Part shown: piece after piece, positions 1 through 64,000 of the stretch
How the letters are laid out: the number at the start of each line of letters is the position of its first letter
Position numbering within the stretch: the stretch's first letter is position 1
Source of the DNA: Nocardiopsis sp. CNT312
GTDB taxonomy: Bacteria; Actinomycetota; Actinomycetes; Streptosporangiales; Streptosporangiaceae
Assembly (NCBI RefSeq): GCF_000515115.1
Contig: NZ_AZXF01000011.1
Span: forward strand, 124,001 to 188,000
Reading direction: 5' to 3'
DNA: 64,000 nt
Position numbers and translations under genes: made by a program
The notes under the pieces: generated by a model
Database searches by the model: none
Told to the model about the DNA's origin: nothing
Seen by the model: only the letters and a program-made list of their open reading frames with translations

Positions 1-333
1 GGGCCGTGTGAAGGGCTGGACCATCAGCACGCCCAGGAGGGCGGTGAGGAAGCCGGGCACGACGAGCAGGAGCCCGCCGACCATGACCATGAGCGGGTCG
101 AGCAGGCCTCCGCGCGGTGGCTCACCGGAGCGCATGGCCTCGTCCGCGTCGCGGAACGCCTTCGTGCCCGCGCGGCGCAGCACACCGCCGCCGAGCACGG
201 TGAGGGAGACCAGCACGGCGATCGTCCACGGCACCCCGATCCACCCGCCGACCACGATCATCAGCCACACTTCCACGAACGGAAGCGCCATGAGCGCCAG
301 CAGAACCAGCAGCGCCATCGGACACCATCCCAT
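1..333 (-). CDS. fxsA: FxsA family membrane protein, 3' end cut by window edge
   Basis: This small integral membrane protein belongs to the FxsA/UPF0716 family. In E. coli FxsA relieves phage T7 F-exclusion; the role in actinobacteria is unknown. The visible protein opens with a hydrophobic helix (ALLVLLALMALPFVEVW), followed by the family's conserved glycine-rich region around GVPWTIAVLVSLTVLGG. A polar stretch (AGTKAFRDADEAM) precedes a second hydrophobic hairpin near PGFLTALLG. Two ATG codons are possible, at 333 (MGWCP...) and 318 (MALLV...), and neither has a clear ribosome binding site. The gene follows lnt on the same strand. The reading frame is open to base 1, so the C-terminus is missing. 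Confidence 0.8.
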   Translation of the reverse strand, partial: MGWCPMALLVLLALMALPFVEVWLMIVVGGWIGVPWTIAVLVSLTVLGGGVLRRAGTKAFRDADEAMRSGEPPRGGLLDPLMVMVGGLLLVVPGFLTALLGVLMVQPFTRP

Positions 334-419
334 CTCGGCACTCGTCCCTGCCGTGGTCAACGCGCACCCGCGGCCCATGGTTCCCGCGGCGGCCGAGGCG
401 CAGGTCCCCGGCCCGTCCG

Positions 420-2069
420 CTACCGGCTGCGGGCGCGGCGGCCGACGACCACGGCGGCGACGGCGGCCGCGAGGCCCACCGCGCTCAGCAGAGCCTCGGG
501 GAGCGCGCCCAGCCGGGTGGCGGTCGAGGGTCCCTCAACGGTGGTGATCTCGGCCACGTGCAGGTCGGCCTCGGCCTCGGGCGAGGTGTAGACGGCGCTG
601 CCGTCGGGCTCCACCACCGCGCTGATGCCGCTGGTGGAGACGACGACTGCGGTCCGGCCGTGTTCGACGGCGCGCAACTGGGTGATGGCCAACTGCTGCT
701 CGGACTGGCCGGTGAAGTTGTAGTTGGCGTTGTTGGTGGGGACCACGATGACCTGTCCACCGGCGGCGACGGACTCGCGCACCGGCCGGTCGAAGGCCAC
801 GTCGAAGCAGATGGCCACGGCCAGGGTGGTCCCGCCCGCCTCCAGCGCACCGGGTTCGGTGCCCGGGACCGCGTCGGAGCCCACCTGTTCGAGCCGGGCC
901 ACGAACCGGGTGAAGAAGTCGCGGTAGGGGATGTACTCGCCGAAGGGCACGAGGAAGCGCTTGTCGTAGGCCTGGCCCGGACCGGTCCGGGGGTCCCACA
1001 CCACGCTCTGGATGTAGCGGGTGCCATCGTCGTTGAACCGGCTCAGGCCCCACAGCAGGGGTGCGCCGATGTCACGCGCGGCCCCGGAGATGAGGCGTTC
1101 GGCCTCGGGGTCGCGGAAGGGGTCGATGTCGCTGGCGTTCTCCGGAAGCAGCACCACGTCCGGCTGGGGGTAGGCGCCCGCGCGGACGGCGTCGGCGAGA
1201 TCGTGGACGCCGTCGACGTGGTTGCGCAGCACCTGGGCGCGTTCACCGGTGATGCTCACCTGGCCGACACCGGGCACGTTGCCCTGCACCATGGCGACCG
1301 TGACGGTCCCGGACTCGGCGGGGCGGCCGACCGCCGGGGCCAGGGTGGCACCCGCGACGACCGCCGCGGCGGCGGCGAGCGCGGCCCCGGACAGGGCGAG
1401 GGAGCGGCCCCGGCCCGGCTCCGCTCCGCGCAGGGCCGACACCGTGCGCAGCACGCTCCACAGCGCCAGGCCGCCGGTGAGGGCGACCGCGAAGGTGACC
1501 AGGGGGGAGGAGCCCAGGGCGGCGTAGCCGGAGAAGGGGGTGTCGGGCTGGGCGAAGGCGAGTTTGCCCCAGGGGAAGCCGCCCAGCGGCCAGCGGGCGC
1601 GCAGGGCCTCCTGGGCCACCCACAGGGCGGCGGTCGTGGCGGGCCACAGGGGCATCCGCAGGGCCAGGGACAGCCCCATGGCCATGGGAACGAAGTACAC
1701 GCACTCGGCGGCGGCGATGAGCAGCCACACGTCGAGGCCGAAGATGCCCTGCCAGCTCACCAGCGGCACCATGAGCACGGCCGCGGCCAGGCCGCCCAGC
1801 CAGGCGGCACGGCGCAGCCGGGTTCCGGCGACGGCGAAGGCGAGCAGGGCGGCGCTCAGCGGCCCCAGCCACCACCATCCATAGGGCGGCAGGGCGAAGA
1901 GCTGGGCCAGGCCGGAGGCCACGGCGGCCAGGAAGCGCCAGAGCAGGTCGTATCCGCCCCAGCGGTGGCCGAGAGAGAGCGTGGAGGGCCACCGGTCCGG
2001 GGGCGCCTGCGAGCGCCCGGGTGCGGGTTCGTCGGTGTCCGGGGCGCGTTCGGTGTGCTCGGCGACCAC
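420..2069 (-). CDS. lnt: Apolipoprotein N-acyltransferase Lnt
   Basis: Lnt adds the third acyl chain to the N-terminal cysteine of diacylated lipoproteins in the cytoplasmic membrane. The N-terminal half has several membrane helices beginning near LLWRFLAAVASGLAQL. The C-terminal half is a nitrilase-fold domain with the expected triad: Glu in LLPENAS (about residue 310), Lys in YDKRFLVPFGEYIPY (about 370) and Cys in VAICFDVAFD (about 421), counted from the GTG at 2069. The reading frame extends upstream to an ATG at 2264, but that would add a low-complexity polar extension. The GTG at 2069 gives about 549 residues, normal for the family; the start is not certain. A polyprenol-mannose synthase domain, often fused or adjacent in actinobacteria, is not present here. 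Confidence 0.88.
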   Translation of the reverse strand: MVAEHTERAPDTDEPAPGRSQAPPDRWPSTLSLGHRWGGYDLLWRFLAAVASGLAQLFALPPYGWWWLGPLSAALLAFAVAGTRLRRAAWLGGLAAAVLMVPLVSWQGIFGLDVWLLIAAAECVYFVPMAMGLSLALRMPLWPATTAALWVAQEALRARWPLGGFPWGKLAFAQPDTPFSGYAALGSSPLVTFAVALTGGLALWSVLRTVSALRGAEPGRGRSLALSGAALAAAAAVVAGATLAPAVGRPAESGTVTVAMVQGNVPGVGQVSITGERAQVLRNHVDGVHDLADAVRAGAYPQPDVVLLPENASDIDPFRDPEAERLISGAARDIGAPLLWGLSRFNDDGTRYIQSVVWDPRTGPGQAYDKRFLVPFGEYIPYRDFFTRFVARLEQVGSDAVPGTEPGALEAGGTTLAVAICFDVAFDRPVRESVAAGGQVIVVPTNNANYNFTGQSEQQLAITQLRAVEHGRTAVVVSTSGISAVVEPDGSAVYTSPEAEADLHVAEITTVEGPSTATRLGALPEALLSAVGLAAAVAAVVVGRRARSR

Positions 2070-2657
2070 GTGGGCTGCTCGCTTTCGGCTGCGGGGAGGT
2101 GCGTGCTCGCGGCCCAGGATATGGGGGGACGCGGAAAAGGCCCGAGCCACCCTTCGGACCGGCTCCGTCCCGTCGGCGGCGAGCTCGGAAAACCGTTGTC
2201 TACTGGATGTTCGGGCCTTTTCCGGGTCCAACCCCCCGCCCGGCCGTGTCGAACCGCCCTTCACCCGATCCCGGCTGCACCTGGCGCGTGATGCAGCGTC
2301 CGATCGGACGAGTGGGGGACGCGCGACCGGTCCGTCCAGTGCTGGACTGGTCGTTAGGTTACCCAGACTCCCCGACCCGGTGGCTCAACCCGGTCAGCCG
2401 TGTCGTAGGACCGGCGGGCCGAGCACGCGTGCGGGGAGGGGGTTGACCGTCGGACAGGCTAACGCACATGGGGTCGCCCGTGCTAGTCGGCCAGGAGGGT
2501 CCGGTACGGCGTTCGCACCTGATCGATTTTCTGTCAGCTCTGGACATTTCAGTCAGATTCATGTGTCATGTGATCAACAAAGATCCTGTTTCGATCAGAT
2601 TCGAAACACTGGGGGCCTTCCCCGTACAGCCACGAACCGGACCGGGAGCGCGAGAGC
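2070..2657. other. Divergent intergenic region between lnt and msiK
   Basis: No convincing gene is seen here. The left part (to about 2264) is an in-frame upstream extension of lnt that may be untranslated. It contains one perfect inverted repeat at 2334-2347 (GTCCAG-TG-CTGGAC), followed on the plus strand by a short AT-richer stretch (TTAGGTTACCC). A second AT-rich stretch at about 2520-2610 precedes msiK and probably holds its promoter, but no clear -35/-10 pair could be assigned. Confidence 0.4.
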
Positions 2658-3875
<1,218 letters not shown>

Positions 3876-3892
3876 CTCCGCCGGCCGGACCC

Positions 3893-3923
3893 GCCGCCCC
3901 CGGCCCACATGGCCGGGGGCGGC
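3893..3923 (+). terminator. Hairpin terminator after msiK
   Basis: A 13-bp perfect inverted repeat (GCCGCCCCCGGCC and its complement) with a CACAT loop begins 17 bases after the msiK stop codon. There is no U-tract, as is common for actinobacterial terminators. Confidence 0.8.
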
Positions 3924-3990
3924 GCCGTTCCCCGCACCAAACCTGGCCCAGACGTCATATTCGCATCACCCGGGGTAAGACAGGTCTGCC

Positions 3991-6114
3991 TTGACCGGTC
4001 TCCGGCCCGGACCCAACGATGTGGGGGTGCTCAACCGACCCCACGGGGCCGCCCCCCGAGGAACGGCCGCGGACCTCCTGCACGGCCGCCGCGTCACCGA
4101 CCCCTACCGCTGGCTGGAGGAGGCCGACTCCCCCCGGACCTCGCTCTGGCTGCGCGACCGCGACCGCGAGTACGAGCGGCAGGCCGCCGCCTGGCCGCTG
4201 CGCGCACCCCTGGCCGAGCGCATCCGCTCCCTGGTGGACACCGACCTGTGGACCCCGCCCCGGCAGCGGGGCCCGCTGCTGCTGGCCACCGTGCGCCGCG
4301 CCCGGCGCGAGCACCCGGCGCTGGTCGCCCTGCCCGCCCGCGGCGAGGGCCCGGCCCGCACCGTCTACGACCCCGCGGAGGAGGACCCGGACGGCGGCAC
4401 CACGCTCGACTCCTGGGAGCCGAGCCCCGACGGAGCGCTGGTCGCCGTCCAGACCTCCGTGGGCGGTGTGGAACGCGGCCGGATGCGCGTCCTGGACACG
4501 GCGTCGGGGACACAGGCCGGCCCGGTGGTGGAGGGCGTCCGCTACTCCCACGTGGCCTGGGTTCCCGGCCCCGAACCCGCCTTCCACTACGTGCGCCGCG
4601 ACGGCGTGCGGGGGGTGCGCGGCGTGTGGCTGCGCCGGGTCGCCGACGGCTCCGAGCGCCTGGTGCACGCCTGCACCGCTCCCGCGAGCGTCCCCGGCGT
4701 CCGCGCCCTGGACGGCCGGTGGCTGCTCATCAGCGAGAGCCACGGCACAGGGCACCGCACCGACCTGTGGCTGGCCGACCTCGCCGACCCCCGTCCGCGC
4801 CCCGTCCAGGTGGGCCTGGAGGCCGAGACCGAGGCCCTAGCGGGCCCCGACGGCCTGCTGTACCTGCGCACCACCCTCGACGCGCCACGCCGCCGCGTCA
4901 TGGCGGTCTCCCCCGAGGACCCCGGCGTGGAGCACTGGCGCGAGGTGGTCCCCGAGGACGGTGGCGCGACGCTGGACGCCTTCACCCCCTACGGCACCGC
5001 CGAGCGGCCGGAACTGCTGACGGTGCGCACCCGGTGGGGGATCAGCGAGGCGTCCCGCTACGACGCGCGTTCGGGCGCCCTCCTGTCCGGGGTGGACCTG
5101 CCGGGCGAGGGGATGGCCTCCGACCCCCAGGCGGCCCCGGACGGATCGGTGTACCTGGCCTACGCCGACGTCTCGGAGCAGCAGCGCGTCCTGCGCCTGC
5201 CCCCCGGCTCCTCCCGCACCCTGCCCTGGCCGCCCCGGGCGCACACGGCCCCGCCACCGCCCAAGGTCACCCGGACACTCACCGGCTGCCGTTCGGCCGA
5301 CGGCACCCGGGTCCACATCACCGTCTTCACCGCCCCCGGCACCCCCGGACCGGGGCCGACCCTCCTGCACGCCTACGGCGGGTTCGGGCGGCCCCGCCAG
5401 TTCGGGTTCAGCGCGACCGTCCTGGCCTGGCTTCTGGCGGGCGGGCGCTACGCGGTGGCGCACGTGCGCGGCGGCGGCGACGCCGGACGCGGCTGGCACC
5501 TGGCGGGCTCGGGCCGAAGCAAGCCGCGCGCTGTCGAGGACCTGGTCGCCGCCGCCGACGCCCTCGTCGACCGCGGGCTGTGCACTCGCGCGCAACTGTG
5601 TCTGTCGGGCGGCTCCGCCGGGGGACTGCTCGTCCTGGCCGCCGCCACGTCCCGCCCGGACCTGTGCGCGGCGGTCATCGCCTCCGCGCCGCTGGCGGAC
5701 ATGGCCCGCTTCGAGCGCCTGGGGCTGGGCCGGATGTGGACCCGGGAGTTCGGCACCGCCGCCGACCCCGGCGACTTCGCCGCCCTGATGTCCTACTCGC
5801 CCTACCACCGGGCGCTGGAGCGCTCCTGCGACAGCCCGTCCCCACGCTTCCCCAGCGTCCTGCTCACCGGCTTCCACGGTGACACCCGCACCGACGCGGC
5901 CCACCCGCGCAAGATGTGCGCTGCGCTGCTCGCGGCGGCGCGGGACCGGGGCGGGGAGGCCCCGCGGGCCCTGCTGCGGTACGAGCGCGACGTGGGGCAC
6001 GGCCCGCGCGCGGTCGGCCGTGCGGTGGCACTGGCCGCCGACGCGCACGCGTTCGCGGCCCACGAGACGGGGCTGGTGCCGGGGCGACCCGGTGCCGTCC
6101 CGAACAGAGAATGA
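3991..6114 (+). CDS. Prolyl oligopeptidase family serine protease (S9A)
   Basis: This is a two-domain prolyl-oligopeptidase-like protein of about 700 residues. An N-terminal region begins with the family signature HGRRVTDPYRWLEE, then a beta-propeller, then an alpha/beta-hydrolase domain. From the TTG at 3991 the catalytic residues fall at Ser542 (SGGSAGG), Asp631 (HGDTRTDA) and His670 (DVGHG). The spacings of 89 and 39 match those of classical POP (Ser554/Asp641/His680). No signal peptide is seen, so it is probably cytoplasmic. The start is unsure: GTG codons at 4021 and 4027 would also leave the family N-terminus intact. A 35-codon ORF follows after 29 bases, then an oxygenase gene. POP-type enzymes act as leader peptidases or macrocyclases in several RiPP pathways; that role here is inference. 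Confidence 0.88.
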   Translation: MTGLRPGPNDVGVLNRPHGAAPRGTAADLLHGRRVTDPYRWLEEADSPRTSLWLRDRDREYERQAAAWPLRAPLAERIRSLVDTDLWTPPRQRGPLLLATVRRARREHPALVALPARGEGPARTVYDPAEEDPDGGTTLDSWEPSPDGALVAVQTSVGGVERGRMRVLDTASGTQAGPVVEGVRYSHVAWVPGPEPAFHYVRRDGVRGVRGVWLRRVADGSERLVHACTAPASVPGVRALDGRWLLISESHGTGHRTDLWLADLADPRPRPVQVGLEAETEALAGPDGLLYLRTTLDAPRRRVMAVSPEDPGVEHWREVVPEDGGATLDAFTPYGTAERPELLTVRTRWGISEASRYDARSGALLSGVDLPGEGMASDPQAAPDGSVYLAYADVSEQQRVLRLPPGSSRTLPWPPRAHTAPPPPKVTRTLTGCRSADGTRVHITVFTAPGTPGPGPTLLHAYGGFGRPRQFGFSATVLAWLLAGGRYAVAHVRGGGDAGRGWHLAGSGRSKPRAVEDLVAAADALVDRGLCTRAQLCLSGGSAGGLLVLAAATSRPDLCAAVIASAPLADMARFERLGLGRMWTREFGTAADPGDFAALMSYSPYHRALERSCDSPSPRFPSVLLTGFHGDTRTDAAHPRKMCAALLAAARDRGGEAPRALLRYERDVGHGPRAVGRAVALAADAHAFAAHETGLVPGRPGAVPNRE

Positions 6115-6143
6115 GGAACCCACACGAAATGACGAGGTGTGCG

Positions 6144-6251
6144 ATGGACCCGTTCGAGATCGAGGTCGAGGACCTGGCCGAGGTGACCTCCCGCGACATC
6201 ACCGCGGGCGGCGACAGCGACGGAACCGACTCCAGCTCCGACTTCATCTGA
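6144..6251 (+). CDS. Candidate RiPP precursor peptide, 35 residues
   Basis: This short ORF has a good ribosome binding site (GAGGTG six bases before the ATG). The peptide starts MDPFEIEVEDLAEVTSRDI, is strongly acidic, and ends in a Gly/Ser/Thr/Asp-rich tail (GGDSDGTDSSSDFI). The FEIEVEDLAEV segment resembles the amphipathic acidic leader peptides of actinobacterial class I lanthipeptide and azole precursors (FxLD/FDLD-like). The tail would then be the modified core. It lies between a prolyl-oligopeptidase gene and a JmjC/cupin oxygenase gene, all on one strand with short gaps. No lanthionine synthetase, YcaO, ATP-grasp or radical-SAM gene is nearby. The family was not recognised by name, and the precursor role is inferred from size, composition and position. 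Confidence 0.6.
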   Translation: MDPFEIEVEDLAEVTSRDITAGGDSDGTDSSSDFI

Positions 6252-6318
6252 TCAGGCCCCGCCGGGCGTGCCTGCGCGGCGCGCCCGGCGGGCTCCACCT
6301 CTCATGAGAGGGCACCAC

Positions 6319-7521
6319 GTGACCGACACGGGAGAGCTGTTCACCCGGGCTCTGTGTGACGCCACGGGCCGCGAGACCTTCACCTCGCGCCTGTCCGAGG
6401 GGTTCCTCCTGGCCGACCTGGGCGCGGACACCGTCCGCTCGCTACTGACCTTCGACGACCTCAACGCCGTGATCGCCTCGTGCGCGCCCGAGCCGCCGCG
6501 CCTGCGACTGCACCGGGACGGCTCCCCGGTCCCCGTCGAGCGGTACACCGAGCAGGGGACCGCCTCGCGCACCGCCCGCAGGGTGATCCGCCCCGAGGGG
6601 CTCTACGGCGAACTGCGGTCCGGGGCGAGCCTGGTCCTGGACGGCATCGACCGCATGCACCCGCCGATCGCGGCGGCCGCCGACGACCTCATGCGGCTGG
6701 TCCGCGAGCGGGTGCAGGCCAACCTGTACCTCATCTGGGGGGAGTCGCGCGGGTTCGACACCCACTGGGACGACCACGACACCGTCATCGTCCAGGTGGA
6801 GGGGACCAAGCACTGGCAGGTGCACGGGCCCGGTTCGCGACCGCACCCCATGAAGAACGACACCGACCACTCCCACACGCCGCCCCGCGGCGCGGGCGGG
6901 GAGCTCCAGGTGGTCTGGGAGGGCGTGCTGCGGCCCGGCCAGGTGATCCACGTGCCGCGCGGCTGGTGGCACACGGTGACCGGGACGGGCGAGGTGAGCA
7001 TGCACCTGACGTTCGGATTCACCCGCGCCACCGGGGTGGACTGGGCCGACGCGCTGGTGCGGCGCCTGTTCGACGAGGAGCTGTTCCGCCGCGACCTGCC
7101 GAGGTTCGCCGACGGCGACGAGCGCGGCAAGCACCTGCACGCGCTCCTGGCTCGGTTGGCGGAACTGGCCGAGGAGCACGGCCTGGACGCGTTCCTGGCT
7201 GAGCGGGACGCCCGCTTCCCGCGGCGCACCTCGTTCTCGCTGCCGTGGCCGGTGGAGGACGCCGACCCCGCACCGGAGGCGGTGGTGGAGTTCGCGCCGA
7301 TCCTGCCCCCGCCGCTGGAGCGGGAGGGCGGCCGGGTGAGCGTCACGGTGGCCGGGCGCCGCTACCGGCTCCCGGCCGTGGCCGAACCCGTACTGGATGC
7401 GCTGGCGCGGGAGCGGACCCTGACCGTGGCCGATCTGGCCGAGCGCGTCGGCGGGGACACCGGTGCGACCGCCTCCGTGGTCCGCGCACTGTCGCGGCAC
7501 CACCTGGTCCTCATCCGCTAG
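6319..7521 (+). CDS. JmjC/cupin-4 domain iron(II) oxygenase
   Basis: This is a 400-residue member of the cupin_4/JmjC ribosomal-oxygenase-like family, 2-oxoglutarate- and Fe(II)-dependent hydroxylases of protein side chains. The iron-binding triad is visible: His149 and Asp151 in FDTHWDDHD, and His218 in HVPRGWWHTV. The segment QVEGTKHWQVHGP is typical of the family fold. The C-terminal 70 residues (from about VSVTVAGRRYRLP) resemble the winged-helix tail of these oxygenases. The GTG at 6319 is preferred because AGAGGG lies six bases upstream; an in-frame ATG at 6304 is the alternative. It directly follows the small acidic ORF, so that peptide is the obvious candidate substrate, but a ribosomal-protein target cannot be excluded. 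Confidence 0.82.
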   Translation: MTDTGELFTRALCDATGRETFTSRLSEGFLLADLGADTVRSLLTFDDLNAVIASCAPEPPRLRLHRDGSPVPVERYTEQGTASRTARRVIRPEGLYGELRSGASLVLDGIDRMHPPIAAAADDLMRLVRERVQANLYLIWGESRGFDTHWDDHDTVIVQVEGTKHWQVHGPGSRPHPMKNDTDHSHTPPRGAGGELQVVWEGVLRPGQVIHVPRGWWHTVTGTGEVSMHLTFGFTRATGVDWADALVRRLFDEELFRRDLPRFADGDERGKHLHALLARLAELAEEHGLDAFLAERDARFPRRTSFSLPWPVEDADPAPEAVVEFAPILPPPLEREGGRVSVTVAGRRYRLPAVAEPVLDALARERTLTVADLAERVGGDTGATASVVRALSRHHLVLIR

Positions 7522-7758
7522 CGGCGGAGCCCCCGGCGCGGACGTAGGCGTCGATGCGGTCGAGGAGCCGCGGATCCCGAAGCAGGGCCCGTCGCCCCCT
7601 CCCCCGGAGGGGCCCGGCCGAGGGGCCCTTCCGGTTCCCGGAGCATGCGTGCGAGGGCGGGGAAGGCCTCGCCGGCGACCGCTTGGGGCGGTTGCCGCAC
7701 GCGGCCTCCGGAACCATGTGACCTGTACTTTCTTTCCCCATAGCACCCCGGCCGAGGA
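7522..7758. other. Intergenic region after the cupin gene; hairpin and possible gene relic
   Basis: A small perfect inverted repeat at 7596-7612 (CCCCTCC-CCC-GGAGGGG) about 75 bases after the oxygenase stop could be a terminator. On the minus strand two overlapping frames carry protein-like fragments (AVAGEAFPALARMLREPE and RALLRDPRLLDRIDAYVRAG) that would join only through a frameshift. They may be the remains of a gene, but the family could not be identified and chance is a fair explanation. Confidence 0.3.
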
Positions 7759-7794
7759 TTGCCCGCAATGAAATGTTAGGGTAGCCTCACTTCA
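7759..7794 (+). promoter_or_regulatory. Promoter with IdeR/DmdR-type iron box
   Basis: A -35 element TTGCCC (7759-7764) and a -10 element TAGCCT (7782-7787) are separated by 17 bases. Overlapping the -10 is TTAGGGTAGCCTCACTTCA (7776-7794), which matches the 19-bp IdeR/DmdR consensus at 14 positions by eye. The placement predicts repression by iron-loaded DtxR-family regulator and induction of the downstream FhuF-like reductase under iron starvation. Confidence 0.75.
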
Positions 7795-7874
7795 CAGGCG
7801 CAGATGGACCGTCCCCGGTGGCCGCTGCGGTCAGCCCTGCAACGGCCGTCATGTGAGGAAGGGCAGGTTCCGCG

Positions 7875-8735
7875 GTGACTCAAGACCCGCTCGGTGCACT
7901 GTGCGAGGCGTGTGCACCACTGAAGTTCGCACCGCTGCCCGAGATCACGGACTCCGCCGCCCCTGACCGGCCCCACCGCGCCACCGTCCACTGGTACCGC
8001 TCCGACCACCTGGTGGAGGAGGGTGCCCTGCGCATCCTGCACGACAAGCTGCGCACCGAGCACGGCCCCGGTCACCGCCTGCCCGCCGCCACCAACTTCC
8101 TGCGGGTGACCCTGCGTGAGCCGATCTTCCTGGTGTCGGCGTCGCTGTACCTGACCGGTCGGGCGCCGCTGCTGAGGCCCGACACCCTGTACCTGCCCTG
8201 GGACACCGTCGCCTCACGCTTCGCCACCCCGGCTGTGGCGGGCGCGCACTGGGCGGTGCTTCCCGGTGACACCGCCTCCGGCAGGCCGGACACGGTCACC
8301 GTCGCCGACGAGGACGCCCTGGTGCGCGCGGCCGCCGAAGGCGTGGTCGCCACCTTCGGCCCCCTCCTGGAAGACCTGCACGCCCACTCGCGCGCCGGGC
8401 TGCGGACCCTGTGGGGGTGGGTCGTGGACACCCTGCACTTCTACATGCTCAACCCGGCCCGCTACTTGGGCCGGGACGCCGAACAGGCGTGGGGCCTGGC
8501 CGCTCGCCTGGGCGAGGCCGTGGTCGGGGCGGGCGCGGTGACGCGCCGGCGGCCGCGCCTGTTCCCGTTCGCCCCGCAGCACCCGCGTGGCACGTGGGCG
8601 GTGCGGGGCACCTGCTGCTTCGACTACAAGGCCGACCCCGAGCACGGCTTCTGCACCACCTGCCCGCTCAAGCGCGACTCCGACCGCCGGAAGGACCTGT
8701 CGGAGTGGCTGCGCGACCCCGCGCTCGCCCCCTGA
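7875..8735 (+). CDS. FhuF-like ferric-siderophore reductase
   Basis: This 286-residue protein is of the FhuF/ferric iron reductase type, cytoplasmic enzymes that release iron from imported ferric siderophores. The diagnostic element is the C-terminal [2Fe-2S] motif: Cys247-Cys248, then Cys260 and Cys263 (CCFDYKADPEHGFCTTC), i.e. C-C-x11-C-x2-C. The N-terminal region is weakly conserved, as usual. The start is the GTG at 7875 with GAAGGGCAGG a few bases upstream. The iron box in its promoter agrees with iron-limited expression. No siderophore biosynthesis or uptake genes are adjacent. It ends 12 bases from the convergent gene. Confidence 0.85.
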   Translation: MTQDPLGALCEACAPLKFAPLPEITDSAAPDRPHRATVHWYRSDHLVEEGALRILHDKLRTEHGPGHRLPAATNFLRVTLREPIFLVSASLYLTGRAPLLRPDTLYLPWDTVASRFATPAVAGAHWAVLPGDTASGRPDTVTVADEDALVRAAAEGVVATFGPLLEDLHAHSRAGLRTLWGWVVDTLHFYMLNPARYLGRDAEQAWGLAARLGEAVVGAGAVTRRRPRLFPFAPQHPRGTWAVRGTCCFDYKADPEHGFCTTCPLKRDSDRRKDLSEWLRDPALAP

Positions 8736-8747
8736 CCGGTCCCGTCC

Positions 8748-9554
8748 CTACGGCTCCTCCACCGGAACCTCGACCGCCTCGTGGTAGAAGGGGTCGAACA
8801 CGAGCGTGGCGGCCTCCACCTCGCCGGGGACCGTGACCGTCCCGGTGACCGTCTCCCCCGGGGCCACGGAACCCGCCTCCAGTTCGTTCTCGTCCAGCGC
8901 GATGGCGTCGCCGACGCCGTGCGTGCGCCCCTGGGCGTCCACCACGGAGAAGTACAGGGGGTTGACGTCGATGTCCTCCTCACCGGTGTTGGTCACCGAC
9001 ACCTTCACGCTCGTGAACTCCCCCTCGGTGTAGAGGGAGCTGGGCTCGAACTCCGTCTCCACCGCGGTGATCTCCTCCTCCACCGGCTCGCTCGGGGCGT
9101 CCGCCTCAGGGTCCGCGACCTCCTGCGCCGACTCCCCGTTCCCGCCCGCCGTGACCAGCAGCAGGGCGGTACACCCGCCCATGAGCAGCAGAACGAACAG
9201 GAGCACGGCGCAGCCGATGCCGACGACCTTGCCCCACGGCGTGGGTGCGGGCGGAGGCGGACCGTAGGTGCCCGGCGGGGGCGTCGGCGCACCGGGCGGG
9301 GGCGGGCCGCCCGGGTGGCTGCCCGCCCCCGCCGCGGGCAGGTCCGTCTCCCCGTAGCCGGGGGCGTACCCGGCGTGCTCGAAACCGGCCTGCCCAAGCC
9401 CGCTGGGCCCCTCGGAGGCCTCGCCCGGACCGGGTTCGGGGGAGGTGCCCCCGGGGCTCTCGCCGTGAGCGGCGCCCTCCGGGCGGGCGTCCCCGTCGGA
9501 GGGGGGCGGTCCGGGCCGCTCCCCGGGGCCCTCCTCGGGCTCTCGATCGGTCAT
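8748..9554 (-). CDS. Membrane-anchored protein with DUF4352-like extracellular domain
   Basis: This is a 268-residue protein of unknown function. It starts with about 110 residues of Pro/Gly/Glu-rich disordered cytoplasmic sequence, followed by one membrane helix (VVGIGCAVLLFVLLLMGGC). After an acidic linker, an extracellular beta-rich domain includes FTSVKVSVTNTGEEDIDV and GETVTGTVTVPG, typical of DUF4352/telokin-like immunoprotective folds. The start is the ATG at 9554 with GAGGGG eight bases upstream; a longer frame to 9638 lacks such a site. Similar proteins are common in Streptosporangiales. A cell-surface role is inferred from topology only. Confidence 0.7.
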   Translation of the reverse strand: MTDREPEEGPGERPGPPPSDGDARPEGAAHGESPGGTSPEPGPGEASEGPSGLGQAGFEHAGYAPGYGETDLPAAGAGSHPGGPPPPGAPTPPPGTYGPPPPAPTPWGKVVGIGCAVLLFVLLLMGGCTALLLVTAGGNGESAQEVADPEADAPSEPVEEEITAVETEFEPSSLYTEGEFTSVKVSVTNTGEEDIDVNPLYFSVVDAQGRTHGVGDAIALDENELEAGSVAPGETVTGTVTVPGEVEAATLVFDPFYHEAVEVPVEEP

Positions 9555-9666
9555 GAGAACACCCCTCGGTCCGCTCCGGTGCCCGCGCCCAATGGACGCC
9601 TCAGACTGCACCGTAACCAGACAAGTACTGACGACCATCCCAATACCAGGGCTTTTCAGGTAAAGA

Positions 9667-10944
9667 TCATGCCTGGGTTGGGTTCCGGAGAACCCGCGCC
9701 GCGAGCACGAACACCGGGACGGTGAACAGGGCGGCGAAGAGGTTGAGCCCCGCGAAGCCGGTCAGGGACAGCGCCACGCCCGACAGAGCGCCCGCGCAGG
9801 CCCCTCCCAGGTTCATGACCAGGTCACCGACCCCCTGCACCCGGGGCCGCTCATCGGCGGGAACCGACTCGGCCAGCAGCGCGGACCCGGACACCAGGCA
9901 CAGCGACCAGCCCAGACCGAGCAGGACGAGCCCGACCGTCACCAGCACCTCGTCGTGTCCGGCCCCCGCCGAGAAGGCCACCGACACCAACAGGACCGCC
10001 TGTCCGGCCAGCAGCACGGGGACCCGCCCCAGACGGTCGGCAAGCCACCCCACCAGCGGGGAGAAGGCGTACATGCCGAGGATGTGCAGGGAGAGGGTCA
10101 GCCCGACCACGGTGAGGGCCGCCCCGTGGGCACTCATGTGCACGGGGGTCATCGTCATCACCCCCACCATCACGGTGTGGGCGGAGACGATCGCGGTGAT
10201 CGCCAGCAGGGCACGGGGCCTGCGGGCCACGGTGCGCAGCGCGTCCAGGGGTGAGCGGCGCGGCGCGGGCCGGGCCCCCTCCGGGCACCGCTCAGGGAAC
10301 GAGGCGATCACGAGGGGGTCCGGACGCAGCAGCACGAAAGTGGCCGCCGCACCGAGGGCGAACCCCGTCGTGGTCAACAGCGCCGGCCCCAGGAGTTCGG
10401 GCAGTCCCAGGCCGGCGGCGAGGTCCCCGCCGATCCCGATGAGGTTGGGCCCGGCCACCGACCCCACGGTGGTCGCCCATACCACCAGGGACAGGTCCCG
10501 GGCCCGGGTGTCCTCCCCCGCCAGGTCGGCGGCGGCGTGCCGGGCCTGGAGGTTGGTCGCGGTACCCGCCCCGATCAGCACCATGCCGACCAGGAAGAGG
10601 GGGAACCACCCGGCCACGGTGGCACCGATGACGACCAGGCCGCCCAGGGCCCCCACCACCCATCCGAGCGCGAGTCCGGGGCGTCGGCCGCGCCGCGCGG
10701 CCAGCGAGGCCAGCGGCAGGGAGAAGACGGCGGCGCCCAGGGTGATCATGGTGGTGGCCATCCCGGACCAGGCCCGCGAACCGGACAGGTCGAGGGCGAT
10801 CAGCGCCCCCACCGCCAGCATGGCGCCCATCCCCAGGCCCCCCACCACCTGGGCGAGCATGAGGGCCGCCACGGTACGGCGCTGCACGCGGGCGCGGCCC
10901 TCTGCCGAGAGCACGGAGCTGTGGGGGGATGTTCGCGTGGACAC
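9667..10944 (-). CDS. Major facilitator superfamily transporter
   Basis: This is a 12-helix MFS carrier of about 425 residues. The loop between helices 2 and 3 carries SLAARRGRRPGLALGW, the MFS motif A region, repeated in weaker form as WLADRLGRVPVLLAGQ in the second half. There is a long central cytoplasmic loop (FPERCPEGARPAPRRSPLD). The substrate cannot be predicted; the closest general type is a drug/metabolite exporter. The GTG at 10944 has AAAGG eight bases upstream and is preferred over the ATG at 10965. It lies on the strand opposite to the putative RiPP locus, and a role in exporting that product is only a possibility. Confidence 0.82.
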   Translation of the reverse strand: MSTRTSPHSSVLSAEGRARVQRRTVAALMLAQVVGGLGMGAMLAVGALIALDLSGSRAWSGMATTMITLGAAVFSLPLASLAARRGRRPGLALGWVVGALGGLVVIGATVAGWFPLFLVGMVLIGAGTATNLQARHAAADLAGEDTRARDLSLVVWATTVGSVAGPNLIGIGGDLAAGLGLPELLGPALLTTTGFALGAAATFVLLRPDPLVIASFPERCPEGARPAPRRSPLDALRTVARRPRALLAITAIVSAHTVMVGVMTMTPVHMSAHGAALTVVGLTLSLHILGMYAFSPLVGWLADRLGRVPVLLAGQAVLLVSVAFSAGAGHDEVLVTVGLVLLGLGWSLCLVSGSALLAESVPADERPRVQGVGDLVMNLGGACAGALSGVALSLTGFAGLNLFAALFTVPVFVLAARVLRNPTQA

Positions 10945-10991
10945 GCCACCGACCTTTCGGTTCATCCTGACAACGGATGGATCGTAGCGTC

Positions 10992-11249
10992 TCACCGAAG
11001 ATTTTTATAGCGCCACTCTAAATACTGGTGCTCGCGCTCGACCTGCCGCATGTGCGTGTACAGGACGTTGGGGTCGGCGGAAGAGACCACGACCCCCTCC
11101 TCGGGGACCACCGGCCAGCACGCGAAAGCCCAGAAACAGCGGGTGTAGGGGCCCCACAGGACCACCCACGCCCCCTGCTTCTGCCACTCGACGTGCTCCG
11201 CGACCCGGCGCTGTTCCTCATCCCCGTCATCCATTACGAGAACGGGCAT
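10992..11249 (-). CDS. Small conserved protein of unknown function, 85 residues
   Basis: A small soluble protein beginning MPVLVMDDGDEEQRRVAEHV and containing a Trp- and Cys-rich centre (GAWVVLWGPYTRCFWAFACW), ending in EHQYLEWRYKNLR. It resembles short hypothetical proteins found in actinomycetes, with no assigned function. An internal ATG at 11234 (MDDGDEE) is an alternative start. It sits between the panD terminator and the MFS gene and could form a transcription unit with the latter. Confidence 0.55.
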   Translation of the reverse strand: MPVLVMDDGDEEQRRVAEHVEWQKQGAWVVLWGPYTRCFWAFACWPVVPEEGVVVSSADPNVLYTHMRQVEREHQYLEWRYKNLR

Positions 11250-11301
11250 ACCCGGCCCCGAGCACGACCGATCCGGCCGGAACCGGCCACGAAAACGTGT
11301 C

Positions 11302-11330
11302 GGCCGCCGGACCACGAAGGTCCGGCGGCC
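11302..11330 (-). terminator. Terminator downstream of panD
   Basis: A perfect 12-bp inverted repeat (GGCCGCCGGACC and complement) with an ACGAA loop lies 17 bases beyond the panD stop. On the minus strand it is followed shortly by a TTTT run. Confidence 0.8.
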
Positions 11331-11346
11331 CGCACGGGGCCGGGCG

Positions 11347-11754
11347 TCAGCGGCGCCCGGAGACGAGTTCGCTGCCCGGGACCGGCTCGGCCGGGTCGTT
11401 GCCCAGGGCGATCACCCTGTTGTCGGCGTCCACGTGCACGATGTGCTGGACGTGCTCGGCTCGCTCGGCCTCGACGACCTGGGCGTAGGAGATGATGATC
11501 ACCAGGTCGCCCGGGCTGACCAGCCGCGCCGCCGCGCCGTTGATCCCGATGACGCCGCTGCCGCGCTCACCGGTGATCGCGTAGGTCACCAGCCGACTGC
11601 CGTTGTCGATGTCGACGATGTGGACCTGCTCACCGTCCACGATGTCAGCGGCCTCCATCAGGTCGGCGTCGATCGTGACCGAGCCGACGTAGTGCAGGTC
11701 GGCCTGGGTGACGGTGGCCCTGTGGATCTTGCCGTTGATGAGGGTGCGCAGCAC
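11347..11754 (-). CDS. panD: Aspartate 1-decarboxylase
   Basis: PanD decarboxylates L-aspartate to beta-alanine for pantothenate and CoA synthesis. It is a pyruvoyl enzyme made as a 135-residue proenzyme that self-cleaves between Gly24 and Ser25 (YVGSVTID here, exactly at the family position). Other family landmarks are Lys9 ([17 protein letters not shown]), the [19 protein letters not shown] block with Tyr58-region residues, and the C-terminal VIIISYAQV. The length is normal. panB/panC are not adjacent. It is a single-gene unit with its own terminator. Confidence 0.96.
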
Positions 11755-11873
11755 TGCCTGATCCCCGTTTCAGAAGACGTACGGACTACAGGCCCCTGGC
11801 GGGGTCCCGTGCCCTCCCATGATGGCCCCGACGGGTGCACGGTGTGCCCGCGGGGTCCCACTTTGCGGCCAAC

Positions 11874-11905
11874 GCCGCCCGGGTCCGACTTGTTCCCCGG
11901 GCGGC
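11874..11905 (-). terminator. Terminator downstream of helY
   Basis: A perfect 10-bp inverted repeat (GCCGCCCGGG and complement) with a 12-base loop starts nine bases after the helY stop on the minus strand. Confidence 0.65.
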
Positions 11906-11913
11906 GGCCCCGC

Positions 11914-14763
11914 TCAGTTCAGCGAGGAGTAGGCGACCACGCCGCGCCGGACCAGGTCGACGGCCTTGCGCGCGTTCCTGCGCACCTGCTCGTCACCGCT
12001 CGCGCCCGCGATCTGGCTGAGCATGTCCACCAGCATCTTGGCGGTGCGCACGAAGTCTCCGGCGGGCATGTCGGCCTGCCGCAGGATGGCGTCCAGACGG
12101 TCGCCCCGCGCCCACCGGTGGGCCGTCCACACGAACCCGAAGTCGGGCTGGCGCAGGAACGACACCCGGTGTCGCGCCTCCACCTCGTGGAGGTCGCCCC
12201 ACAGCCGCACCATCTCCGCCAAGGCCTCCTCGACCGGCCCCTGCGGGACCCGGGGGAACGGGTCGTCGTCACGGCGCGGCTCGTAGACCAGAGCGGCCGC
12301 GCAGGCCGCCAGCTCCACCGGCGCCAGGTCCCGCCACACCCCGCGGCGCAGGCACTCGGCCACCAGCAGGTCCAGGTCGGAGTAGACCTTGGCCAGCCGG
12401 GAGCCGTCCTCGGACACCGTTTCACCGGTGAGGTAGTCCAGGTCCTCCAAGACGCCGCACACCCGGTCGAAGGTGCGCGCGATGACGTTCGAGCGCCCCT
12501 CCACCCGGCGGCGCAGCCCCTCGGTCTCCTTGCGCAGCCGAAAGTACCGCTCCGCCCAGCGGGCGTGGTCCTCGCGCTGGTCGCACCCGTGGCAGGGGTG
12601 CTGGCGCAGTTCGGCGCGCAGCCGGACCACCTCGGCGTCCTCGGCTCCACCGCCCGACCCGCGCCCGTCCCTCCCCCGCTCGACGGCCGGCGCGTCGCCC
12701 TGCTCCCTGAGCTTGTTGCGCAGCGTCGAGGCCAGGTCCTGGCGCGAGCGCGCCGAGCGTGCCGAGAACGACTTGGGGATGCGGACGCGGCCGGAAGGGT
12801 GCACCGGGACGGTGAAGTCGGTGGCGTTGACCCGTTTGACCTGCTTGCCGACGGTGAGCACCAGCGGGGCGGGCACATCCAGCTTGAGCCCCGGGTCCAA
12901 GACGACGGCGTGCCCGGAGAAGCGCCCCGAGGGGATCCGGATGATGTCGCCCCGGCGCAGCCCCAACAGGCTCTCCATCGCCTCGTCGCGGCGGCGCAGC
13001 GAACGGGTCCTGGACAGCTCCGACTCCCGGTCGCCGAGTGCGCGGCGCAGCCCGGCGTACTCCATGAAGTCGCCCAGGTGGCACTCGGCTGAGGCCGCGT
13101 AGCCCTCCAGCGCCTCCTCGTGCTTGCGCAACTGCTTGACCAGTCCCACCACGGCCCGGTCCGCCTGGAACTGGGCGAAGGAGGCCTCCAGCATGGTGCG
13201 GCTGCGGCGTCGGCCCACCCGGGCGACGAGGTTCACGGCCATGTTGTAGGAGGGCTGGAAGCTGGAGTCGAGAGGGTAGGTGCGCGTACCCGCCAGGCTC
13301 GCCACCGACTCGGGGTCGGTCCCGGCCTGCCAGATCACGACCGCGTGGCCCTCGACGTCGATACCGCGCCGCCCCGCGCGCCCCGTGAGCTGGGTGTACT
13401 GTCCGGGCGTGAGCTGGGCGTGGGTCTCGCCGTTCCACTTGTCGAGCTTCTCGATGACCACGGTGCGCGCGGGCATGTTGATGCCCAGCGCGAGGGTCTC
13501 GGTGGCGAAGACCGCGCGGATCAGCCCCCGGGAGAAGAGCTTCTCCACGACCTCCTTGAAGGTCGGCAGCATCCCCGCGTGGTGCGCCGCGATCCCCGCC
13601 TCCAGGGCGCTCAGCCACTGTGAGAACCCCAGGACCGCCAGGTCTGCGGGCGGGATGTCGGCACACCGCTCCTGGGCGAACGCACGGATCTCCTCGGCCT
13701 CCTCCGGTGTGGTGAGCACCAGACCGGAGGCCACGCACTGACGCACGGCGTCGTCGCAGCCCGCACGGCTGAAGATGAAGGTGATCGCGGGCAGCAGGCC
13801 CTCGTCGTCGAGCTCGGTGATGACGGTGGGACGCGAGGGCGGCGCGTACCGGGAGCGGGGCCGCGCGCTGCCCCGGGCCCGCGACTGCGGGGAGCGGCGC
13901 CGGTGCGCGAGCTGGGTGACGCGGCTGTCCTCCTCGGCGATGCGTGTCAACCGCGGGTTGATCGCCAGCCTCCGACCGCCGACCACGATCTCGCGCGGCT
14001 TCCACGACCGGTCGCGGCGGCGCTCGCGCTTGCGCTTGGACGCCGAGCCGCCGTCCTCCCGCCCGCTGTCGGCCTCCTCCACCGGTTCGGCGAACAGGTC
14101 GTGCATCCGGTGGCCGACCATGACGTGCTGCCACAGGGGGACCGGCCGCTTCTCGTCGACGATGACGGTGGTGTCACCGCGCACCTGCTGGAGCCACTCG
14201 CCGAACTCCTCGGCGTTGCTGACCGTGGCCGAGAGGGCGACCATCTGCACCGACTCGGGCAGGTGGATGATCACCTCCTCCCACACCGCGCCGCGGAACC
14301 GGTCGGCGAGGTAGTGGACCTCGTCCATCACCACGTAGGCCAGCCCGCCCAGCGTGGCCGACCCCTCGTAGAGCATGTTGCGCAGCACCTCGGTGGTCAT
14401 GACCACCACCGGCGCCTCGCCGTTGACACTGTTGTCACCGGTGAGCAGGCCGACCCGGTCGCTTCCGTAGCGCGCGACGAGGTCGTTGTACTTCTGGTTG
14501 GACAGCGCCTTGATGGGGGTCGTGTAGAAGCACTTGGTCCCCTGGCTCAGGGCGAGGTGGACGGCGAACTCCCCGACCACGGTCTTGCCCGATCCGGTGG
14601 GCGCGGCCACCAGCACCCCGTGCCCGTACTCCAGTTCCTTGCACGCCCTGATCTGGAACGGGTCGAAGTCGAACCCGTACAGCGCCTGGAAGGCGTCGAT
14701 GGCAGCGCTGGAGGCGCTCTTGCGCCGTTGGAAGGCGGCGTACCGCTCGGCGTGGCTACTCAT
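11914..14763 (-). CDS. helY: Ski2-like DEAD/DEAH-box RNA helicase HelY
   Basis: This is a 949-residue superfamily 2 helicase of the Ski2/Mtr4 type found in actinobacteria. Motif I is APTGSGKT (54-61), motif II DEVHYL (147-152), motif III SATVSN, and motif VI QLTGRAGRRGID. The C-terminal 200 residues contain the DSHCT-like helical domain. A charged Ser/Arg-rich insertion (SASKRKRERRRDRSW) interrupts the first RecA domain, a lineage-variable loop. The likely role is RNA unwinding and turnover in the cytoplasm. Its location beside tatC/tatA and the pafBC-proteasome genes is conserved in actinobacteria. It lies 12 bases after the lipid kinase reading frame begins on the same strand's upstream side, so both may be co-transcribed. 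Confidence 0.92.
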   Translation of the reverse strand: MSSHAERYAAFQRRKSASSAAIDAFQALYGFDFDPFQIRACKELEYGHGVLVAAPTGSGKTVVGEFAVHLALSQGTKCFYTTPIKALSNQKYNDLVARYGSDRVGLLTGDNSVNGEAPVVVMTTEVLRNMLYEGSATLGGLAYVVMDEVHYLADRFRGAVWEEVIIHLPESVQMVALSATVSNAEEFGEWLQQVRGDTTVIVDEKRPVPLWQHVMVGHRMHDLFAEPVEEADSGREDGGSASKRKRERRRDRSWKPREIVVGGRRLAINPRLTRIAEEDSRVTQLAHRRRSPQSRARGSARPRSRYAPPSRPTVITELDDEGLLPAITFIFSRAGCDDAVRQCVASGLVLTTPEEAEEIRAFAQERCADIPPADLAVLGFSQWLSALEAGIAAHHAGMLPTFKEVVEKLFSRGLIRAVFATETLALGINMPARTVVIEKLDKWNGETHAQLTPGQYTQLTGRAGRRGIDVEGHAVVIWQAGTDPESVASLAGTRTYPLDSSFQPSYNMAVNLVARVGRRRSRTMLEASFAQFQADRAVVGLVKQLRKHEEALEGYAASAECHLGDFMEYAGLRRALGDRESELSRTRSLRRRDEAMESLLGLRRGDIIRIPSGRFSGHAVVLDPGLKLDVPAPLVLTVGKQVKRVNATDFTVPVHPSGRVRIPKSFSARSARSRQDLASTLRNKLREQGDAPAVERGRDGRGSGGGAEDAEVVRLRAELRQHPCHGCDQREDHARWAERYFRLRKETEGLRRRVEGRSNVIARTFDRVCGVLEDLDYLTGETVSEDGSRLAKVYSDLDLLVAECLRRGVWRDLAPVELAACAAALVYEPRRDDDPFPRVPQGPVEEALAEMVRLWGDLHEVEARHRVSFLRQPDFGFVWTAHRWARGDRLDAILRQADMPAGDFVRTAKMLVDMLSQIAGASGDEQVRRNARKAVDLVRRGVVAYSSLN

Positions 14764-14775
14764 ATCGCCCCCAGA

Positions 14776-15666
14776 CTATGAGGTCGTGTCCAGGACCTCG
14801 ACCGATTTCGGCACCGCCTCGCACACCAGTGGCCCCGGACCCATCCGCTCGCCGTCGGCGTAGGCCGCACCCGCCCCGGCACGGATCGCGACCCTGCGTC
14901 CCCGCAAGGCCACCACCGTGGCGTCGGTTGTGTGGTGCCCGGTGAGGATCCTGGGCAGCAGCGGCAGGTAGTGCGCCAGAGGCGCCGCCCGCAGGAGCAC
15001 CACGTCGAGCAGGCCGTCGTCGGGGATCGCCCCGGGGCACATGGGGATGCCCCCGCCGTAGGCGGCGGTGTTGCCCACGGCGACCAGCAGGCCCGGCTCG
15101 TCGATCCGCGTCCCGTCCACGTCGAGGGAGTAGTCGGCGGCGGCGAAGGAGCCCAGTTCGGCGACCAGGCCCCGCAGGTAGTCGGCCCGCCCCGCGCTGA
15201 ACCGGAAGCCGTTGACGCGCTCGTTGACCCGCGCGTCGAACCCGCAGGCCAGGACGCTGAGGTAGTGGCGCTCGGTGCCGTCGGCCAGGGTCAGGCGGAC
15301 CGCGTCCACCGGCCGGGTCCTCCCGGCCAGGAGGGCCGCGGCCGTACGGTCGGGCCGGCCCGCGGGGCACCCGAGCGCCCGGGCGATGTCGTTGCCGGTA
15401 CCGGCCGGAACGATCGCCAGCGCCACCCCGGTCCCCACGACCCCCTGGAGGGCCTGGTGGACCAGACCGTCGCCGCCCACGGCCACGAGGGCGTCCGGAC
15501 GTTCGGCGGCGGCCCGCAGCGCCAGCCGGGCGCTGTCGGCGCCCGAGCGCCCCGCCAGGACGCGCACCCGGGCGCCGCGAGCGCGCAGGCGCTGCACCAG
15601 GCGCACGGCGGCGACGGCGGCGCGCCCCCGGCCGGGGTCCACCAGCAGGGCGAGGTCGGCAGGCAT
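14776..15666 (-). CDS. Diacylglycerol/lipid kinase family protein
   Basis: This 296-residue protein has a DAGK catalytic domain. The nucleotide-binding signature is VAVGGDGLVHQALQG (GGDG near residue 83), followed by IVPAGTGNDIARALG. A C-terminal beta-sandwich contains VAVGNTAAYGGGIPM and the PDDGLLDVVLL element. Members phosphorylate diacylglycerol, sphingoid or related lipids at the inner membrane face. The substrate is not predictable. The gene is upstream of helY in the same direction with a 12-base gap, suggesting co-transcription. Length is typical. Confidence 0.87.
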   Translation of the reverse strand: MPADLALLVDPGRGRAAVAAVRLVQRLRARGARVRVLAGRSGADSARLALRAAAERPDALVAVGGDGLVHQALQGVVGTGVALAIVPAGTGNDIARALGCPAGRPDRTAAALLAGRTRPVDAVRLTLADGTERHYLSVLACGFDARVNERVNGFRFSAGRADYLRGLVAELGSFAAADYSLDVDGTRIDEPGLLVAVGNTAAYGGGIPMCPGAIPDDGLLDVVLLRAAPLAHYLPLLPRILTGHHTTDATVVALRGRRVAIRAGAGAAYADGERMGPGPLVCEAVPKSVEVLDTTS

Positions 15667-15714
15667 CTCTTCGGGTCCTCCACCGGGGCGGGGCGGCGGC
15701 GCGCCGGGACGGGA

Positions 15715-16128
15715 TCAGGCCTCGGCGGCGGCCCGCTCGGCGGCCTCGCGGCGGCGGTACTCCTCCATCGCCTCGGGGGTGTTCAGCGGTGAGGGCACCC
15801 ACGCCGCCTCCACCTCGACCTCCCGGTTCTGGATACGGCGCTCCTCCTCGGTGAGGTACTCCTCGGGGATGTCGAACTCGCCGTCGCGGGCACCCAGCAC
15901 GAAGGCCTCCCACTCGGCCGGGGTGAAGAACAGGGTGCCCTTCTCCGGCGACTTGCCGTCCCTGACCGCGCGGAAGCCGTCGTCGAACGTGGCGACCTCC
16001 ACGACGGCATCGGAGGTCTCCTTGGACAGGGACGAGCGCATCCACACCGCGTGCGTGGTGTCGTGCCACTTCTCGTTGCCCATGGCCTCGGGGGGCAGTT
16101 CACGCGCGCCCCCGGACTGCTCACTCAT
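15715..16128 (-). CDS. DUF397 domain protein (orphan)
   Basis: This 137-residue protein contains the DUF397 pattern: AVWMRSSLSKETSDAVVEVA, then FRAVRDGKSPEKGTLFFT, then PAEWEAFVLGARDGEFD. It has a charged C-terminal extension. DUF397 proteins in Streptomyces and relatives normally sit beside an XRE-family regulator and act as its partner (WhiJ/BldB-like developmental systems). Here no XRE gene is adjacent, so it is an orphan or an unlinked partner. The ATG at 16128 has GAAGGG eight bases upstream and is preferred over the GTG at 16137. Confidence 0.8.
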   Translation of the reverse strand: MSEQSGGARELPPEAMGNEKWHDTTHAVWMRSSLSKETSDAVVEVATFDDGFRAVRDGKSPEKGTLFFTPAEWEAFVLGARDGEFDIPEEYLTEEERRIQNREVEVEAAWVPSPLNTPEAMEEYRRREAAERAAAEA

Positions 16129-16158
16129 CGATCGCACCCTTCACGTCTCACCTGCGGT

Positions 16159-16179
16159 GCCCCGGGCCGGTCCCGGGGC
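16159..16179 (-). terminator. Hairpin downstream of tatC
   Basis: An 8-bp perfect repeat (GCCCCGGG-ccggt-CCCGGGGC) sits inside a longer GGTGCCCC/GGGGCACC pairing (16156-16191). It lies between the tatC stop and the DUF397 start, so it may separate the two units. Confidence 0.5.
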
Positions 16180-16234
16180 GGGTGGGGCACCCGCGGCGGC
16201 CCCACCGCCAGACCCTAGCGGTTGGCACCCGCGC

Positions 16235-17116
16235 TCACCGACGCTCGGCGGATTCGCCCCCGCTGTCGGTGGCCTCCAGGTCCGAGGGCGTCTCGTCCAG
16301 GTCGGAGAGCTCGTCGTCGTCCAGCCCGGCCAGAGGGTCGTCGCGCCTCTTGCGGCGGTCGTTGAGGAAGGCGACCAGTTCGGCGATCTCGAACAGCACC
16401 ACCAGCGGCACGGCGAGCGCGAGCATCGAGATCGGCTCGGCGGGGGTGATGACGGCGGAGATCGCGAACGCCCCGAAGATGATGGCGCGGCGCCACTTGG
16501 CCAGCGCGGCGTGCGACAGGATCCCGGCGAGGTTGAGCAGGACGACCAGCAGGGGCATCACGAAGCCCAGGCCGAACATGGCCATCATGATGACCATGTA
16601 GTCCAGGTACTCGCCCACGGTCAGGAACGGCGCGGCGTCCTCGGGCAAGAACCCGAACAACACGCTCAGGGCCAGCGCGGTGATCTGGTAGGCCAGCGCC
16701 GCGCCACCGAAGAACAGCAGCGCGGCCAAGGGCACGAAGATGTAGACGTACTTCTTCTCCCGGCTGTGCAGCGCCGGGGCGACGAACGCCCAGAGCTGGT
16801 ACAGCCAGACGGGGGCGGAGACCAGCGCTCCGACGAACACCCACACCTTGAAGGCGGCGAAGATCGGGTCGAAGGGGCCCGTCACGATGAGGGTGCAGCC
16901 CTCGGGGTCGACCGAGGCCGACTCCGGCAGCGAACAGTAGGGCGCGGTGAGGAAGTCCCACACCGGCTGGTAGAACGCGTAGCCGACGACGGCCCCCAGC
17001 GCCAGGCCGATCAGCGACTTGAACAGGCGGCCGCGCAGCTCACGCAGATGGTCCATGAGCGGCATACGGCCCTCCGGGTCGGCCCCCCGGCCTCGTGCCC
17101 TCATCTGTACGGTCAC
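16235..17116 (-). CDS. tatC: Twin-arginine translocase subunit TatC
   Basis: TatC is the six-helix receptor of the Tat pathway that binds twin-arginine signal peptides and recruits TatA. The protein (293 residues) opens with the conserved MPLMDHLRELRGRLFKS segment, whose Glu/Leu/Arg residues contact the signal peptide. It also has FFGGAALAYQ and the helix 4-6 region PLLVVLLNLAGILSH. An acidic C-terminal tail (DDPLAGLDDDELSDLDE) extends into the cytoplasm. A GTG at 17116 and an ATG at 17104 are both possible starts. tatA lies 114 bases upstream on the same strand; tatB is not here. Confidence 0.94.
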   Translation of the reverse strand: MTVQMRARGRGADPEGRMPLMDHLRELRGRLFKSLIGLALGAVVGYAFYQPVWDFLTAPYCSLPESASVDPEGCTLIVTGPFDPIFAAFKVWVFVGALVSAPVWLYQLWAFVAPALHSREKKYVYIFVPLAALLFFGGAALAYQITALALSVLFGFLPEDAAPFLTVGEYLDYMVIMMAMFGLGFVMPLLVVLLNLAGILSHAALAKWRRAIIFGAFAISAVITPAEPISMLALAVPLVVLFEIAELVAFLNDRRKRRDDPLAGLDDDELSDLDETPSDLEATDSGGESAERR

Positions 17117-17230
17117 TCTCTCTCCACCGGCCCGCGCCCCGCGGACGCGAGCCCCTCGACACGGTCACAGCGTCGCCGCGCCGGCCGGCGCCCCCGAGGG
17201 TGCCGGGCCGAAGGCGCGCCGCCCGCCGTT

Positions 17231-17560
17231 CTAGTTCCCGTAGGTGCGGGGCTGGGGCTCGCCCGACTCGTTGACGATGCGCTGCCCCGCGGGAAGCTGC
17301 GGGTAGCCCTGCTGCTGCGGGTAGCCCTGTTGCTGCGGGGCGTCGGTGTTCTGGCGCTGGGCGGTCTGCGACCGGCTCGACTCGTCGGAGTCCTCGGCAC
17401 CCTTGGTGGTGTCGTCGTCGACCAGGCCCTTGCTCTCAGCCTTGAGGATGCGTGCGCTGCGGCCCACGGAACGCGCGAGATCGGGAAGCTTCTTGGCTCC
17501 GAAGAGCAGTAGGGCCAAGACCACCAGGATCGCGATGGTGGGTCCGTTGAGGGCTCCCAT
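17231..17560 (-). CDS. tatA: Sec-independent translocase TatA
   Basis: TatA forms the pore-like oligomer of the Tat system. The 109-residue protein has an N-terminal membrane helix (PTIAILVVLALLLFGAKKLPDL) with the Phe-Gly hinge, then the amphipathic helix ARSVGRSARILKAESKGL. Its long polar tail contains a short imperfect repeat of QQQGYPQ, unlike the core of the family but common in actinobacterial TatA. It precedes tatC in the same direction. Confidence 0.92.
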   Translation of the reverse strand: MGALNGPTIAILVVLALLLFGAKKLPDLARSVGRSARILKAESKGLVDDDTTKGAEDSDESSRSQTAQRQNTDAPQQQGYPQQQGYPQLPAGQRIVNESGEPQPRTYGN

Positions 17561-17626
17561 GGTTCTACCTCTCTGTGGGGCGCGAACGACTGCCTTCGAT
17601 CGTACGCGGTGTCCGGTTCCGAAGGG

Positions 17627-17812
17627 TCACGTTCGCATTCCACTCCGGTTGACGCGTTCGTCCATGCCGACCCTGCCCGCCCGGTACGCGGCGGAAGTCC
17701 GGCCCAGTTCCCGGGAGAGCACCCGGGCACACCGGACCGCGCGAACGGCGAGGGTCCCGATCACGGATGTTCCGGCCAGAACCACACCCACAAGGACAGC
17801 GAGGGCGATCAT
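17627..17812 (-). CDS. Small single-helix membrane protein, unknown function
   Basis: A 61-residue ORF starting at an ATG with AGGGTGG just upstream. It has an N-terminal hydrophobic helix (IALAVLVGVVLAGTSVIGTL) and a basic tail (RCARVLSRELGRTSAAYRAGR). It lies between pafBC and tatA on the same strand, which supports it being real, but no family was recognised. GTG codons at 17821 and 17818 are alternative starts. Confidence 0.5.
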   Translation of the reverse strand: MIALAVLVGVVLAGTSVIGTLAVRAVRCARVLSRELGRTSAAYRAGRVGMDERVNRSGMRT

Positions 17813-17873
17813 GCACACCACCCTAACGGGTGGGCCGTGACACTCACCTCACACCTGGACGAACGGCAGCGGC

Positions 17874-19919
17874 TCACCGGGCCGAGCGGGCCCCCGCACC
17901 CTCCCCGTCCAGCGTGTAGTGGGCCAGGGCCCGCCCCGCCTCCGCGGCAGCTTCCTCGGCCAGCGCGGCCGGTGCCACCACCCGGCACTCCGGCCCCAGC
18001 CGCAGCACCAACCGCAGCACCCACTCGGGCACGGGGGTGCGCAGCGTCGCACGGACGCCTCCGCCGGAGCGTTCGGCCACCGACTCGCACACGTAGTCCT
18101 CCGTCACCCAGCGGGCCGACGGCTCCAGGTCCAGGGTGACGAGCACGTCGCGCTCGGAGCGCTGGAGCACCCCGGAGGACAGGTCGCGACGCCCCACGCC
18201 CTCGGGGACCTCGGCGGCGTAGGGCAGGACCACCAGGTCCAGCACACGGTCCAGCCGGAACAGGCGCACGTCCCCCCGCAGGTGGCAGTAGCCCTCCAGG
18301 AAGCGGTGGCCGTCCTGGACCACCAGCCCCATCGGGTCGACGTCGCGCTCGGTGACCTGGTCCCGGTACCCGGACAGGTATCGCAGGTGCAGGCGCTGGC
18401 CGGACTCCAGTGCGTCGGCGCAGCGGCGCTGGGTCTCGGCGACCCCCTCGTCGGTCTCGACCCGCACCTGGACCGCGTCGGCCAGGGACGCCACCGCTGC
18501 CCCGGCCGCCGACCGCAGTTTCTCCCCCACCCGCTTCAGGGCGCTGCCCTCCAGCCCCTCGGCCTCGGGCAGCGCCTCCAGCAGCGACAGGCCCACGACC
18601 AGGCTGGCCGCCTCGTCCGCGGTGAGCCGCAGGGGCTGGGCCAGGGCCTCGGCGTTGCCGATGATGATCTCGCCGGTCTCCCTGGCGGCGTCCAGATCCA
18701 CGTCGATGAGGTCGCCGGGGGTGTACCCGGGCAGGCCGCACATCCACAGCAGGCTCAGGTCGGAGACCACCTGCTTCTCACTGAGCCCGAAGTGGGCGGC
18801 CACCTCGGGCACGCGCACGTCGCGGCCCAGGGCGTAGGGCACGAGCATCAGCAGGCGGCGCAACTGGTCCGCCGAGCGCGGCCCGCGTGCCGGGGCGGAG
18901 GGGGCGCCGCCGGGGGGCGCGCCCCCTCCGTCCGGTTCGGCGCCCTGCCGCTCGGCGGTGGCGGCCAGGTGTGCGCGGATCGCCGCGCGAGCGTCCTGCG
19001 GTTCCACCACGGCCGCCCGCGACCCGAATGAGGCCACCCGCCGTACCAGATCGGGGGTGTCGGTGTAGGGCAGGGTGAGGGTGTCCCAGCCGTCGGAGCC
19101 CTCACGTTCGCCCGCGACCACGCGCAGGGCACCCCGCCGCAGCTCATGGGCGGCACCGGTGCGCACCCGGACCGTGGCGGCGCGTTCGGGCTCGGCCCTG
19201 TGCCCGGCCACCACCGACCTCAGGTCCACCCCTTCGGGCACGACCACACCGGGCCCCGTCCGCAGGACGCTCACCTCGCCGCGGATCCGGCCGAGCCGGA
19301 AGACGCGGCGGGAGCCGCGCACCCGGTCGTGGCCCGCCACGTACCAGTGGCCGCGCAGGTTGACGATCCCCCACGGCTCGATCTCGCGCCGCTCGACCTC
19401 CGCCTGGCCGGGTTTGCGGTAGTCGAATCGGATCGGCCGCCGGTCGCGCACGGCCTGCCAGACCGGGCCGAAGGCGGGCTCGTCGGTGCGCATCGCCGGG
19501 GTCAGGCCGGGCGCGGCCTCCCCGTCCACGGGGACACCGGCGGAGCGCAGCTTGAACAGAGCGTTGGCCGCCGCCTCCCCGAGGGAGGCGTACCGCCAGG
19601 CGCGGGCGGCCAGGCCCAGGACGAGGGCCTCGTCGGGCAGCAGCTCGATCTCGGGAAGCTCGTAGTCGGTGCGCGAGATGCGGTAGCCCTCCTCACCACT
19701 GACCGCGTCCCCGGTCCCGACTTGGATGGGGATGCCGTTGTCGCGCAGCTCGCGCTTGTCGCGCTCGAACATGCGCTTGAACGCGGACTCGCTCTCGGCC
19801 TCCGCGTAGCCGTACACCGTCGCCCGGATCTCCTGTGCGGTGAGGTGGCGGCGCGTGGACAGCAGGCAGATGACCAGGTTCAACTGCCGTTCCGTTTTCC
19901 TGCGCGACATCATCCGCAC
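17874..19919 (-). CDS. pafBC: PafB-PafC fusion, WYL-domain DNA-damage regulator
   Basis: In mycobacteria PafB and PafC form a heterodimer that activates the LexA-independent DNA-damage response. Here both are fused in one 681-residue chain. The N-terminal half has a winged-helix domain (KTERQLNLVICLLSTRRHLTAQEIR) and a WYL domain (PWGIVNLRGHWYVAGHDRVR). A Gly/Pro/Ala-rich linker (about residues 320-345) leads to the second half, with HTH (VRVPEVAAHFGLSEKQVVSD) and a second WYL domain (DPMGLVVQDGHRFLEGYCHLRG). Such fusions are known in some actinobacteria. It neighbours the tat genes and the proteasome genes, as in other genomes, though the proteasome itself is not needed for PafBC function. 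Confidence 0.9.
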   Translation of the reverse strand: MRMMSRRKTERQLNLVICLLSTRRHLTAQEIRATVYGYAEAESESAFKRMFERDKRELRDNGIPIQVGTGDAVSGEEGYRISRTDYELPEIELLPDEALVLGLAARAWRYASLGEAAANALFKLRSAGVPVDGEAAPGLTPAMRTDEPAFGPVWQAVRDRRPIRFDYRKPGQAEVERREIEPWGIVNLRGHWYVAGHDRVRGSRRVFRLGRIRGEVSVLRTGPGVVVPEGVDLRSVVAGHRAEPERAATVRVRTGAAHELRRGALRVVAGEREGSDGWDTLTLPYTDTPDLVRRVASFGSRAAVVEPQDARAAIRAHLAATAERQGAEPDGGGAPPGGAPSAPARGPRSADQLRRLLMLVPYALGRDVRVPEVAAHFGLSEKQVVSDLSLLWMCGLPGYTPGDLIDVDLDAARETGEIIIGNAEALAQPLRLTADEAASLVVGLSLLEALPEAEGLEGSALKRVGEKLRSAAGAAVASLADAVQVRVETDEGVAETQRRCADALESGQRLHLRYLSGYRDQVTERDVDPMGLVVQDGHRFLEGYCHLRGDVRLFRLDRVLDLVVLPYAAEVPEGVGRRDLSSGVLQRSERDVLVTLDLEPSARWVTEDYVCESVAERSGGGVRATLRTPVPEWVLRLVLRLGPECRVVAPAALAEEAAAEAGRALAHYTLDGEGAGARSAR

Positions 19920-20005
19920 CTCTTCGCCCCGTGTGCATCGTCGGACCCGCGGCGCGTGCGCGTCGCTGCGGTCCCGGTTTCAGCAACGAAGGTACCGTGC
20001 CGATC

Positions 20006-21103
20006 ATGATCCGGTGGCGCCGTGGTGAAGTCCGTCGACTCCTGCCGTCCTGGGACGGCGTGGCCCCCTGTGTGGTGGCGCTGGCCCCCGGTCGCGGGCG
20101 GGGGGACACCGTCACCTGCCGGGCGCTGGCCTACACCGACCTGGTGGGCCACCCGGAGGTGGGCGACACGGTCCTGCTCAACACCGGGGCGCTGGACCTG
20201 GGGCTGGGGACGGGCGGCTACGCGATGGTCGTGGCCCTGCCCGACCGGCCTCCCGCCGACGCCGAGGGGCCCGGGCACCTCGTCAAGGCCCGCTACACCC
20301 CGCTCCAGGCCACGGTCCTGGGCGCCGACGAACAGGGCTCGCCCCACCACGAGGCCCTGCGCGAGGCGACCGGGGTCGACGCGATGCCGGTCGTGGTCGC
20401 CGACCTGCACTCGGCCCTGCCCGCCGTGGTGGCGGGGGTGCGCGCCGACCGCCCCGGGGCGCGGATCGCCTACGTGATGCTGGACGGGGGCGCGCTGCCG
20501 GCGGCGTTCTCCCGGGTCACCGGGGTGCTGCGCGAGGAGGGCCTGCTGGTGGGCTGTGTGACCACCGGGCAGGCGTTCGGCGGCGACCTGGAGGCGGTCA
20601 CCGTCCACTCGGGGCTGCTCACGGCCCGGCACGTGCTGAACGCGGACGTGGCGGTGGTGTGCCAGGGGCCGGGGAACCTGGGAACGGGGACGCCGTGGGG
20701 CTTCTCCGGGGTGGCGTGCGGTGAGGCGGTGAACGCGGCGGCGGTACTCGGCGGCCGACCGGTGGCCTCGCTCAGGGTGAGCGAGGCCGACCCCAGACCG
20801 CGCCACCGGGGCGTGTCGCACCACAGCAGCACCGCCTACGGGAAGGTGGCCCTGGCCCGCGCGGACGTGGTGGTCCCGCGCCTGCCCGGGGACCTCGGGG
20901 CTCTCGTGCGGGACCAGGCCGCCCCCCTGGCCCGGCGGCACACGCTCGTGGAGGTGGGGCTGGAGGGCCTGGAGGAGGCGCTGCGGTCGCTGCCGGTCAA
21001 GGTCTCGACCATGGGGCGCGGGCTGGACGAGGACCGCGCCGCCTTCCTGAGCGCCGCCGCGGCCGGGCGCCGCGCCGCCCACCTGGCCGACGGCGGCTCC
21101 TGA
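20006..21103 (+). CDS. DUF3866 family protein
   Basis: This 365-residue protein belongs to a family of unknown function conserved next to proteasome genes in actinobacteria. It is rich in Gly, Ala and Val, with alternating strands and helices and no membrane segment or signal peptide. Recognisable blocks are VLLNTGALDLGLGTGGYAMVVA, LVKARYTPLQATV and CQGPGNLGTGTPWGFSGVACG; the last resembles a nucleotide or phosphate-binding loop. It starts at the ATG at 20006 (GTG at 19997 also possible, with GAAGG four bases before it). It is divergent from pafBC with an 86-base shared promoter region, and convergent with the formyltransferase gene. Confidence 0.75.
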   Translation: MIRWRRGEVRRLLPSWDGVAPCVVALAPGRGRGDTVTCRALAYTDLVGHPEVGDTVLLNTGALDLGLGTGGYAMVVALPDRPPADAEGPGHLVKARYTPLQATVLGADEQGSPHHEALREATGVDAMPVVVADLHSALPAVVAGVRADRPGARIAYVMLDGGALPAAFSRVTGVLREEGLLVGCVTTGQAFGGDLEAVTVHSGLLTARHVLNADVAVVCQGPGNLGTGTPWGFSGVACGEAVNAAAVLGGRPVASLRVSEADPRPRHRGVSHHSSTAYGKVALARADVVVPRLPGDLGALVRDQAAPLARRHTLVEVGLEGLEEALRSLPVKVSTMGRGLDEDRAAFLSAAAAGRRAAHLADGGS

Positions 21104-21138
21104 GCCTGAGGGCGGTGACGGTGGCGTTGGCGGTGCGC

Positions 21139-22152
21139 TCAGGCCCGCAGCAGTGCGTCGCTGTCGAAGGCCTGGCGCGGGACGGCGTCCGACCGGCTGG
21201 CCACGAGCATGTGCGGTGAGGGCACGTCGAAGGACGCCCCCGGACGGAACATGGCCAGTGAGGTGGGCTCGGCGCGCACCCCCTCGTCCACGCGCAGGGA
21301 GTCCGGAACGAACACGCTCCCGTCCCCGCAGGTGACACCCCACCGACGGTGGGGGCCCGCCGCCACGATCTGTCCCGGTGCTCCCCCCTGGACCGTCTCG
21401 TCGACGGCTCCCCCGCACAGGGTGATGTGGGCTCCGCCGAACCTGGCGAAGGCCCCCGGGTAGGGGTCGGCGAGCGCCCGCACCATCCGGTCGACGTCGG
21501 CGCCGGAGGCGGTGAAGTCCAGCAGGCCGTCGCAGGGGCGGCGGCGCGGCCACACCGACACGTGCCCGGTCTGGGGGCGACGCGGCGCGCTGCCCGCCAA
21601 GAGGGCGTCCAGGCGGCGGACGAGCAGTTCGCTCTGGAGGTGGGCGACGCGCTCGTAGAGCCCCGTGGCGGTCGTGTCGGAGGGGATGTCGAACCAGAGC
21701 TGGTCGACGATGTCCCCCGTGTCGGCCTCCCGGTCCAGGTGGAAGAGGGTGACGGCGCTGGAGCGCATGTCCCGCAGGATGGTCCAGGGGATGGGGGCGC
21801 GGCCCCGGCCGACCGGCAGCGGGGAGGGGTGGAGCCCTACCCCGCCCAGGGGCAGTGCGGCCAGCAGTTGTTCGTGGACGAGCTGCGACCAGCCCGCCAC
21901 CACCATGAGGTCGATGCGGTGGGTGGACAGGGCGTCGCGCACCTCGTCGGAGTTGATGTCGGCGGCGCGCAGGTGCGGGATGCCGTGGCGGCTGGTCAGG
22001 GGTTCGAAGTCGGTGTACCCGCAGCGGTGCGCCAGTTCCACCGGGTAGGACACCACCAGGTCCGGCGGACGCCCCTGGGCGCACAGTTCCTCCAGTGCCG
22101 GGACGCCCAGGCGCAACCCGGACACGTAGCAGTAGCGCCGTCGTTCTGTCAT
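21139..22152 (-). CDS. Formyltransferase-fold protein with altered active site
   Basis: This 337-residue protein resembles methionyl-tRNA formyltransferase and sugar N-formyltransferases (Fmt/ArnA/PurN fold). The catalytic His is in GLHPSPLP and the catalytic Asp in ADTGDI, so the C-terminal half of the active site is intact. The usual Asn two residues before the His (NxHxSxLP) is Gly here. A C-terminal OB-like region follows (PSPHMLVASRSD). It has no neighbouring def gene, so it is probably not the housekeeping fmt. An amino-sugar or other metabolite is a plausible acceptor. ATG at 22152 with GGGAGG upstream. Confidence 0.68.
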   Translation of the reverse strand: MTERRRYCYVSGLRLGVPALEELCAQGRPPDLVVSYPVELAHRCGYTDFEPLTSRHGIPHLRAADINSDEVRDALSTHRIDLMVVAGWSQLVHEQLLAALPLGGVGLHPSPLPVGRGRAPIPWTILRDMRSSAVTLFHLDREADTGDIVDQLWFDIPSDTTATGLYERVAHLQSELLVRRLDALLAGSAPRRPQTGHVSVWPRRRPCDGLLDFTASGADVDRMVRALADPYPGAFARFGGAHITLCGGAVDETVQGGAPGQIVAAGPHRRWGVTCGDGSVFVPDSLRVDEGVRAEPTSLAMFRPGASFDVPSPHMLVASRSDAVPRQAFDSDALLRA

Positions 22153-22243
22153 GGCCCCTCCCATCGGCCGCGGACCGATCAGGACCGACTCTACGCAGGC
22201 GGGAGCGGCCGTCCGGGGACCACGCCCGTCCCGGGAGTGTCAG

Positions 22244-22262
22244 CCCCGCGCCGGGCGCGGGG
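22244..22262 (-). terminator. Hairpin downstream of the FKBP gene
   Basis: A perfect 8-bp inverted repeat (CCCCGCGC-CGG-GCGCGGGG) lies 20 bases past the FKBP stop codon on the minus strand. Confidence 0.6.
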
Positions 22263-22282
22263 CCTCGCGGGATACGGGAGGC

Positions 22283-23413
22283 CTACTCCTCCTCGGCCTC
22301 GCCGTCGGTGGCCTCCCCGGCCGGCTCCTCCTCGTCGGCCTCCTCCTCCGGGCTGGCCTCCTCGGAGGGCTCCTCGGTGGTCTCGGGCTCGGCGGGGGGC
22401 GGGTTGTCCACCGCGCCCAGGAGATCGACGACGAAGACCAGGGTGCCCGCGGGACCGCCGCCGGCCTCCTCGGCGGTCTCCCCGTAGGCCAGGTCGCCGG
22501 GGATGACCACCAGCAGGCGGCTGCCCACGCGCTGGCCGACGATCCCCTCGACCCAGCCGTCGATCACGGCGCCCTCGGCGATCGTGAAGTCGGAGGGCTC
22601 CCCGCCGCGGCTCCAGGTGGAGTCGAACGGCTCGTGGGTGCCGTCCTCCTCGGCCTCCCAGCGGATCCCGGTGTACTGCGCGATGAGCTGCTGGCCCTCC
22701 TCGACCTCGGGCCCGCTGCCCTCGATCAGCGGAACGGCCTCCAGCTCCTCGGGCGGGTCGGTGTCGGGGATCTCGATCACCGGGGCGGCCGCGTCCTCCT
22801 GGGTGACGGTGGGCAGGTCGCCGCCTCCGTCGGTGGTCTGCTCGCCGGGCACGGTCTGGCCCTGACCGAAACGCTGCATCACGTCGACGACCAGCACGCT
22901 GGCCCCCTCGGGAACCTGCTGGCCCTGCGCCTCGGCCTGCTCGACCTCCTGCTCGCTCAGGGGCGGGAAGACGTAGACGGCACGGCTGCCGACGGACTGG
23001 CTGAGCAGTACGTCGGTGATGTACTCCGGCATCTGGTTCATCCGGACCAGGTCGGGGGCACCGGTCTCGTAGCTGGACTGGCCCTCGACGGGCTCGCCCT
23101 CGCCGGGGCCGGTCCACTCGTACTGGACCACGTTGGCGACGAGGAGGTCGTCGGCTCGCACCAGCTCCCCCTCGCCCTCGCCCGTGGCCACGACCCCGGA
23201 GATCTCCTCGTCGGGGAGCTCCTCGTCGGGGAAGGTGATCTCGGGCTCCTCGCCGACCTCACCGGTGACGGTGGGCAGACGGGGATCGAGCTGTTCCTCT
23301 CCCATGCGGAGGAAGGCGGGGGTGCGCCACTCCTCGGGGATGGATCCGCAGCTCGAGACCGCCAGGGCGAGCGCGGTCAGGGGCACCGCGAGGGCGGCGG
23401 CACGTCGGTGCAT
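22283..23413 (-). CDS. FKBP-type peptidyl-prolyl isomerase lipoprotein
   Basis: This is a 376-residue secreted lipoprotein. The signal peptide ends in a lipobox-like ALAVSSC, with Cys at about residue 22 as the lipidation site. The C-terminal half holds a canonical FKBP domain (QQLIAQYTGIRWE, GAVIDGWVEGIVGQRVGSRLLVVIP, GTLVFVVDLLGAV). A degenerate FKBP-like domain is visible in the first half. The protein ends in a 50-residue Glu-rich tail. It probably assists folding of exported proteins at the outer membrane face. In actinobacteria such FKBP genes commonly lie between pafA and pafBC, as here. Confidence 0.87.
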   Translation of the reverse strand: MHRRAAALAVPLTALALAVSSCGSIPEEWRTPAFLRMGEEQLDPRLPTVTGEVGEEPEITFPDEELPDEEISGVVATGEGEGELVRADDLLVANVVQYEWTGPGEGEPVEGQSSYETGAPDLVRMNQMPEYITDVLLSQSVGSRAVYVFPPLSEQEVEQAEAQGQQVPEGASVLVVDVMQRFGQGQTVPGEQTTDGGGDLPTVTQEDAAAPVIEIPDTDPPEELEAVPLIEGSGPEVEEGQQLIAQYTGIRWEAEEDGTHEPFDSTWSRGGEPSDFTIAEGAVIDGWVEGIVGQRVGSRLLVVIPGDLAYGETAEEAGGGPAGTLVFVVDLLGAVDNPPPAEPETTEEPSEEASPEEEADEEEPAGEATDGEAEEE

Positions 23414-23501
23414 GGGTCACAACCTCTGGTTTCCGGCTTAGGACAGGGTCACACTACCGAATGACGCCGAACCGGCCACCCCCCCCGGAAGCCCCCGGCC
23501 C

Positions 23502-24860
23502 TCACATCCCGGCGATGAGCTTCTCCACCCTCTCATCCACCGACTTGAACGGGTCCTTGCACAGGACGGTGCGCTGCGCCTGGTCGTTGAGCTTCAGGTG
23601 CACCCAGTCGACGGTGAAGTCGCGGCGCTGCTCCTGGGCGCGGCGGATGAACTCTCCGCGCAGCCGGGCACGCGTGGTCTGCGGCGGCACCGACTTGGCC
23701 TCGAAGATCCTCAGGTCCTCCACCACCCGCTCCATCTGGCCGCGGTTCTGCATCAGATAGAACAGTCCGCGGTCGCGGTGGATGTCGTGGTAGGTGAGGT
23801 CGAGCTGAGCCACCCTCGGGGAGGACAGCGACAGGTCGTGCTTGCTCCTGTAGCGCTCCAGCAGGAGGTACTTGGCGGCCCAGTCGATCTCCCGGGAGAT
23901 GAGCTCCAGGTTCTGCGTCTCCACCGCCTCCAGGGTGCGCTGCCACAGGTCCAGGACCCGTTTGCCCACCGCGTCGGTGCCGTGGCGGTCGACGTAGCCC
24001 TGCACCTTCTCCAGGTACTCGCGCTGGATCTCCAGAGCGCTGGCCTCGCGCCCGTTGGCCAGCCGCACCTTGCGGCGGCCGGTCATGTCGTGGCTGACCT
24101 CCCGGATCGCCCGGATGGGGTTCTCCAGGGTGTAGTCGCGCATGACCACCCCGGCCTCGATCATCCGCAGGACGAGGTCGGTCGAGCCGAGCTTGAGCAG
24201 GGTGGTGGTCTCGCTCATGTTGGAGTCGCCGACGATGACGTGGAGCCGGCGGAAGCGCTCGGCGTCGGCGTGGGGCTCGTCGCGGGTGTTGATGATGGGG
24301 CGCGAGCGCGTGGTCGCCGAGGAGACGCCCTCCCAGATGTGCTCGGCGCGCTGGCTGACGCAGAAGAGCGCTCCGCGGGGGGTCTGGAGGACCTTGCCCG
24401 CACCGCAGATGATCTGCCGGGTGACGAGGAAGGGGATCAGTACGTCGGCCAGGCGGCCGAACTCGCCGTGCCTGCCGACGAGGTAGTTCTCGTGGCAGCC
24501 GTAGGAGTTGCCGGCCGAGTCGGTGTTGTTCTTGAACAGGTAGATGTCGCCGGCGATGCCCTCCTCGTGCAGGCGCTGCTCGGCGTCGATCTGCAGCCCC
24601 TCCAGGATACGCTCCCCGGCCTTGTCGTGGGCCACCAGGTCCGCGAGGCTGTCGCACTCGGGGGTCGCGTACTCGGGGTGGCTGCCCACGTCCAGGTACA
24701 GGCGGGCCCCGTTGCGCAGGAACACGTTGCTGCTGCGCCCCCAGGAGACCACCCTGCGGAAGAGGTACCTGGCGACTTCGTCGGGCGACAGGCGGCGCTG
24801 CCCCCGGAAGGTGCACGTGACCCCGTACTCGTTCTCCAGCCCGAAGATCCGTCGTTCCAC
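23502..24860 (-). CDS. pafA: Pup-protein ligase PafA
   Basis: PafA joins the C-terminal Glu of deamidated Pup to lysines of target proteins, using ATP, and so marks them for the proteasome. The 452-residue protein starts [15 protein letters not shown], has the catalytic Asp57 in [16 protein letters not shown], and has the ATP/Mg region [20 protein letters not shown]. The carboxylate-amine ligase/glutamine synthetase-like fold and Pup groove are conserved. The start codon is GTG with GAGG four bases upstream. It lies downstream of prcA on the same strand (110-base gap), and is homologous to dop further upstream. Confidence 0.97.
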
Positions 24861-24970
24861 GCGGCCTCACCCACTTCCGTCACCGGGGTGCGGACGACGG
24901 GGCCTCGCCGTCCGCACCCGCCCGGCCGGTGGGGCGCGTCCAGCACGCCACACCGCGGTCGTCACTCACG

Positions 24971-25723
24971 TCACTCGTCGGTCTCGTCGCCGCTGTCCGC
25001 GGTGACCTGGCTGCCGGCGCCGCTGCGGGTCCTGCCCTCCTCCAGCAGGGCGGTCAGACGCCGCCCGTGGATGCGGCGGAACTTCCTGTGCTCGCGTGAA
25101 CGCTCCAGCACGGCCACCTCCAGGTTGCCCGCCTCCAGTTCACGCTCCTCCCCGTTCTCCTTGGCCAGGGCGTGGACGGCGGTGTCCAGGGCCGCGGAGA
25201 GCGGGGCGTCGGCGACGAAGCGGTCCTTGAGGACGGTGGCCACCTGCTCGGAGGAGCCGCCCACCGCCACGTGTCCCTGCTCGTCGACGATCGAGCCGTC
25301 GAAGGTGATCCGGTAGATCTCGTCCTCGTCAGCGGTCTCGCCCACCTCGGCGACGACGATCTCCACTTCCCAGGGCTTGAGGCTCTCGCTGAAGACCGTG
25401 CCCAGGGTCTGGGCGTAGATGTTGGCGAGCTGGCGTCCGCTGACGTCGCGGCGGTCGTACTGGTAGCCGCGCACGTCCGCGAACCGCACCCCCATCAGGC
25501 GCAGGTTCTCGAACTCGGGGTACCGGCCCACCGCGGCGAAGCCGATGCGGTCGTAGAGCTCGCTGATCTTGTGCAGGGTGCGGGACACGTTGTCCGCCAC
25601 CATGAGGATGCCGCCCTCGTACTGCAGGACGACGGCGCTGCGGCCGCGCGCGATGCCCTTGCGCGCGTAGTCCGCCTTGTCCTTCATCTGCTGTTCGGGG
25701 GCGACGTAGAACGGCATCGACAC
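24971..25723 (-). CDS. prcA: Proteasome alpha subunit
   Basis: This 250-residue alpha subunit forms the outer heptameric rings of the 20S core, gates substrate entry and docks Mpa. The N-terminus MPFYVAPEQQMKDKADYARKGIARGRS is the characteristic gating segment of actinobacterial PrcA. GRYPEFENLRLMGVRFADV and AEVGETADEDEIYRITFDGS are family blocks. The tail is acidic and Ser/Thr-rich. GTG at 25723 and ATG at 25717 are both possible starts. It follows prcB with a 55-base gap. Confidence 0.96.
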   Translation of the reverse strand: MSMPFYVAPEQQMKDKADYARKGIARGRSAVVLQYEGGILMVADNVSRTLHKISELYDRIGFAAVGRYPEFENLRLMGVRFADVRGYQYDRRDVSGRQLANIYAQTLGTVFSESLKPWEVEIVVAEVGETADEDEIYRITFDGSIVDEQGHVAVGGSSEQVATVLKDRFVADAPLSAALDTAVHALAKENGEERELEAGNLEVAVLERSREHRKFRRIHGRRLTALLEEGRTRSGAGSQVTADSGDETDE

Positions 25724-25778
25724 CGCTGATCGTTCCTTACCTAGTCGGAAGAGGTCTCGTGTGGGCCCGCGGCCCCGG

Positions 25779-26621
25779 TCAGCTCAGTGCGGCGGTCGGA
25801 CCGTCGGGCCGGGCGGCCCGGCCCTCGACCACCTCCGTGGCCAGACGGGCGATGTCGTCGGTGGGGACGCGGCGGTGGCCGTCCTCGGTGACGACGTCGA
25901 CGAGGGGGAAGATCTTGCGGTGCAGGTCGGGCCCGCCGGTGGCGGAGTCGTCGTCGGCGGCGTCGTAGAGGGACTCCAGCGCGGCCCTGATCGCGGTGGT
26001 CTCGTCCATGTCGTCGCGGAACAGCTTCTTGAGGGACCCCTTGGCGTAGACCGAGCCCGAGCCGATGGAGTGGTAGCGGTGCTCCTCGTAGCGCCCGCCC
26101 ACGGCGTCGTAGCTGAACACGCGGCCGACCTCGGCGGTCTCGTCGTAGCCCACCAGGAGGGGGACCACGACGAAGCCCTGGAGGGCCATGCCGAGGTTGC
26201 CCCGCACCATCTGGGCCAGCTTGTTGGCCTTGCCCTCGAGGGAGAGCGCACGGCCCTCCATCTTCTCGTAGTGCTCCAGCTCCACCTGGTAGAGGCGGGC
26301 CAGCTCGATACCGATCCCCGCGGAGCCGGCGATGGCGACCGCGGAGAACTCGTCGGCGCGGAACAGCTTCTCCATGTCCCGGTTGGCGATGACGTTGCCC
26401 TGGGTGGCACGCCGGTCGCCGGCCATGACCACACCCCCGGGAAAGGTCAGGGCGACGATGGTCGTCGCGTCAGGGGTGAGGTGCTCGGTCCCTCCGCCCG
26501 CGGACAGGTGCCGTCCGGGCAGCAGCTCGGGGCTGACGGACCGGACGAACTCCGTGAAGGACGAGGTCCCCGCACTCATGAACGCGGCGGGCAACCGTCC
26601 GCCCTCGAACCCTTCGAACAC
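25779..26621 (-). CDS. prcB: Proteasome beta subunit
   Basis: PrcB provides the peptidase activity of the 20S core. It is made with a propeptide that is removed by autocleavage before the catalytic threonine, here in [14 protein letters not shown], giving a propeptide of about 53 residues. The mature domain has the Lys33-equivalent in [20 protein letters not shown] and the Gly-rich [12 protein letters not shown]. The GTG at 26621 with GGAGGGAG just upstream gives 280 residues, close to the mycobacterial length; a longer frame to 26750 has no such site. It sits between pup and prcA. Confidence 0.96.
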
Positions 26622-26784
26622 GCGACTCCCTCCACTCGCGTCCCACCCATGGGGGCGGATGGGACGGCCGTTGTCTCGATTGCTCTGGGGCCGGAGTCTC
26701 CCGGCCGATGGAACCGACCCTAGCCGTGCGCCCGGCGGCACCGACGGCACCGGAGTGCGCTGTCAGCGAACCGCTGAGGCGGGG

Positions 26785-26988
26785 CTACTGGCCGCCCTTC
26801 TGGACGAACTGCCGGACGAAGTCCTCGGCGTTGCTCTCCAACACGTCGTCGATCTCGTCGAGGATGTCGTCGACCTCCTCGTCGAGCTTCTCCTTGTTCT
26901 CCTGGGCGTCCGCCGTCGCCTCGGTCTCCTCGACCTCCGCCTCCCGGCGCGAGGCGTGCTTCTGACCGCCGGTGTCCTTCGTCGCCAT
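26785..26988 (-). CDS. pup: Prokaryotic ubiquitin-like protein Pup
   Basis: Pup is the 67-residue intrinsically disordered modifier of the actinobacterial proteasome pathway. It is Glu/Asp-rich, with the helix-forming Mpa-binding segment (VDDILDEIDDVLESNAEDFV) and the C-terminal GGQ. The Gln end means that Dop must deamidate it to Glu before ligation by PafA. The ribosome binding site GGGAGG lies nine bases upstream. Order pup-prcB-prcA-pafA on one strand is the standard operon. Confidence 0.98.
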   Translation of the reverse strand: MATKDTGGQKHASRREAEVEETEATADAQENKEKLDEEVDDILDEIDDVLESNAEDFVRQFVQKGGQ

Positions 26989-27175
26989 CGCTGGCTACCT
27001 CCCTTTCGGAGCTCTCGCCCTTATCTTGGCCCAACAGCGCGCGGCTCAACCCCCTTCCCGAGGCCCGATACTCGCTAGTTACCTCGGGTCGCCGCGCCCG
27101 AACGGACACGCCGGGGGCCGGCCGCACCAGGTGCGGCCGTGTCCGCCACAACGCCGCGGATGTCCGGAAACGCCC

Positions 27176-28696
27176 TCAGCCGCGGCCTCCGGTGAGGACC
27201 GCGACCAGATCGGCGGCTGTGTCCGAGGCGTCCAGCAGCGCGCCCACGTGCTCCCTGGTGCCCCTGCGCGGCTCCAGGGTGGGCACCCTCTGCAGCGAGT
27301 CGTGGCCGGGCAGGTCGAAGATCACCGAGTCCCACGAGGCCGCGGCCACCGAGTCGGCGTACTTGGCCAGACAGCGGCCGCGGAAGTAGGCGCGGGTGTC
27401 CTCGGGCGGCTCGGTGACCGCCCGGAGCACCTCCGGCTCCTCCAACAGGCGCCGCATCCGCCCCCGGGCCGCGAGGCGGTTGTAGATGCCCTTGTCCGGC
27501 CGCACGTCCGAGTACTGAAGGTCGACCAGTTGCAGGCGCGGGTGCGACCACTCCAGACCATCGCGCGAGCGGTACCCCTCCAGCACCTTGAGCTTGGCCA
27601 CCCAGTCCAGTTCCGCGGCCAGGTCCATGGGGTCGCGGCCCAGGCGCTCCAGTACCGAGGCCCAGCGGTCGAGGACGTCGGCGGTGTCGGGGTCCGCGTC
27701 CGGGCCGAAGCGGTCCTCGACGTACTTGCGCGCCTGGTCCAGGTACTCCGCCTGCAGCTCCAGCGCGGTCATGCGCCGCCCGTCCTTGAGCCGCACCCGG
27801 TGCGTCAGCGTCGGGTCGTGCGAGATCTCCCGCAGGTCGGCCACGGGGCTCTCCAGGGACAGGTCCGCGCTGAGGAACCCGTCCTCGACCATCGCCAGCA
27901 CCAGGGCGGTCGTCCCCAGCTTCAGGTACGTGGAGACCTCGCTCATGTTGGCGTCGCCGACGATGACGTGCAGCCGCCGGTAGCGGTCCGGGTCTGCGTG
28001 CGGTTCGTCCCGCGTGTTGATGATGGGACGCTTCAGGGTGGTCTCCAGGCCGACCTCGACCTCGAAGAAGTCGGCGCGCTGGGAGAGCTGGAACCCGCTC
28101 CCCTGGCCGTCCGCGCCGATGCCGACCTTGCCGGCCCCGCACACCACCTGCCGGGAGACGAAGAACGGGATGAGGTGCCGGACGATGTCGCCGAAGGGCG
28201 TCGACCGGTTCATGAGGTAGTTCTCGTGGCACCCGTAGGAGGCGCCCTTGTTGTCGGTGTTGTTCTTGTACAACTGGATCGGCTCGATGCCCGGGGTGGC
28301 GGCCGCCCGCGCCGCGGCGTCGGCCATCACGCGCTCGCCCGCCTTGTCCCACAGCACCGCGTCGCGCGGGTTGGTGACCTCGGGGGCCGAGTACTCGGGG
28401 TGGGCGTGGTCGACGTAGAGCCTGGCCCCGTTGGTGAGGATCACGTTGGCCAGCCCCAGGTCCTCGTCGGTGAGCTGGGTGGGGTCGGCCACCTCCCGAG
28501 CCAGGTCGAACCCACGCGCGTCGCGCAGCGGATTCTCCTCCTCGAAGTCCCACCGGGCGCGCCTGGCCCGGGCCGCCGAAGCGGCCAGGTAGGCGTTGAC
28601 CACCTGGGTGGAGGTGACCATCGCGTTGGCCCCGGGGTTTCCTGGGACGGAGATCCCGTACTCGGTCTCGATACCCATAATCCGCCGCACACTCAT
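27176..28696 (-). CDS. dop: Pup deamidase/depupylase Dop
   Basis: Dop converts Pup-Gln to Pup-Glu and can remove Pup from substrates. The 506-residue protein is a paralogue of Paf[15 protein letters not shown] at the start, the active-site Asp in [16 protein letters not shown], and [21 protein letters not shown]. It has the Dop-specific loop ([15 protein letters not shown] and [13 protein letters not shown] region), which PafA lacks. It lies upstream of pup with a 187-base gap. Its start codon closely follows a -10-like box, suggesting a leaderless transcript. Confidence 0.97.
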
Positions 28697-28730
28697 GATC
28701 AGAGGTTATCCACCGAGACCGTCTCTTGAA
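28697..28730 (-). promoter_or_regulatory. Predicted leaderless promoter of dop
   Basis: On the minus strand a -10-like TAACCT ends six bases before the dop ATG, with TTCAAG 16 bases further upstream as a weak -35. There is no Shine-Dalgarno sequence in front of the ATG, so transcription starting at or next to the A of the start codon would fit. Confidence 0.5.
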
Positions 28731-29558
28731 CGCTTCCGCGCCAATCGTGCCCCAAGTGCCGTGTTCCCGGGCGTTGCGGACAGGCGTCCGATCCACACGG
28801 AGAGGGCTCGGCGGCCCCGCCCCCGCACCGAGGTCCGGCCCGGACCCTCCCGGACCCCTCCCATGCCCGTGCGGGGCGGCGGGGACGGCACTGGGCCTCA
28901 GGGGCCGCCCGCGCGTGCGGGATAACCGGTCGGCGGGCGGACGGAAAAAGAGATCGGATCACCGTGTCGGTGTCCCGGCGGGTGAGCGCGGGGCAGCTCC
29001 TCCGGTTCTTTCCGGTGTTCTCCCCAGCTCTCGTCCGACCGGCCGATTCCCTCCCCTCCCTCCCGACCAGCACGATTGCGGCGGCCCTTCTCCGACCGGA
29101 GGTGACGGCCTGCGAAAACGGTGCTCCGCCGAACCGGGGAAAGCCCTCCGCGCGTATGCGGGCCCGGGCCGGGACACCCGCCACCGGCAGCCGGATCCCC
29201 GGCCGGTACGGGTCCCGGGCCGGCCGGCGGGGAGGACCGCAGGCCTCCGCACCGGGAACGCGGCCCGGGCGGGACGAGGCCACGGATTCACGTTTCGGTC
29301 AGATCAGAAAACGGATATCCCCTTCATCCAAGCGCGGGGCACATAACGCTCCCGAACAGTTTAAACGCGGACCTTACGGATTTTTTCAAGGGAATTTCAG
29401 GATACTCGGAGGTAGGTTTCCCGGATGCGCACCCGCTGTGGAGGGAGCAGCCTAAAATGAATAAACCTGTCCCCGCCTGAAGGCGGCGCGAACGGCACCG
29501 CCGCTCCCCCACGGAACGGAACGCCCCCACCCCGGTCGGCCACACCCAAGGAGTTCCG
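28731..29558. other. Long intergenic region between dop and the response regulator
   Basis: About 830 bases with no convincing gene: ORFs on both strands show arginine/proline-rich shadow composition. Bases 29290-29460 are notably AT-rich for this genome (GTTTAAACGCGG, GGATTTTTTCAAGGGAATTT, AAAATGAATAAACC) and probably contain the promoter of the response regulator. A perfect 6-bp inverted repeat (CCGCCT-GA-AGGCGG) is at 29473-29486. An upstream small RNA cannot be excluded. Confidence 0.4.
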
Positions 29559-30284
29559 GTGAGTCCACACCCCACAGCCCCTCCGGCCTTCCCCCCTCAG
29601 GCGAAGGAACAGTCCTCTCCGCCCTCCGCACCGTCCATCCGCGTCATGGTCGTGGACGACCACGCGCTCTTCCGCAGGGGCCTGGTCTCGGTCCTGGACG
29701 AGGACATCGACGTGGTCAGCGAAGCGGCCAACGGCGAAGAGGCCGTCCGCCTGGCCGTCGAACACCACCCCGACGTCATCCTCATGGACGTGCGCATGCC
29801 GCACACCAGTGGTATCGACGCCTGCTCGCGTATCCGCGAGGCGCTGCCGGAGGCCAAGTTCATCATGCTCACCATGAGCGACGAGGAGTCCGACCTCTTC
29901 GACGCGCTCAAGGCGGGGGCCACCGGCTACCTGCTGAAGGAGATCTCGGTGACCGACGTGTCCGGGGCCGTGCGCAACATCGCCCGGGGGCAGTCGTTCG
30001 TCAGTTCGGCGATGGCCACCAAGCTCATCGGCGAGTTCGCGGAACTGGCCAAGCAGGAGAGCACTCCCCCCAGCGGCCCGGACCTCCCCCAGCTCACCCC
30101 CCGCGAGACCGAGGTGCTCAAACTGCTCGCCCACTCGCTCAACAACCGGGAGATCGGGGAGCGGCTGTTCATCACCGAGAACACGGTGAAGAACCACGTG
30201 CGCAGCATCCTGGACAAGCTCCAGGTGCACTCGCGCACCGAAGCCGCCATCTACGCGGTCCGCGCCGAGTACGTCAAGGGCTGA
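29559..30284 (+). CDS. Orphan NarL/FixJ-type response regulator
   Basis: This 241-residue protein has a receiver domain with VMVVDDHALFRRGL (acidic pair), the phosphorylated Asp in DVILMDVRMP and the Lys in GYLLKEIS. It is followed by a LuxR-type HTH (LTPRETEVLKLLAHSLNNREIGERLFITENTVKNHV). A 28-residue Pro/Ser-rich N-terminal extension precedes the receiver domain. GTG start with AAGGAG five bases upstream. No histidine kinase is adjacent, so it is an orphan. It lies between dop and mpa on the opposite strand, in a place where other genomes keep the Pup genes contiguous. Confidence 0.92.
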   Translation: MSPHPTAPPAFPPQAKEQSSPPSAPSIRVMVVDDHALFRRGLVSVLDEDIDVVSEAANGEEAVRLAVEHHPDVILMDVRMPHTSGIDACSRIREALPEAKFIMLTMSDEESDLFDALKAGATGYLLKEISVTDVSGAVRNIARGQSFVSSAMATKLIGEFAELAKQESTPPSGPDLPQLTPRETEVLKLLAHSLNNREIGERLFITENTVKNHVRSILDKLQVHSRTEAAIYAVRAEYVKG

Positions 30285-30531
30285 CCCCGGGCGCCGTGGC
30301 CGACGCACGCCGGCCGGCCCCAACAGCGCACACGGCCCACCGCCGGCTACCGCGCCCCTCCCGGGGCCCGCTCCACGGGTGCGGGGGCCACCAGCAGGCC
30401 ACACGCCCCCAGCGTCTCCCCCGCGTCACGTCGTGTGCCCCCGTCAGGGCGGGTTCCACCGCGCCCGGAACCGGCCCCGTGGGCCGCTGACCCCCTGCTG
30501 ACACGGAGACCGGAGACCACCGGCAACGGAA

Positions 30532-30560
30532 GGGGCCGACCGGCAAACCCGGTCGGCCCC
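30532..30560. terminator. Bidirectional terminator between response regulator and mpa
   Basis: A perfect 12-bp stem (GGGGCCGACCGG and complement) with a CAAAC loop lies between convergent genes, 26 bases from the mpa stop codon and about 250 from the response regulator stop. The 247 bases before it (30285-30531) show no gene. Confidence 0.85.
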
Positions 30561-30585
30561 CCACAGCACGCTCACAGCCCTATCG

Positions 30586-32346
30586 TCACAGGTACTGGCC
30601 GGTGTTGGCCACCGTGTCGATGCTCCGCCCGGAGTCCGCGCCCTTCTTGCCGGTCACCAGGGTGCGGATGTAGACGATGCGCTCGCCCTTCTTGCCGGAG
30701 ATGCGGGCCCAGTCGTCGGGGTTGGTCGTGTTGGGCAGGTCCTCGTTCTCGCTGAACTCGTCGACGCAGGCCTGCATCAGGTGCGAGACCCGGATGCCCT
30801 TGGACTGGTTGTCGATGAAGTCCTTGATGGCCATCTTCTTGGCCCGCGAGACGATGTTCTCGATCATCGCGCCGGAGTTGAAGTCCTTGAAGTACAGGAC
30901 CTCCTTGTCCCCGTTGGCGTAGGTGACCTCCAGGAACCGGTTCTCCTCGCCCTCGGTGTACATCCGCTCCACGACCCGCTGGATCATGGCGTCCACCGTG
31001 GCCTTGGTTGAACCGCCGTGCTCGGCGAGGTCATCGTCGTGCAGCGGCAGTTCCGCGGTGACGTACTTGGCGAAGATGTCCCGGGCGGCCTCGGCGTCGG
31101 GACGCTCGATCTTGATCTTGACGTCCAGCCGCCCCGGCCGCAGGATCGCCGGGTCGATCATGTCCTCGCGGTTGGAGGCGCCGATGACGATGACGTTCTC
31201 CAGCCCCTCGACGCCGTCGATCTCGCTCAGCAACTGCGGGACGATGGTGTTCTCCACGTCGGAGGACACGCCCGAACCGCGGGTGCGGAAGATCGAGTCC
31301 ATCTCGTCGAAGAACACGATGACCGGCGTGCCCTCGGAGGCCTTCTCCCGGGCCCGCTGGAAGACCAGGCGGATGTGCCGCTCGGTCTCGCCGACGTACT
31401 TGTTGAGCAGCTCCGGACCCTTGATGTTGAGGAAGAAGCTCTTGCCGACGTCGCGGCCGGTCCGCTCGGCCACCTGCTTGGCCAGCGAGTTGGCCACCGC
31501 CTTGGCGATGAGCGTCTTACCGCAGCCGGGCGGCCCGTAGAGCAGCACGCCCTTGGGCGGGCGCAACTGGTGCTCGTAGAACAGGTCCTTGTACAGGTAG
31601 GGCAGCTCGACCGCGTCGCGGATCATCTCGATCTGTCCGGCCAGGCCGCCGATGTCGGTGTAGGCGATGTCGGGGACCTCTTCGAGGATGAGCTCCTCTA
31701 CCTCGGACTTGGGGATCCGCTCGTAGACGTACCCCGACCTGGGCTCCAGCAACAGGGAGTCCCCCGGCCGGACCGGCTCGTCGCGCAGCGGGTCGGCCAG
31801 CCGGACGATCCGCTCCTCGTCGTGGTGGGAGATCACCAGCGCGCGCTCGCCGTCCTCAAGGATCTCCTTGAGCATGACGACCTCGCCGACCGTCTCGAAG
31901 GACTCCACCTCAACGACGTTGAACGCCTCGTTGAGCATCACCTCCTGGCCCGGTCGCAGCGCGTCGACGTCCACCGAAGGGCTGACGTTGACCCGCATCT
32001 TGCGTCCGTTGGTGAAGATCTCCACCGTCTCGTCCTCGCGCGCGCCCAGGTAGACGCCGAAGCCGGAGGGCGGTTGAGCCAGCCGGTCGACCTCCTCCTT
32101 GAGGGCCACGATCTGTTCACGAGCCTCCTTGAGGGTGGAGACCAGGCGCTCGTTCTGCCCGTTGGCCGCCGCGAGGTTGCCCTGGGCCTCCCGCAGCCGT
32201 TCCTCCAATAGGCGCACATGTCGGGGCGAATCGGCGAGCTTGCGCCGAACCACGCTGAGTTCCTTTTCCATGTAGGAGACCTGTGCCGTGAGTTCAGCAA
32301 CTTCACGGTCACGGTCGCTCTGCCGCTCGTCGTCGCGCTCGGCCAC
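30586..32346 (-). CDS. mpa: Proteasome-activating AAA ATPase Mpa/ARC
   Basis: This 586-residue hexameric ATPase recognises Pup, unfolds the tagged protein and feeds it to PrcBA. It starts with a coiled coil (about residues 10-90, [20 protein letters not shown]) that binds Pup. Tandem OB domains follow, then an AAA domain with Walker [15 protein letters not shown] (Lys about 277), Walker B VFFDEMDS and the Arg-finger region. The C-terminus GQYL is the docking motif for PrcA. The GTG at 32346 with GGGAGG eight bases upstream is chosen; the frame extends to 32673 without support. It is also known as ARC. Confidence 0.96.
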
Positions 32347-32412
32347 GTCCGCCACCTCCCTATGAGAAGGACGACTACTCCGGAACCTACCTACCCCTGC
32401 CCAATTCCTAAC

Positions 32413-32427
32413 CTCCCACCGTGGGAG
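32413..32427. promoter_or_regulatory. Palindrome upstream of mpa
   Basis: CTCCCAC-C-GTGGGAG is a perfect 7-bp inverted repeat 67 bases upstream of the mpa start, in the 229-base gap between trmI and mpa. It could be an operator or a 5'-UTR hairpin; no regulator was matched to it. Confidence 0.45.
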
Positions 32428-32575
32428 AGTGTCGTGGGCCTCATCGGACCCTCTCGCATCGACCCAGGTCAGAGCGCCAGAGGATGATCCGACGTAATGA
32501 GAAAGTAACCTCTGTGGCCGGTCGGGGGCAAGGTTTTCCCAGCAAAGGAAAACCGATTCCTGCCGATATGCGAAC

Positions 32576-33472
32576 TCACCCCTCCGCTCCCCTCTCCGCG
32601 GCACGCGCGCTCTCGTAATCCTTGCCGTAGGCCCCCTTGGCCGGCCTGCGTCGGCGTCCGGGCGCCTCCACACCGTCGGCCAGGCGCCGCGCGGTCACCA
32701 GGAACCCGGTGTGCCCGATCATCCTGTGGTCCGGGCGCACCGCCAGCCCCTCCACGTGCCAGGTACGCAGCATGGTCTCCCACGAGCGCGGCTCGTAGAA
32801 CCTGGGGTCCTCGCGCAGCTCCTCGACCACCCGCGACAACTGCGTGGTGGTGGCGACGTAGCAGCACACCAGCCCGCCGGGGATCAGTGCCCCCGCGACC
32901 GCCTCCAGGCACTCCCACGGGGCGAGCATGTCCAGGAACACGCGGTCGACCTCGGTCTCCTCCAGGGACTCCACCAGGTCGCCCACGGTCAGCCTCCACG
33001 CCGGATGCGGCCCACCGTAGAAGCGCTCCACGTTCCTGCGCGCGATCTCGGCGAAGTCGGCGCGCCTCTCATAGGAGTACACCGCGCCCCGCTCGCCGAC
33101 CGCGCGCAGCAGCCAGTTGGACATGGCACCCGACCCCGCACCGGCCTCGACCACGCGGGCCCCGGGGAAGATGTCGGCCTCCACCAGGACCTGCGCCGCG
33201 TCCTTGGGGTAGACGATGGTCGCGCCACGCTTCATCGACAGCGTGTAGTCGATGAGCAGCGGCCGCAGCGCCACGTACTCGGTCCCGTTCCCCGAGCGCA
33301 CCACGCTGCCCTCGGGCCGATCGACGAGGTCGGAGTGGTCGATCTTGCCCTTGTGCGAGTGGAAGGCGCCGCCCTCGGTCAGCCTGATGGTGTGCATGCG
33401 CCCCTTGGGGTCGGTCAACTGCACGGTGTCACCGTAGGCGAAGGGGCCGCGGCGGCCATGGATACCGGTCAA
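32576..33472 (-). CDS. trmI: tRNA (adenine-58-N1)-methyltransferase TrmI
   Basis: TrmI makes m1A58 in the T-loop of tRNA. The protein has an N-terminal beta-rich domain ([20 protein letters not shown]) and a class I SAM-binding domain with [20 protein letters not shown] and [18 protein letters not shown]. The [17 protein letters not shown] block is typical of actinobacterial TrmI. The best start is the TTG at 33472, giving about 298 residues; no ATG or GTG is well placed and the longer frame to 33637 is unlike the family. TrmI upstream of mpa/arc is a conserved gene order in actinobacteria. Confidence 0.9.
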
Positions 33473-33640
33473 CTGTCGTTCTCGTCTTCCCGCGTGGCGA
33501 TGGTCAGGGCGGTGGCCCAGATTATCGGCACGACGGCACCGCACCGACCACGCATGCGTTCGCGCTCCCCCGTATCGGGCAGGATCGGACTGCGGCCCCG
33601 GAGCCCGCACAGGACACAGAACCAGGAAGAAGCACACTCC

Positions 33641-34402
33641 ATGTCACATCCGGACACCGGACTGGGAATCGACATCGGCGGCAGCGGGATCAAGGGCGCC
33701 CCCGTCGACCTGGAAACCGGAGAGTTCACCGCTGACCGCCTGCGGCTACCCACCCCCGAGCACTCGGGCCCCGCCGAGGTGGCGTTCGTGATCGGCGAGA
33801 TCGTGGCGCACTTCCCCGAGGCGCTGGAGGGGGGCCTGGGCATCACCTTCCCCGGGGTCGTCCAGCAGGGCGTGGTGCGCACCGCCGCCAACGTGGACAA
33901 GGCATGGATCGGCACCGACGCCCAGGCACTGTTCTCCGAGGCCGCCGGACGGCCCGTGCGGATCCTCAACGACGCCGACGCCGCCGCCGTCGCCGAGGCC
34001 CGCTTCGGCGCCGCCAAGGGCGTCTCCGGGGTCGTCCTGCTGACCACCCTGGGCACGGGGATCGGAACGGCCCTGGTGGTGGACGGCCGCCTGGTGCCCA
34101 ACACCGAGTTCGGCCACCTGCAGATCGACGGGCACGACGCGGAGTCCCAGGCGTCCTCGGCCGCACGCCAACGCGACGACCTCTCCTACGAGGAGTGGGC
34201 CCGCTCCCGGCTCAACCGCTACTACCAGGTGGTGGAGGAGCTGCTGTGGCCAGACCTGATCGTGGTCGGCGGCGGGGTGAGCCGCAAGTCGGAGAGGTTC
34301 CTGCCCCACCTGGACCTGCGCACGCCCATCGTGCCCGCGGCCCTGCTCAACACCGCCGGGATCGTGGGCGCGGCGCTGTCCGCCGCCGAACTGAAGCACT
34401 AG
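33641..34402 (+). CDS. ppgK: Polyphosphate glucokinase (ROK family)
   Basis: This 253-residue ROK-family kinase phosphorylates glucose using polyphosphate or ATP. The N-terminal phosphate loop is [17 protein letters not shown], the sugar-binding region is TFPGVVQ and ILNDADAAA, and the second phosphate loop is [14 protein letters not shown]. The [12 protein letters not shown] segment and the short length are characteristic of PpgK rather than ATP-only glucokinases. ATG with AGGAAG upstream. It is divergent from trmI with a 168-base shared promoter region, and followed by a terminator. Confidence 0.93.
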
Positions 34403-34454
34403 AGCGCGGCGGTCCCGGGCCCGCGGTAGGCGAGGAGAGGGCTCGCGCATGTCC

Positions 34455-34490
34455 GGCGGAGGCCGTTCCGCGGACCTGGTGGCCTCCGCC
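34455..34490 (+). terminator. Terminator after ppgK
   Basis: A perfect 10-bp inverted repeat (GGCGGAGGCC and complement) with a 16-base loop lies about 50 bases past the ppgK stop. Confidence 0.6.
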
Positions 34491-34627
34491 CGCCGAACGG
34501 CCTCGGCGACACTCGGAGCTCCGCCGCACCGGGAGGGTCTCCGGACGGTGCTACGCAGATCACGCATCCGGATCTCTTTCTCCCACACGCCCACCCGGGG
34601 CGACAGGGGTCCCTACCCTGTGTGCCC

Positions 34628-35950
34628 ATGAACCGAACACACGGCGTTCCCCCCGCGGACCTGTGGGCACGGCCCGACATGGCCGCCGCACTGGCCTCCT
34701 GCGACATGGCGGCCGTCCTGGAGGGCGTGCGCGAAGCCCGCGGCTGGTCGCAGGGGGCCCTGGCCCGGGCCATCGACTACTCCCAGAGCTGGGTCTCGCG
34801 GGTGGTCAACGGGCAGCAGGCGCTCACCGTCCCCCAGGTCCACGACCTCGCCCGGCGGCTCCAGATCCCCCTGCACCTGATCCGGTTCGCCGACGACCCG
34901 GAGCCGAACGGCCCCGTGCCGCGGCGCAGACCGGGACGTCCGATCACCGCGGACACCCTCTTCCCGCCCGCCCCGGGCGCTCCGGGCGCTCCGGGCGCTC
35001 CGGCGCACCCCCTCCGCGCCGGAGCGCACCACTCGGTGGACGAGACCACCACGGCCGCACTGAGGGCGATCACCGGTGGCCAGCGCCGGATGGACGCCAC
35101 CGCCCCGGCCCGGAACCTCCTGCCCAGCGCGATGGCACACGTGCACCTGTGCGAGCAGATGCTCGGGCACGCGCACGGGACACCCTTCTTCGGCGCGCTG
35201 AGCGGCGCGGCCAGTGAGGCCTCGGGCTTCGCGGCGTGGCTGCACGCCGACCAGGGCGACATGGGGTCGGCCCGGGCGCACTACCGCACCGCGGTCGTCC
35301 GCGCCCGCCAGGCGGGCATGCGGCTGCTCGACGTCTACATGCTCGGCTCCCTGGCCGCCTTCGAGACCGACACGGCGGAGGACCCCGAGTTCGGCCTGGG
35401 GCTGGTCCGGGAGGCCGAACACGTCCTGGGCCCCGCCGCCCACCCCACCGCCCGCGCCTGGCTCGCCTGCACGGAGGCGCTCGCCCACGCGAGCCTGGGC
35501 GAGCGCTCCGAGGCCCTGCGCGCCATCAACCGGGCCGAACGGGACGCGGGCGGATCGGCCAACGCCGACCCGCCCTGGCCCTGGGTGTTCGCCTTCGACC
35601 AGGCCAAGGTGGCCGGGTACCGGGCGCTCGTGGGGGTGCGGCTGCGCGATCCCTACCAGGCGCGCGCGGCCTTCGGCGAGGCCACCGCGGCCTCCTCTCC
35701 CCCCAGCGCCAAGCAGTCGGCGCTTCTCCAGGCGGAACTGGCCTCCGCACACGCCGACGCGGGCGACATCGACGAGGCGTTCCGGCTCCTCCAGGAGGCC
35801 CTGAGCACCGGACTGCGCTACGGGTCCGAACGCGTGGTGGGCCGGGTGCGCTCGTTCCGGCGCCGCTACCGGGGGCCGCGGGCCGTCTGCGTCGACGCTT
35901 TGGACGCACGCCTGGCCACGCTCGCGGCCGACCTCCCGGTCACTGGGTAG
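34628..35950 (+). CDS. XRE-family regulator with TPR-like C-terminal domain
   Basis: This 440-residue protein has an N-terminal XRE helix-turn-helix (VREARGWSQGALARAIDYSQ, about residues 34-53, and VSRVVNGQQALT). A Pro/Ala linker with a short GAPGAPGAP repeat follows. The rest is a helical tetratricopeptide-like domain (ALSGAASEASGFAAWLHADQ and RAHYRTAVVRARQAG). Such proteins are abundant in streptomycetes and relatives and often respond to a ligand or a small partner. The ATG has no Shine-Dalgarno; TACCCT ends eight bases before it, so the mRNA may be leaderless. A SLOG-like gene follows after 60 bases, probably co-transcribed. Confidence 0.85.
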   Translation: MNRTHGVPPADLWARPDMAAALASCDMAAVLEGVREARGWSQGALARAIDYSQSWVSRVVNGQQALTVPQVHDLARRLQIPLHLIRFADDPEPNGPVPRRRPGRPITADTLFPPAPGAPGAPGAPAHPLRAGAHHSVDETTTAALRAITGGQRRMDATAPARNLLPSAMAHVHLCEQMLGHAHGTPFFGALSGAASEASGFAAWLHADQGDMGSARAHYRTAVVRARQAGMRLLDVYMLGSLAAFETDTAEDPEFGLGLVREAEHVLGPAAHPTARAWLACTEALAHASLGERSEALRAINRAERDAGGSANADPPWPWVFAFDQAKVAGYRALVGVRLRDPYQARAAFGEATAASSPPSAKQSALLQAELASAHADAGDIDEAFRLLQEALSTGLRYGSERVVGRVRSFRRRYRGPRAVCVDALDARLATLAADLPVTG

Positions 35951-36010
35951 GTACAGACCGGTCGGCGTGCACACGCGCCGACCAGTCCATCAGGAGTGTA
36001 AGGAGGCCTC

Positions 36011-36484
36011 TTGATCCGCATCGGCATCACCGGACACCGTGCACTGCCACCCGACGTGGACGCGGACGTCACCGACCTGCTCCGCGCCCACCTGGCCCCC
36101 TACGGCCGCGCCATGGTCGGCCTGTCCTGCCTCGCCGACGGTGCCGACACCGCCTTCGCCGAGACCGTGCTCGGCACCGGCGCCCCGCTGGAGGTGATCG
36201 TCCCGGCGAGCGGCTACCGTGCCTCGCTTCCCGCGGAGCACCACGGCACCTACGACCGCCTGCTCGCCGGGGCCGCGCGCATCCACGACCTCGGGCACAC
36301 GGCGTCCTCACCCGAAGCGCACATGGCCGCGGGCCGACTGCTCGTGGACCGCAGCGACCAGCTCATCGCCGTCTGGGACGGCCTGCCCGCACGCGGCCCC
36401 GGCGGCACTGCGGACGTGGTCGCCTACGCCCGCTCCCTCTCGCGGCCGGTGACCGTGCTCTGGCCCCAGGGGGCCCGGCGGTGA
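36011..36484 (+). CDS. SLOG-like Rossmann-fold protein (GITGHR motif)
   Basis: This 157-residue protein begins MIRIGITGHRALP, a motif of the SLOG/LOG-like Rossmann superfamily that binds nucleotides or nucleotide derivatives. Further family-like elements are GLSCLADGADTAFAETVL, VIVPASGYRASL and the C-terminal DQLIAVWDGLPARGPGGTADVVAYAR (a sequence longer than the shared motif, with GG-T-D typical). It lacks membrane segments. The start is a TTG with a perfect AGGAGG four bases upstream. It follows the XRE-TPR gene, and the pair recurs in actinomycetes. A sensor of a nucleotide signal working with the regulator is an inference. Confidence 0.75.
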   Translation: MIRIGITGHRALPPDVDADVTDLLRAHLAPYGRAMVGLSCLADGADTAFAETVLGTGAPLEVIVPASGYRASLPAEHHGTYDRLLAGAARIHDLGHTASSPEAHMAAGRLLVDRSDQLIAVWDGLPARGPGGTADVVAYARSLSRPVTVLWPQGARR

Positions 36485-36490
36485 GGGCGC

Positions 36491-37654
36491 TCAGCCCGCC
36501 CCGCGCCCCCGCATCGCCAGGTTGACGTCGGCCGAGCGCAGCACCCCGTGCACCCGCCCGTCCGGACCCGCCACCGGGTACTCCGCGAGAGGGTGGACCG
36601 AGAGCGCCTCCAGCAGTTCCTCGCCCTCCAGAGCGGCGGGGACCACCGCCTCACGGCCCACCCCGCGGGACACACTCGACACGGGCACCCAGGGGCGGCG
36701 CGCCTCCGGGACGGCCTCGGCCGCCGCCCGGTGCACGATCGAGACGGGCGCGCCCTGCGGGTCCACGACCACGATCGCGTCGGCCCCCGCCCCGGCCGCA
36801 CGCCTCTCCGCCTCCGCCAGAGGGGTGTCGGCCGCCACGGCCACCGCGGGGCGGGCCAGCGCCCCGGCGCGCAGCCCCGGCACACGTGCCCGCATCCGGG
36901 CGTGGCCCAGCGCCTCCGTCGAGCCCGTCCAGATGAACCCGCCCAGGACCAGGCCCCACACGAGCGCCCACGGGTCGGGGCTCGCACCGGACCACAGGGC
37001 CGGTACCAGCGGCAGCGCCACGATCGCCAGCGCCAGCACCCGGCCGCCCCAGGCCGCGGCGACACTGCCCGCGTAGGGGCGGCCGGTCATCCGCCACACC
37101 GCCGCGCGCAGGAGCCGGCCGCCGTCCAGCGGCAGGCCGGGAAGCAGGTTGAACACGCCCACCAGCAGGTTGGCCACCCACAACTGCAACAGCAGTTCCC
37201 CGACCACGGTGAGCGGGTCGACCGGCAGCCACAGCAGGTAGCCCAGGCCCGCCAGCACCAGCGACAGCGCGGGCCCGGCGAAGGCGATCCAGAACTCGCG
37301 TCCGGGCGTGGGCGCTTCGCGCTCGATCTCGGAGACCCCGCCCAGGGCGTACAGGACGATGCGCCGCACCGGCAGCCCGTAACGCCGGGCCACCAGCGCG
37401 TGGGCGAGTTCGTGCACCAGGACGGAGGCGTAGAGCAGCACCGCGAAGACGAACGCGAGCAGGTAGGCACCGGGGCCCAGCGCCAGGCGGTCCTGGGCGA
37501 TTCCCCCGTAGACCACGGTGATCAGCGCCGCCACGATCAGCCACGAGGCGCTCAGGTGGACGGGCACGCCGAAGGGCCGTCCGAGGACGAGGCCCTGCCC
37601 TGCGGAGAAACGGCCCCGGGGCCCGGTACTGGTGTCGTCACTGCGCTCGGTCAC
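36491..37654 (-). CDS. Site-2-type zinc metalloprotease (M50) with CBS domains
   Basis: This is an intramembrane protease of the S2P/Rip3 type, 387 residues. The zinc motif is HELAHA (His81, Glu82, His85) in the third helix, and the second signature is NLLPGLPLDGG (Asp177). Five to six membrane helices are visible. Two CBS domains follow (VAVAADTPLAEAERRAAGA and EALSVHPLAEYPVAGPDGRV), which probably bind adenosyl nucleotides and regulate activity. Substrates are unknown. The GTG at 37654 is taken as start; GTG and ATG codons further upstream (to 37718) are possible. It is divergent from the nuclease gene. Confidence 0.88.
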   Translation of the reverse strand: MTERSDDTSTGPRGRFSAGQGLVLGRPFGVPVHLSASWLIVAALITVVYGGIAQDRLALGPGAYLLAFVFAVLLYASVLVHELAHALVARRYGLPVRRIVLYALGGVSEIEREAPTPGREFWIAFAGPALSLVLAGLGYLLWLPVDPLTVVGELLLQLWVANLLVGVFNLLPGLPLDGGRLLRAAVWRMTGRPYAGSVAAAWGGRVLALAIVALPLVPALWSGASPDPWALVWGLVLGGFIWTGSTEALGHARMRARVPGLRAGALARPAVAVAADTPLAEAERRAAGAGADAIVVVDPQGAPVSIVHRAAAEAVPEARRPWVPVSSVSRGVGREAVVPAALEGEELLEALSVHPLAEYPVAGPDGRVHGVLRSADVNLAMRGRGAG

Positions 37655-37765
37655 ACCTCCCAGACTAGATCCCTTCGACACGGTGCTCTGCCCCAAGGGT
37701 GTGGCGAGGGCTCCCATGGGACGGAGGAGGCACGGCCGCGGCACCGTTCCCCTACGCTCGTCTCC

Positions 37766-38569
37766 ATGACCACCGTGCCCCTGCCGTCCGCGCTGTCGCC
37801 GTCGCGGGCCGCCGACTTCCTCCAGTGCCCCCTGCTGTTCCGGTTCCGGGCCGTGGACCGGCTCCCCGAGTCCCCCAGCCCCGAGGCGCTGCGCGGAACC
37901 CTGGTCCACTCCTGCCTGGAGCGCCTGTACGAACTCCCCTCCGAGACGCGCACCCCGCGCACCGCGGTCGGGCTCGTCGACCCCCAGTGGGAGCGGCTGC
38001 GCACCAAGAAGCCCGAGGTCGGGGAGGTGTTCGCCGACCAAGCGGAGATCGACGCGTGGCTGGAGTCGGCGCGGCACCTGGTCCGGCGCTACTTCGACCT
38101 GGAGAACCCCGCCGCGCTGGAGCCCAGGGAGCGCGAGATGCGCCTGGAGGTGGCGCTGCCCACCGGACTGCGGCTGCGCGGCTACGTCGACCGGCTCGAC
38201 GTGGCACCCTCGGGGCAGATCCGGGTGGTGGACTACAAGACCGGCAAGTCGCCCCATCCGCGGTTCGAGGACAAGGCCCGGTTCCAGATCTTCTTCTACG
38301 CGGTGATGATCTGGCGCGACCTGGGGATCGTGCCGAGTCGCCTCCAGCTCGTCTACCTGGGCGGAGACGGGGCGGTGCGCTGGTACGACCCCACCGAGGA
38401 CGAACTGAGGGCCGCCGAGACCGAGATCACCGCTCTCTGGGAGCGCATCGAGGAGGCGGGCCGCTCGGGGGTGTGGCTCCCCCGCCGCAGCAAGCTGTGC
38501 GGGTGGTGCGAGCACCAGGCGATCTGTCCGGAGTTCGGCGGGACCCCTCCGCCGCTGCCGACCGCCTGA
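37766..38569 (+). CDS. RecB-family exonuclease, PD-(D/E)XK with Fe-S cysteines
   Basis: This 267-residue nuclease-fold protein is of the RecB/Cas4-like type. Core motifs are HSCLERL (motif I), the Asp in GYVDRLDVAP, and VVDYKTGKS (the D-x-K of the nuclease site), followed by FQIFFYAVMI (QxxxY-like). A Cys in FLQCPLLFRFR near residue 20 plus C-G-W-C and AIC near the C-terminus could ligate a [4Fe-4S] cluster as in Cas4/AddB. It probably acts in DNA repair; no CRISPR genes are near. The ATG lacks a Shine-Dalgarno and TACGCT lies seven bases upstream, so it may be leaderless. Confidence 0.85.
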   Translation: MTTVPLPSALSPSRAADFLQCPLLFRFRAVDRLPESPSPEALRGTLVHSCLERLYELPSETRTPRTAVGLVDPQWERLRTKKPEVGEVFADQAEIDAWLESARHLVRRYFDLENPAALEPREREMRLEVALPTGLRLRGYVDRLDVAPSGQIRVVDYKTGKSPHPRFEDKARFQIFFYAVMIWRDLGIVPSRLQLVYLGGDGAVRWYDPTEDELRAAETEITALWERIEEAGRSGVWLPRRSKLCGWCEHQAICPEFGGTPPPLPTA

Positions 38570-38748
38570 GCCCGGCGCGTCGCCGCCGGAGGCACCGCGC
38601 CCGCCCTGGCAGGATGTTCCGGTGATCGAGCTCACCGGTGTTCGTGCCCGGTCCAGGCGAACCCTCCCCCGTATCACGGCGTCCACTGGGAGGCGGTGAT
38701 AACAATCCGGTCACCGCTGGTCCGAACAGGGGGAACGGAGAGCACACG

Positions 38749-40173
38749 ATGCCGAAGCGGGAGCGCGGTGGACCGCCGAGCGAGGAGATCCTGCTCAGCA
38801 GGATGCGCGACTGGCGGGCCGAGCACGAGCGGGAGCTGACTGCCGACGGCCTCGACGACGAGGAGGAGCCGCTCCCCGACCCGCGCGTCATCGACCTGGT
38901 GCTGCGCGTGGGCGAGTTGATGCTGGCCAGCGGGGAGAGCACCGAGGTCGTCAGTGAGGCCATGCTGAGCCTGTCGGTCGCCTTCGACCTGCCCCGGACA
39001 GAGGCCTCGGTCACCTTCACCACGATCACGCTGTCCACCCACCCGGTCGGCGAGCAGCCGCCGGTTACCGGTGAGCGCGTCGTGCGCCGCCGCACCCTGG
39101 ACTACTTCCGTGTCGGCGAACTGCACACACTGGTGGAGGAGTCCGCCCTGGGCCTACTCGACCTGGAGGAGGCCACCACCCGGTTCAGCCGGATCCGCCG
39201 GGCCCGCGCGCCCTACCCGAACTGGTTCATCACGGTCGGCCTCGGCCTGATCGCCTCCAGCGCCAGTGTGATGATGGGCGGCGGCCTCATCGTGGCGACG
39301 GCCGCGTTCCTGGCCACGGTTCTGGGCGACCGGGTCGCGGTGTTCCTGGCCCGGCGCGGTGTGGCGGAGTTCTACCAGATGACGGCAGCCGCGGTCGTGG
39401 CCGCGACCATCGGCGTGGCGCTGCTGTGGGTGAGCGTGGAACTCGACCTGGGGCTGGCCGCGGGCGCGATCATCACCGGGAACATCATGGCCCTGCTGCC
39501 GGGGCGTCCGCTGGTAGCCAGCCTTCAGGACGGTATCAACGGCAGCTACGTGTCGGCGGCGGCGCGCCTGCTGGAGACCTTCTTCATCCTCGGCGCGATC
39601 GTGGCCGGGGTGGCCGCGGTGGCCTACACCGCCATGCGCCTGGACGTGCACATCGACCTGGACTCCCTGCCCTCGGCGGGGATCTCCATGGAGGTCCCGG
39701 TGCTGCTCGGCGCCGCGGGCATCGCCATGGCCTTCGCCGTCTCCCTGGTCGTGCCGCCCCGCCTGCTGCCCGCCATCGGTGCGCTCGGGGTGATGATCTG
39801 GGTGATCTACGCGGGCCTGCGCTCGGTTCTGGAGGTGCCGCCGGTGGTGGGCACCGTCGTGGGCGCGGTCGCGGTAGGCGTCGTGGGCCACTGGCTGGCG
39901 CGACGCACCCGACGGCCGGTGCTGCCCTACCTCGTGCCCTCCATCGCCCCCCTGCTCCCGGGGAGCATCCTGTACCGGGGGCTGATCGAACTCACCCAGG
40001 GCACGGCCATCTCCGGGATGCTCAGCATGGTGGAGGCGGTCATGGTGGGCCTGGCTCTGGGCGCGGGGGTCAACCTCGGCGGTGAGCTGGTCCGGGCCTT
40101 CCAGCACGGCGGCCTGGCCGGGGCGGGCATGCGGGGTCGGCCCGCGGCGCGCAGGACACGCGGCGGGTACTGA
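38749..40173 (+). CDS. ThrE-family threonine/serine exporter
   Basis: This 474-residue protein has the two-part architecture of ThrE. A soluble N-terminal domain of about 150 residues (VIDLVLRVGELMLASGESTEVV, ASVTFTTITLS) precedes about ten membrane helices. The second half contains LPYLVPSIAPLLPGSILYRGL, characteristic of ThrB/YjjB-like segments. It exports threonine, serine or related small molecules across the cytoplasmic membrane using the proton gradient; the precise substrate is inferred from Corynebacterium ThrE. ATG at 38749 with GGAG eight bases upstream. Confidence 0.88.
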   Translation: MPKRERGGPPSEEILLSRMRDWRAEHERELTADGLDDEEEPLPDPRVIDLVLRVGELMLASGESTEVVSEAMLSLSVAFDLPRTEASVTFTTITLSTHPVGEQPPVTGERVVRRRTLDYFRVGELHTLVEESALGLLDLEEATTRFSRIRRARAPYPNWFITVGLGLIASSASVMMGGGLIVATAAFLATVLGDRVAVFLARRGVAEFYQMTAAAVVAATIGVALLWVSVELDLGLAAGAIITGNIMALLPGRPLVASLQDGINGSYVSAAARLLETFFILGAIVAGVAAVAYTAMRLDVHIDLDSLPSAGISMEVPVLLGAAGIAMAFAVSLVVPPRLLPAIGALGVMIWVIYAGLRSVLEVPPVVGTVVGAVAVGVVGHWLARRTRRPVLPYLVPSIAPLLPGSILYRGLIELTQGTAISGMLSMVEAVMVGLALGAGVNLGGELVRAFQHGGLAGAGMRGRPAARRTRGGY

Positions 40174-40352
40174 GGACGACGTGACCGGAAGCGGCCGGAA
40201 CGGAGGCGCCCGCCCCGGGTCTCCCGCTCTGCGGAGAACCGGACGCGGAGGCGGAGAGCCGCCGCCCTCCGCCCGAACCACGGCATGAGGTGACGTGAGC
40301 CACTCCGCTTGGCGGCAGCGCAGAGCCGAGCGTCCGACCGAAGGGCCCCTCC

Positions 40353-40548
40353 GTGTTCACGTGCAGCCACCAGCCCCCGGCCCCTCCTCCTCGGACACCG
40401 ACCGTGAGGCCGCACGGGTGCTCGCCCACCACCCCGAGCAGGGGTGGAGCCCGCTGTGCACCGGTGTCGTCCTGTTCGACGACACCGGTGCACTCCTCTG
40501 CCCGACGGTGCCGCCATCGCTCCGCACCGGCCCCGCGTGGCGGCCTGA
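40353..40548 (+). pseudogene. DUF5999 gene broken by two single-base frameshifts
   Basis: Reading from the GTG at 40353 (AAGGG seven bases upstream) gives MFTCSHQPP. The frame must then shift at about 40379-40381 to continue PSSSDTDREAARVLAHHPEQ and GWSPLCTGVVLFDDTGALL. It must shift again at about 40499-40500 to give PDGAAIAPHRPRVAA and a TGA at 40546. Joined, this matches the small Cys/His-containing DUF5999 family of actinomycetes along its whole length. Both shifts are in the same direction and equal the loss of one base each; the first removes a family Cys. It is either a recent pseudogene or two sequencing errors. Function of the family is unknown. The preceding 180 bases hold no gene. 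Confidence 0.7.
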
Positions 40549-40564
40549 TCCCCGGCCCGAACCC

Positions 40565-41737
40565 TCAGGGGGTGTCCGGCCCGCCGCGGCCGGGCCGCCC
40601 CGGGGGGAGGACGTCCGCCCCTCCCGCCGCCCGCCCCATCCGGCCTCTGGCATCGGCGTGCACACCCTCGCCCCACACCGTCGCGTCGGGGACGCGCAGG
40701 GCCTGTTCCATCACCTGGCGCAGCACGGCGGGGCGCGCCTCACCCTCCGCCACGGGCACGGCGAGCAGGGCGTACATCCGGGTGAGGGCAGCGAACAGCT
40801 CCCCCGCGAGGAGGGGCGCGCTGGAGGTGGCCACGGCCTCCTCCAGGTAGGGCTCCCACCACGGGTCCCCCCCGTCGCCGTCCGTTTCGCCGTCGTCCTC
40901 CCACGGTGCGAAGCCGCGCCGCAGGCGGCCGCGCACCTCCTCGGCGCACCCGGGTGCGCCGCCGCGCACGCCCTCGCTCCAGACCCCGGCCGCGGCGTCC
41001 GGTTCCCCGCGCAGGGCCAGCAGCCCCGCCAGGAGTTCGACCGCGGTGCCGAAGGTGTCGGGCCGCACGGGCTGGGCGTCCAGGGCACCGACCAGGTCGG
41101 TGACGGCCTGCTCCATCCGGGTCGCGGCGCGCAGCACACGCAGTTCGGGGTCGTCGGGGGCGGCGCGCAGCCCGCGGTCCGCGGCCGCGGCGGCAGTCTC
41201 CGCGGCGCCCTGTTCCAGGAGGCGTCCGGTGAGGTCGCGGGCGGCCTCGGCGACCGCCGCGGCGTGCGGGGGGCCGGGTTCCCCGGCTCCCGCGAGCGGA
41301 GCGAGCGCCCTCTCCCAGTGTTCCCGTGCCCGCGCGGAGTCCCCGCGTGCCTCGGCCAGGCGTGCCAGTGCGTGGTGGGCGGCCACGACCTGGGCCGGAC
41401 CGCCCAGGTCGAGGAGGCGGCGCCAGACGTCGGCCGCCTCCTCGACCCGTCCGTCCTGTTCCAGGGACAGGGCCAGGTGGTGGGCGGCGCGCGGGGCGGA
41501 GCGGGGGTCGCCGGTGTCCATGGCGCGGCGCGCGGCATCGCGGGCCGCCGCCAGATCGCCGAGCCGGTCCCGGACCACGGCCAGGCCGAGCAGGGCACCG
41601 GCCAGGACCTCGACCGGGGGGTCGGCCGCCACGGCGCTGCTGAAGAGCTCGGCGGCGCGCTCCAGGTGTCCGTTCTCCGCGAGGTCGCGGGCCTGGGCGC
41701 ACAGGTCTGCGGCCTCGCGGCCGGCCGTGGTGGTCAT
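40565..41737 (-). CDS. Tetratricopeptide-repeat protein, unknown function
   Basis: This 390-residue Ala/Glu-rich helical protein has TPR-like units in the first 160 residues (LAENGHLERAAELFSSAVAA, GDLAAARDAARRAMDTGDP, GRVEEAADVWRRLLDLGG, GDSARAREHWERALAPL). The remainder is helical without clear repeats. There is no signal peptide or membrane helix. A scaffold or regulatory role is usual for TPR proteins, but none can be assigned. It sits between the broken DUF5999 gene and gcvP and is transcribed with neither obviously; the start has no strong Shine-Dalgarno. Confidence 0.7.
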   Translation of the reverse strand: MTTTAGREAADLCAQARDLAENGHLERAAELFSSAVAADPPVEVLAGALLGLAVVRDRLGDLAAARDAARRAMDTGDPRSAPRAAHHLALSLEQDGRVEEAADVWRRLLDLGGPAQVVAAHHALARLAEARGDSARAREHWERALAPLAGAGEPGPPHAAAVAEAARDLTGRLLEQGAAETAAAAADRGLRAAPDDPELRVLRAATRMEQAVTDLVGALDAQPVRPDTFGTAVELLAGLLALRGEPDAAAGVWSEGVRGGAPGCAEEVRGRLRRGFAPWEDDGETDGDGGDPWWEPYLEEAVATSSAPLLAGELFAALTRMYALLAVPVAEGEARPAVLRQVMEQALRVPDATVWGEGVHADARGRMGRAAGGADVLPPGRPGRGGPDTP

Positions 41738-41937
41738 GGGCGGATCGCTTTCGACGGGGGGTGGGGGGCGGTGCGGTCCGCTGCCCCTGCGCGGCGGACC
41801 CTCTCACGGTAGCCGGATCGGCGGCGCTCATGGGCGAGCGGAGCGCGAGAGGCGCCGTGTCGGCCTGTTCGCTGCCTTTTCCGTGCCCACGCGAACCGCC
41901 GCCTTGATGATGTAGATTTCTGAAATACCGGACAAGA

Positions 41938-41966
41938 GGGGATACCGAGGCATGGGTCGGTACCCC
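41938..41966 (-). terminator. Probable terminator of gcvP
   Basis: GGGG(A)TACCGA pairs with TCGGTACCCC across an 8-base loop: ten base pairs with one bulged A. It lies eight bases past the gcvP stop, and on the minus strand is followed by TCTTGTCC. Confidence 0.55.
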
Positions 41967-41973
41967 CTCGCGG

Positions 41974-44835
<2,862 letters not shown>

Positions 44836-44889
44836 GGAGACCTCCTGGTGACAGGGCCGAGCGGATCGGCGTGTTCCTCGCGGTCTCCC

Positions 44890-45006
44890 CCTCTGTCACC
44901 GGGCCCTCGGGCCGGGTTTCAGAGCGGCCTCCTCCACACGGTCCATGGTGCCTGAGAGGTTACTGGGGAGTATTGCCCCGTCGGCGCCCCTGCCGGGGTC
45001 TCTCCC
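44890..45006 (-). promoter_or_regulatory. Glycine riboswitch upstream of gcvP
   Basis: On the minus strand the leader contains GGGAGAGACCCC, then GCCGACGGGGCAA, then AACCTCTCAGGCACC, the conserved core of the glycine aptamer (P1, P3 and closing P1). The sequence GGAGGAGGCCGCTCTGAAACC after it looks like a reduced second (ghost) aptamer rather than a full tandem copy. Such elements normally switch gcv genes on when glycine is abundant. The aptamer starts about 170 bases before the gcvP start codon. Confidence 0.88.
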
Positions 45007-45152
45007 GCGTGGTATCGGCGGCCAGTTGACGCTATGTGGATACGACGACAGGACGAATGTCGTTTTCACCCTTGTTGTGCCAACGGTAGTCGATCGCCCG
45101 TCGGGAGCCGAGCCCCGGGGCGCGTGTTCCGCGCAACTCCGCCCGGACCCGC

Positions 45153-45731
45153 TCAGCCGGTGCGGCGCTCCCTGCGACGCCGGGCCAGCTCGTCCACCGG
45201 CGGGGCGTCCGGCAGCTCCTCGGCGGGCACCACGCCCAGCGCCTCCTCTAGTTCGCGCCAGACGTGGGCCAGGGCCAGGCCGAACATGCCCTGCCCGCGC
45301 TGCATGAGGTCGATGACCTCCTCAGGGGAGGTGCACTCGTAGACGCTGGCACCGTCGCTCATCAGGGTGATCCGGGCCAGGTCCTGCGCTGGCCTGCCGC
45401 GCAGGTGGTCGACGGCGGTACGGATCTGCTGGAGGGAGATGCCCGTGTCCAGGAGTCGTTTGGCCACCTTCAGCAGGAGGATGTCGGGGAGGCTGTACAG
45501 CGGTGCGCCCTGGACTCCGACGGGCACGCTCGGCCGCACCAGGCCGGTTCTGGCCCAGTAGTCGAGCTGTCGGTAGGTGATCCCGGCGGCGGTACACGCC
45601 GCCGGCCCCCTGTACCCGGCGTCCATCGGCAGCGCCACCACGTCCTCTTCGCACAGCAGGCCCCGCTGTCCCGCCAGCCGCAGCGCGGACCGCCTGTCAT
45701 GGGTCTCCCGCTCGCTGCCCGCTACCGCCAC
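45153..45731 (-). CDS. MerR-family regulator (Rv1830-like)
   Basis: This 192-residue MerR-type protein has a winged-helix region AACTAAGITYRQLDYWARTG and LVRPSVPVGVQGAPLYSLPD, then a dimerisation helix (LLLKVAKRLLDTGISLQQIRTA). Its C-terminal effector region lacks clustered cysteines, so metal sensing is unlikely. Gene order garA - DUF151 - MerR - gcvP matches the mycobacterial Rv1827-Rv1832 block, in which Rv1830 is the equivalent gene. GTG start with GGAGG five bases upstream. Its targets are unknown here; a role in cell division or central metabolism is inferred from that context. Confidence 0.85.
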   Translation of the reverse strand: MAVAGSERETHDRRSALRLAGQRGLLCEEDVVALPMDAGYRGPAACTAAGITYRQLDYWARTGLVRPSVPVGVQGAPLYSLPDILLLKVAKRLLDTGISLQQIRTAVDHLRGRPAQDLARITLMSDGASVYECTSPEEVIDLMQRGQGMFGLALAHVWRELEEALGVVPAEELPDAPPVDELARRRRERRTG

Positions 45732-45963
45732 GCCGACCTCCGGCCTCTCGTCCCACGGCGGTATTGACAGGGGATGCCCACTCAGGGACGGGGGTGCGCC
45801 GCGGGTTCCACAGCACCGACGGTAGGACGACCGACCGTAAGCGTCAACGAAGGCGACCGGCGCGTCGCCAAGTGCCCCACCCCCACACGCCCGGGCCCCT
45901 CGCGCCCGCCGCGTGCGCGGCGGGCTCCGGCCCGTGCCGGAGTGGACCCGCCCCGGGGCGGGT

Positions 45964-46437
45964 CTACTCCGCGCGTCGGCCGAAGTCCTCCGGTGAGATG
46001 TTGTCCAGGAACTCCCGGAACGCCTCCACCTGGTCCTCCTGTTCGTCGGGCATGGGCATCCCCGCCTCCTCGATCACGTCCTCGTGCGCGTAGATCGGCG
46101 TACCGGTCCGCAGCGCGAGGGCGATCGAGTCGGAAGGGCGCGCACTGACCTCAACACCGTTGGCGAACACCAGTTCGGCATAGAAGATCCCGTCGTTCAG
46201 GCCCGTGATGTTCACCGTCCGCAGACCCGTGTCCAGGGCCTCCAGCACGTCCCGGAACAGATCGTGGGTCAGTGGCCGCGCGGGGGCGATCCCCTGCTGG
46301 GCAAACGCGATCGCCGTCGCCTCCCCGCTGCCGATCCAGATCGGCAGGTAGCGGTCTCCGTCGGATTCCTTGAGCAGGACAATCGGCTGGTTCGAGGGCA
46401 TCTCGACCCGGACGCCGACGACCTCCATGTGCTTCAC
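45964..46437 (-). CDS. Bifunctional nuclease family protein (DUF151)
   Basis: This 157-residue DUF151 protein has MEVVGVRVEMPSNQPIVLL, RYLPIWIGSGEATAIAFAQQ and RPSDSIALALRTGTPIYAHE, the last being the most conserved block of the family. Plant and bacterial homologues have RNase/DNase activity, but the role of the actinobacterial version is not settled. The GTG at 46437 has GGAG five bases upstream; an in-frame ATG at 46428 is possible. It is part of the conserved garA-MerR block. Confidence 0.9.
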   Translation of the reverse strand: MKHMEVVGVRVEMPSNQPIVLLKESDGDRYLPIWIGSGEATAIAFAQQGIAPARPLTHDLFRDVLEALDTGLRTVNITGLNDGIFYAELVFANGVEVSARPSDSIALALRTGTPIYAHEDVIEEAGMPMPDEQEDQVEAFREFLDNISPEDFGRRAE

Positions 46438-46602
46438 AGCGGCTCCGTCCCACGACGTCGTATTGCCGGATGGGCACTCGTCCCCGCTCCCCCATGAGGA
46501 TTCAGGACCCGAGGGCTGAATCGGCACCCTTCGTTACAAAGCTCTCCGGAGGCGGGGGCCCGCAAACCTTGTCGGCCCACCCGCCCCGGCTTCTCGCGCC
46601 GC

Positions 46603-47145
46603 TCAGCGGCGCGGCTTCGTCAGCAGCACCATGCGGAACTTGCCGATCTGGATCTCGTCCCCTCCGCCCAGCTCCGCCTCGTCGACCGGCTCACGATTCA
46701 CGTAGGTGCCGTTCAGACTGCCCACATCCCGGACGCCGAAACCTCCTCCGCGCCGGAAGAACTCCACGTGCCGACGGGAGACCGTGACGTCGTCGAGGAA
46801 GATGTCGCTGTTGGGATGGCGGCCCGCGGTCGTCACATCACTGTCCAGAAGGAAACGGCTGCCGGCGTTGGGCCCCCGCTTGACCACGAGAAGCGCGGTC
46901 CCCGCGGGAAGGGCGTCGGCGCTGTTCGGGTCGTCGGTCGACGGATCGTCACCGGTGGACTCGTCCTCCAGGGCTTGTATTCCAGAGATCGAAATAGTGG
47001 ATGTGACGTCGCCGACTGAATCCCCGGCCGCCCCCGGTTGCGGAGTCGGCTGCTGGGGCCTGCTGATCGGGGTCCCACAGTGGGAGCAGAAACGGGCATC
47101 ATCCGCAACGGCGTGACCGCACTGCGTGCAGTAAACGCTCGACAT
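46603..47145 (-). CDS. garA: FHA-domain metabolic regulator GarA/OdhI with zinc ribbon
   Basis: GarA/OdhI binds and inhibits 2-oxoglutarate dehydrogenase and stimulates or inhibits glutamate enzymes, depending on phosphorylation by Ser/Thr kinases. This 180-residue version begins with a zinc ribbon (Cys6-x2-Cys9 ... Cys20-x2-Cys23) that mycobacterial GarA lacks. A Thr-containing phosphorylation-like segment follows (DVTSTISISGI), then an FHA domain with GSRFLLDSDVTTAGRHPNSD, VSRRHVEF and GSLNGTYVNREP. The phosphopeptide-binding Arg, Ser-Arg-His and Asn residues are all present. It heads the block preceding DUF151. Confidence 0.88.
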   Translation of the reverse strand: MSSVYCTQCGHAVADDARFCSHCGTPISRPQQPTPQPGAAGDSVGDVTSTISISGIQALEDESTGDDPSTDDPNSADALPAGTALLVVKRGPNAGSRFLLDSDVTTAGRHPNSDIFLDDVTVSRRHVEFFRRGGGFGVRDVGSLNGTYVNREPVDEAELGGGDEIQIGKFRMVLLTKPRR

Positions 47146-47684
47146 AGGTCGGCTCGGCCTCCTACCGCACGGGGCGGTGCTTGATTCGGCTGATCGGTGA
47201 CACGTTCCAGACGCCGAACGGGCTCTCCACCCGCCCACCGCCCGGAGCGGCGAGGCGACGCGCCGCACGGCAGCGGTACGCCTCACGTGGTCGGTCTGTC
47301 AGGTCTCTTCCCCCATGTCGTCCTCTTCATCACCCCGGCCATGCGTCCGCACCGCCGGGATCACCGACCCGGCCGGTGACGCGCTACACCGGGGAACACT
47401 CGACTTTAAACCATATCCGTCTCCCGGAAGGCGCGTGCGCCCTCCCCGGTCGGCCAGGGACACCCGGGCCCGCCCCGGCAGGAGGATCCGCGGCCCCGAC
47501 ACCCGGGGCGCCGTCTCCGCAGGACCTCATCCGGACTATGGATACCTGCTCTGGTGCTGATGCCGCTCCGACCGGTTTGGTTCGTCCCCGGGGCCACGGA
47601 TTCGAAAGAAGTTCCCCGACCGTGCCCGGAGCGCCGTCGTGTCCAGTTTAGCCGGAGCGCCCCGGCCACGGCCGGGGCTGTGGA
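47146..47684. other. Intergenic region between garA and the guanylyltransferase gene
   Basis: About 540 bases with no convincing gene on either strand. An AT-richer stretch near 47400-47420 (ACTTTAAACCATATCCG) and another near 47520-47600 could hold the garA promoter. Nothing else was recognised. Confidence 0.4.
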
Positions 47685-47716
47685 CGGGGTGCGCGGCGGG
47701 GCCGCCGCGCACCCCG
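47685..47716 (-). terminator. Very strong terminator after the guanylyltransferase gene
   Basis: CGGGGTGCGCGGCGG pairs perfectly with its complement (15 bp, GG loop) five bases beyond the stop codon at 47722. A second 9-bp perfect hairpin (GCCCCGGCC-AC-GGCCGGGGC) follows at 47659-47678. Confidence 0.85.
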
Positions 47717-47721
47717 GGAAC

Positions 47722-50280
47722 CTATCCCTCGGCCCGCTCCACCACGGACGCCCACTCGTCCAGAAGGGCGTGGGCGACGTCGGAGTCGGAGCCCTCGGCC
47801 CACAGGTGGGTCACGGCCTCGGAGGTGTCGGGCAGGACCAGGGCCCAGCCGCCGTCCTCCTCCAGGACGCGCACGCCGTCGGTGGTGTCCAGCTCCCTGT
47901 CCCCGGCGGCCTCCACCACGGCCCGCATGACGCTGCCCTTGACCGCCCACGGCGTGGGAACCGAGCGCCGCAGCAGGTGTGCCCGGGGGATGGCGCGGTC
48001 GATCCGCCCCACCGGGCGCTGCGCCCGCGCCACCAGCCCCAGCAACCGCACGAACGCGGCGATGCCGTCACTGGTGGGGCTGAACTCGGGAACGACGAAG
48101 CCGCCGCGGTTGTCGCCGGCGAAGACCGTCTCGTCCCCGGCCGCGCGTACGGCCTTGGTCAGCTCGTCGGTCGCTGTGGCCGTCCACCGCACCCGGGCTC
48201 CGTGCGCCTGGGCCACCCGCTCGGCCACCCGCGTGGTCGTCACCGGAAGCGCCACGGTGCCCCCGCCTCGCTCGGCGGCGACCAGGTCGAGGAAGACCAG
48301 CAGCGCGCGGTCGTCGTCGATCAGGGAACCGGTCTCGTCCACGATGGACAGCCGCTCGCCCACCGGGTCGAACCGCACCCCGAAGTCGGCGTTGGACCCG
48401 GACACCAGTGTGGCGAGCCGCTCCATGTCGCGCATCCGCTTGGAGGCCGTGTCGGTGGGCGAGAACTCGTCGAGGCGGTTGTTCACCGTGAGCACGTCCA
48501 CACCGATCCGGCCCAGCAGGGACGGGAGGATCAGCGCACCCGTACCGCCGGCGCAGTCCACCACGACCTTGAGCCCGGCCTCGGCGATACCGGTGGTGTC
48601 CACCGAGCGCAGCAGGTCGTGGGAGTAGTTCTCCACCCCTCGGGAGGGGAAGGTGAGCTCACCGATCTCGCCGGGGAAGGCCCGCCGGTACTCCGCACGG
48701 GAGAAGACGCGGTCCAGCTTGCGCTGCGCCCCGGGCGACAGGTCGGCGCCTTCCCCGTCGAGGAAGAGGATGTCGACCGACTCCGGGTCCCCCGGACTGG
48801 TGCGCAGGAAGATGCCGCCGCTCACACCGCTCTGCGCGGTGTGCAGCCGCGCCACCGGCAGGGGCACGACCTCCAGGTCGCGCACGTCGATCGCCGCGGC
48901 GGTGAGCGCGCTGATCACGGCGCGCTTGAGCGTGCGCGCCGCCCGCGACACGTCGCGGGAGGTCGTGACGATCGCCCCCTTCTTCAGCGTGGTCGCGTAC
49001 GCATTGGCCAGGCGTACCGCCAGCTCCGGGGTGATCTCCACGTTGATCAGTCCGGACACCCCGCGGGGCCCGAACAGGGAGCGCTGCCCGCGCGACTCCC
49101 ACACAACGTTGGTGTTGACGACCGCCCCGGCCTCGATGGTCTTGAACGGGTACACCTTGACGTCGTTGTGCACGTAGGCCTCGGACTCGATGACGCAGTC
49201 CTCGCCGACGACCGCGCCCTCCTCCACCCGCACCGCCGACATGACGTCGGTGTTCTTGCCCACGACCGCGCCGCGCAGGTTCGCGCCGCGGCCGACGAAC
49301 ACGTTGTCGTGCAGGACCGTGCGGTGGCAGAAGGCGTCGGCGCGCACCACGGTGTTGCTGCCCACCACGGTGAACTCGCGCAGTTCCGCCCCGGCCTCGA
49401 CCTTGGCGTAGTCACCGATGTAGAGCGGGCCCCTCAGGACGGCCTTGGGGTCCACCTGGGCACCCTCGCCCACCCACACTCCCGGCGACATCTCGAAGCC
49501 GTCGATGTCCACGTCGACCTTGCCCGAGAGCACGTCGCCCTGGGCGCTGAGGTAGCTCTCGTGGGTGCCCACGTCCTCCCAGTAGCCGTCGGCGATGTAG
49601 CCGTAGAGGGGCTCGCCCTCCTTGAGCAGTTCGGGGAAGACGTCACCGGACCAGTCGACCACCTCGCCCGCGGCGACCCGGTCGAGGACCTCCGGCTCCA
49701 TGATGTAGATGCCGGTGTTGACCGTGTCCGAGAAGACCTGCCCCCACGTGGGCTTCTCCAGGAACCGCTGGATGCGTCCCTGGTCGTCCACGATGATGAT
49801 GCCGAACTCCAGGGGGTTGGGGACCCGCTTGAGGGCGATGGTGACCTTGGCGCCGCTCTCCCGGTGGAAGCGCACCATGTCGGTGAGGTCGATGTCGGTG
49901 AGCGCGTCACCGGAGATGACGATGAACGGTTCGCCGCGCAGGTGCTCCTCGGCGTTCTTGACACTGCCCGCCGTGCCGAGGGGGACCTCCTCGGCGACGT
50001 AGTCGAGCTTCATGCCCAGTTCCTCGCCGTCGCCGAAGTAGTTGCGGATGAGGGTGGCCAGGAACTGGACGGTCACCACCGTCTCGGTGAAGCCGTGCTT
50101 GCGCAGCAGGCGCAGGACGTGCTCCATGATGGGTTTGTTAACCACCGGAAGCAGGGGTTTGGGCTGGTTGGCGGTCATCGGCCGCAGACGGGTCCCCTCA
50201 CCGCCCGCCATCACGACGGCCTTCATCGGCGGGGCCGCCGGCGTCCGCGGGGCGTCGCCGGGGGTGCTGGGGGCGGTCAT
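47722..50280 (-). CDS. Mannose-1-phosphate guanylyltransferase / phosphomannomutase-like fusion
   Basis: This 852-residue protein has three parts. An N-terminal nucleotidyltransferase ([38 protein letters not shown]) makes GDP-mannose or a related NDP-sugar. A left-handed beta-helix of hexapeptide repeats follows ([20 protein letters not shown]). The C-terminal half resembles phosphohexomutases ([31 protein letters not shown], sugar-nucleotide metal loop). The catalytic TASHNP serine loop is not recognisable (the equivalent area reads [14 protein letters not shown]), so mutase activity is doubtful. The same architecture is annotated as ManC in streptomycetes. ATG at 50280 with GGAGG eight bases upstream. 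Confidence 0.85.
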
Positions 50281-50532
50281 CGCGCGTACCTCCGTACGGA
50301 AACGGCGCCGGAGGCCGCGTGGGGATGGAGTTCGGAGCACGCGCTCACGCGCGCCGTGGGACATGTTCTCATTGCGGAGACGACACTCCCTTTCGATCCG
50401 ACAGGACTCACGGTGCGGCGGCCGCCCCGGATCGACTCCGTCAACGCTGTCCCGGTCGGTCGGATCGGTCCGATCCGTGCCGTGCGCGGCGCGGGGTCGC
50501 TGTCTCCGGCGGCCACGGGGCCACCGGGGTGA

Positions 50533-51168
50533 TCAGCGCGCCCGCGCGCGCCGGGTCCGGGCGATCAGGCCCAGCCCCTGCACGGCGTAAAGCAGTCCGG
50601 CCCACCAATACAGAGCCGTTCCCCACAGCGCGAAGGCCCAACCCATAATTCTCGCCACATCGCCCACGAGGGACTGGTGCCCGGCGATGAACAGCAGGGG
50701 AAAGGCGTAGAGCAGGCACAGCGTGGCGGCCTTTCCGGCGAAGTTGACCGGGAGGGGGCCGTAGCCGAAATGGCGCAGCAGCGGCAGCGCCCCGATGATG
50801 AGGACGTCGCGCAGCACCAGGATGGCCATGAGCCACCACGGGATGATGCCTCTGACGACCAGCCCCAAGAGCGCGGCGAAGATGTAGAGCCGGTCGGCGA
50901 GGGGGTCCAGGACCGTCCCCAGCCGCGAGGCCTGGTTCCAGGCGCGGGCGATCTTGCCGTCGAGCCAGTCGCTGGCCCCGGCGAAGGCGAGGACGAGCAG
51001 GGCCCACCAGTCGGCCTCCGGCCCCAGGACAAGCCACAGGAACAGGGGCACGCCGAGCAGTCTGAGCATGCTCAGGACGTTGGGAACGGTCCAGATCCGG
51101 TCACTGACCGTCGCCGGGGCCGTACCGCCCCCCGCCTCGCCGTCCTCGTCCGCCCCGGATCTCACCAT
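50533..51168 (-). CDS. CDP-alcohol phosphatidyltransferase family protein
   Basis: This 211-residue integral membrane enzyme is of the PgsA/CDP-alcohol phosphatidyltransferase type and makes phosphatidylglycerophosphate or a related phospholipid from CDP-diacylglycerol. The full active-site signature D-G-x2-A-R-x8-G-x3-D-x3-D is present as LDGKIARAWNQASRLGTVLDP followed by LADR, near residues 70-95. About five to six membrane helices are visible. The acceptor alcohol is not predictable. ATG at 51168. In streptomycetes this gene also accompanies the guanylyltransferase fusion. Confidence 0.88.
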   Translation of the reverse strand: MVRSGADEDGEAGGGTAPATVSDRIWTVPNVLSMLRLLGVPLFLWLVLGPEADWWALLVLAFAGASDWLDGKIARAWNQASRLGTVLDPLADRLYIFAALLGLVVRGIIPWWLMAILVLRDVLIIGALPLLRHFGYGPLPVNFAGKAATLCLLYAFPLLFIAGHQSLVGDVARIMGWAFALWGTALYWWAGLLYAVQGLGLIARTRRARAR

Positions 51169-51265
51169 GGCGCCCACGATAGCCGCCGACGGGAACGTTT
51201 CCTTCCGTGAACGGCCGCCACCTGCGACGACGTGTCCCCCGGCACAGGAAGCAGCCCGCCGCGCC

Positions 51266-52183
51266 TCACCCGGGGGCCGACGCGGTGTCGAGCAGCGGTG
51301 CCAGCCGACGCAGGGGGCCGATTCCGGTCGGCTCGGCGTCCTGGAGCGGAACCCGCGCCACCCCCAGGTGCGCGAAGCGCTCCAGCGTGGCCGACAGGGC
51401 TCCGGCCCCGTCCGGGCCGGGCGCCCCCTCAGGGGGGATCTGGTTGACGACGACGGGCCCGAGCCGGAACCCGGCACCGGTGAGCCGCTCGACGGCACGG
51501 GCGGTCTCGGCGAGCACCACGCGCCGGGGCAGGGTCACGAGTGTGACGCTCGCGTCCTCGCGCAGCCGGGCCGCGGCCCGCTCCAGTCTGCGGCGGCGTT
51601 CGTGCAGGCGCTCCAGGAGGGGGTCGCCCTCGGGCGCGCCTTCGCCGACGGCGTCGGCGAAGGCCTCGGCCCTGAGGGCCCGTTCGCGCTGGCGTGCCAG
51701 GCCCACCACCCACGGCGTCAGGAGGGCGGGCAGGTCGAGCAGGCGCAGCAGGTGTCCGGTGGGCGCGCTGTCGACCACCAGGTGGTCCCACCGCCGGCCG
51801 ACCTCGTCCATGCGGTCGATGAGCAGGTCCGCCAGGGCGGACTCGGCCATGCCGGGCGCGGACGCCGCCCGGTCCAGATGGCGGTGGACCGCGGGCAGGA
51901 CCTCGTGGGGCACGGCCCGGCGCGCGTCCTCGGCCACCCGGGCGACACGGCGGCGCACGGCGGCCTCCGCATCGGGTTCGGCGGCCCACAGGTTCGGCGC
52001 CACCGCGGCGGGATCGTCGGACAGCGGCACCTCCAGTGCGTCACCCAGGGAGTGGGCCGGGTCGGTGGAGAGCACCAGGACCCGGCGTCCGGCATCGGCC
52101 AGGGACAGGGCCCGGGCGGCGGCCAGGGTGGTCTTGCCGACACCGCCCTTGCCGCCGACGAAGACGATCGGTGCGGTGGTCAA
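51266..52183 (-). CDS. ArsA/Get3-like ATPase
   Basis: This 305-residue member of the ArsA/GET3 SIMIBI ATPase family has the deviant Walker A KGGVGKTT (12-19), STDPAHSLGDAL (switch I-like) and LVVDSAPTGHLLRLL (switch II). The anion-pump cysteines of ArsA are absent, so arsenite transport is unlikely. The TTG start at 52183 overlaps the stop codon of the upstream gene in TTGA and has GGGAGG six bases upstream, so translation is coupled to the cory-CC-star gene. The function of this actinobacterial type is unknown. Confidence 0.85.
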   Translation of the reverse strand: MTTAPIVFVGGKGGVGKTTLAAARALSLADAGRRVLVLSTDPAHSLGDALEVPLSDDPAAVAPNLWAAEPDAEAAVRRRVARVAEDARRAVPHEVLPAVHRHLDRAASAPGMAESALADLLIDRMDEVGRRWDHLVVDSAPTGHLLRLLDLPALLTPWVVGLARQRERALRAEAFADAVGEGAPEGDPLLERLHERRRRLERAAARLREDASVTLVTLPRRVVLAETARAVERLTGAGFRLGPVVVNQIPPEGAPGPDGAGALSATLERFAHLGVARVPLQDAEPTGIGPLRRLAPLLDTASAPG

Positions 52184-52491
52184 CAGCAGCCTCCCGGGGA
52201 TCCGAACTCCTCGCGCCCCATCCGCCGGTGCCATGCGTGCAGGTCAGCGACCATGTACGGGATGAGGTCGAGGGTCTCGTAGGCGGCGGGGTCGTCCACC
52301 CCCAGCGCCTCCAGCATGAGCAGGGCGCGCAGGGTGTCCTGCTGGGTGCGCGCCTCCCGCCGCCGGGCGTGCCCCCAGCGCGCCTCGAAGACCGCCTGGT
52401 GGAAGTCCTCGACACGGCGCCAGGCGGTGAGGGCGCGCCGCCCGGCCCGGACCAGCGGCCCGGGCCGGGCGGCGCCGTCGCGGCCGTCCAC
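52180..52491 (-). CDS. cory-CC-star family protein
   Basis: This 103-residue protein has a helical core (FHQAVFEARWGHARRREART, LRALLMLEALGVDDPAAYET, VADLHAWHRRMGREEFGSPG) and ends in two cysteines directly before the stop (GGCC), the hallmark that names the family. It replaces the YbdD-type small partner that accompanies CstA in enterobacteria. The GTG start overlaps the cstA stop codon by one base, and its own stop overlaps the ArsA-like start, so all three genes form one coupled operon. The molecular function is unknown. Confidence 0.78.
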   Translation of the reverse strand: MDGRDGAARPGPLVRAGRRALTAWRRVEDFHQAVFEARWGHARRREARTQQDTLRALLMLEALGVDDPAAYETLDLIPYMVADLHAWHRRMGREEFGSPGGCC

Positions 52492-54314
52492 TAGTCGGCA
52501 CCCTCGGCCGCGGGCTCGGGGGTCTCGTTCCCGTCCCGCCCGGTTTCCGGCCCGGTCCGGTCGGCGGTGCCGGTGCCCCGGTCCCGGTAGGCCCGGCGCA
52601 GGGCGATGCCGGCCTCGGCCATCATCCACAGGGCGAGCCCGAAGATGACCGCGTCGAGCGGTGCCAGCAGGAACCTCTGGATGCCCTCCTCGGAGGAGGC
52701 GAAGCGCACCGCCTGGATGACGAGCGCCCAGGAGGTCATCACGGCCAGGAAGACCAGCGGGACGAGGATCGCGACGGGGTTGCGGCCGCGCTTGGTCACC
52801 CATACCGCGATCACCGACAGCGCCAGGGCCGCCGTGAGCTGGTTCGTGGTGCCGAACAACTGCCACAGGGTGCCCAGGGCGAAGTCGCCGGGCACCAGCG
52901 ACAGGGCGAGGGGGAAGGCGACCGCGATCAGCGTGGCGACGGTGATGTTGCGGGCCAGGAAGGTGGCCGACCGGTGGAGGGCGCCGCCCCCGCCGGCCTT
53001 GTCGGCCTTGTCGGCCACGATGGTGGCGATCTCCTGGATGGTGTACCTCTGGAGACGCACCGCCGTGTCCAGTGTGGTGGCGGCGAAGCTCACCACGACG
53101 ACACTGGCGAAGACCAGGCCGGTGGCCTCGGGGAGACCGATGTTGGCGGCGAACCCGGCGACCCCCTGGACGAACTTGCCGCCCGCACCGGTGCCCGCGG
53201 CCTCCCAGTCGACGTAGATGTCGGCCCAGGCCATGCCCTCGTTGGCGGAGAACACCATGATCCCGGCGGTACAGGCCAGGATGGAGCAGACCGCGAGCGT
53301 GCCCTCGCCCAGGGAGCTGAGGTAGCCGACGTACCTGGCGTCGGTCTCCTTGTCGAGCTGTTTGGACGTGGTGCCCGAGGCCACCAGGCTGTGGAACCCG
53401 GACACGGCGCCGCAGGCGATGGTGATGAACAGGAGCGGGAAGATCGACGGCGACCCCTCGGGCACGTCGCCCCGGAAGGCGGGGGCGGCGATCGTGTCCA
53501 TACCGACGACCACCCCGACCATGATGACCACGAGCGCCAGCACCATCTGGTGCTGGTTGATGTAGTCGCGCGGCTGGAGCAGCGTCCACACCGGCAGCCG
53601 CGAGGCGAAGAAGGTGTAGGCGAACAGCAGGGCGATCCACACGACCGAGGCCTCCACGCCCAGGGCGGCGGCGATCGGGTCGACCGTGACGGGCACCAGC
53701 TGGCCCAGCGGGATGCAGGCGTAGACGACGACCAGCGCGATGATGGACGGGATCAGCGCCGCCGTACGGCGGCGGTAGACGATCTGTCCGACCCCGATCG
53801 CCAGCGGGACGGTCACCAGGACCGGCAGTACGGCCTCGGGGTTGCTGATGAACAGGCCGGCGATGACCACCGCGAACACGGCGTTGACCAGGGTCACCAG
53901 GAAGAAGATGATCAACAGGAACAGGATCCGGGCGCGCGCCCCGATCACGTCCCTGGCCAGGACCCCGATGCCCTTGCCCTTGTGCCGGACCGAGACGACG
54001 ATCGATCCGAAGTCGTGGGCGCCGGAGGCGAAGACCGTGCCCAGGACGACCCACAGCAGCGCGGGCCCCCACCCCCAGAACACGGCGATCGCGGGGCCGA
54101 CGATGGGGGCGGCGCCCGCGACCGAGATGAAGTGGTGCGCGAAGACGATGTGCTTGTTGGTGGGCAGGTAGTCCACGCCGTCCCTGTAGGCGTGCGCGGG
54201 GGTCACGAAGGCCGGGTCGAGCCGGTAGACCCGTTGGGCGAGATAGACGGAGTAGAAGCGGTAGCCGAGCGCGAACAGCGCCAGGGCCCCGAGGAGGACG
54301 ACTACGGCGGGCAT
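52491..54314 (-). CDS. cstA: Carbon starvation protein A (peptide/pyruvate transporter)
   Basis: This 607-residue transporter of the CstA family has about 16 membrane helices. Conserved blocks include RFYSVYLAQRVYRLDP, the NKHIVFAHHFISVAGAAPIV segment, SGFHSLVASGTTSKQLDKET and LGTLWQLFGTTNQLTAALAL. Homologues import peptides or pyruvate during carbon limitation. ATG at 54314 with AAGGA upstream. A hydrophilic Gly/Glu tail follows the last helix. It heads a three-gene coupled operon; the 121-base gap to the divergent gene holds both promoters. Confidence 0.93.
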   Translation of the reverse strand: MPAVVVLLGALALFALGYRFYSVYLAQRVYRLDPAFVTPAHAYRDGVDYLPTNKHIVFAHHFISVAGAAPIVGPAIAVFWGWGPALLWVVLGTVFASGAHDFGSIVVSVRHKGKGIGVLARDVIGARARILFLLIIFFLVTLVNAVFAVVIAGLFISNPEAVLPVLVTVPLAIGVGQIVYRRRTAALIPSIIALVVVYACIPLGQLVPVTVDPIAAALGVEASVVWIALLFAYTFFASRLPVWTLLQPRDYINQHQMVLALVVIMVGVVVGMDTIAAPAFRGDVPEGSPSIFPLLFITIACGAVSGFHSLVASGTTSKQLDKETDARYVGYLSSLGEGTLAVCSILACTAGIMVFSANEGMAWADIYVDWEAAGTGAGGKFVQGVAGFAANIGLPEATGLVFASVVVVSFAATTLDTAVRLQRYTIQEIATIVADKADKAGGGGALHRSATFLARNITVATLIAVAFPLALSLVPGDFALGTLWQLFGTTNQLTAALALSVIAVWVTKRGRNPVAILVPLVFLAVMTSWALVIQAVRFASSEEGIQRFLLAPLDAVIFGLALWMMAEAGIALRRAYRDRGTGTADRTGPETGRDGNETPEPAAEGAD

Positions 54315-54435
54315 GGGTTTTCCTTCGCTATGCGCGGTGCCCTCCGGTTCGTGGCCGACGGGCACCCCGCTTCGGGGGGTGGTGTACAGTCCCGAGAAAT
54401 TAACATGAGGTCTACGTCACAGAAAAGGTTCGCCC

Positions 54436-55224
54436 GTGCACGACTTGGCAACGGCCTGGCGCCGTTCCCCGTCCGGCGAGATGTGCTGGCTCTCCGACGA
54501 CGGCCCCCGCGCCCTACCGGTCGTGCCGCTGATGGCCGACCACCCGTGCGTCGCCCTGCCGCTGGCCTACCTGTCCGAGGCCGACTCCCTGCTCGACCGG
54601 GCGGCGTTCTGCCTGTCGGCCGCGGCCGGGCCGCAGGAGCCGACCCTGGTCGCCACCGGCCGGATCCGGGTCCTCGTCGACCTGGACGGGTCGGTCTTCG
54701 GCGGGGACCTGGTCGAGCAGGAGGTCGTCAAGCACCCGCCCACCCGGCTGCGGTCCGGGAGCCTCATGGCGCGCCGGGAGAACTGGTGGTGGATGCCGCG
54801 CGCCGTGGTGAGCATGGTCGAGGTGGACGCTGTGCGCCCGCTGTCCGCACGCACACGGGCCGACGACGCCCTGCTGGTCCGCCAGGTCGGCGCGGACGCG
54901 CGCGTGGACACGGTGACCGCCCGGGACTGGTCCTCGGGACCGGGCGGAGAGGTGGAGCTGTGGCCGCGCGACGGGTCCGGTCTGGACGGTGACGGGACCG
55001 CCCTCGTCCTGGGCCACCAGGCCAGCCCGGACTACGAGCGCTGGGAGTGCTGGAGACGCACCGGCCGGCTGCGCGGACAGACGCTGACGGTGGCGGCGGC
55101 CGACGGCGGGCCCGACCCCTCCCCGCGCCCCTTCACCCTGTTGGAGCGGCTACGCAACCACCGCGAGGTGCGCCGCGCCTGCCGGGCTGGCATCGCCGCC
55201 GCCGAACGCCGTCTCGTCCGCTGA
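54436..55224 (+). CDS. Conserved hypothetical protein, possibly flavin-like split barrel
   Basis: This 262-residue soluble protein has no recognised family. It begins MHDLATAWRRSPSGEMCWLS and contains ATGRIRVLVDLDGSVFGGDL and LMARRENWWWMPRAVVSMVE. The first 120 residues are beta-rich and could be a DUF2470/pyridoxamine-oxidase-like split barrel, but this is tentative. The C-terminus is basic and helical. GTG start with AAAGG seven bases upstream. It is divergent from cstA and ends seven bases before the convergent amine oxidase gene. Confidence 0.6.
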   Translation: MHDLATAWRRSPSGEMCWLSDDGPRALPVVPLMADHPCVALPLAYLSEADSLLDRAAFCLSAAAGPQEPTLVATGRIRVLVDLDGSVFGGDLVEQEVVKHPPTRLRSGSLMARRENWWWMPRAVVSMVEVDAVRPLSARTRADDALLVRQVGADARVDTVTARDWSSGPGGEVELWPRDGSGLDGDGTALVLGHQASPDYERWECWRRTGRLRGQTLTVAAADGGPDPSPRPFTLLERLRNHREVRRACRAGIAAAERRLVR

Positions 55225-55230
55225 GGACCG

Positions 55231-56607
55231 TCAGGGGTCCAGGACGGCGTCGGCCGCGCGCAGCCCGGACAGCAGCGCGCCGTGGACGGTGGCGGCGTGC
55301 TCGATCTCCGTGGCCTCACCGGCGAAGTACAGCCGGTCGCCGACCGGCTCGCGCAGGGCCTCGCGGTCGCCGTCGTGGGACCCCACGGCGGTGTAGGAGA
55401 AGGCCCCGCGCGCGAACGGGTCGCCGCCCCAGTGGGTGAGGTGGTGGTCGACGGGGTCGGGGGCCTTGCCGAAGAGCGTGCGCAGCGACGCCATCGCGTG
55501 CTCGACCACGTCGCCCTCCTCCATCGCCGACAGGAAGCGGGCGGCGTTGCCCCCGTTGCGGCAGACCAGGACCGGCCGGCCCAGGACGCGCTGTCCCGCG
55601 TACCAGTGGAACCAGGTGCCCTTCTCGGTGCCCAGGTGCACGATGACCTCGGAGTCGCCCCAGAAGACCTCGTCGAAGAGCAGGAACAGCTTCTCCATAC
55701 TGCCGTTGCCCAGGCGCTCGACGGCCCGGTGCTTGTCCTCGGGCAGCTCCGGTTCGAACCCGACCTGGCCCGCCTTGAGCACCCCCAGGGGAAGGGTCAC
55801 CAGGACCCGGTCGGCGACCAGGGTCTCCTCACCCTCCGGCGTGTCCACGCGGACCGCGGCACCGGTGCCGTCGTGGGAGATACCGAGCACCACGTGCCCC
55901 AGGCGCACGTCCAGCCCCCGGGCGAGGTGGTCGGTGAGCCGCTGCATCCCGTCGGGGAACACGACGTCGTCGCCGCTGAACTCGTGCAGGGAGGCCACCG
56001 CTCCGAAGGCGATCTCGGTGGGGTCGGCGCCGTGGTCGCCCTCGGCCATCCGGTGGACGATCTCCCCGGCGTCCCGGGCGCGGGCGCGCACCAGGTTCGC
56101 GTCGTAGAGAGCCTGCCGGATGCCCTCCTCCATGGTCTCGCCGGAGTCGGTGCCGACCTTGGCCCAGTACATGTGCTCATGCAGGAGGTGGACGTCCTCC
56201 ATGTTGCGGCGGTGGCGGTCGAAGAGGAGTCGGCGGCCCTTGGGGTCGTAGGCGGTCTCGGTGGCGCGGTTGAACACCTCCGTGCGCGCCTGCGACGCGC
56301 GGACCAGTTCGGCGAGGGGGTTGCTGGCCTCGCCGCGCATCCAGGAGGCCCCGGCGTCGACCGTGCAGCCCTCCCAGAGCCTGACCGAGTGGATGCGCCC
56401 GCCCGTGCGGCCGCGGGCCTCCACCACGGTGACGCGCTCGCCCGCCTCCGCGAGCCGGTCGGCGGCGGCCAGCCCCGCCATACCCGCGCCCACCACGATG
56501 GTGTGCCCCCGGCCGGGGGCGGCGGTGCGGCCACGGGGTTCGTCCGCCGCGGCCCTGGACTCGGGTTCCCCGGACTCCTGTGTGTGCACGTTTCCCGGGT
56601 CGGCCAT
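55231..56607 (-). CDS. FAD-dependent amine oxidase
   Basis: This 458-residue flavin monoamine oxidase-type enzyme resembles polyamine oxidases. The dinucleotide-binding motif is TIVVGAGMAGLAAADRLAEA, followed by VVEARGRTGGRIHSVRLW. The substrate region includes GWD-like DAGASWMRG and FPDGMQRLTDHLARGL. The C-terminal FAD contact is RLYFAGEATEIEHAATVHGA. A 35-residue polar extension precedes the FAD domain. No Tat or Sec signal peptide is seen, so it is probably cytoplasmic. It oxidises primary or secondary amines to aldehydes with H2O2; the substrate is unknown. Confidence 0.88.
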   Translation of the reverse strand: MADPGNVHTQESGEPESRAAADEPRGRTAAPGRGHTIVVGAGMAGLAAADRLAEAGERVTVVEARGRTGGRIHSVRLWEGCTVDAGASWMRGEASNPLAELVRASQARTEVFNRATETAYDPKGRRLLFDRHRRNMEDVHLLHEHMYWAKVGTDSGETMEEGIRQALYDANLVRARARDAGEIVHRMAEGDHGADPTEIAFGAVASLHEFSGDDVVFPDGMQRLTDHLARGLDVRLGHVVLGISHDGTGAAVRVDTPEGEETLVADRVLVTLPLGVLKAGQVGFEPELPEDKHRAVERLGNGSMEKLFLLFDEVFWGDSEVIVHLGTEKGTWFHWYAGQRVLGRPVLVCRNGGNAARFLSAMEEGDVVEHAMASLRTLFGKAPDPVDHHLTHWGGDPFARGAFSYTAVGSHDGDREALREPVGDRLYFAGEATEIEHAATVHGALLSGLRAADAVLDP

Positions 56608-56700
56608 CGCGTGTCCTCTCGCCGGTACCAGCCAACGATCGCGACCCTATGCACATGTCGCGGGACTTTCGGCAACGACACCCCGCATGGTAGAATCATC

Positions 56701-57067
56701 GTGACTGAGCGCGCATGCGAAAAAGGCGTGTACCACAGCAGACCGGCAAAGGGGAGCGCGCCCCCGCGTGGAACATCCGGCCCTCCGAGGTCGGCGGTGT
56801 CCTGGGATCCGTTCGCCGTGCACCTCGGCGAAGAGGGCGGTGAGGGTCTCGCCGGTGTCATGGAGAGCACCGAGGAGCACCTCGGCAGCTGCACCGAAGG
56901 GTCCGGGAGCGGCATCGTCGCCACGGCGCTGGGCGAGTTCGCCGAGCACCGCTTCGGGGTCATGGGCGAGAGGGTGGACCGTCGCCCGCACCAGTGAGGA
57001 CACGGCCCAGCGCCATCCGGTACAGCGGCGGAGAGCAGCGCTGGTCGGGGCGGGCACTCGTGTCTGA
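56701..57067 (+). pseudogene. DUF6507-like gene with several frameshifts
   Basis: From the GTG at 56701 one frame gives SWDPFAVHLGEEGGEGLAGV and GIVATALGEFAEHRFGVMGE, which resembles the DUF6507 family of small ESX-type helical proteins. The similarity then continues in a second frame (TVARTSEDTAQ, near 56975), a third (IRYSGGEQRW) and back to the second until TGA at 57065. A good -10 box TAGAAT (56691-56696) lies four bases upstream of the GTG, so a leaderless transcript could still be made. The multiple shifts indicate decay or poor sequence. The family assignment is by pattern only. Confidence 0.5.
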
Positions 57068-57309
57068 CCCCGCGATCACGCGGGCGTTTGACCCAACGCG
57101 AGTCGCGACGGACCCGCTTGGCCACAGGCGGACAGGAGCGGTGCCGGTCGAGCCGCTCACCGGTCCGGGCCGCCACCTGCCCGTACAGACGGCACCTCCG
57201 GTCAGGGGAAAACCGCCCCTCCCCGAGAAGCGGGACGCACCACACGCAGCGCGCGGGTGCACGGGACCCGGCCGGGGGTCCCCTCCACTCCGCCAGCGGC
57301 CCCCACACA

Positions 57310-57957
57310 TCAGCGCCCGCACCGTGCCACGGGCCGACAGCCCCCGCACCCACGCTTGGAGCATGGGTGGGACCGCGAGGACCGCACCGCTCCCGGCCCG
57401 CGCAGGTACCGTTTGGCCTCCACTCCCGCACGAGCCGCCGCGATCAGGGCGTCCTCGGTCACGCGGCGGGGGCGGGCGGCGAACGGCAGCGCGGTGCAGG
57501 GCCCGTCCGCCAGAGCCCCGACCGGGGGCTCCACGCTTTCCCCACCCGCCGTGCCTGGGCCCCTCGCCGGTGGCCCAGGGGCCGGTCGTCGCGCCGGCGG
57601 CGGGGTGGGCGCCTCCCCCGCTGAGGGTCGCCGCCCGGACTTCGGAAAGGCCGAGCGGTCGGTGTCGTTGCCGAAGCGGGCGGCGTTGGCGGGTGTGTCG
57701 GCCGCGTCCAGGCCGGTGCCGTCCAGCGGCGCCAGCCGCTCCGGGCCCGGCGGGCCGCCCGGGGCGATCGCCGAGGCGGTGGGGGACTCCCACCGCTGGC
57801 CCCAGGAGCGGGTCGGACGCGGGGACCCGGCCAGGCCGAGTTGGTCGGTCGACCGGCCGCTGGTGGTGTCGGTGTGGTCGGGCGTGGGCACCCACCGCAG
57901 ATTACCGCCCCGGCCCGGAGACGGTGAACGGAACGCTGTTGCGAGCAGAGAGAACAC
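57310..57957 (-). pseudogene. IS4-family transposase relic
   Basis: On the minus strand one frame contains SWGQRWESPTASAIAPGG, then RLAPLDGTGLDAADTPANAA and RFGNDTDRSAFPK. This matches the region of actinobacterial IS4-type transposases (Nterm_IS4 plus start of the DDE domain) that contains the first catalytic Asp (DGT). The match then breaks down into proline-rich sequence, and no second or third catalytic residue can be placed. Only a fragment of about 270 bases (57630-57900) is recognisable; the ends of the element were not found. Confidence 0.5.
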
Positions 57958-57963
57958 ACAACC

Positions 57964-58251
57964 TCAGCGGCGTTGCCCCTGGAGAGGACCAGAGCAGAAA
58001 ACCAGGAGGAAACCGACTGACACGAGGCCAAGAGCGGCAAGGGCTTGGACACCGCCGTCCCGCCAGGCGTCGTGCCACTCGTGGACGGCTTGGCGAGACG
58101 CACCGAGCATGCGGCCGAGCTCGGCTGGGCAGTGCTGCCCCGCCCAGGGCAGGGCAGGGCAGGGCAGGGCAGGGCAGGGCAGGGCAGCGGCGAGCATCCG
58201 TCGTTCCCCAAGCTCTCGGGCGGTACTCTGATCCGGGTGGACGTGTTCCAT
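57964..58251 (-). pseudogene. IS630-family transposase N-terminal relic
   Basis: A 95-codon minus-strand frame starting at 58251 contains QSTARELGERRMLAAA, then PAELGRMLGASRQAVHEWHD and AWRDGGVQALAALG. This is the winged-helix N-terminal domain of IS630-type transposases (COG3415). The catalytic DDE domain is absent: after ALAALG the frame turns into unrelated hydrophobic sequence and stops. The region between the two helices is filled with a repetitive LPCPA segment encoded by the pentanucleotide repeat at 58146-58185. Confidence 0.6.
58146..58185. repeat. Eight tandem copies of AGGGC
   Basis: Eight uninterrupted copies of the pentamer AGGGC occupy 40 bases, inside the IS630-like relic. On the minus strand they encode a Leu-Pro-Cys-Pro-Ala repeat. 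Because the unit is not a multiple of three, gain or loss of one copy would shift the frame. Confidence 0.95.
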
Positions 58252-58301
58252 GGCCCAGCGTGCGCGTTCGTGCCGCCAACGATCGCGTCCAAGGTCAGTA
58301 G

Positions 58302-59018
58302 TCAGCCGCTCTCCTCGTGTCTGACGGCAAGCGCGAGTCGTTCGACCCGGCCACGGAGACGGTCGAAGGTGTCTTCGAAGGCTGTACGGGTGGCTGTCCG
58401 TATCGGGTCGGGAATCGACCAGTGCAAGCGGTCTCGGGCGGGGGGGAGCTCTTCGTGGGCACTGTCACAGACCGCCACGACCAAGTCGTCCTGACGCAGC
58501 ACGTCGTCCACGTGGGCTGTGGTTCGGGATTCGAGACACAGACCGTGCCCTCGCGCGGCGGCCAGCGCGCCTTCGTGGACACCCGGACCCGGACGGGTTC
58601 CGGCAGAGGCGGCGGGAACGGGGCTGCGGTTCTCCCACAACGCGGCGGCCAGCTGGGAACGGGCCATGTTGTGGGTGCATACGAACACCACACGGGGTGC
58701 GTGCAGCAGCGGGCCGGGGGCGAGTGCGGTGAGCGCCTCGGGACGGAGACGGATGTAGACCCGGCGGCTATCGGCCTCGGAACGGACACGAGTGATGACC
58801 TCGGCCTCCTCCAGGACACGCAGATGGTAGGCGATGAGGTTGGAGCGCATTCCCAGCAATCGACCCAGTTCACTGGGTGAGGCGTCACCCGTCCTCAAGA
58901 CGTCGGTGACGGCCAGGCGCGCGCTGTCCGCCAGTACTCCGTATAGGTTGGCCCGTCGTTGCAGCGGGGAACCGGGCTTTCCCGACTCGATGTTTGCCGG
59001 GTGAACATGTGTGGGCAA
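58302..59018 (-). CDS. ArsR-type HTH fused to low-molecular-weight phosphatase (arsenate reductase-like)
   Basis: This fusion protein of about 238 residues has an N-terminal ArsR winged helix (RRANLYGVLADSARLAVTDV, SELGRLLGMRSNLIAYHLRV). Its C-terminal LMW protein-tyrosine-phosphatase domain has the C-x5-R loop VCTHNMARSQLA (Cys114, Arg120) and a late acid loop SIPDP (Asp204). Such fusions are annotated as ArsR-linked arsenate reductases, and a plain phosphatase acting on a regulatory substrate is also possible. The start is uncertain: the TTG at 59018 has GAAGG nine bases upstream; the frame is open to 59159. It is not adjacent to an arsenite pump; another ArsR and a permease lie 3.7 kb away. 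Confidence 0.8.
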   Translation of the reverse strand: MPTHVHPANIESGKPGSPLQRRANLYGVLADSARLAVTDVLRTGDASPSELGRLLGMRSNLIAYHLRVLEEAEVITRVRSEADSRRVYIRLRPEALTALAPGPLLHAPRVVFVCTHNMARSQLAAALWENRSPVPAASAGTRPGPGVHEGALAAARGHGLCLESRTTAHVDDVLRQDDLVVAVCDSAHEELPPARDRLHWSIPDPIRTATRTAFEDTFDRLRGRVERLALAVRHEESG

Positions 59019-59168
59019 GGCTGTGATCCTTCCATCCGCACGAAGCCCGGTCGGGCTCGGGAAACCGCGAAGCTTCTCCCGCCTTCGCTCCCGGGCTTTG
59101 GCCCTGGGTCCACGCTCCGTAGAGCTGAGCCGGCCCTCTGGCCGGTTCCGACCGGTCATGCCGTCGGG

Positions 59169-59702
59169 TCAACGGTCGGCGACCGTGTCCCGGACTGTGG
59201 TGAATTCGCTGTCAACGTGGAGAAGGGGCGCCGAGCCCTCCAGGCCGCCGCACGAGAGAACCTGCCCGAGCAGACCTTGATGATCGCCGGCCTCGAAGCA
59301 TGACGCCAAGCGGCATTCGAAGTAGGCGACCCCTTCCGCAGCGATGGGCAGGCCCGTGACCGGGGCGTGGAGTGAGGGGATGCCCTTCCAGAAACGGAGG
59401 CTGCGCGGTCTCCCCGGAGCGGAGAAACGCAGTGCTACGGACTCCTGGTGGGCGGCGAGGGCTGTCACCGCGAACACGCCGCTGCCGCGGATCGCACACA
59501 GGGTTCTCGACATGCCCTTCAGGTAGAACACCACGAGCGGCGGTTCGAGTGAGGCGGTGGTCAATGAACTCACCGTGACCGTGCAGAGTTCTCCGTCAAC
59601 ACTGTTCGAACTCACGATCGAGACACTCGAAGGGACAGCCCGAGCGGTCCCACGAAGACTTGCGGTCGGGGTGTTCAAAAGGTTCCTGAAGGAGAGGGTC
59701 AT
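59169..59702 (-). CDS. Flavin reductase family protein
   Basis: This 177-residue protein has the FMN-binding split-barrel fold of flavin reductase-like/HpaC enzymes. SSVSIVSSNSVDGELCTVTV, SSLTTASLEPPLVVFYLKGM and FAVTALAAHQESVALRFSAP are the typical N-terminal strands, and the C-terminus has a CFEAGDHQGLLGQVL (DHxixxG-like) segment. Such proteins supply reduced flavin to two-component monooxygenases; no monooxygenase gene is adjacent. ATG at 59702 with GGAG six bases upstream. Confidence 0.8.
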   Translation of the reverse strand: MTLSFRNLLNTPTASLRGTARAVPSSVSIVSSNSVDGELCTVTVSSLTTASLEPPLVVFYLKGMSRTLCAIRGSGVFAVTALAAHQESVALRFSAPGRPRSLRFWKGIPSLHAPVTGLPIAAEGVAYFECRLASCFEAGDHQGLLGQVLSCGGLEGSAPLLHVDSEFTTVRDTVADR

Positions 59703-59936
59703 GAGTCACTCCGTTGAGACGAAGGCGGATTGCACGTGGTGGACGCTCCGCCGGGGCTGCAGAGCACTGCCCTGAGCCCGGCCTCGAACGTGGTCCGGCC
59801 AGATGTCCGGTCTCGGGGACCGAACCGTGCCCTCCCTCGGTCCGACGGAAGGGGGCGCGGTGGGCGCAGCCGCACCTCGCAGCCGCTCAGGTCAGGCATC
59901 CCCGGTTGGTCGCTTCGACCGGCGATCTCGTGGGGC

Positions 59937-59980
59937 GACCGTTCTGTCGTGGCTTTGGACCCCGGGGCGACAGAACGGTC
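59937..59980. repeat. 13-bp perfect inverted repeat
   Basis: GACCGTTCTGTCG and its exact complement CGACAGAACGGTC are separated by an 18-base loop. On the plus strand the hairpin precedes the mini-ORF by 51 bases. On the minus strand it lies about 235 bases upstream of the flavin reductase start. It could be a terminator, an operator or the trace of a small insertion. Confidence 0.85.
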
Positions 59981-60031
59981 CGGAGGAGGCGGGGAACACG
60001 GCCGGAGTTCCCCCAGGAAGGAGGGGTCACC

Positions 60032-60064
60032 ATGAAACTCCTTTTGTGTTTCCACTATGCCTAG
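60032..60064 (+). CDS. Possible ten-residue leader peptide ORF
   Basis: AGGAAGGAGGGG, a near-perfect Shine-Dalgarno, is followed after five bases by an ATG that opens a ten-codon frame (MKLLLCFHYA) ending in TAG. The signal is stronger than that of most genes here, yet no ORF follows in frame within a useful distance. It may be an attenuator leader, a decayed gene start or chance. Confidence 0.35.
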   Translation: MKLLLCFHYA

Positions 60065-60344
60065 AAATAGGTAACAGCATTCAGACTGATCGGTCAATGG
60101 CCGCAGTCTGCGCACCAGGTCGTGGGCATCGTTCAATCCGGTCCGGTCCACCTGATCGACAGAAATCCTGCAGTACGCCCCGGGCGTACGCTCCCGCCAC
60201 CCTTTTCACAGCGAGCTGGATGGGTAATTTTTGAGCCAACGTCCGAAGCCTCCGACGGGGATGGAGACCGGAAATAAGGTGGTCGGGAATCAGAGAAACC
60301 CGACCGGGTCGCCCCGGCCGGGTCGGACCCGTGTACATCGGTCG

Positions 60345-61373
60345 TCAGGTGGCGTTGCCCGCAGGGGACGGTGGGTCGCTACGGCGCTCCAGAAGAGTCG
60401 CGATGGCATTCCAGTTCACAGCACAGGCGCGTGCCACGGCCGCGATTCTGGTGGCCTGGTGGGGAGGGATGCGTTCGACGAGGTCCGCCTCCTCGTGTCG
60501 TATGACACGGGCTTCGAGCCAGCGGATCATTGCGCGACCCTCGTCGTTGTATCGGAGAGTGGGATCCCTCTTGAGGGAATCGAGTACGACTCCGAGGTCG
60601 ATGGGGCGGATCTCGGCGGACCGCTGCTTTGCTCCCTTGGCCGTCGAACGAGCGGATTGCCCCACTCCGTTCAATGCCGGCTCCCGGGCAGTGGCCTGGT
60701 CCTCGGCAGACGCTTCGCCGGCTTCGTCGCGATCGAACGCATCACCGCGGGGAAGGAGGGCCTCCGCGCTTTTCAGCCGGTCAAGGACGTGCCCTATAGC
60801 CTCCTCGGTGGCGTCGGGCCGACCGGAGTCCCGCTGGATCGATGTGCCCGCGTCCCGTGTGAGAACGTCGGTGACATTCCGCCTGCCATCGTCGAGGTTG
60901 ACGGTCCGGACTCTGCCGTCGAGTCCGACGCGGACCGCGGATCTGACCGAAGGGTCCGTCGAGGCTCGGCGGAGGGATCCGATCGTTTTCCCGGACAGGC
61001 CGACCTTGGCCGCGATCGCACGGTCCGACCACTCGGGGTGGGCGGCCAGGATCTTCTTCGCGGACGCCCTGCGGTCCGCCAGTGTGAGCGGGAGGCCATG
61101 GCGGATGTTCGCCTCGACCGCGGCGAGAAAACAGTCACGGTCCGAACCGTCAAAATAGGTCACCTCGATGGTCGTGCAATCGCTGTCCCGTGCTGCGTGC
61201 AAACGGTGCATGCCATCGATGACCTGCATGGTCGACCGGTGGACGAGGATCGGGGGCAGTGCGTCGAGCTGTTCCGCCAAACGTGCCACGTGGTCGTGGT
61301 CGATCCCATTCAGCCGTGGGGAATCGGCGTCCAGCAGGGCGTTGATCGGGACACGATGCGGAGTGGTCGCCAT
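60345..61373 (-). CDS. StrR/ParB-like transcriptional regulator
   Basis: This 342-residue protein has the StrR-type layout. An N-terminal ParB-like nuclease-fold domain (VARLAEQLDALPPILVHRST, VIDGMHRLHAARD at about 51-63, and FDGSDRDCFLAAVEANIRHG) precedes a helix-turn-helix (HPEWSDRAIAAKVGLSGKTI, about 112-131). A C-terminal helical domain follows. StrR, NovG and relatives activate antibiotic gene clusters, often at the end of a gamma-butyrolactone cascade. No such cluster is in the window, so it may act on unlinked genes. ATG at 61373 with AAAGGAG five bases upstream. It is divergent from a disrupted butyrolactone-receptor-like gene. Confidence 0.82.
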   Translation of the reverse strand: MATTPHRVPINALLDADSPRLNGIDHDHVARLAEQLDALPPILVHRSTMQVIDGMHRLHAARDSDCTTIEVTYFDGSDRDCFLAAVEANIRHGLPLTLADRRASAKKILAAHPEWSDRAIAAKVGLSGKTIGSLRRASTDPSVRSAVRVGLDGRVRTVNLDDGRRNVTDVLTRDAGTSIQRDSGRPDATEEAIGHVLDRLKSAEALLPRGDAFDRDEAGEASAEDQATAREPALNGVGQSARSTAKGAKQRSAEIRPIDLGVVLDSLKRDPTLRYNDEGRAMIRWLEARVIRHEEADLVERIPPHQATRIAAVARACAVNWNAIATLLERRSDPPSPAGNAT

Positions 61374-61581
61374 ATCAGCTCCTTTGACAAAGAAGATCAT
61401 CCATGGTCAGTGCGCTGCATTCAGCGTGGCCACCGGTGGCACATCGAATTCCGTCTCCGCTGGTCGCGACGGGACCGGGGCCGGAGCGGAGCACGCGGGC
61501 GTCGGGGGTCGCGGCTAATCGGTTTCGGGGACGAAGTACGAGGTCGCGGCATTGCGCGATGCCTATCGGCCCAGCACTGGT

Positions 61582-61640
61582 GTGAGTACTCACGGCAAGC
61601 AAGAATAAAGAGCATTCTCTCTGTTTTCAACGGAAAACAG
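61582..61640. promoter_or_regulatory. Two palindromes between the StrR-like and TetR-like genes
   Basis: GTGAGTACTCAC (61582-61593) is a perfect 12-bp palindrome. CTGTTTTC-AACG-GAAAACAG (61621-61640) is an 8-bp perfect inverted repeat. Both lie in the unusually AT-rich 420-base divergent region between the two regulators. They are candidate operators, for instance for the TetR-type receptor, but no consensus match was established. Confidence 0.5.
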
Positions 61641-61792
61641 ATCGATCACTCTTTTTTCTGAGATGTTGGGCACCGTAGGCGTCCAGCGGTTGCACCGAGT
61701 CAGACGCGGGCTGCTGTGCCGGTGCTTCCTCCCGCCAACGGGCGTAGAACCCGGTCGGCACGGCCGCGGCTGCGATTTCGGAAGGCGGGAGT

Positions 61793-62407
61793 ATGGCGAG
61801 GCAGGAACGGGCGGAGCGGACACGGGCCCTCCTCATCCAGGCCGCGAGCGCGGAGTTTGTTCGGTTCGGGTACGCCGGCGCGACGCTGAGCCGGGTCAGC
61901 GGTAGGGCCAACGTGACCATAGGCGCGTTGACCTTCCACTTCTCCACCAAGGCCGCGTTGGCGGAGGCGGTATGCGCGTGTGGTTCCGACACCACCCGCA
62001 GCGCCGTACGTCACGCGGCCGGGAGCGTCGACTCGCCCTGGGGCGGGCTGGAGTCCGTCCTTCGCGTTCTCACCGAGCTCCCTCTGGAGGATCTGGTGGT
62101 GAGGGCCGCGGCACGGCTCTCACGTGAGTGGGGGGGCGCTTGTCCGCGTTGACAGACCTCTTGGACCCCGACCGTGGGTTCCCTGCTCGACGAGGTGGTG
62201 CGCCACGGTTCACTCGCTCCCGGCGCGGATCCGAAGACCGTGTTGGAACTCGTGGAGCTGCTGGTCAGTGGCTCTGGGGCGGTGATGGTGCAGGACCTCC
62301 TCGAACATCCGGAGTCGAGCACGGACCGTGCCCGCGACAGATTGTTCGGTATCTGGCGCATGGTTCTCCCGGTCCTTGCCGCCCTCCCGGAGTCCGAGGA
62401 CCGCTGA
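61793..62407 (+). pseudogene. Gamma-butyrolactone-receptor-like TetR gene with in-frame stop
   Basis: The N-terminal half is intact: MARQERAERTRALLIQAASA and the HTH segment ANVTIGALTFHFSTKAALAE closely follow the ArpA/ScbR type of receptor repressor. The frame is stopped by TGA at 62150-62152. Beyond it the same frame resumes with family-like sequence (SWTPTVGSLLDEVVRHGSLA, VLELVELLVSGSGAVMVQDL) to TGA at 62405, about 204 codons in total, normal for the family. Just before the stop is a run of seven G (62130-62136). Reading one base later there gives ALVRVD, so compensating indels are as likely as a point mutation. ATG preceded by GGAAGGCGGGAG. Confidence 0.62.
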
Positions 62408-62701
62408 ACACACCGGTGGGTCCCCTACCGCCCCCTCCCGGTGCCCCCGCGGGACTGGTCCTACCGCACGAATCCACCGGCCTACACCCACGGGTGCGGT
62501 GGCCCGCGGCCCCATGAGCCGCCTCCGTCCGGGGAGCACGTAACCGCGGTGGCCGTGAGCTTCGGTGGCACCCGCCCACTGAACCGTATCCGTTCATGGC
62601 AACAGCCTTCGTTGATGGAATCATGGTCAAGGTTGCGTTGGTGCCCTGAACTGGGAGAGGTCGGCGGATACCTCTCGTTGCGCCATCGCACCACAGAGCA
62701 C

Positions 62702-62739
62702 TCAACAGCGAATGCTGTTGACATGAATAGATGCTGTTG
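62702..62739 (+). promoter_or_regulatory. ArsR-type operator and promoter
   Basis: TCAACAGCGAATGCTGTTGA (62702-62721) is a perfect 8-bp inverted repeat with a 4-base centre, and the half-site GCTGTTG is repeated at 62733-62739. A TTGACA -35 (62718-62723) overlaps the palindrome, with TAGGAG 17 bases downstream as a weak -10. The arrangement suggests autorepression of the following arsR gene. The 294 bases before it (62408-62701) show no gene. Confidence 0.72.
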
Positions 62740-62753
62740 ATAGGAGTAGGGTC

Positions 62754-63161
62754 ATGTCGAAGGAACTGGACATCAGGCTGCTCGAAGGCGAAGAGCTGTC
62801 GAACTGGGAACGGGCCCGACGGCTCGTTCCCAAGCTGAAGGCACTGGCCGACGAGAACCGCACGATCCTGTGTCTTCTCCTCGCCGAGCGGCCGCACACC
62901 GTCAAGGAGCTCCAGGACGCCACGGGGCTCAACCAGACCCTCATCAGTCACCACCTGCGCCCCCTGCGCGAGCAGGAACTCGTCAAGGTCATGCCCCGCG
63001 GCCGGTCCAACGTGTACGCGCTCTGCTGCGAAGAGTTGGGGATGCCGGTCCGCTGGCTCGCCTCCCTCGCGGCGATGACGCCCGAAGGCGCCAAGGCGTG
63101 CTGCCTCAGCAAGGAAGACGACAAAGCGACCCACCCTCCAGAGGAAGCAACAGATGTCTGA
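62754..63161 (+). CDS. ArsR-family metalloregulator
   Basis: This 135-residue winged-helix repressor has KLKALADENRTILCLLLAER, then the recognition helix VKELQDATGLNQTLISHHLR, then RPLREQELVKVMPRGRSNVY. Cysteines at ALCCEELG and GAKACCLSKE in the second half could bind As(III), Sb(III) or another soft metal; there is no classic CxC in the recognition helix. GGAG lies seven bases upstream of the ATG. It overlaps the permease gene by eight bases, so both are co-translated and probably derepressed together through the palindrome upstream. Confidence 0.88.
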   Translation: MSKELDIRLLEGEELSNWERARRLVPKLKALADENRTILCLLLAERPHTVKELQDATGLNQTLISHHLRPLREQELVKVMPRGRSNVYALCCEELGMPVRWLASLAAMTPEGAKACCLSKEDDKATHPPEEATDV

Positions 63162-64000
63162 AAACTGGATCGAGACGATCAGGACGTTCGGAACGATCGC
63201 GATTGAGCTGGTCCTGCTCTTCTTCGCGGTCGCATTCCTCGTCGCCCTCCTGCAGCGGCGTTTGGGGGAGAAGAGGCTCCAGCTCTGGCTGGCGGGCGGA
63301 AAGCTGACGGCCCCCCTGAAGGGGGCCCTTCTCGGTGCGCTCACCCCCTTCTGCTCGTGCTCCACGCTCCCGATGCTCATGGGCATGCTGAAGGTCGGTG
63401 CGCCGTTCCGTGCGGCGGCGGCCTTCCTGATCTCCTCACCTCTCCTGAACCCGATCATCCTCGGTATCACCTGGGTCCTCTTTGACTGGAAGGTCATGGT
63501 CGGCTACGCGGTGGTCGTGTTCGCCAGCACGATCGTGCTCGCCCTCGCCCTGGAGGCGCTGGGGATGGAGAAGTACGTCCGCCGCGTCAAGGTCAGTGCG
63601 GAGGGACACAGTGACGCTCCCTGGCAGGGAATCAAGGCCGAGGCCCGCCCCGCTTGGGACCAGGCCGTGTCGTTCTTCAAGCCCCTGGCGATCCCGATGC
63701 TCATCGGTGTGTCGATCGGTGCCTTCATCTACGGTGCGGTTCCCGAGACCTTCCTGACCTCCATCGCCGGCCCCGACAACCTCTTGGCCGTGCCGACCGC
63801 CGCCCTCATCGGCATCCCGCTCTACATCCGCACCGAGTCGGCTCTCCCCATCGGCATGGCGCTGAGCGCGGCCGGGATGGGCCTTGGCCCCGTGTTCGCC
63901 CTCATCATCGGCGGCGCTGGGGCGAGCCTGCCCGAACTGTCCATGTTGGCTGCGATCTTCAAGCCCAGGCTGGTCGCCGCCTACGTCACCAGCATCCTGG
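63154..64000 (+). CDS. YraQ/ArsP-type permease, 3' end cut by window edge
   Basis: This membrane permease of the DUF318/YraQ/ArsP family is open to the last base (282 codons seen). Helices appear from IAIELVLLFFAVAFLVALLQ onward. The family motif TPFCSCSTLPMLMGML in the second helix pair carries two cysteines, and the repeat in the second half is IPLYIRTESALPIGMALSAA. ArsP exports trivalent organoarsenicals, and other members have unknown substrates. ATG with GAGGAAG upstream, overlapping the arsR stop. Control by that ArsR supports a metal(loid) efflux role. Confidence 0.87.
   Translation, partial: MSENWIETIRTFGTIAIELVLLFFAVAFLVALLQRRLGEKRLQLWLAGGKLTAPLKGALLGALTPFCSCSTLPMLMGMLKVGAPFRAAAAFLISSPLLNPIILGITWVLFDWKVMVGYAVVVFASTIVLALALEALGMEKYVRRVKVSAEGHSDAPWQGIKAEARPAWDQAVSFFKPLAIPMLIGVSIGAFIYGAVPETFLTSIAGPDNLLAVPTAALIGIPLYIRTESALPIGMALSAAGMGLGPVFALIIGGAGASLPELSMLAAIFKPRLVAAYVTSIL

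Follow-up and report, generated by a model that had tools for sequence, protein, structure and literature searches.

A conserved 35-residue peptide encoded between a prolyl oligopeptidase and a JmjC oxygenase in Nocardiopsis and its relatives: putative precursor of a previously unreported modified peptide with a possible role in iron handling

Genes and features of the locus

The window, a 64,000-nucleotide stretch of DNA from Nocardiopsis sp. CNT312, contains three co-directional genes that encode a prolyl oligopeptidase (POP), a 35-residue peptide, and a JmjC Fe(II)/2-oxoglutarate (2OG) oxygenase (Table 1). We re-read the ORF positions, and the gaps of 29 and 67 bases given between these genes in the initial annotation are correct. 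The start that it assigned to POP, TTG 3991, is wrong: alignment of the upstream regions of relatives revealed that this TTG belongs to the -35 box of a conserved promoter, in which TTGACC is followed after about 18 bases by AAC.ATGTGA and, in most relatives, by GTG-CGC-AAC-CGA. GTG 4027 fits as the start codon, and the POP mRNA is probably leaderless. A long palindrome upstream of the promoter was considered as an operator and rejected (mean z 0.75, with only 1 of 36 above 3).

The near neighbors are genes for LNT, a MalK-type ABC ATPase, the FhuF-like protein, a DUF4352 protein, an MFS protein, aspartate decarboxylase, and a DEAD helicase. No LanKC or lanthionine synthetase is among the near neighbors identified; with no LanKC nearby and no Cys in the 35-residue peptide, the locus does not have the makeup of a class III lanthipeptide cluster. 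The operon of the source genome contains no exporter. The nearest candidate seen is the MFS gene, which lies on the opposite strand roughly 1 kb past FhuF.

Table 1. Coordinates of the features in the window
Feature	Position	Strand	Evidence
-35 hexamer TTGACC of the conserved promoter	3991..3996	+	relatives' upstream regions aligned
Specialized prolyl oligopeptidase (S9)	4027..6114	+	PF02897 5.9e-36, PF00326 3e-31
35-residue precursor-like peptide gene, MDPFEIEVEDLAEVTSRDITAGGDSDGTDSSSDFI	6144..6251 (ATG 6144, stop ends 6251)	+	conservation, pN/pS
Proposed leader, residues 1-21, MDPFEIEVEDLAEVTSRDITA	6144..6206	+	predicted; leader-like part common to related peptides
Proposed core, residues 22-35, GGDSDGTDSSSDFI	6207..6248	+	predicted; near-invariant among close relatives
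Stable hairpin, 15-bp stem, without T run, directly 3' of the peptide gene	6258..6292	+	window z -4.9
JmjC Fe(II)/2OG oxygenase, 400 aa, with putative C-terminal winged-helix region	6319..7521 (GTG 6319)	+	PF08007 1.6e-23
Site resembling an iron box, 5' of the FhuF-like gene	7776..7794	+	14 or 15 of 19, by orientation
FhuF-like [2Fe-2S] reductase, separate iron-boxed unit	7875..8735	+	PF11575

The JmjC protein, a candidate modifying enzyme encoded directly downstream of the peptide, has an intact active site. The residues assigned to it earlier (His149, Asp151, and His218) are at the correct positions and are conserved throughout our alignment; together with K164, they are invariant in all 51 sequences. 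K164 aligns with the 2OG lysine of NO66, and the protein has both the HxD...H motif and the 2OG lysine of Fe/2OG JmjC enzymes. Its closest relatives in the PDB are NO66 entries (E 5.7e-11); MINA entries and an L16 arginine hydroxylase (E 0.0011) were also matched. The C-terminal part gave weak winged-helix, HTH, and ROXA-like matches below the cut-offs, with none for the piece from locus L081.

POP retains the Ser-Asp-His triad, as annotated, within the propeller and hydrolase domains of an S9 protease, and the closest solved chain is 2bkl (E 7.7e-85). It is a diverged second copy in the genome (paralog, 42%), and its specificity pocket is altered. At N555, W595, and Y599 (porcine numbering), the S1-pocket residues, 49 sequences have A in 42 cases, T in 2, and a gap in 5 at position 555, and F in 43 cases and a gap in 6 at position 599; W595 is kept. 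The genome's single POP paralog and 2bkl retain the N and the Y, so the substitutions (N to A/T and Y to F) set the cluster POP apart from enzymes with the canonical Pro pocket. The usual Pro cleavage site is likewise not conserved in the peptide, and the peptide of locus L065 has no Pro at all.

POP was found in 49 of the 55 sequences examined; it is missing from L096, from three Pseudonocardia loci, and from two further loci truncated at contig ends. Nor was it seen in loci L086-L104 or near the JmjC gene in the Actinomadura-type loci. Because the Pseudonocardia, L096, and L086-L104 loci lack it, POP belongs to the window's lineage and not to the whole family. Its absence from those loci counts against the pathway proposed below.

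Conservation of the peptide gene and its relatives

We took ATG 6144 as the start of the peptide gene because the relatives begin at the MDP position; initiation at another in-frame ATG, at 6129, would lengthen the peptide by five residues. The peptide matched no Pfam or NCBIfam curated family above cut-off, and no plasmid copies of the small ORF were found.

Conservation beside oxygenase genes and codon statistics had been put forward as checks on whether the small ORF is a gene, and both came out in its favor. The ORF is present in all 51 close loci (JmjC identity of at least 49%) that hold upstream DNA, namely L033-L084 minus L053, whose contig begins 64 bases upstream. The codon analysis began with 49 sequences from the window and its relatives, with three Pseudonocardia sequences left out; these comprised 43 distinct DNA sequences, and removal of two with an extra Gly left 41. 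In these 41, pN/pS was 0.12 in frame, compared with 4.0 and 2.0 when the frame was shifted, and the variable columns at codon positions 1, 2, and 3 numbered 3, 5, and 18 of 23, so that third positions are free. As judged from its presence in all 51 close loci and from the pN/pS value, the small ORF is translated and under protein-level selection, and it encodes a short candidate precursor.

The initial annotation expected a precursor to have a conserved leader and a variable tail. This pattern is seen between lineages but not within the window's own, where the acidic 14-residue tail is almost invariant. The interpretation of the peptide as a precursor therefore draws support from the conservation of the ORF and the selection on its protein sequence, but not from tail variability within the lineage.

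In a wider set of loci, small peptides are encoded directly upstream of related JmjC genes; they have a leader-like part in common, and their tails, which are rich in D, G, S, T, and N, differ from lineage to lineage. Because the loci were gathered through a JmjC search, the presence of JmjC as their common part is built in. Shuffle tests linked the window's peptides to those of Pseudonocardia (z 7.4), the Pseudonocardia peptides to that of the MAG L096 (z 4.5), and the L096 peptide to those of Actinomadura (z 7.4). Direct comparison of the window with Actinomadura (z -0.3) or with L096 (z 1.4) gave no significant score, and the L086-type peptide showed no link to other peptides. Four further loci (L130-L133) have a common GL(L/V)...R.I.AAR.R leader with differing tails. 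At JmjC loci L098, L099, L102, L129, and L149, no small upstream peptide of this wider set was found. One of six related peptides had a weak NCBIfam match, which was below cut-off. The APH-like and XRE identities considered for genes in the Actinomadura-type loci were not borne out by Pfam.

The hairpin that follows the peptide gene also recurs. With 60 bases tested per locus, a hairpin (z < -2) was found between the small ORF and the JmjC gene in 67% of 52 loci, compared with 5% of 159 random 60-mers; a separate count gave 34 of 52 loci. Among the Pseudonocardia loci, L081 has one (z -3.0), and the values for L082 (z -1.2) and L084 (z 0.2) are not significant; several other loci also keep the peptide without a significant hairpin in the bases tested.

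A proposed pathway and its alternatives

We propose that the operon encodes a pathway of a minimal RiPP type, in which the peptide would be the precursor, JmjC would hydroxylate its core, POP would remove its leader, and the hairpin would favor the precursor; on balance we think this account probable, by a narrow measure. The precursor would consist of a leader of about 21 residues, in which FEIEVEDL may be a hydrophobic and acidic recognition stretch, and an acidic core of 14 residues. The C-terminal winged-helix region, as predicted from sequence, may guide JmjC to the leader. JmjC presumably acts on this peptide by hydroxylating the core, with Asp side chains as its likeliest targets, and the specialized POP would then remove the leader, the likeliest cut being the one that follows the invariant Ala21 (between TA and GG). 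The hairpin may ensure that the precursor is made in excess of the enzyme. JmjC is carried by 37 of the 39 genomes listed for the genus, and this prevalence together with the near-fixed tail suggests a role in physiology and not that of an arms-race antibiotic; an almost fixed product, encoded in nearly all the genomes drawn from the genus, would resemble a cofactor or metallophore more closely. Tentatively, the product may have a conserved physiological role, plausibly in metal (iron) handling together with the FhuF-like reductase.

The peptide might be a precursor whose conserved Arg (SRD, RRE, GRA), and not a core Asp, is the residue that JmjC hydroxylates, much as YcfD hydroxylates Arg in a ribosomal protein. 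An Arg at the border of leader and core recurs in the peptides of most lineages, and the L16 arginine hydroxylase is among the sequence relatives of JmjC in the PDB; however, the NO66 entries are closer, and the Arg precedes the proposed cut and may serve recognition or cleavage, so we regard Arg hydroxylation as unlikely. Less probable again is that the small protein is not processed but partners stably with JmjC, or inhibits or activates it, and that JmjC would modify another protein in a ROXY-like manner. Near-invariance of the peptide, tail included, across about 50 loci would suit such a partner, and the known relatives (NO66, MINA, and the L16 hydroxylase) act on ribosomal proteins; the specialized POP in the same operon, and the persistence of the leader-like part while tails change between lineages, argue instead for processing. 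The frequent hairpins are what would be expected if the small ORF were a regulatory leader peptide whose translation, with the hairpin, controlled JmjC expression. We consider this very improbable, given that the amino acids are under selection, that the hairpin in the window lacks a T run, and that L082, L084, and several others keep the peptide without a significant hairpin.

A metallophore role would be compatible with the RiPP pathway: the hydroxylated DxDGxD core would bind Fe(III), and the FhuF-like protein would release the iron. Using a 19-position iron-box consensus, and with POP upstream regions and a whole-window scan for comparison, we found that the site before the FhuF-like gene is the only one in the window to score at least 14 of 19 on either strand, and that the corresponding sites score 15-17 in 46 of 46 relative loci. 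Among 297 genomes drawn, the FhuF subfamily is present in all 68 with the window-type JmjC and, beyond these, in G224 (same genus, fragmented) and G243 (another genus; the L096 genome), where it lies beside JmjC and a DNDGND peptide and has an iron box of 17 of 19. Nevertheless, the promoter of POP showed no iron box (top scores of 9-12 of 19 across POP upstream regions), which leaves FhuF, and not the biosynthesis genes, with signs of iron regulation; a score of 15 at L043 was discarded because a truncated POP had led the scan onto the FhuF site. Moreover, the co-occurrence of FhuF and JmjC is mostly explained by clade membership and partly by plain synteny, as FhuF and PanD share a more extensive syntenic block (29 of 55). 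The FhuF-like protein is the only FhuF_C match in the source genome and may serve ordinary siderophores; of the 70 genomes, 18 also contain a distant FhuF match at another site (33-37%), and G142 has a second copy at 52%. In the Pseudonocardia and Actinomadura genomes, the FhuF_C genes are different ones and do not include the window's subfamily, and a Suc_Fer-like gene takes the place of FhuF in the Pseudonocardia loci. We therefore view a metallophore role as doubtful. Its most specific form, a ribosomal siderophore with a core-genome function in Nocardiopsis and its close relatives, in which JmjC would beta-hydroxylate the three Asp of DxDGxD and so provide as many as six oxygen groups for binding iron, POP would free the product, and the co-inherited, iron-boxed FhuF would release the iron, has a slimmer chance.

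Comparison with known systems

The window's JmjC resembles the ROXY-type enzymes NO66, MINA, and YcfD, whose targets are ribosomal proteins, in its PF08007 domain, HxD...H motif, 2OG lysine, and putative C-terminal winged-helix region, but its gene is coupled to that of a tiny peptide. The treatment of peptide-modifying dioxygenases by Iyer et al. in 2010 may already predict JmjC enzymes in peptide operons.

In the accessible parts of the open-licence literature, we found no description of the window's peptide and operon. Within those parts, PMC12703449 contains nothing bearing on JmjC, and PMC2922099 cites the 2010 article. Fish and algal PF08007 proteins have been described with an RRE-like fold, and their closest bacterial homologs lie in RiPP-like contexts (PMC12710340); the available text of that report describes no precursor or pathway like the window's.

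The flavipeptin system, which produces a class III lanthipeptide, is similar, given that a POP is encoded with a RiPP precursor, and in that cleavage of the leader by FlaP follows Pro(-12) and is efficient only on the modified peptide (PMC10885120). In contrast, the window's locus has no lanthionine synthetase among the identified neighbors and no conserved border Pro, and the S1 pocket of its POP is altered, which makes the cluster POP a natural S1-pocket variant of prolyl oligopeptidase.

JmjC enzymes that act on RiPPs have already been published. BipG gamma-hydroxylates an ornithine of a RiPP precursor in vitro (PMC12707348), and co-expression with PbsQ results in a +15.99 Da change at Orn9 (PMC12257519). 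BipG/BpmG (biphenomycin) and PbsQ are comparable to the window's system as JmjC or cupin-like oxygenases that work on a ribosomal precursor. As described, those systems have an MNIO, a B12-rSAM enzyme, and an arginase alongside, whereas the window's operon has none of these next door and its core is acidic. The locus suggests a RiPP family whose main tailoring enzyme would be JmjC and, as a tractable two- or three-gene system, would enlarge the set of JmjC peptide hydroxylases.

The peptide gene and its surroundings

The operon of POP (prolyl oligopeptidase), 35-residue peptide and JmjC oxygenase genes is, judging from its sequence, likely to be a RiPP locus. The three genes, the intergenic gaps and the oxygenase residues described in the initial annotation were all borne out when the window was read. 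The POP start that it had placed at TTG 3991 was wrong: this TTG is part of TTGACC, a -35 box kept in relatives upstream of POP, and the frame begins with a GTG immediately 3' of an AAC.ATGTGA-like stretch conserved in the upstream regions of relatives. A further conserved block, AAACCT..CC....CACA, lies 5' of the -35 box and was negative in a palindrome test. Pfam assigned the oxygenase to PF08007 (1.6e-23) and POP to PF02897 and PF00326; none of the three products matched an NCBIfam family above cut-off.

Coordinates of features in the window and in related loci
Feature	Sequence	Position	Strand
Conserved block 5' of -35 box	window	3930-3996	
POP gene	window	4027..6114	
Peptide gene	window	6144..6251	
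JmjC gene	window	6319..7521	
Iron-box-like site	window	7776..7794	
FhuF-like gene	window	7875..8735	+
Second JmjC locus of the window genome	L002 (G000 contig C24)	1264-3477	
TetR/ABC-2 exporter/DUF2306 between JmjC and FhuF	L041	9222-12851	
Candidate further RiPP cluster with FPEVEV-type small ORF	L086	8001-16037	
JmjC frame broken between catalytic and C-terminal parts	L096 (MAG record)	7902-9200	

A contig scan with the JmjC protein as query yielded 72 loci, all of which contain JmjC by construction because they were found through it. Upstream of JmjC, 52 of these loci encode a peptide with the acidic-tail motif DxDGxD, namely L096 and all of L033-L084 (51 loci) except L053, which has no upstream DNA; L085 is likewise cut by a contig end. 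Codon statistics identify the small ORF as translated and as being under purifying selection. The proposed precursor gene is real and apparently undescribed; a protein database search with the peptide returned 10 clusters, the named ones being hypothetical or uncharacterised. The 43 distinct DNA sequences encode 15 distinct tails, with a near-invariant core.

A sample of 297 genomes of the order contains 68 with window-type JmjC (E at most 1e-90). Among the same-genus genomes listed, 37 of 39 have it; the two listed without a match are G224 (970 contigs) and G233 (550 contigs). This distribution, together with the core, argues for a conserved peptide product. Downstream of the peptide gene lies a GC-rich hairpin, with z below -2 in 34 of 52 loci (mean -2.74, dinucleotide shuffles); by mononucleotide shuffles it occurs in 67% of loci, compared with 5% when 159 random 60-mers taken from these loci are scored. 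Some members have no hairpin within the 60 bases tested.

Related peptides and accessory genes

Shuffle tests linked the peptides of the window, Pseudonocardia, L096, the Actinomadura type and L002 as a chain (window versus L002, z 3.1); several direct pairs were not significant, and the L086 peptide was unlinked. DGGSTGKSDLNDG-type peptides occur in seven loci (L090-L095, L101) and FPEVEV-type peptides in five (L086-L089, L100), the latter beside JmjC relatives from Kitasatospora, Streptomyces and Brevibacterium. ORFs of L097 and L104 have a leader-like stretch and then a differing continuation; no related small ORF was found upstream of JmjC in L098, L099 or L102, and L103 is cut at its start. 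Eight further JmjC loci (L129-L134, L149, L151) were examined, and six (L130-L134, L151) have a leader-like small ORF, which L129 and L149 lack. In L130-L133, one leader type 5' of JmjC is joined to the differing tails ESDVSGGRSDGND, ASDNTGGRSDMNDS, SDGGGTGRTDTND and PSDGGGTGRSDGND; this is the clearest conserved-leader, variable-core pattern among the loci seen.

Accessory genes vary by lineage, and POP goes with the window type. The window genome encodes the window JmjC, a 39% relative in L002 and a 29% relative. L002, of the type found in Actinomadura and Spirillospora, contains a small ORF of its own together with an aldo/keto reductase, which is also present at L093 and L133; the JmjC frame of L002 seems broken between the catalytic and C-terminal parts in the assembly. 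L086, a candidate further RiPP cluster, carries arginase, radical SAM, second JmjC/Cupin_8 and aldo/keto reductase genes (Pfam) and, by sequence similarity, an ABC transporter gene. The Pseudonocardia loci L081, L082 and L084 have neither POP nor a window-type FhuF; a divergent sucrase/ferredoxin-like gene (PF06999 in 3/3) lies upstream of JmjC.

The FhuF-like gene and iron

Among 55 sequences examined, the neighbours include POP (49), FhuF (47), TetR (30), PanD (29) and ABC (19). The FhuF-like gene lies 3' of JmjC with or without an intervening TetR/ABC-2/DUF2306 cassette (Pfam), which many relatives have and the window lacks; the cassette may encode an exporter or have inserted there without any relation to the operon.

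Metal handling by the product is possible. Each of the 46 relative loci scored has an iron-box-like site ahead of FhuF, which in its better orientation matches the iron-box consensus at 15-17 of 19 positions, and in the window it is the sole site of 14 or more. The window FhuF subfamily occurs in 68/68 JmjC genomes and in two more, the fragmented G224 and G243. The latter is the genome of L096; its gene adjoins a JmjC and falls below the cut-off of the Pfam FhuF model, yet its product is a 41% match to the window protein. Against an iron link, the POP operon has no iron box, PanD shares the synteny as well, and the co-occurrence of FhuF and JmjC is mostly due to clade membership.

The enzymes and known RiPP systems

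The window POP is a diverged second copy in its genome that keeps the catalytic triad and the pocket tryptophan. At pocket positions 555 and 599 (porcine numbering), the relatives scored have A or T in place of N and F in place of Y, whereas the paralog and 2bkl have N and Y. Ala precedes Gly at the proposed leader/core border (Ala21|Gly22) in all 49 sequences of the codon test, and the aligned relatives share no conserved Pro, which suggests that the peptide would be cleaved after Ala.

H149, D151, H218 and K164 of JmjC are invariant in 51 aligned proteins, and a search of solved structures aligned both the HxD motif and the lysine with NO66. The C-terminal region gave weak winged-helix matches, including ROXA-like_wH, and none for L081. 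PF08007 proteins of fish and algae are reported to adopt RRE-like folds, with their closest bacterial homologs lying in RiPP-like contexts (PMC12710340). The JmjC protein BipG is a proven hydroxylase of a RiPP precursor (PMC12707348).
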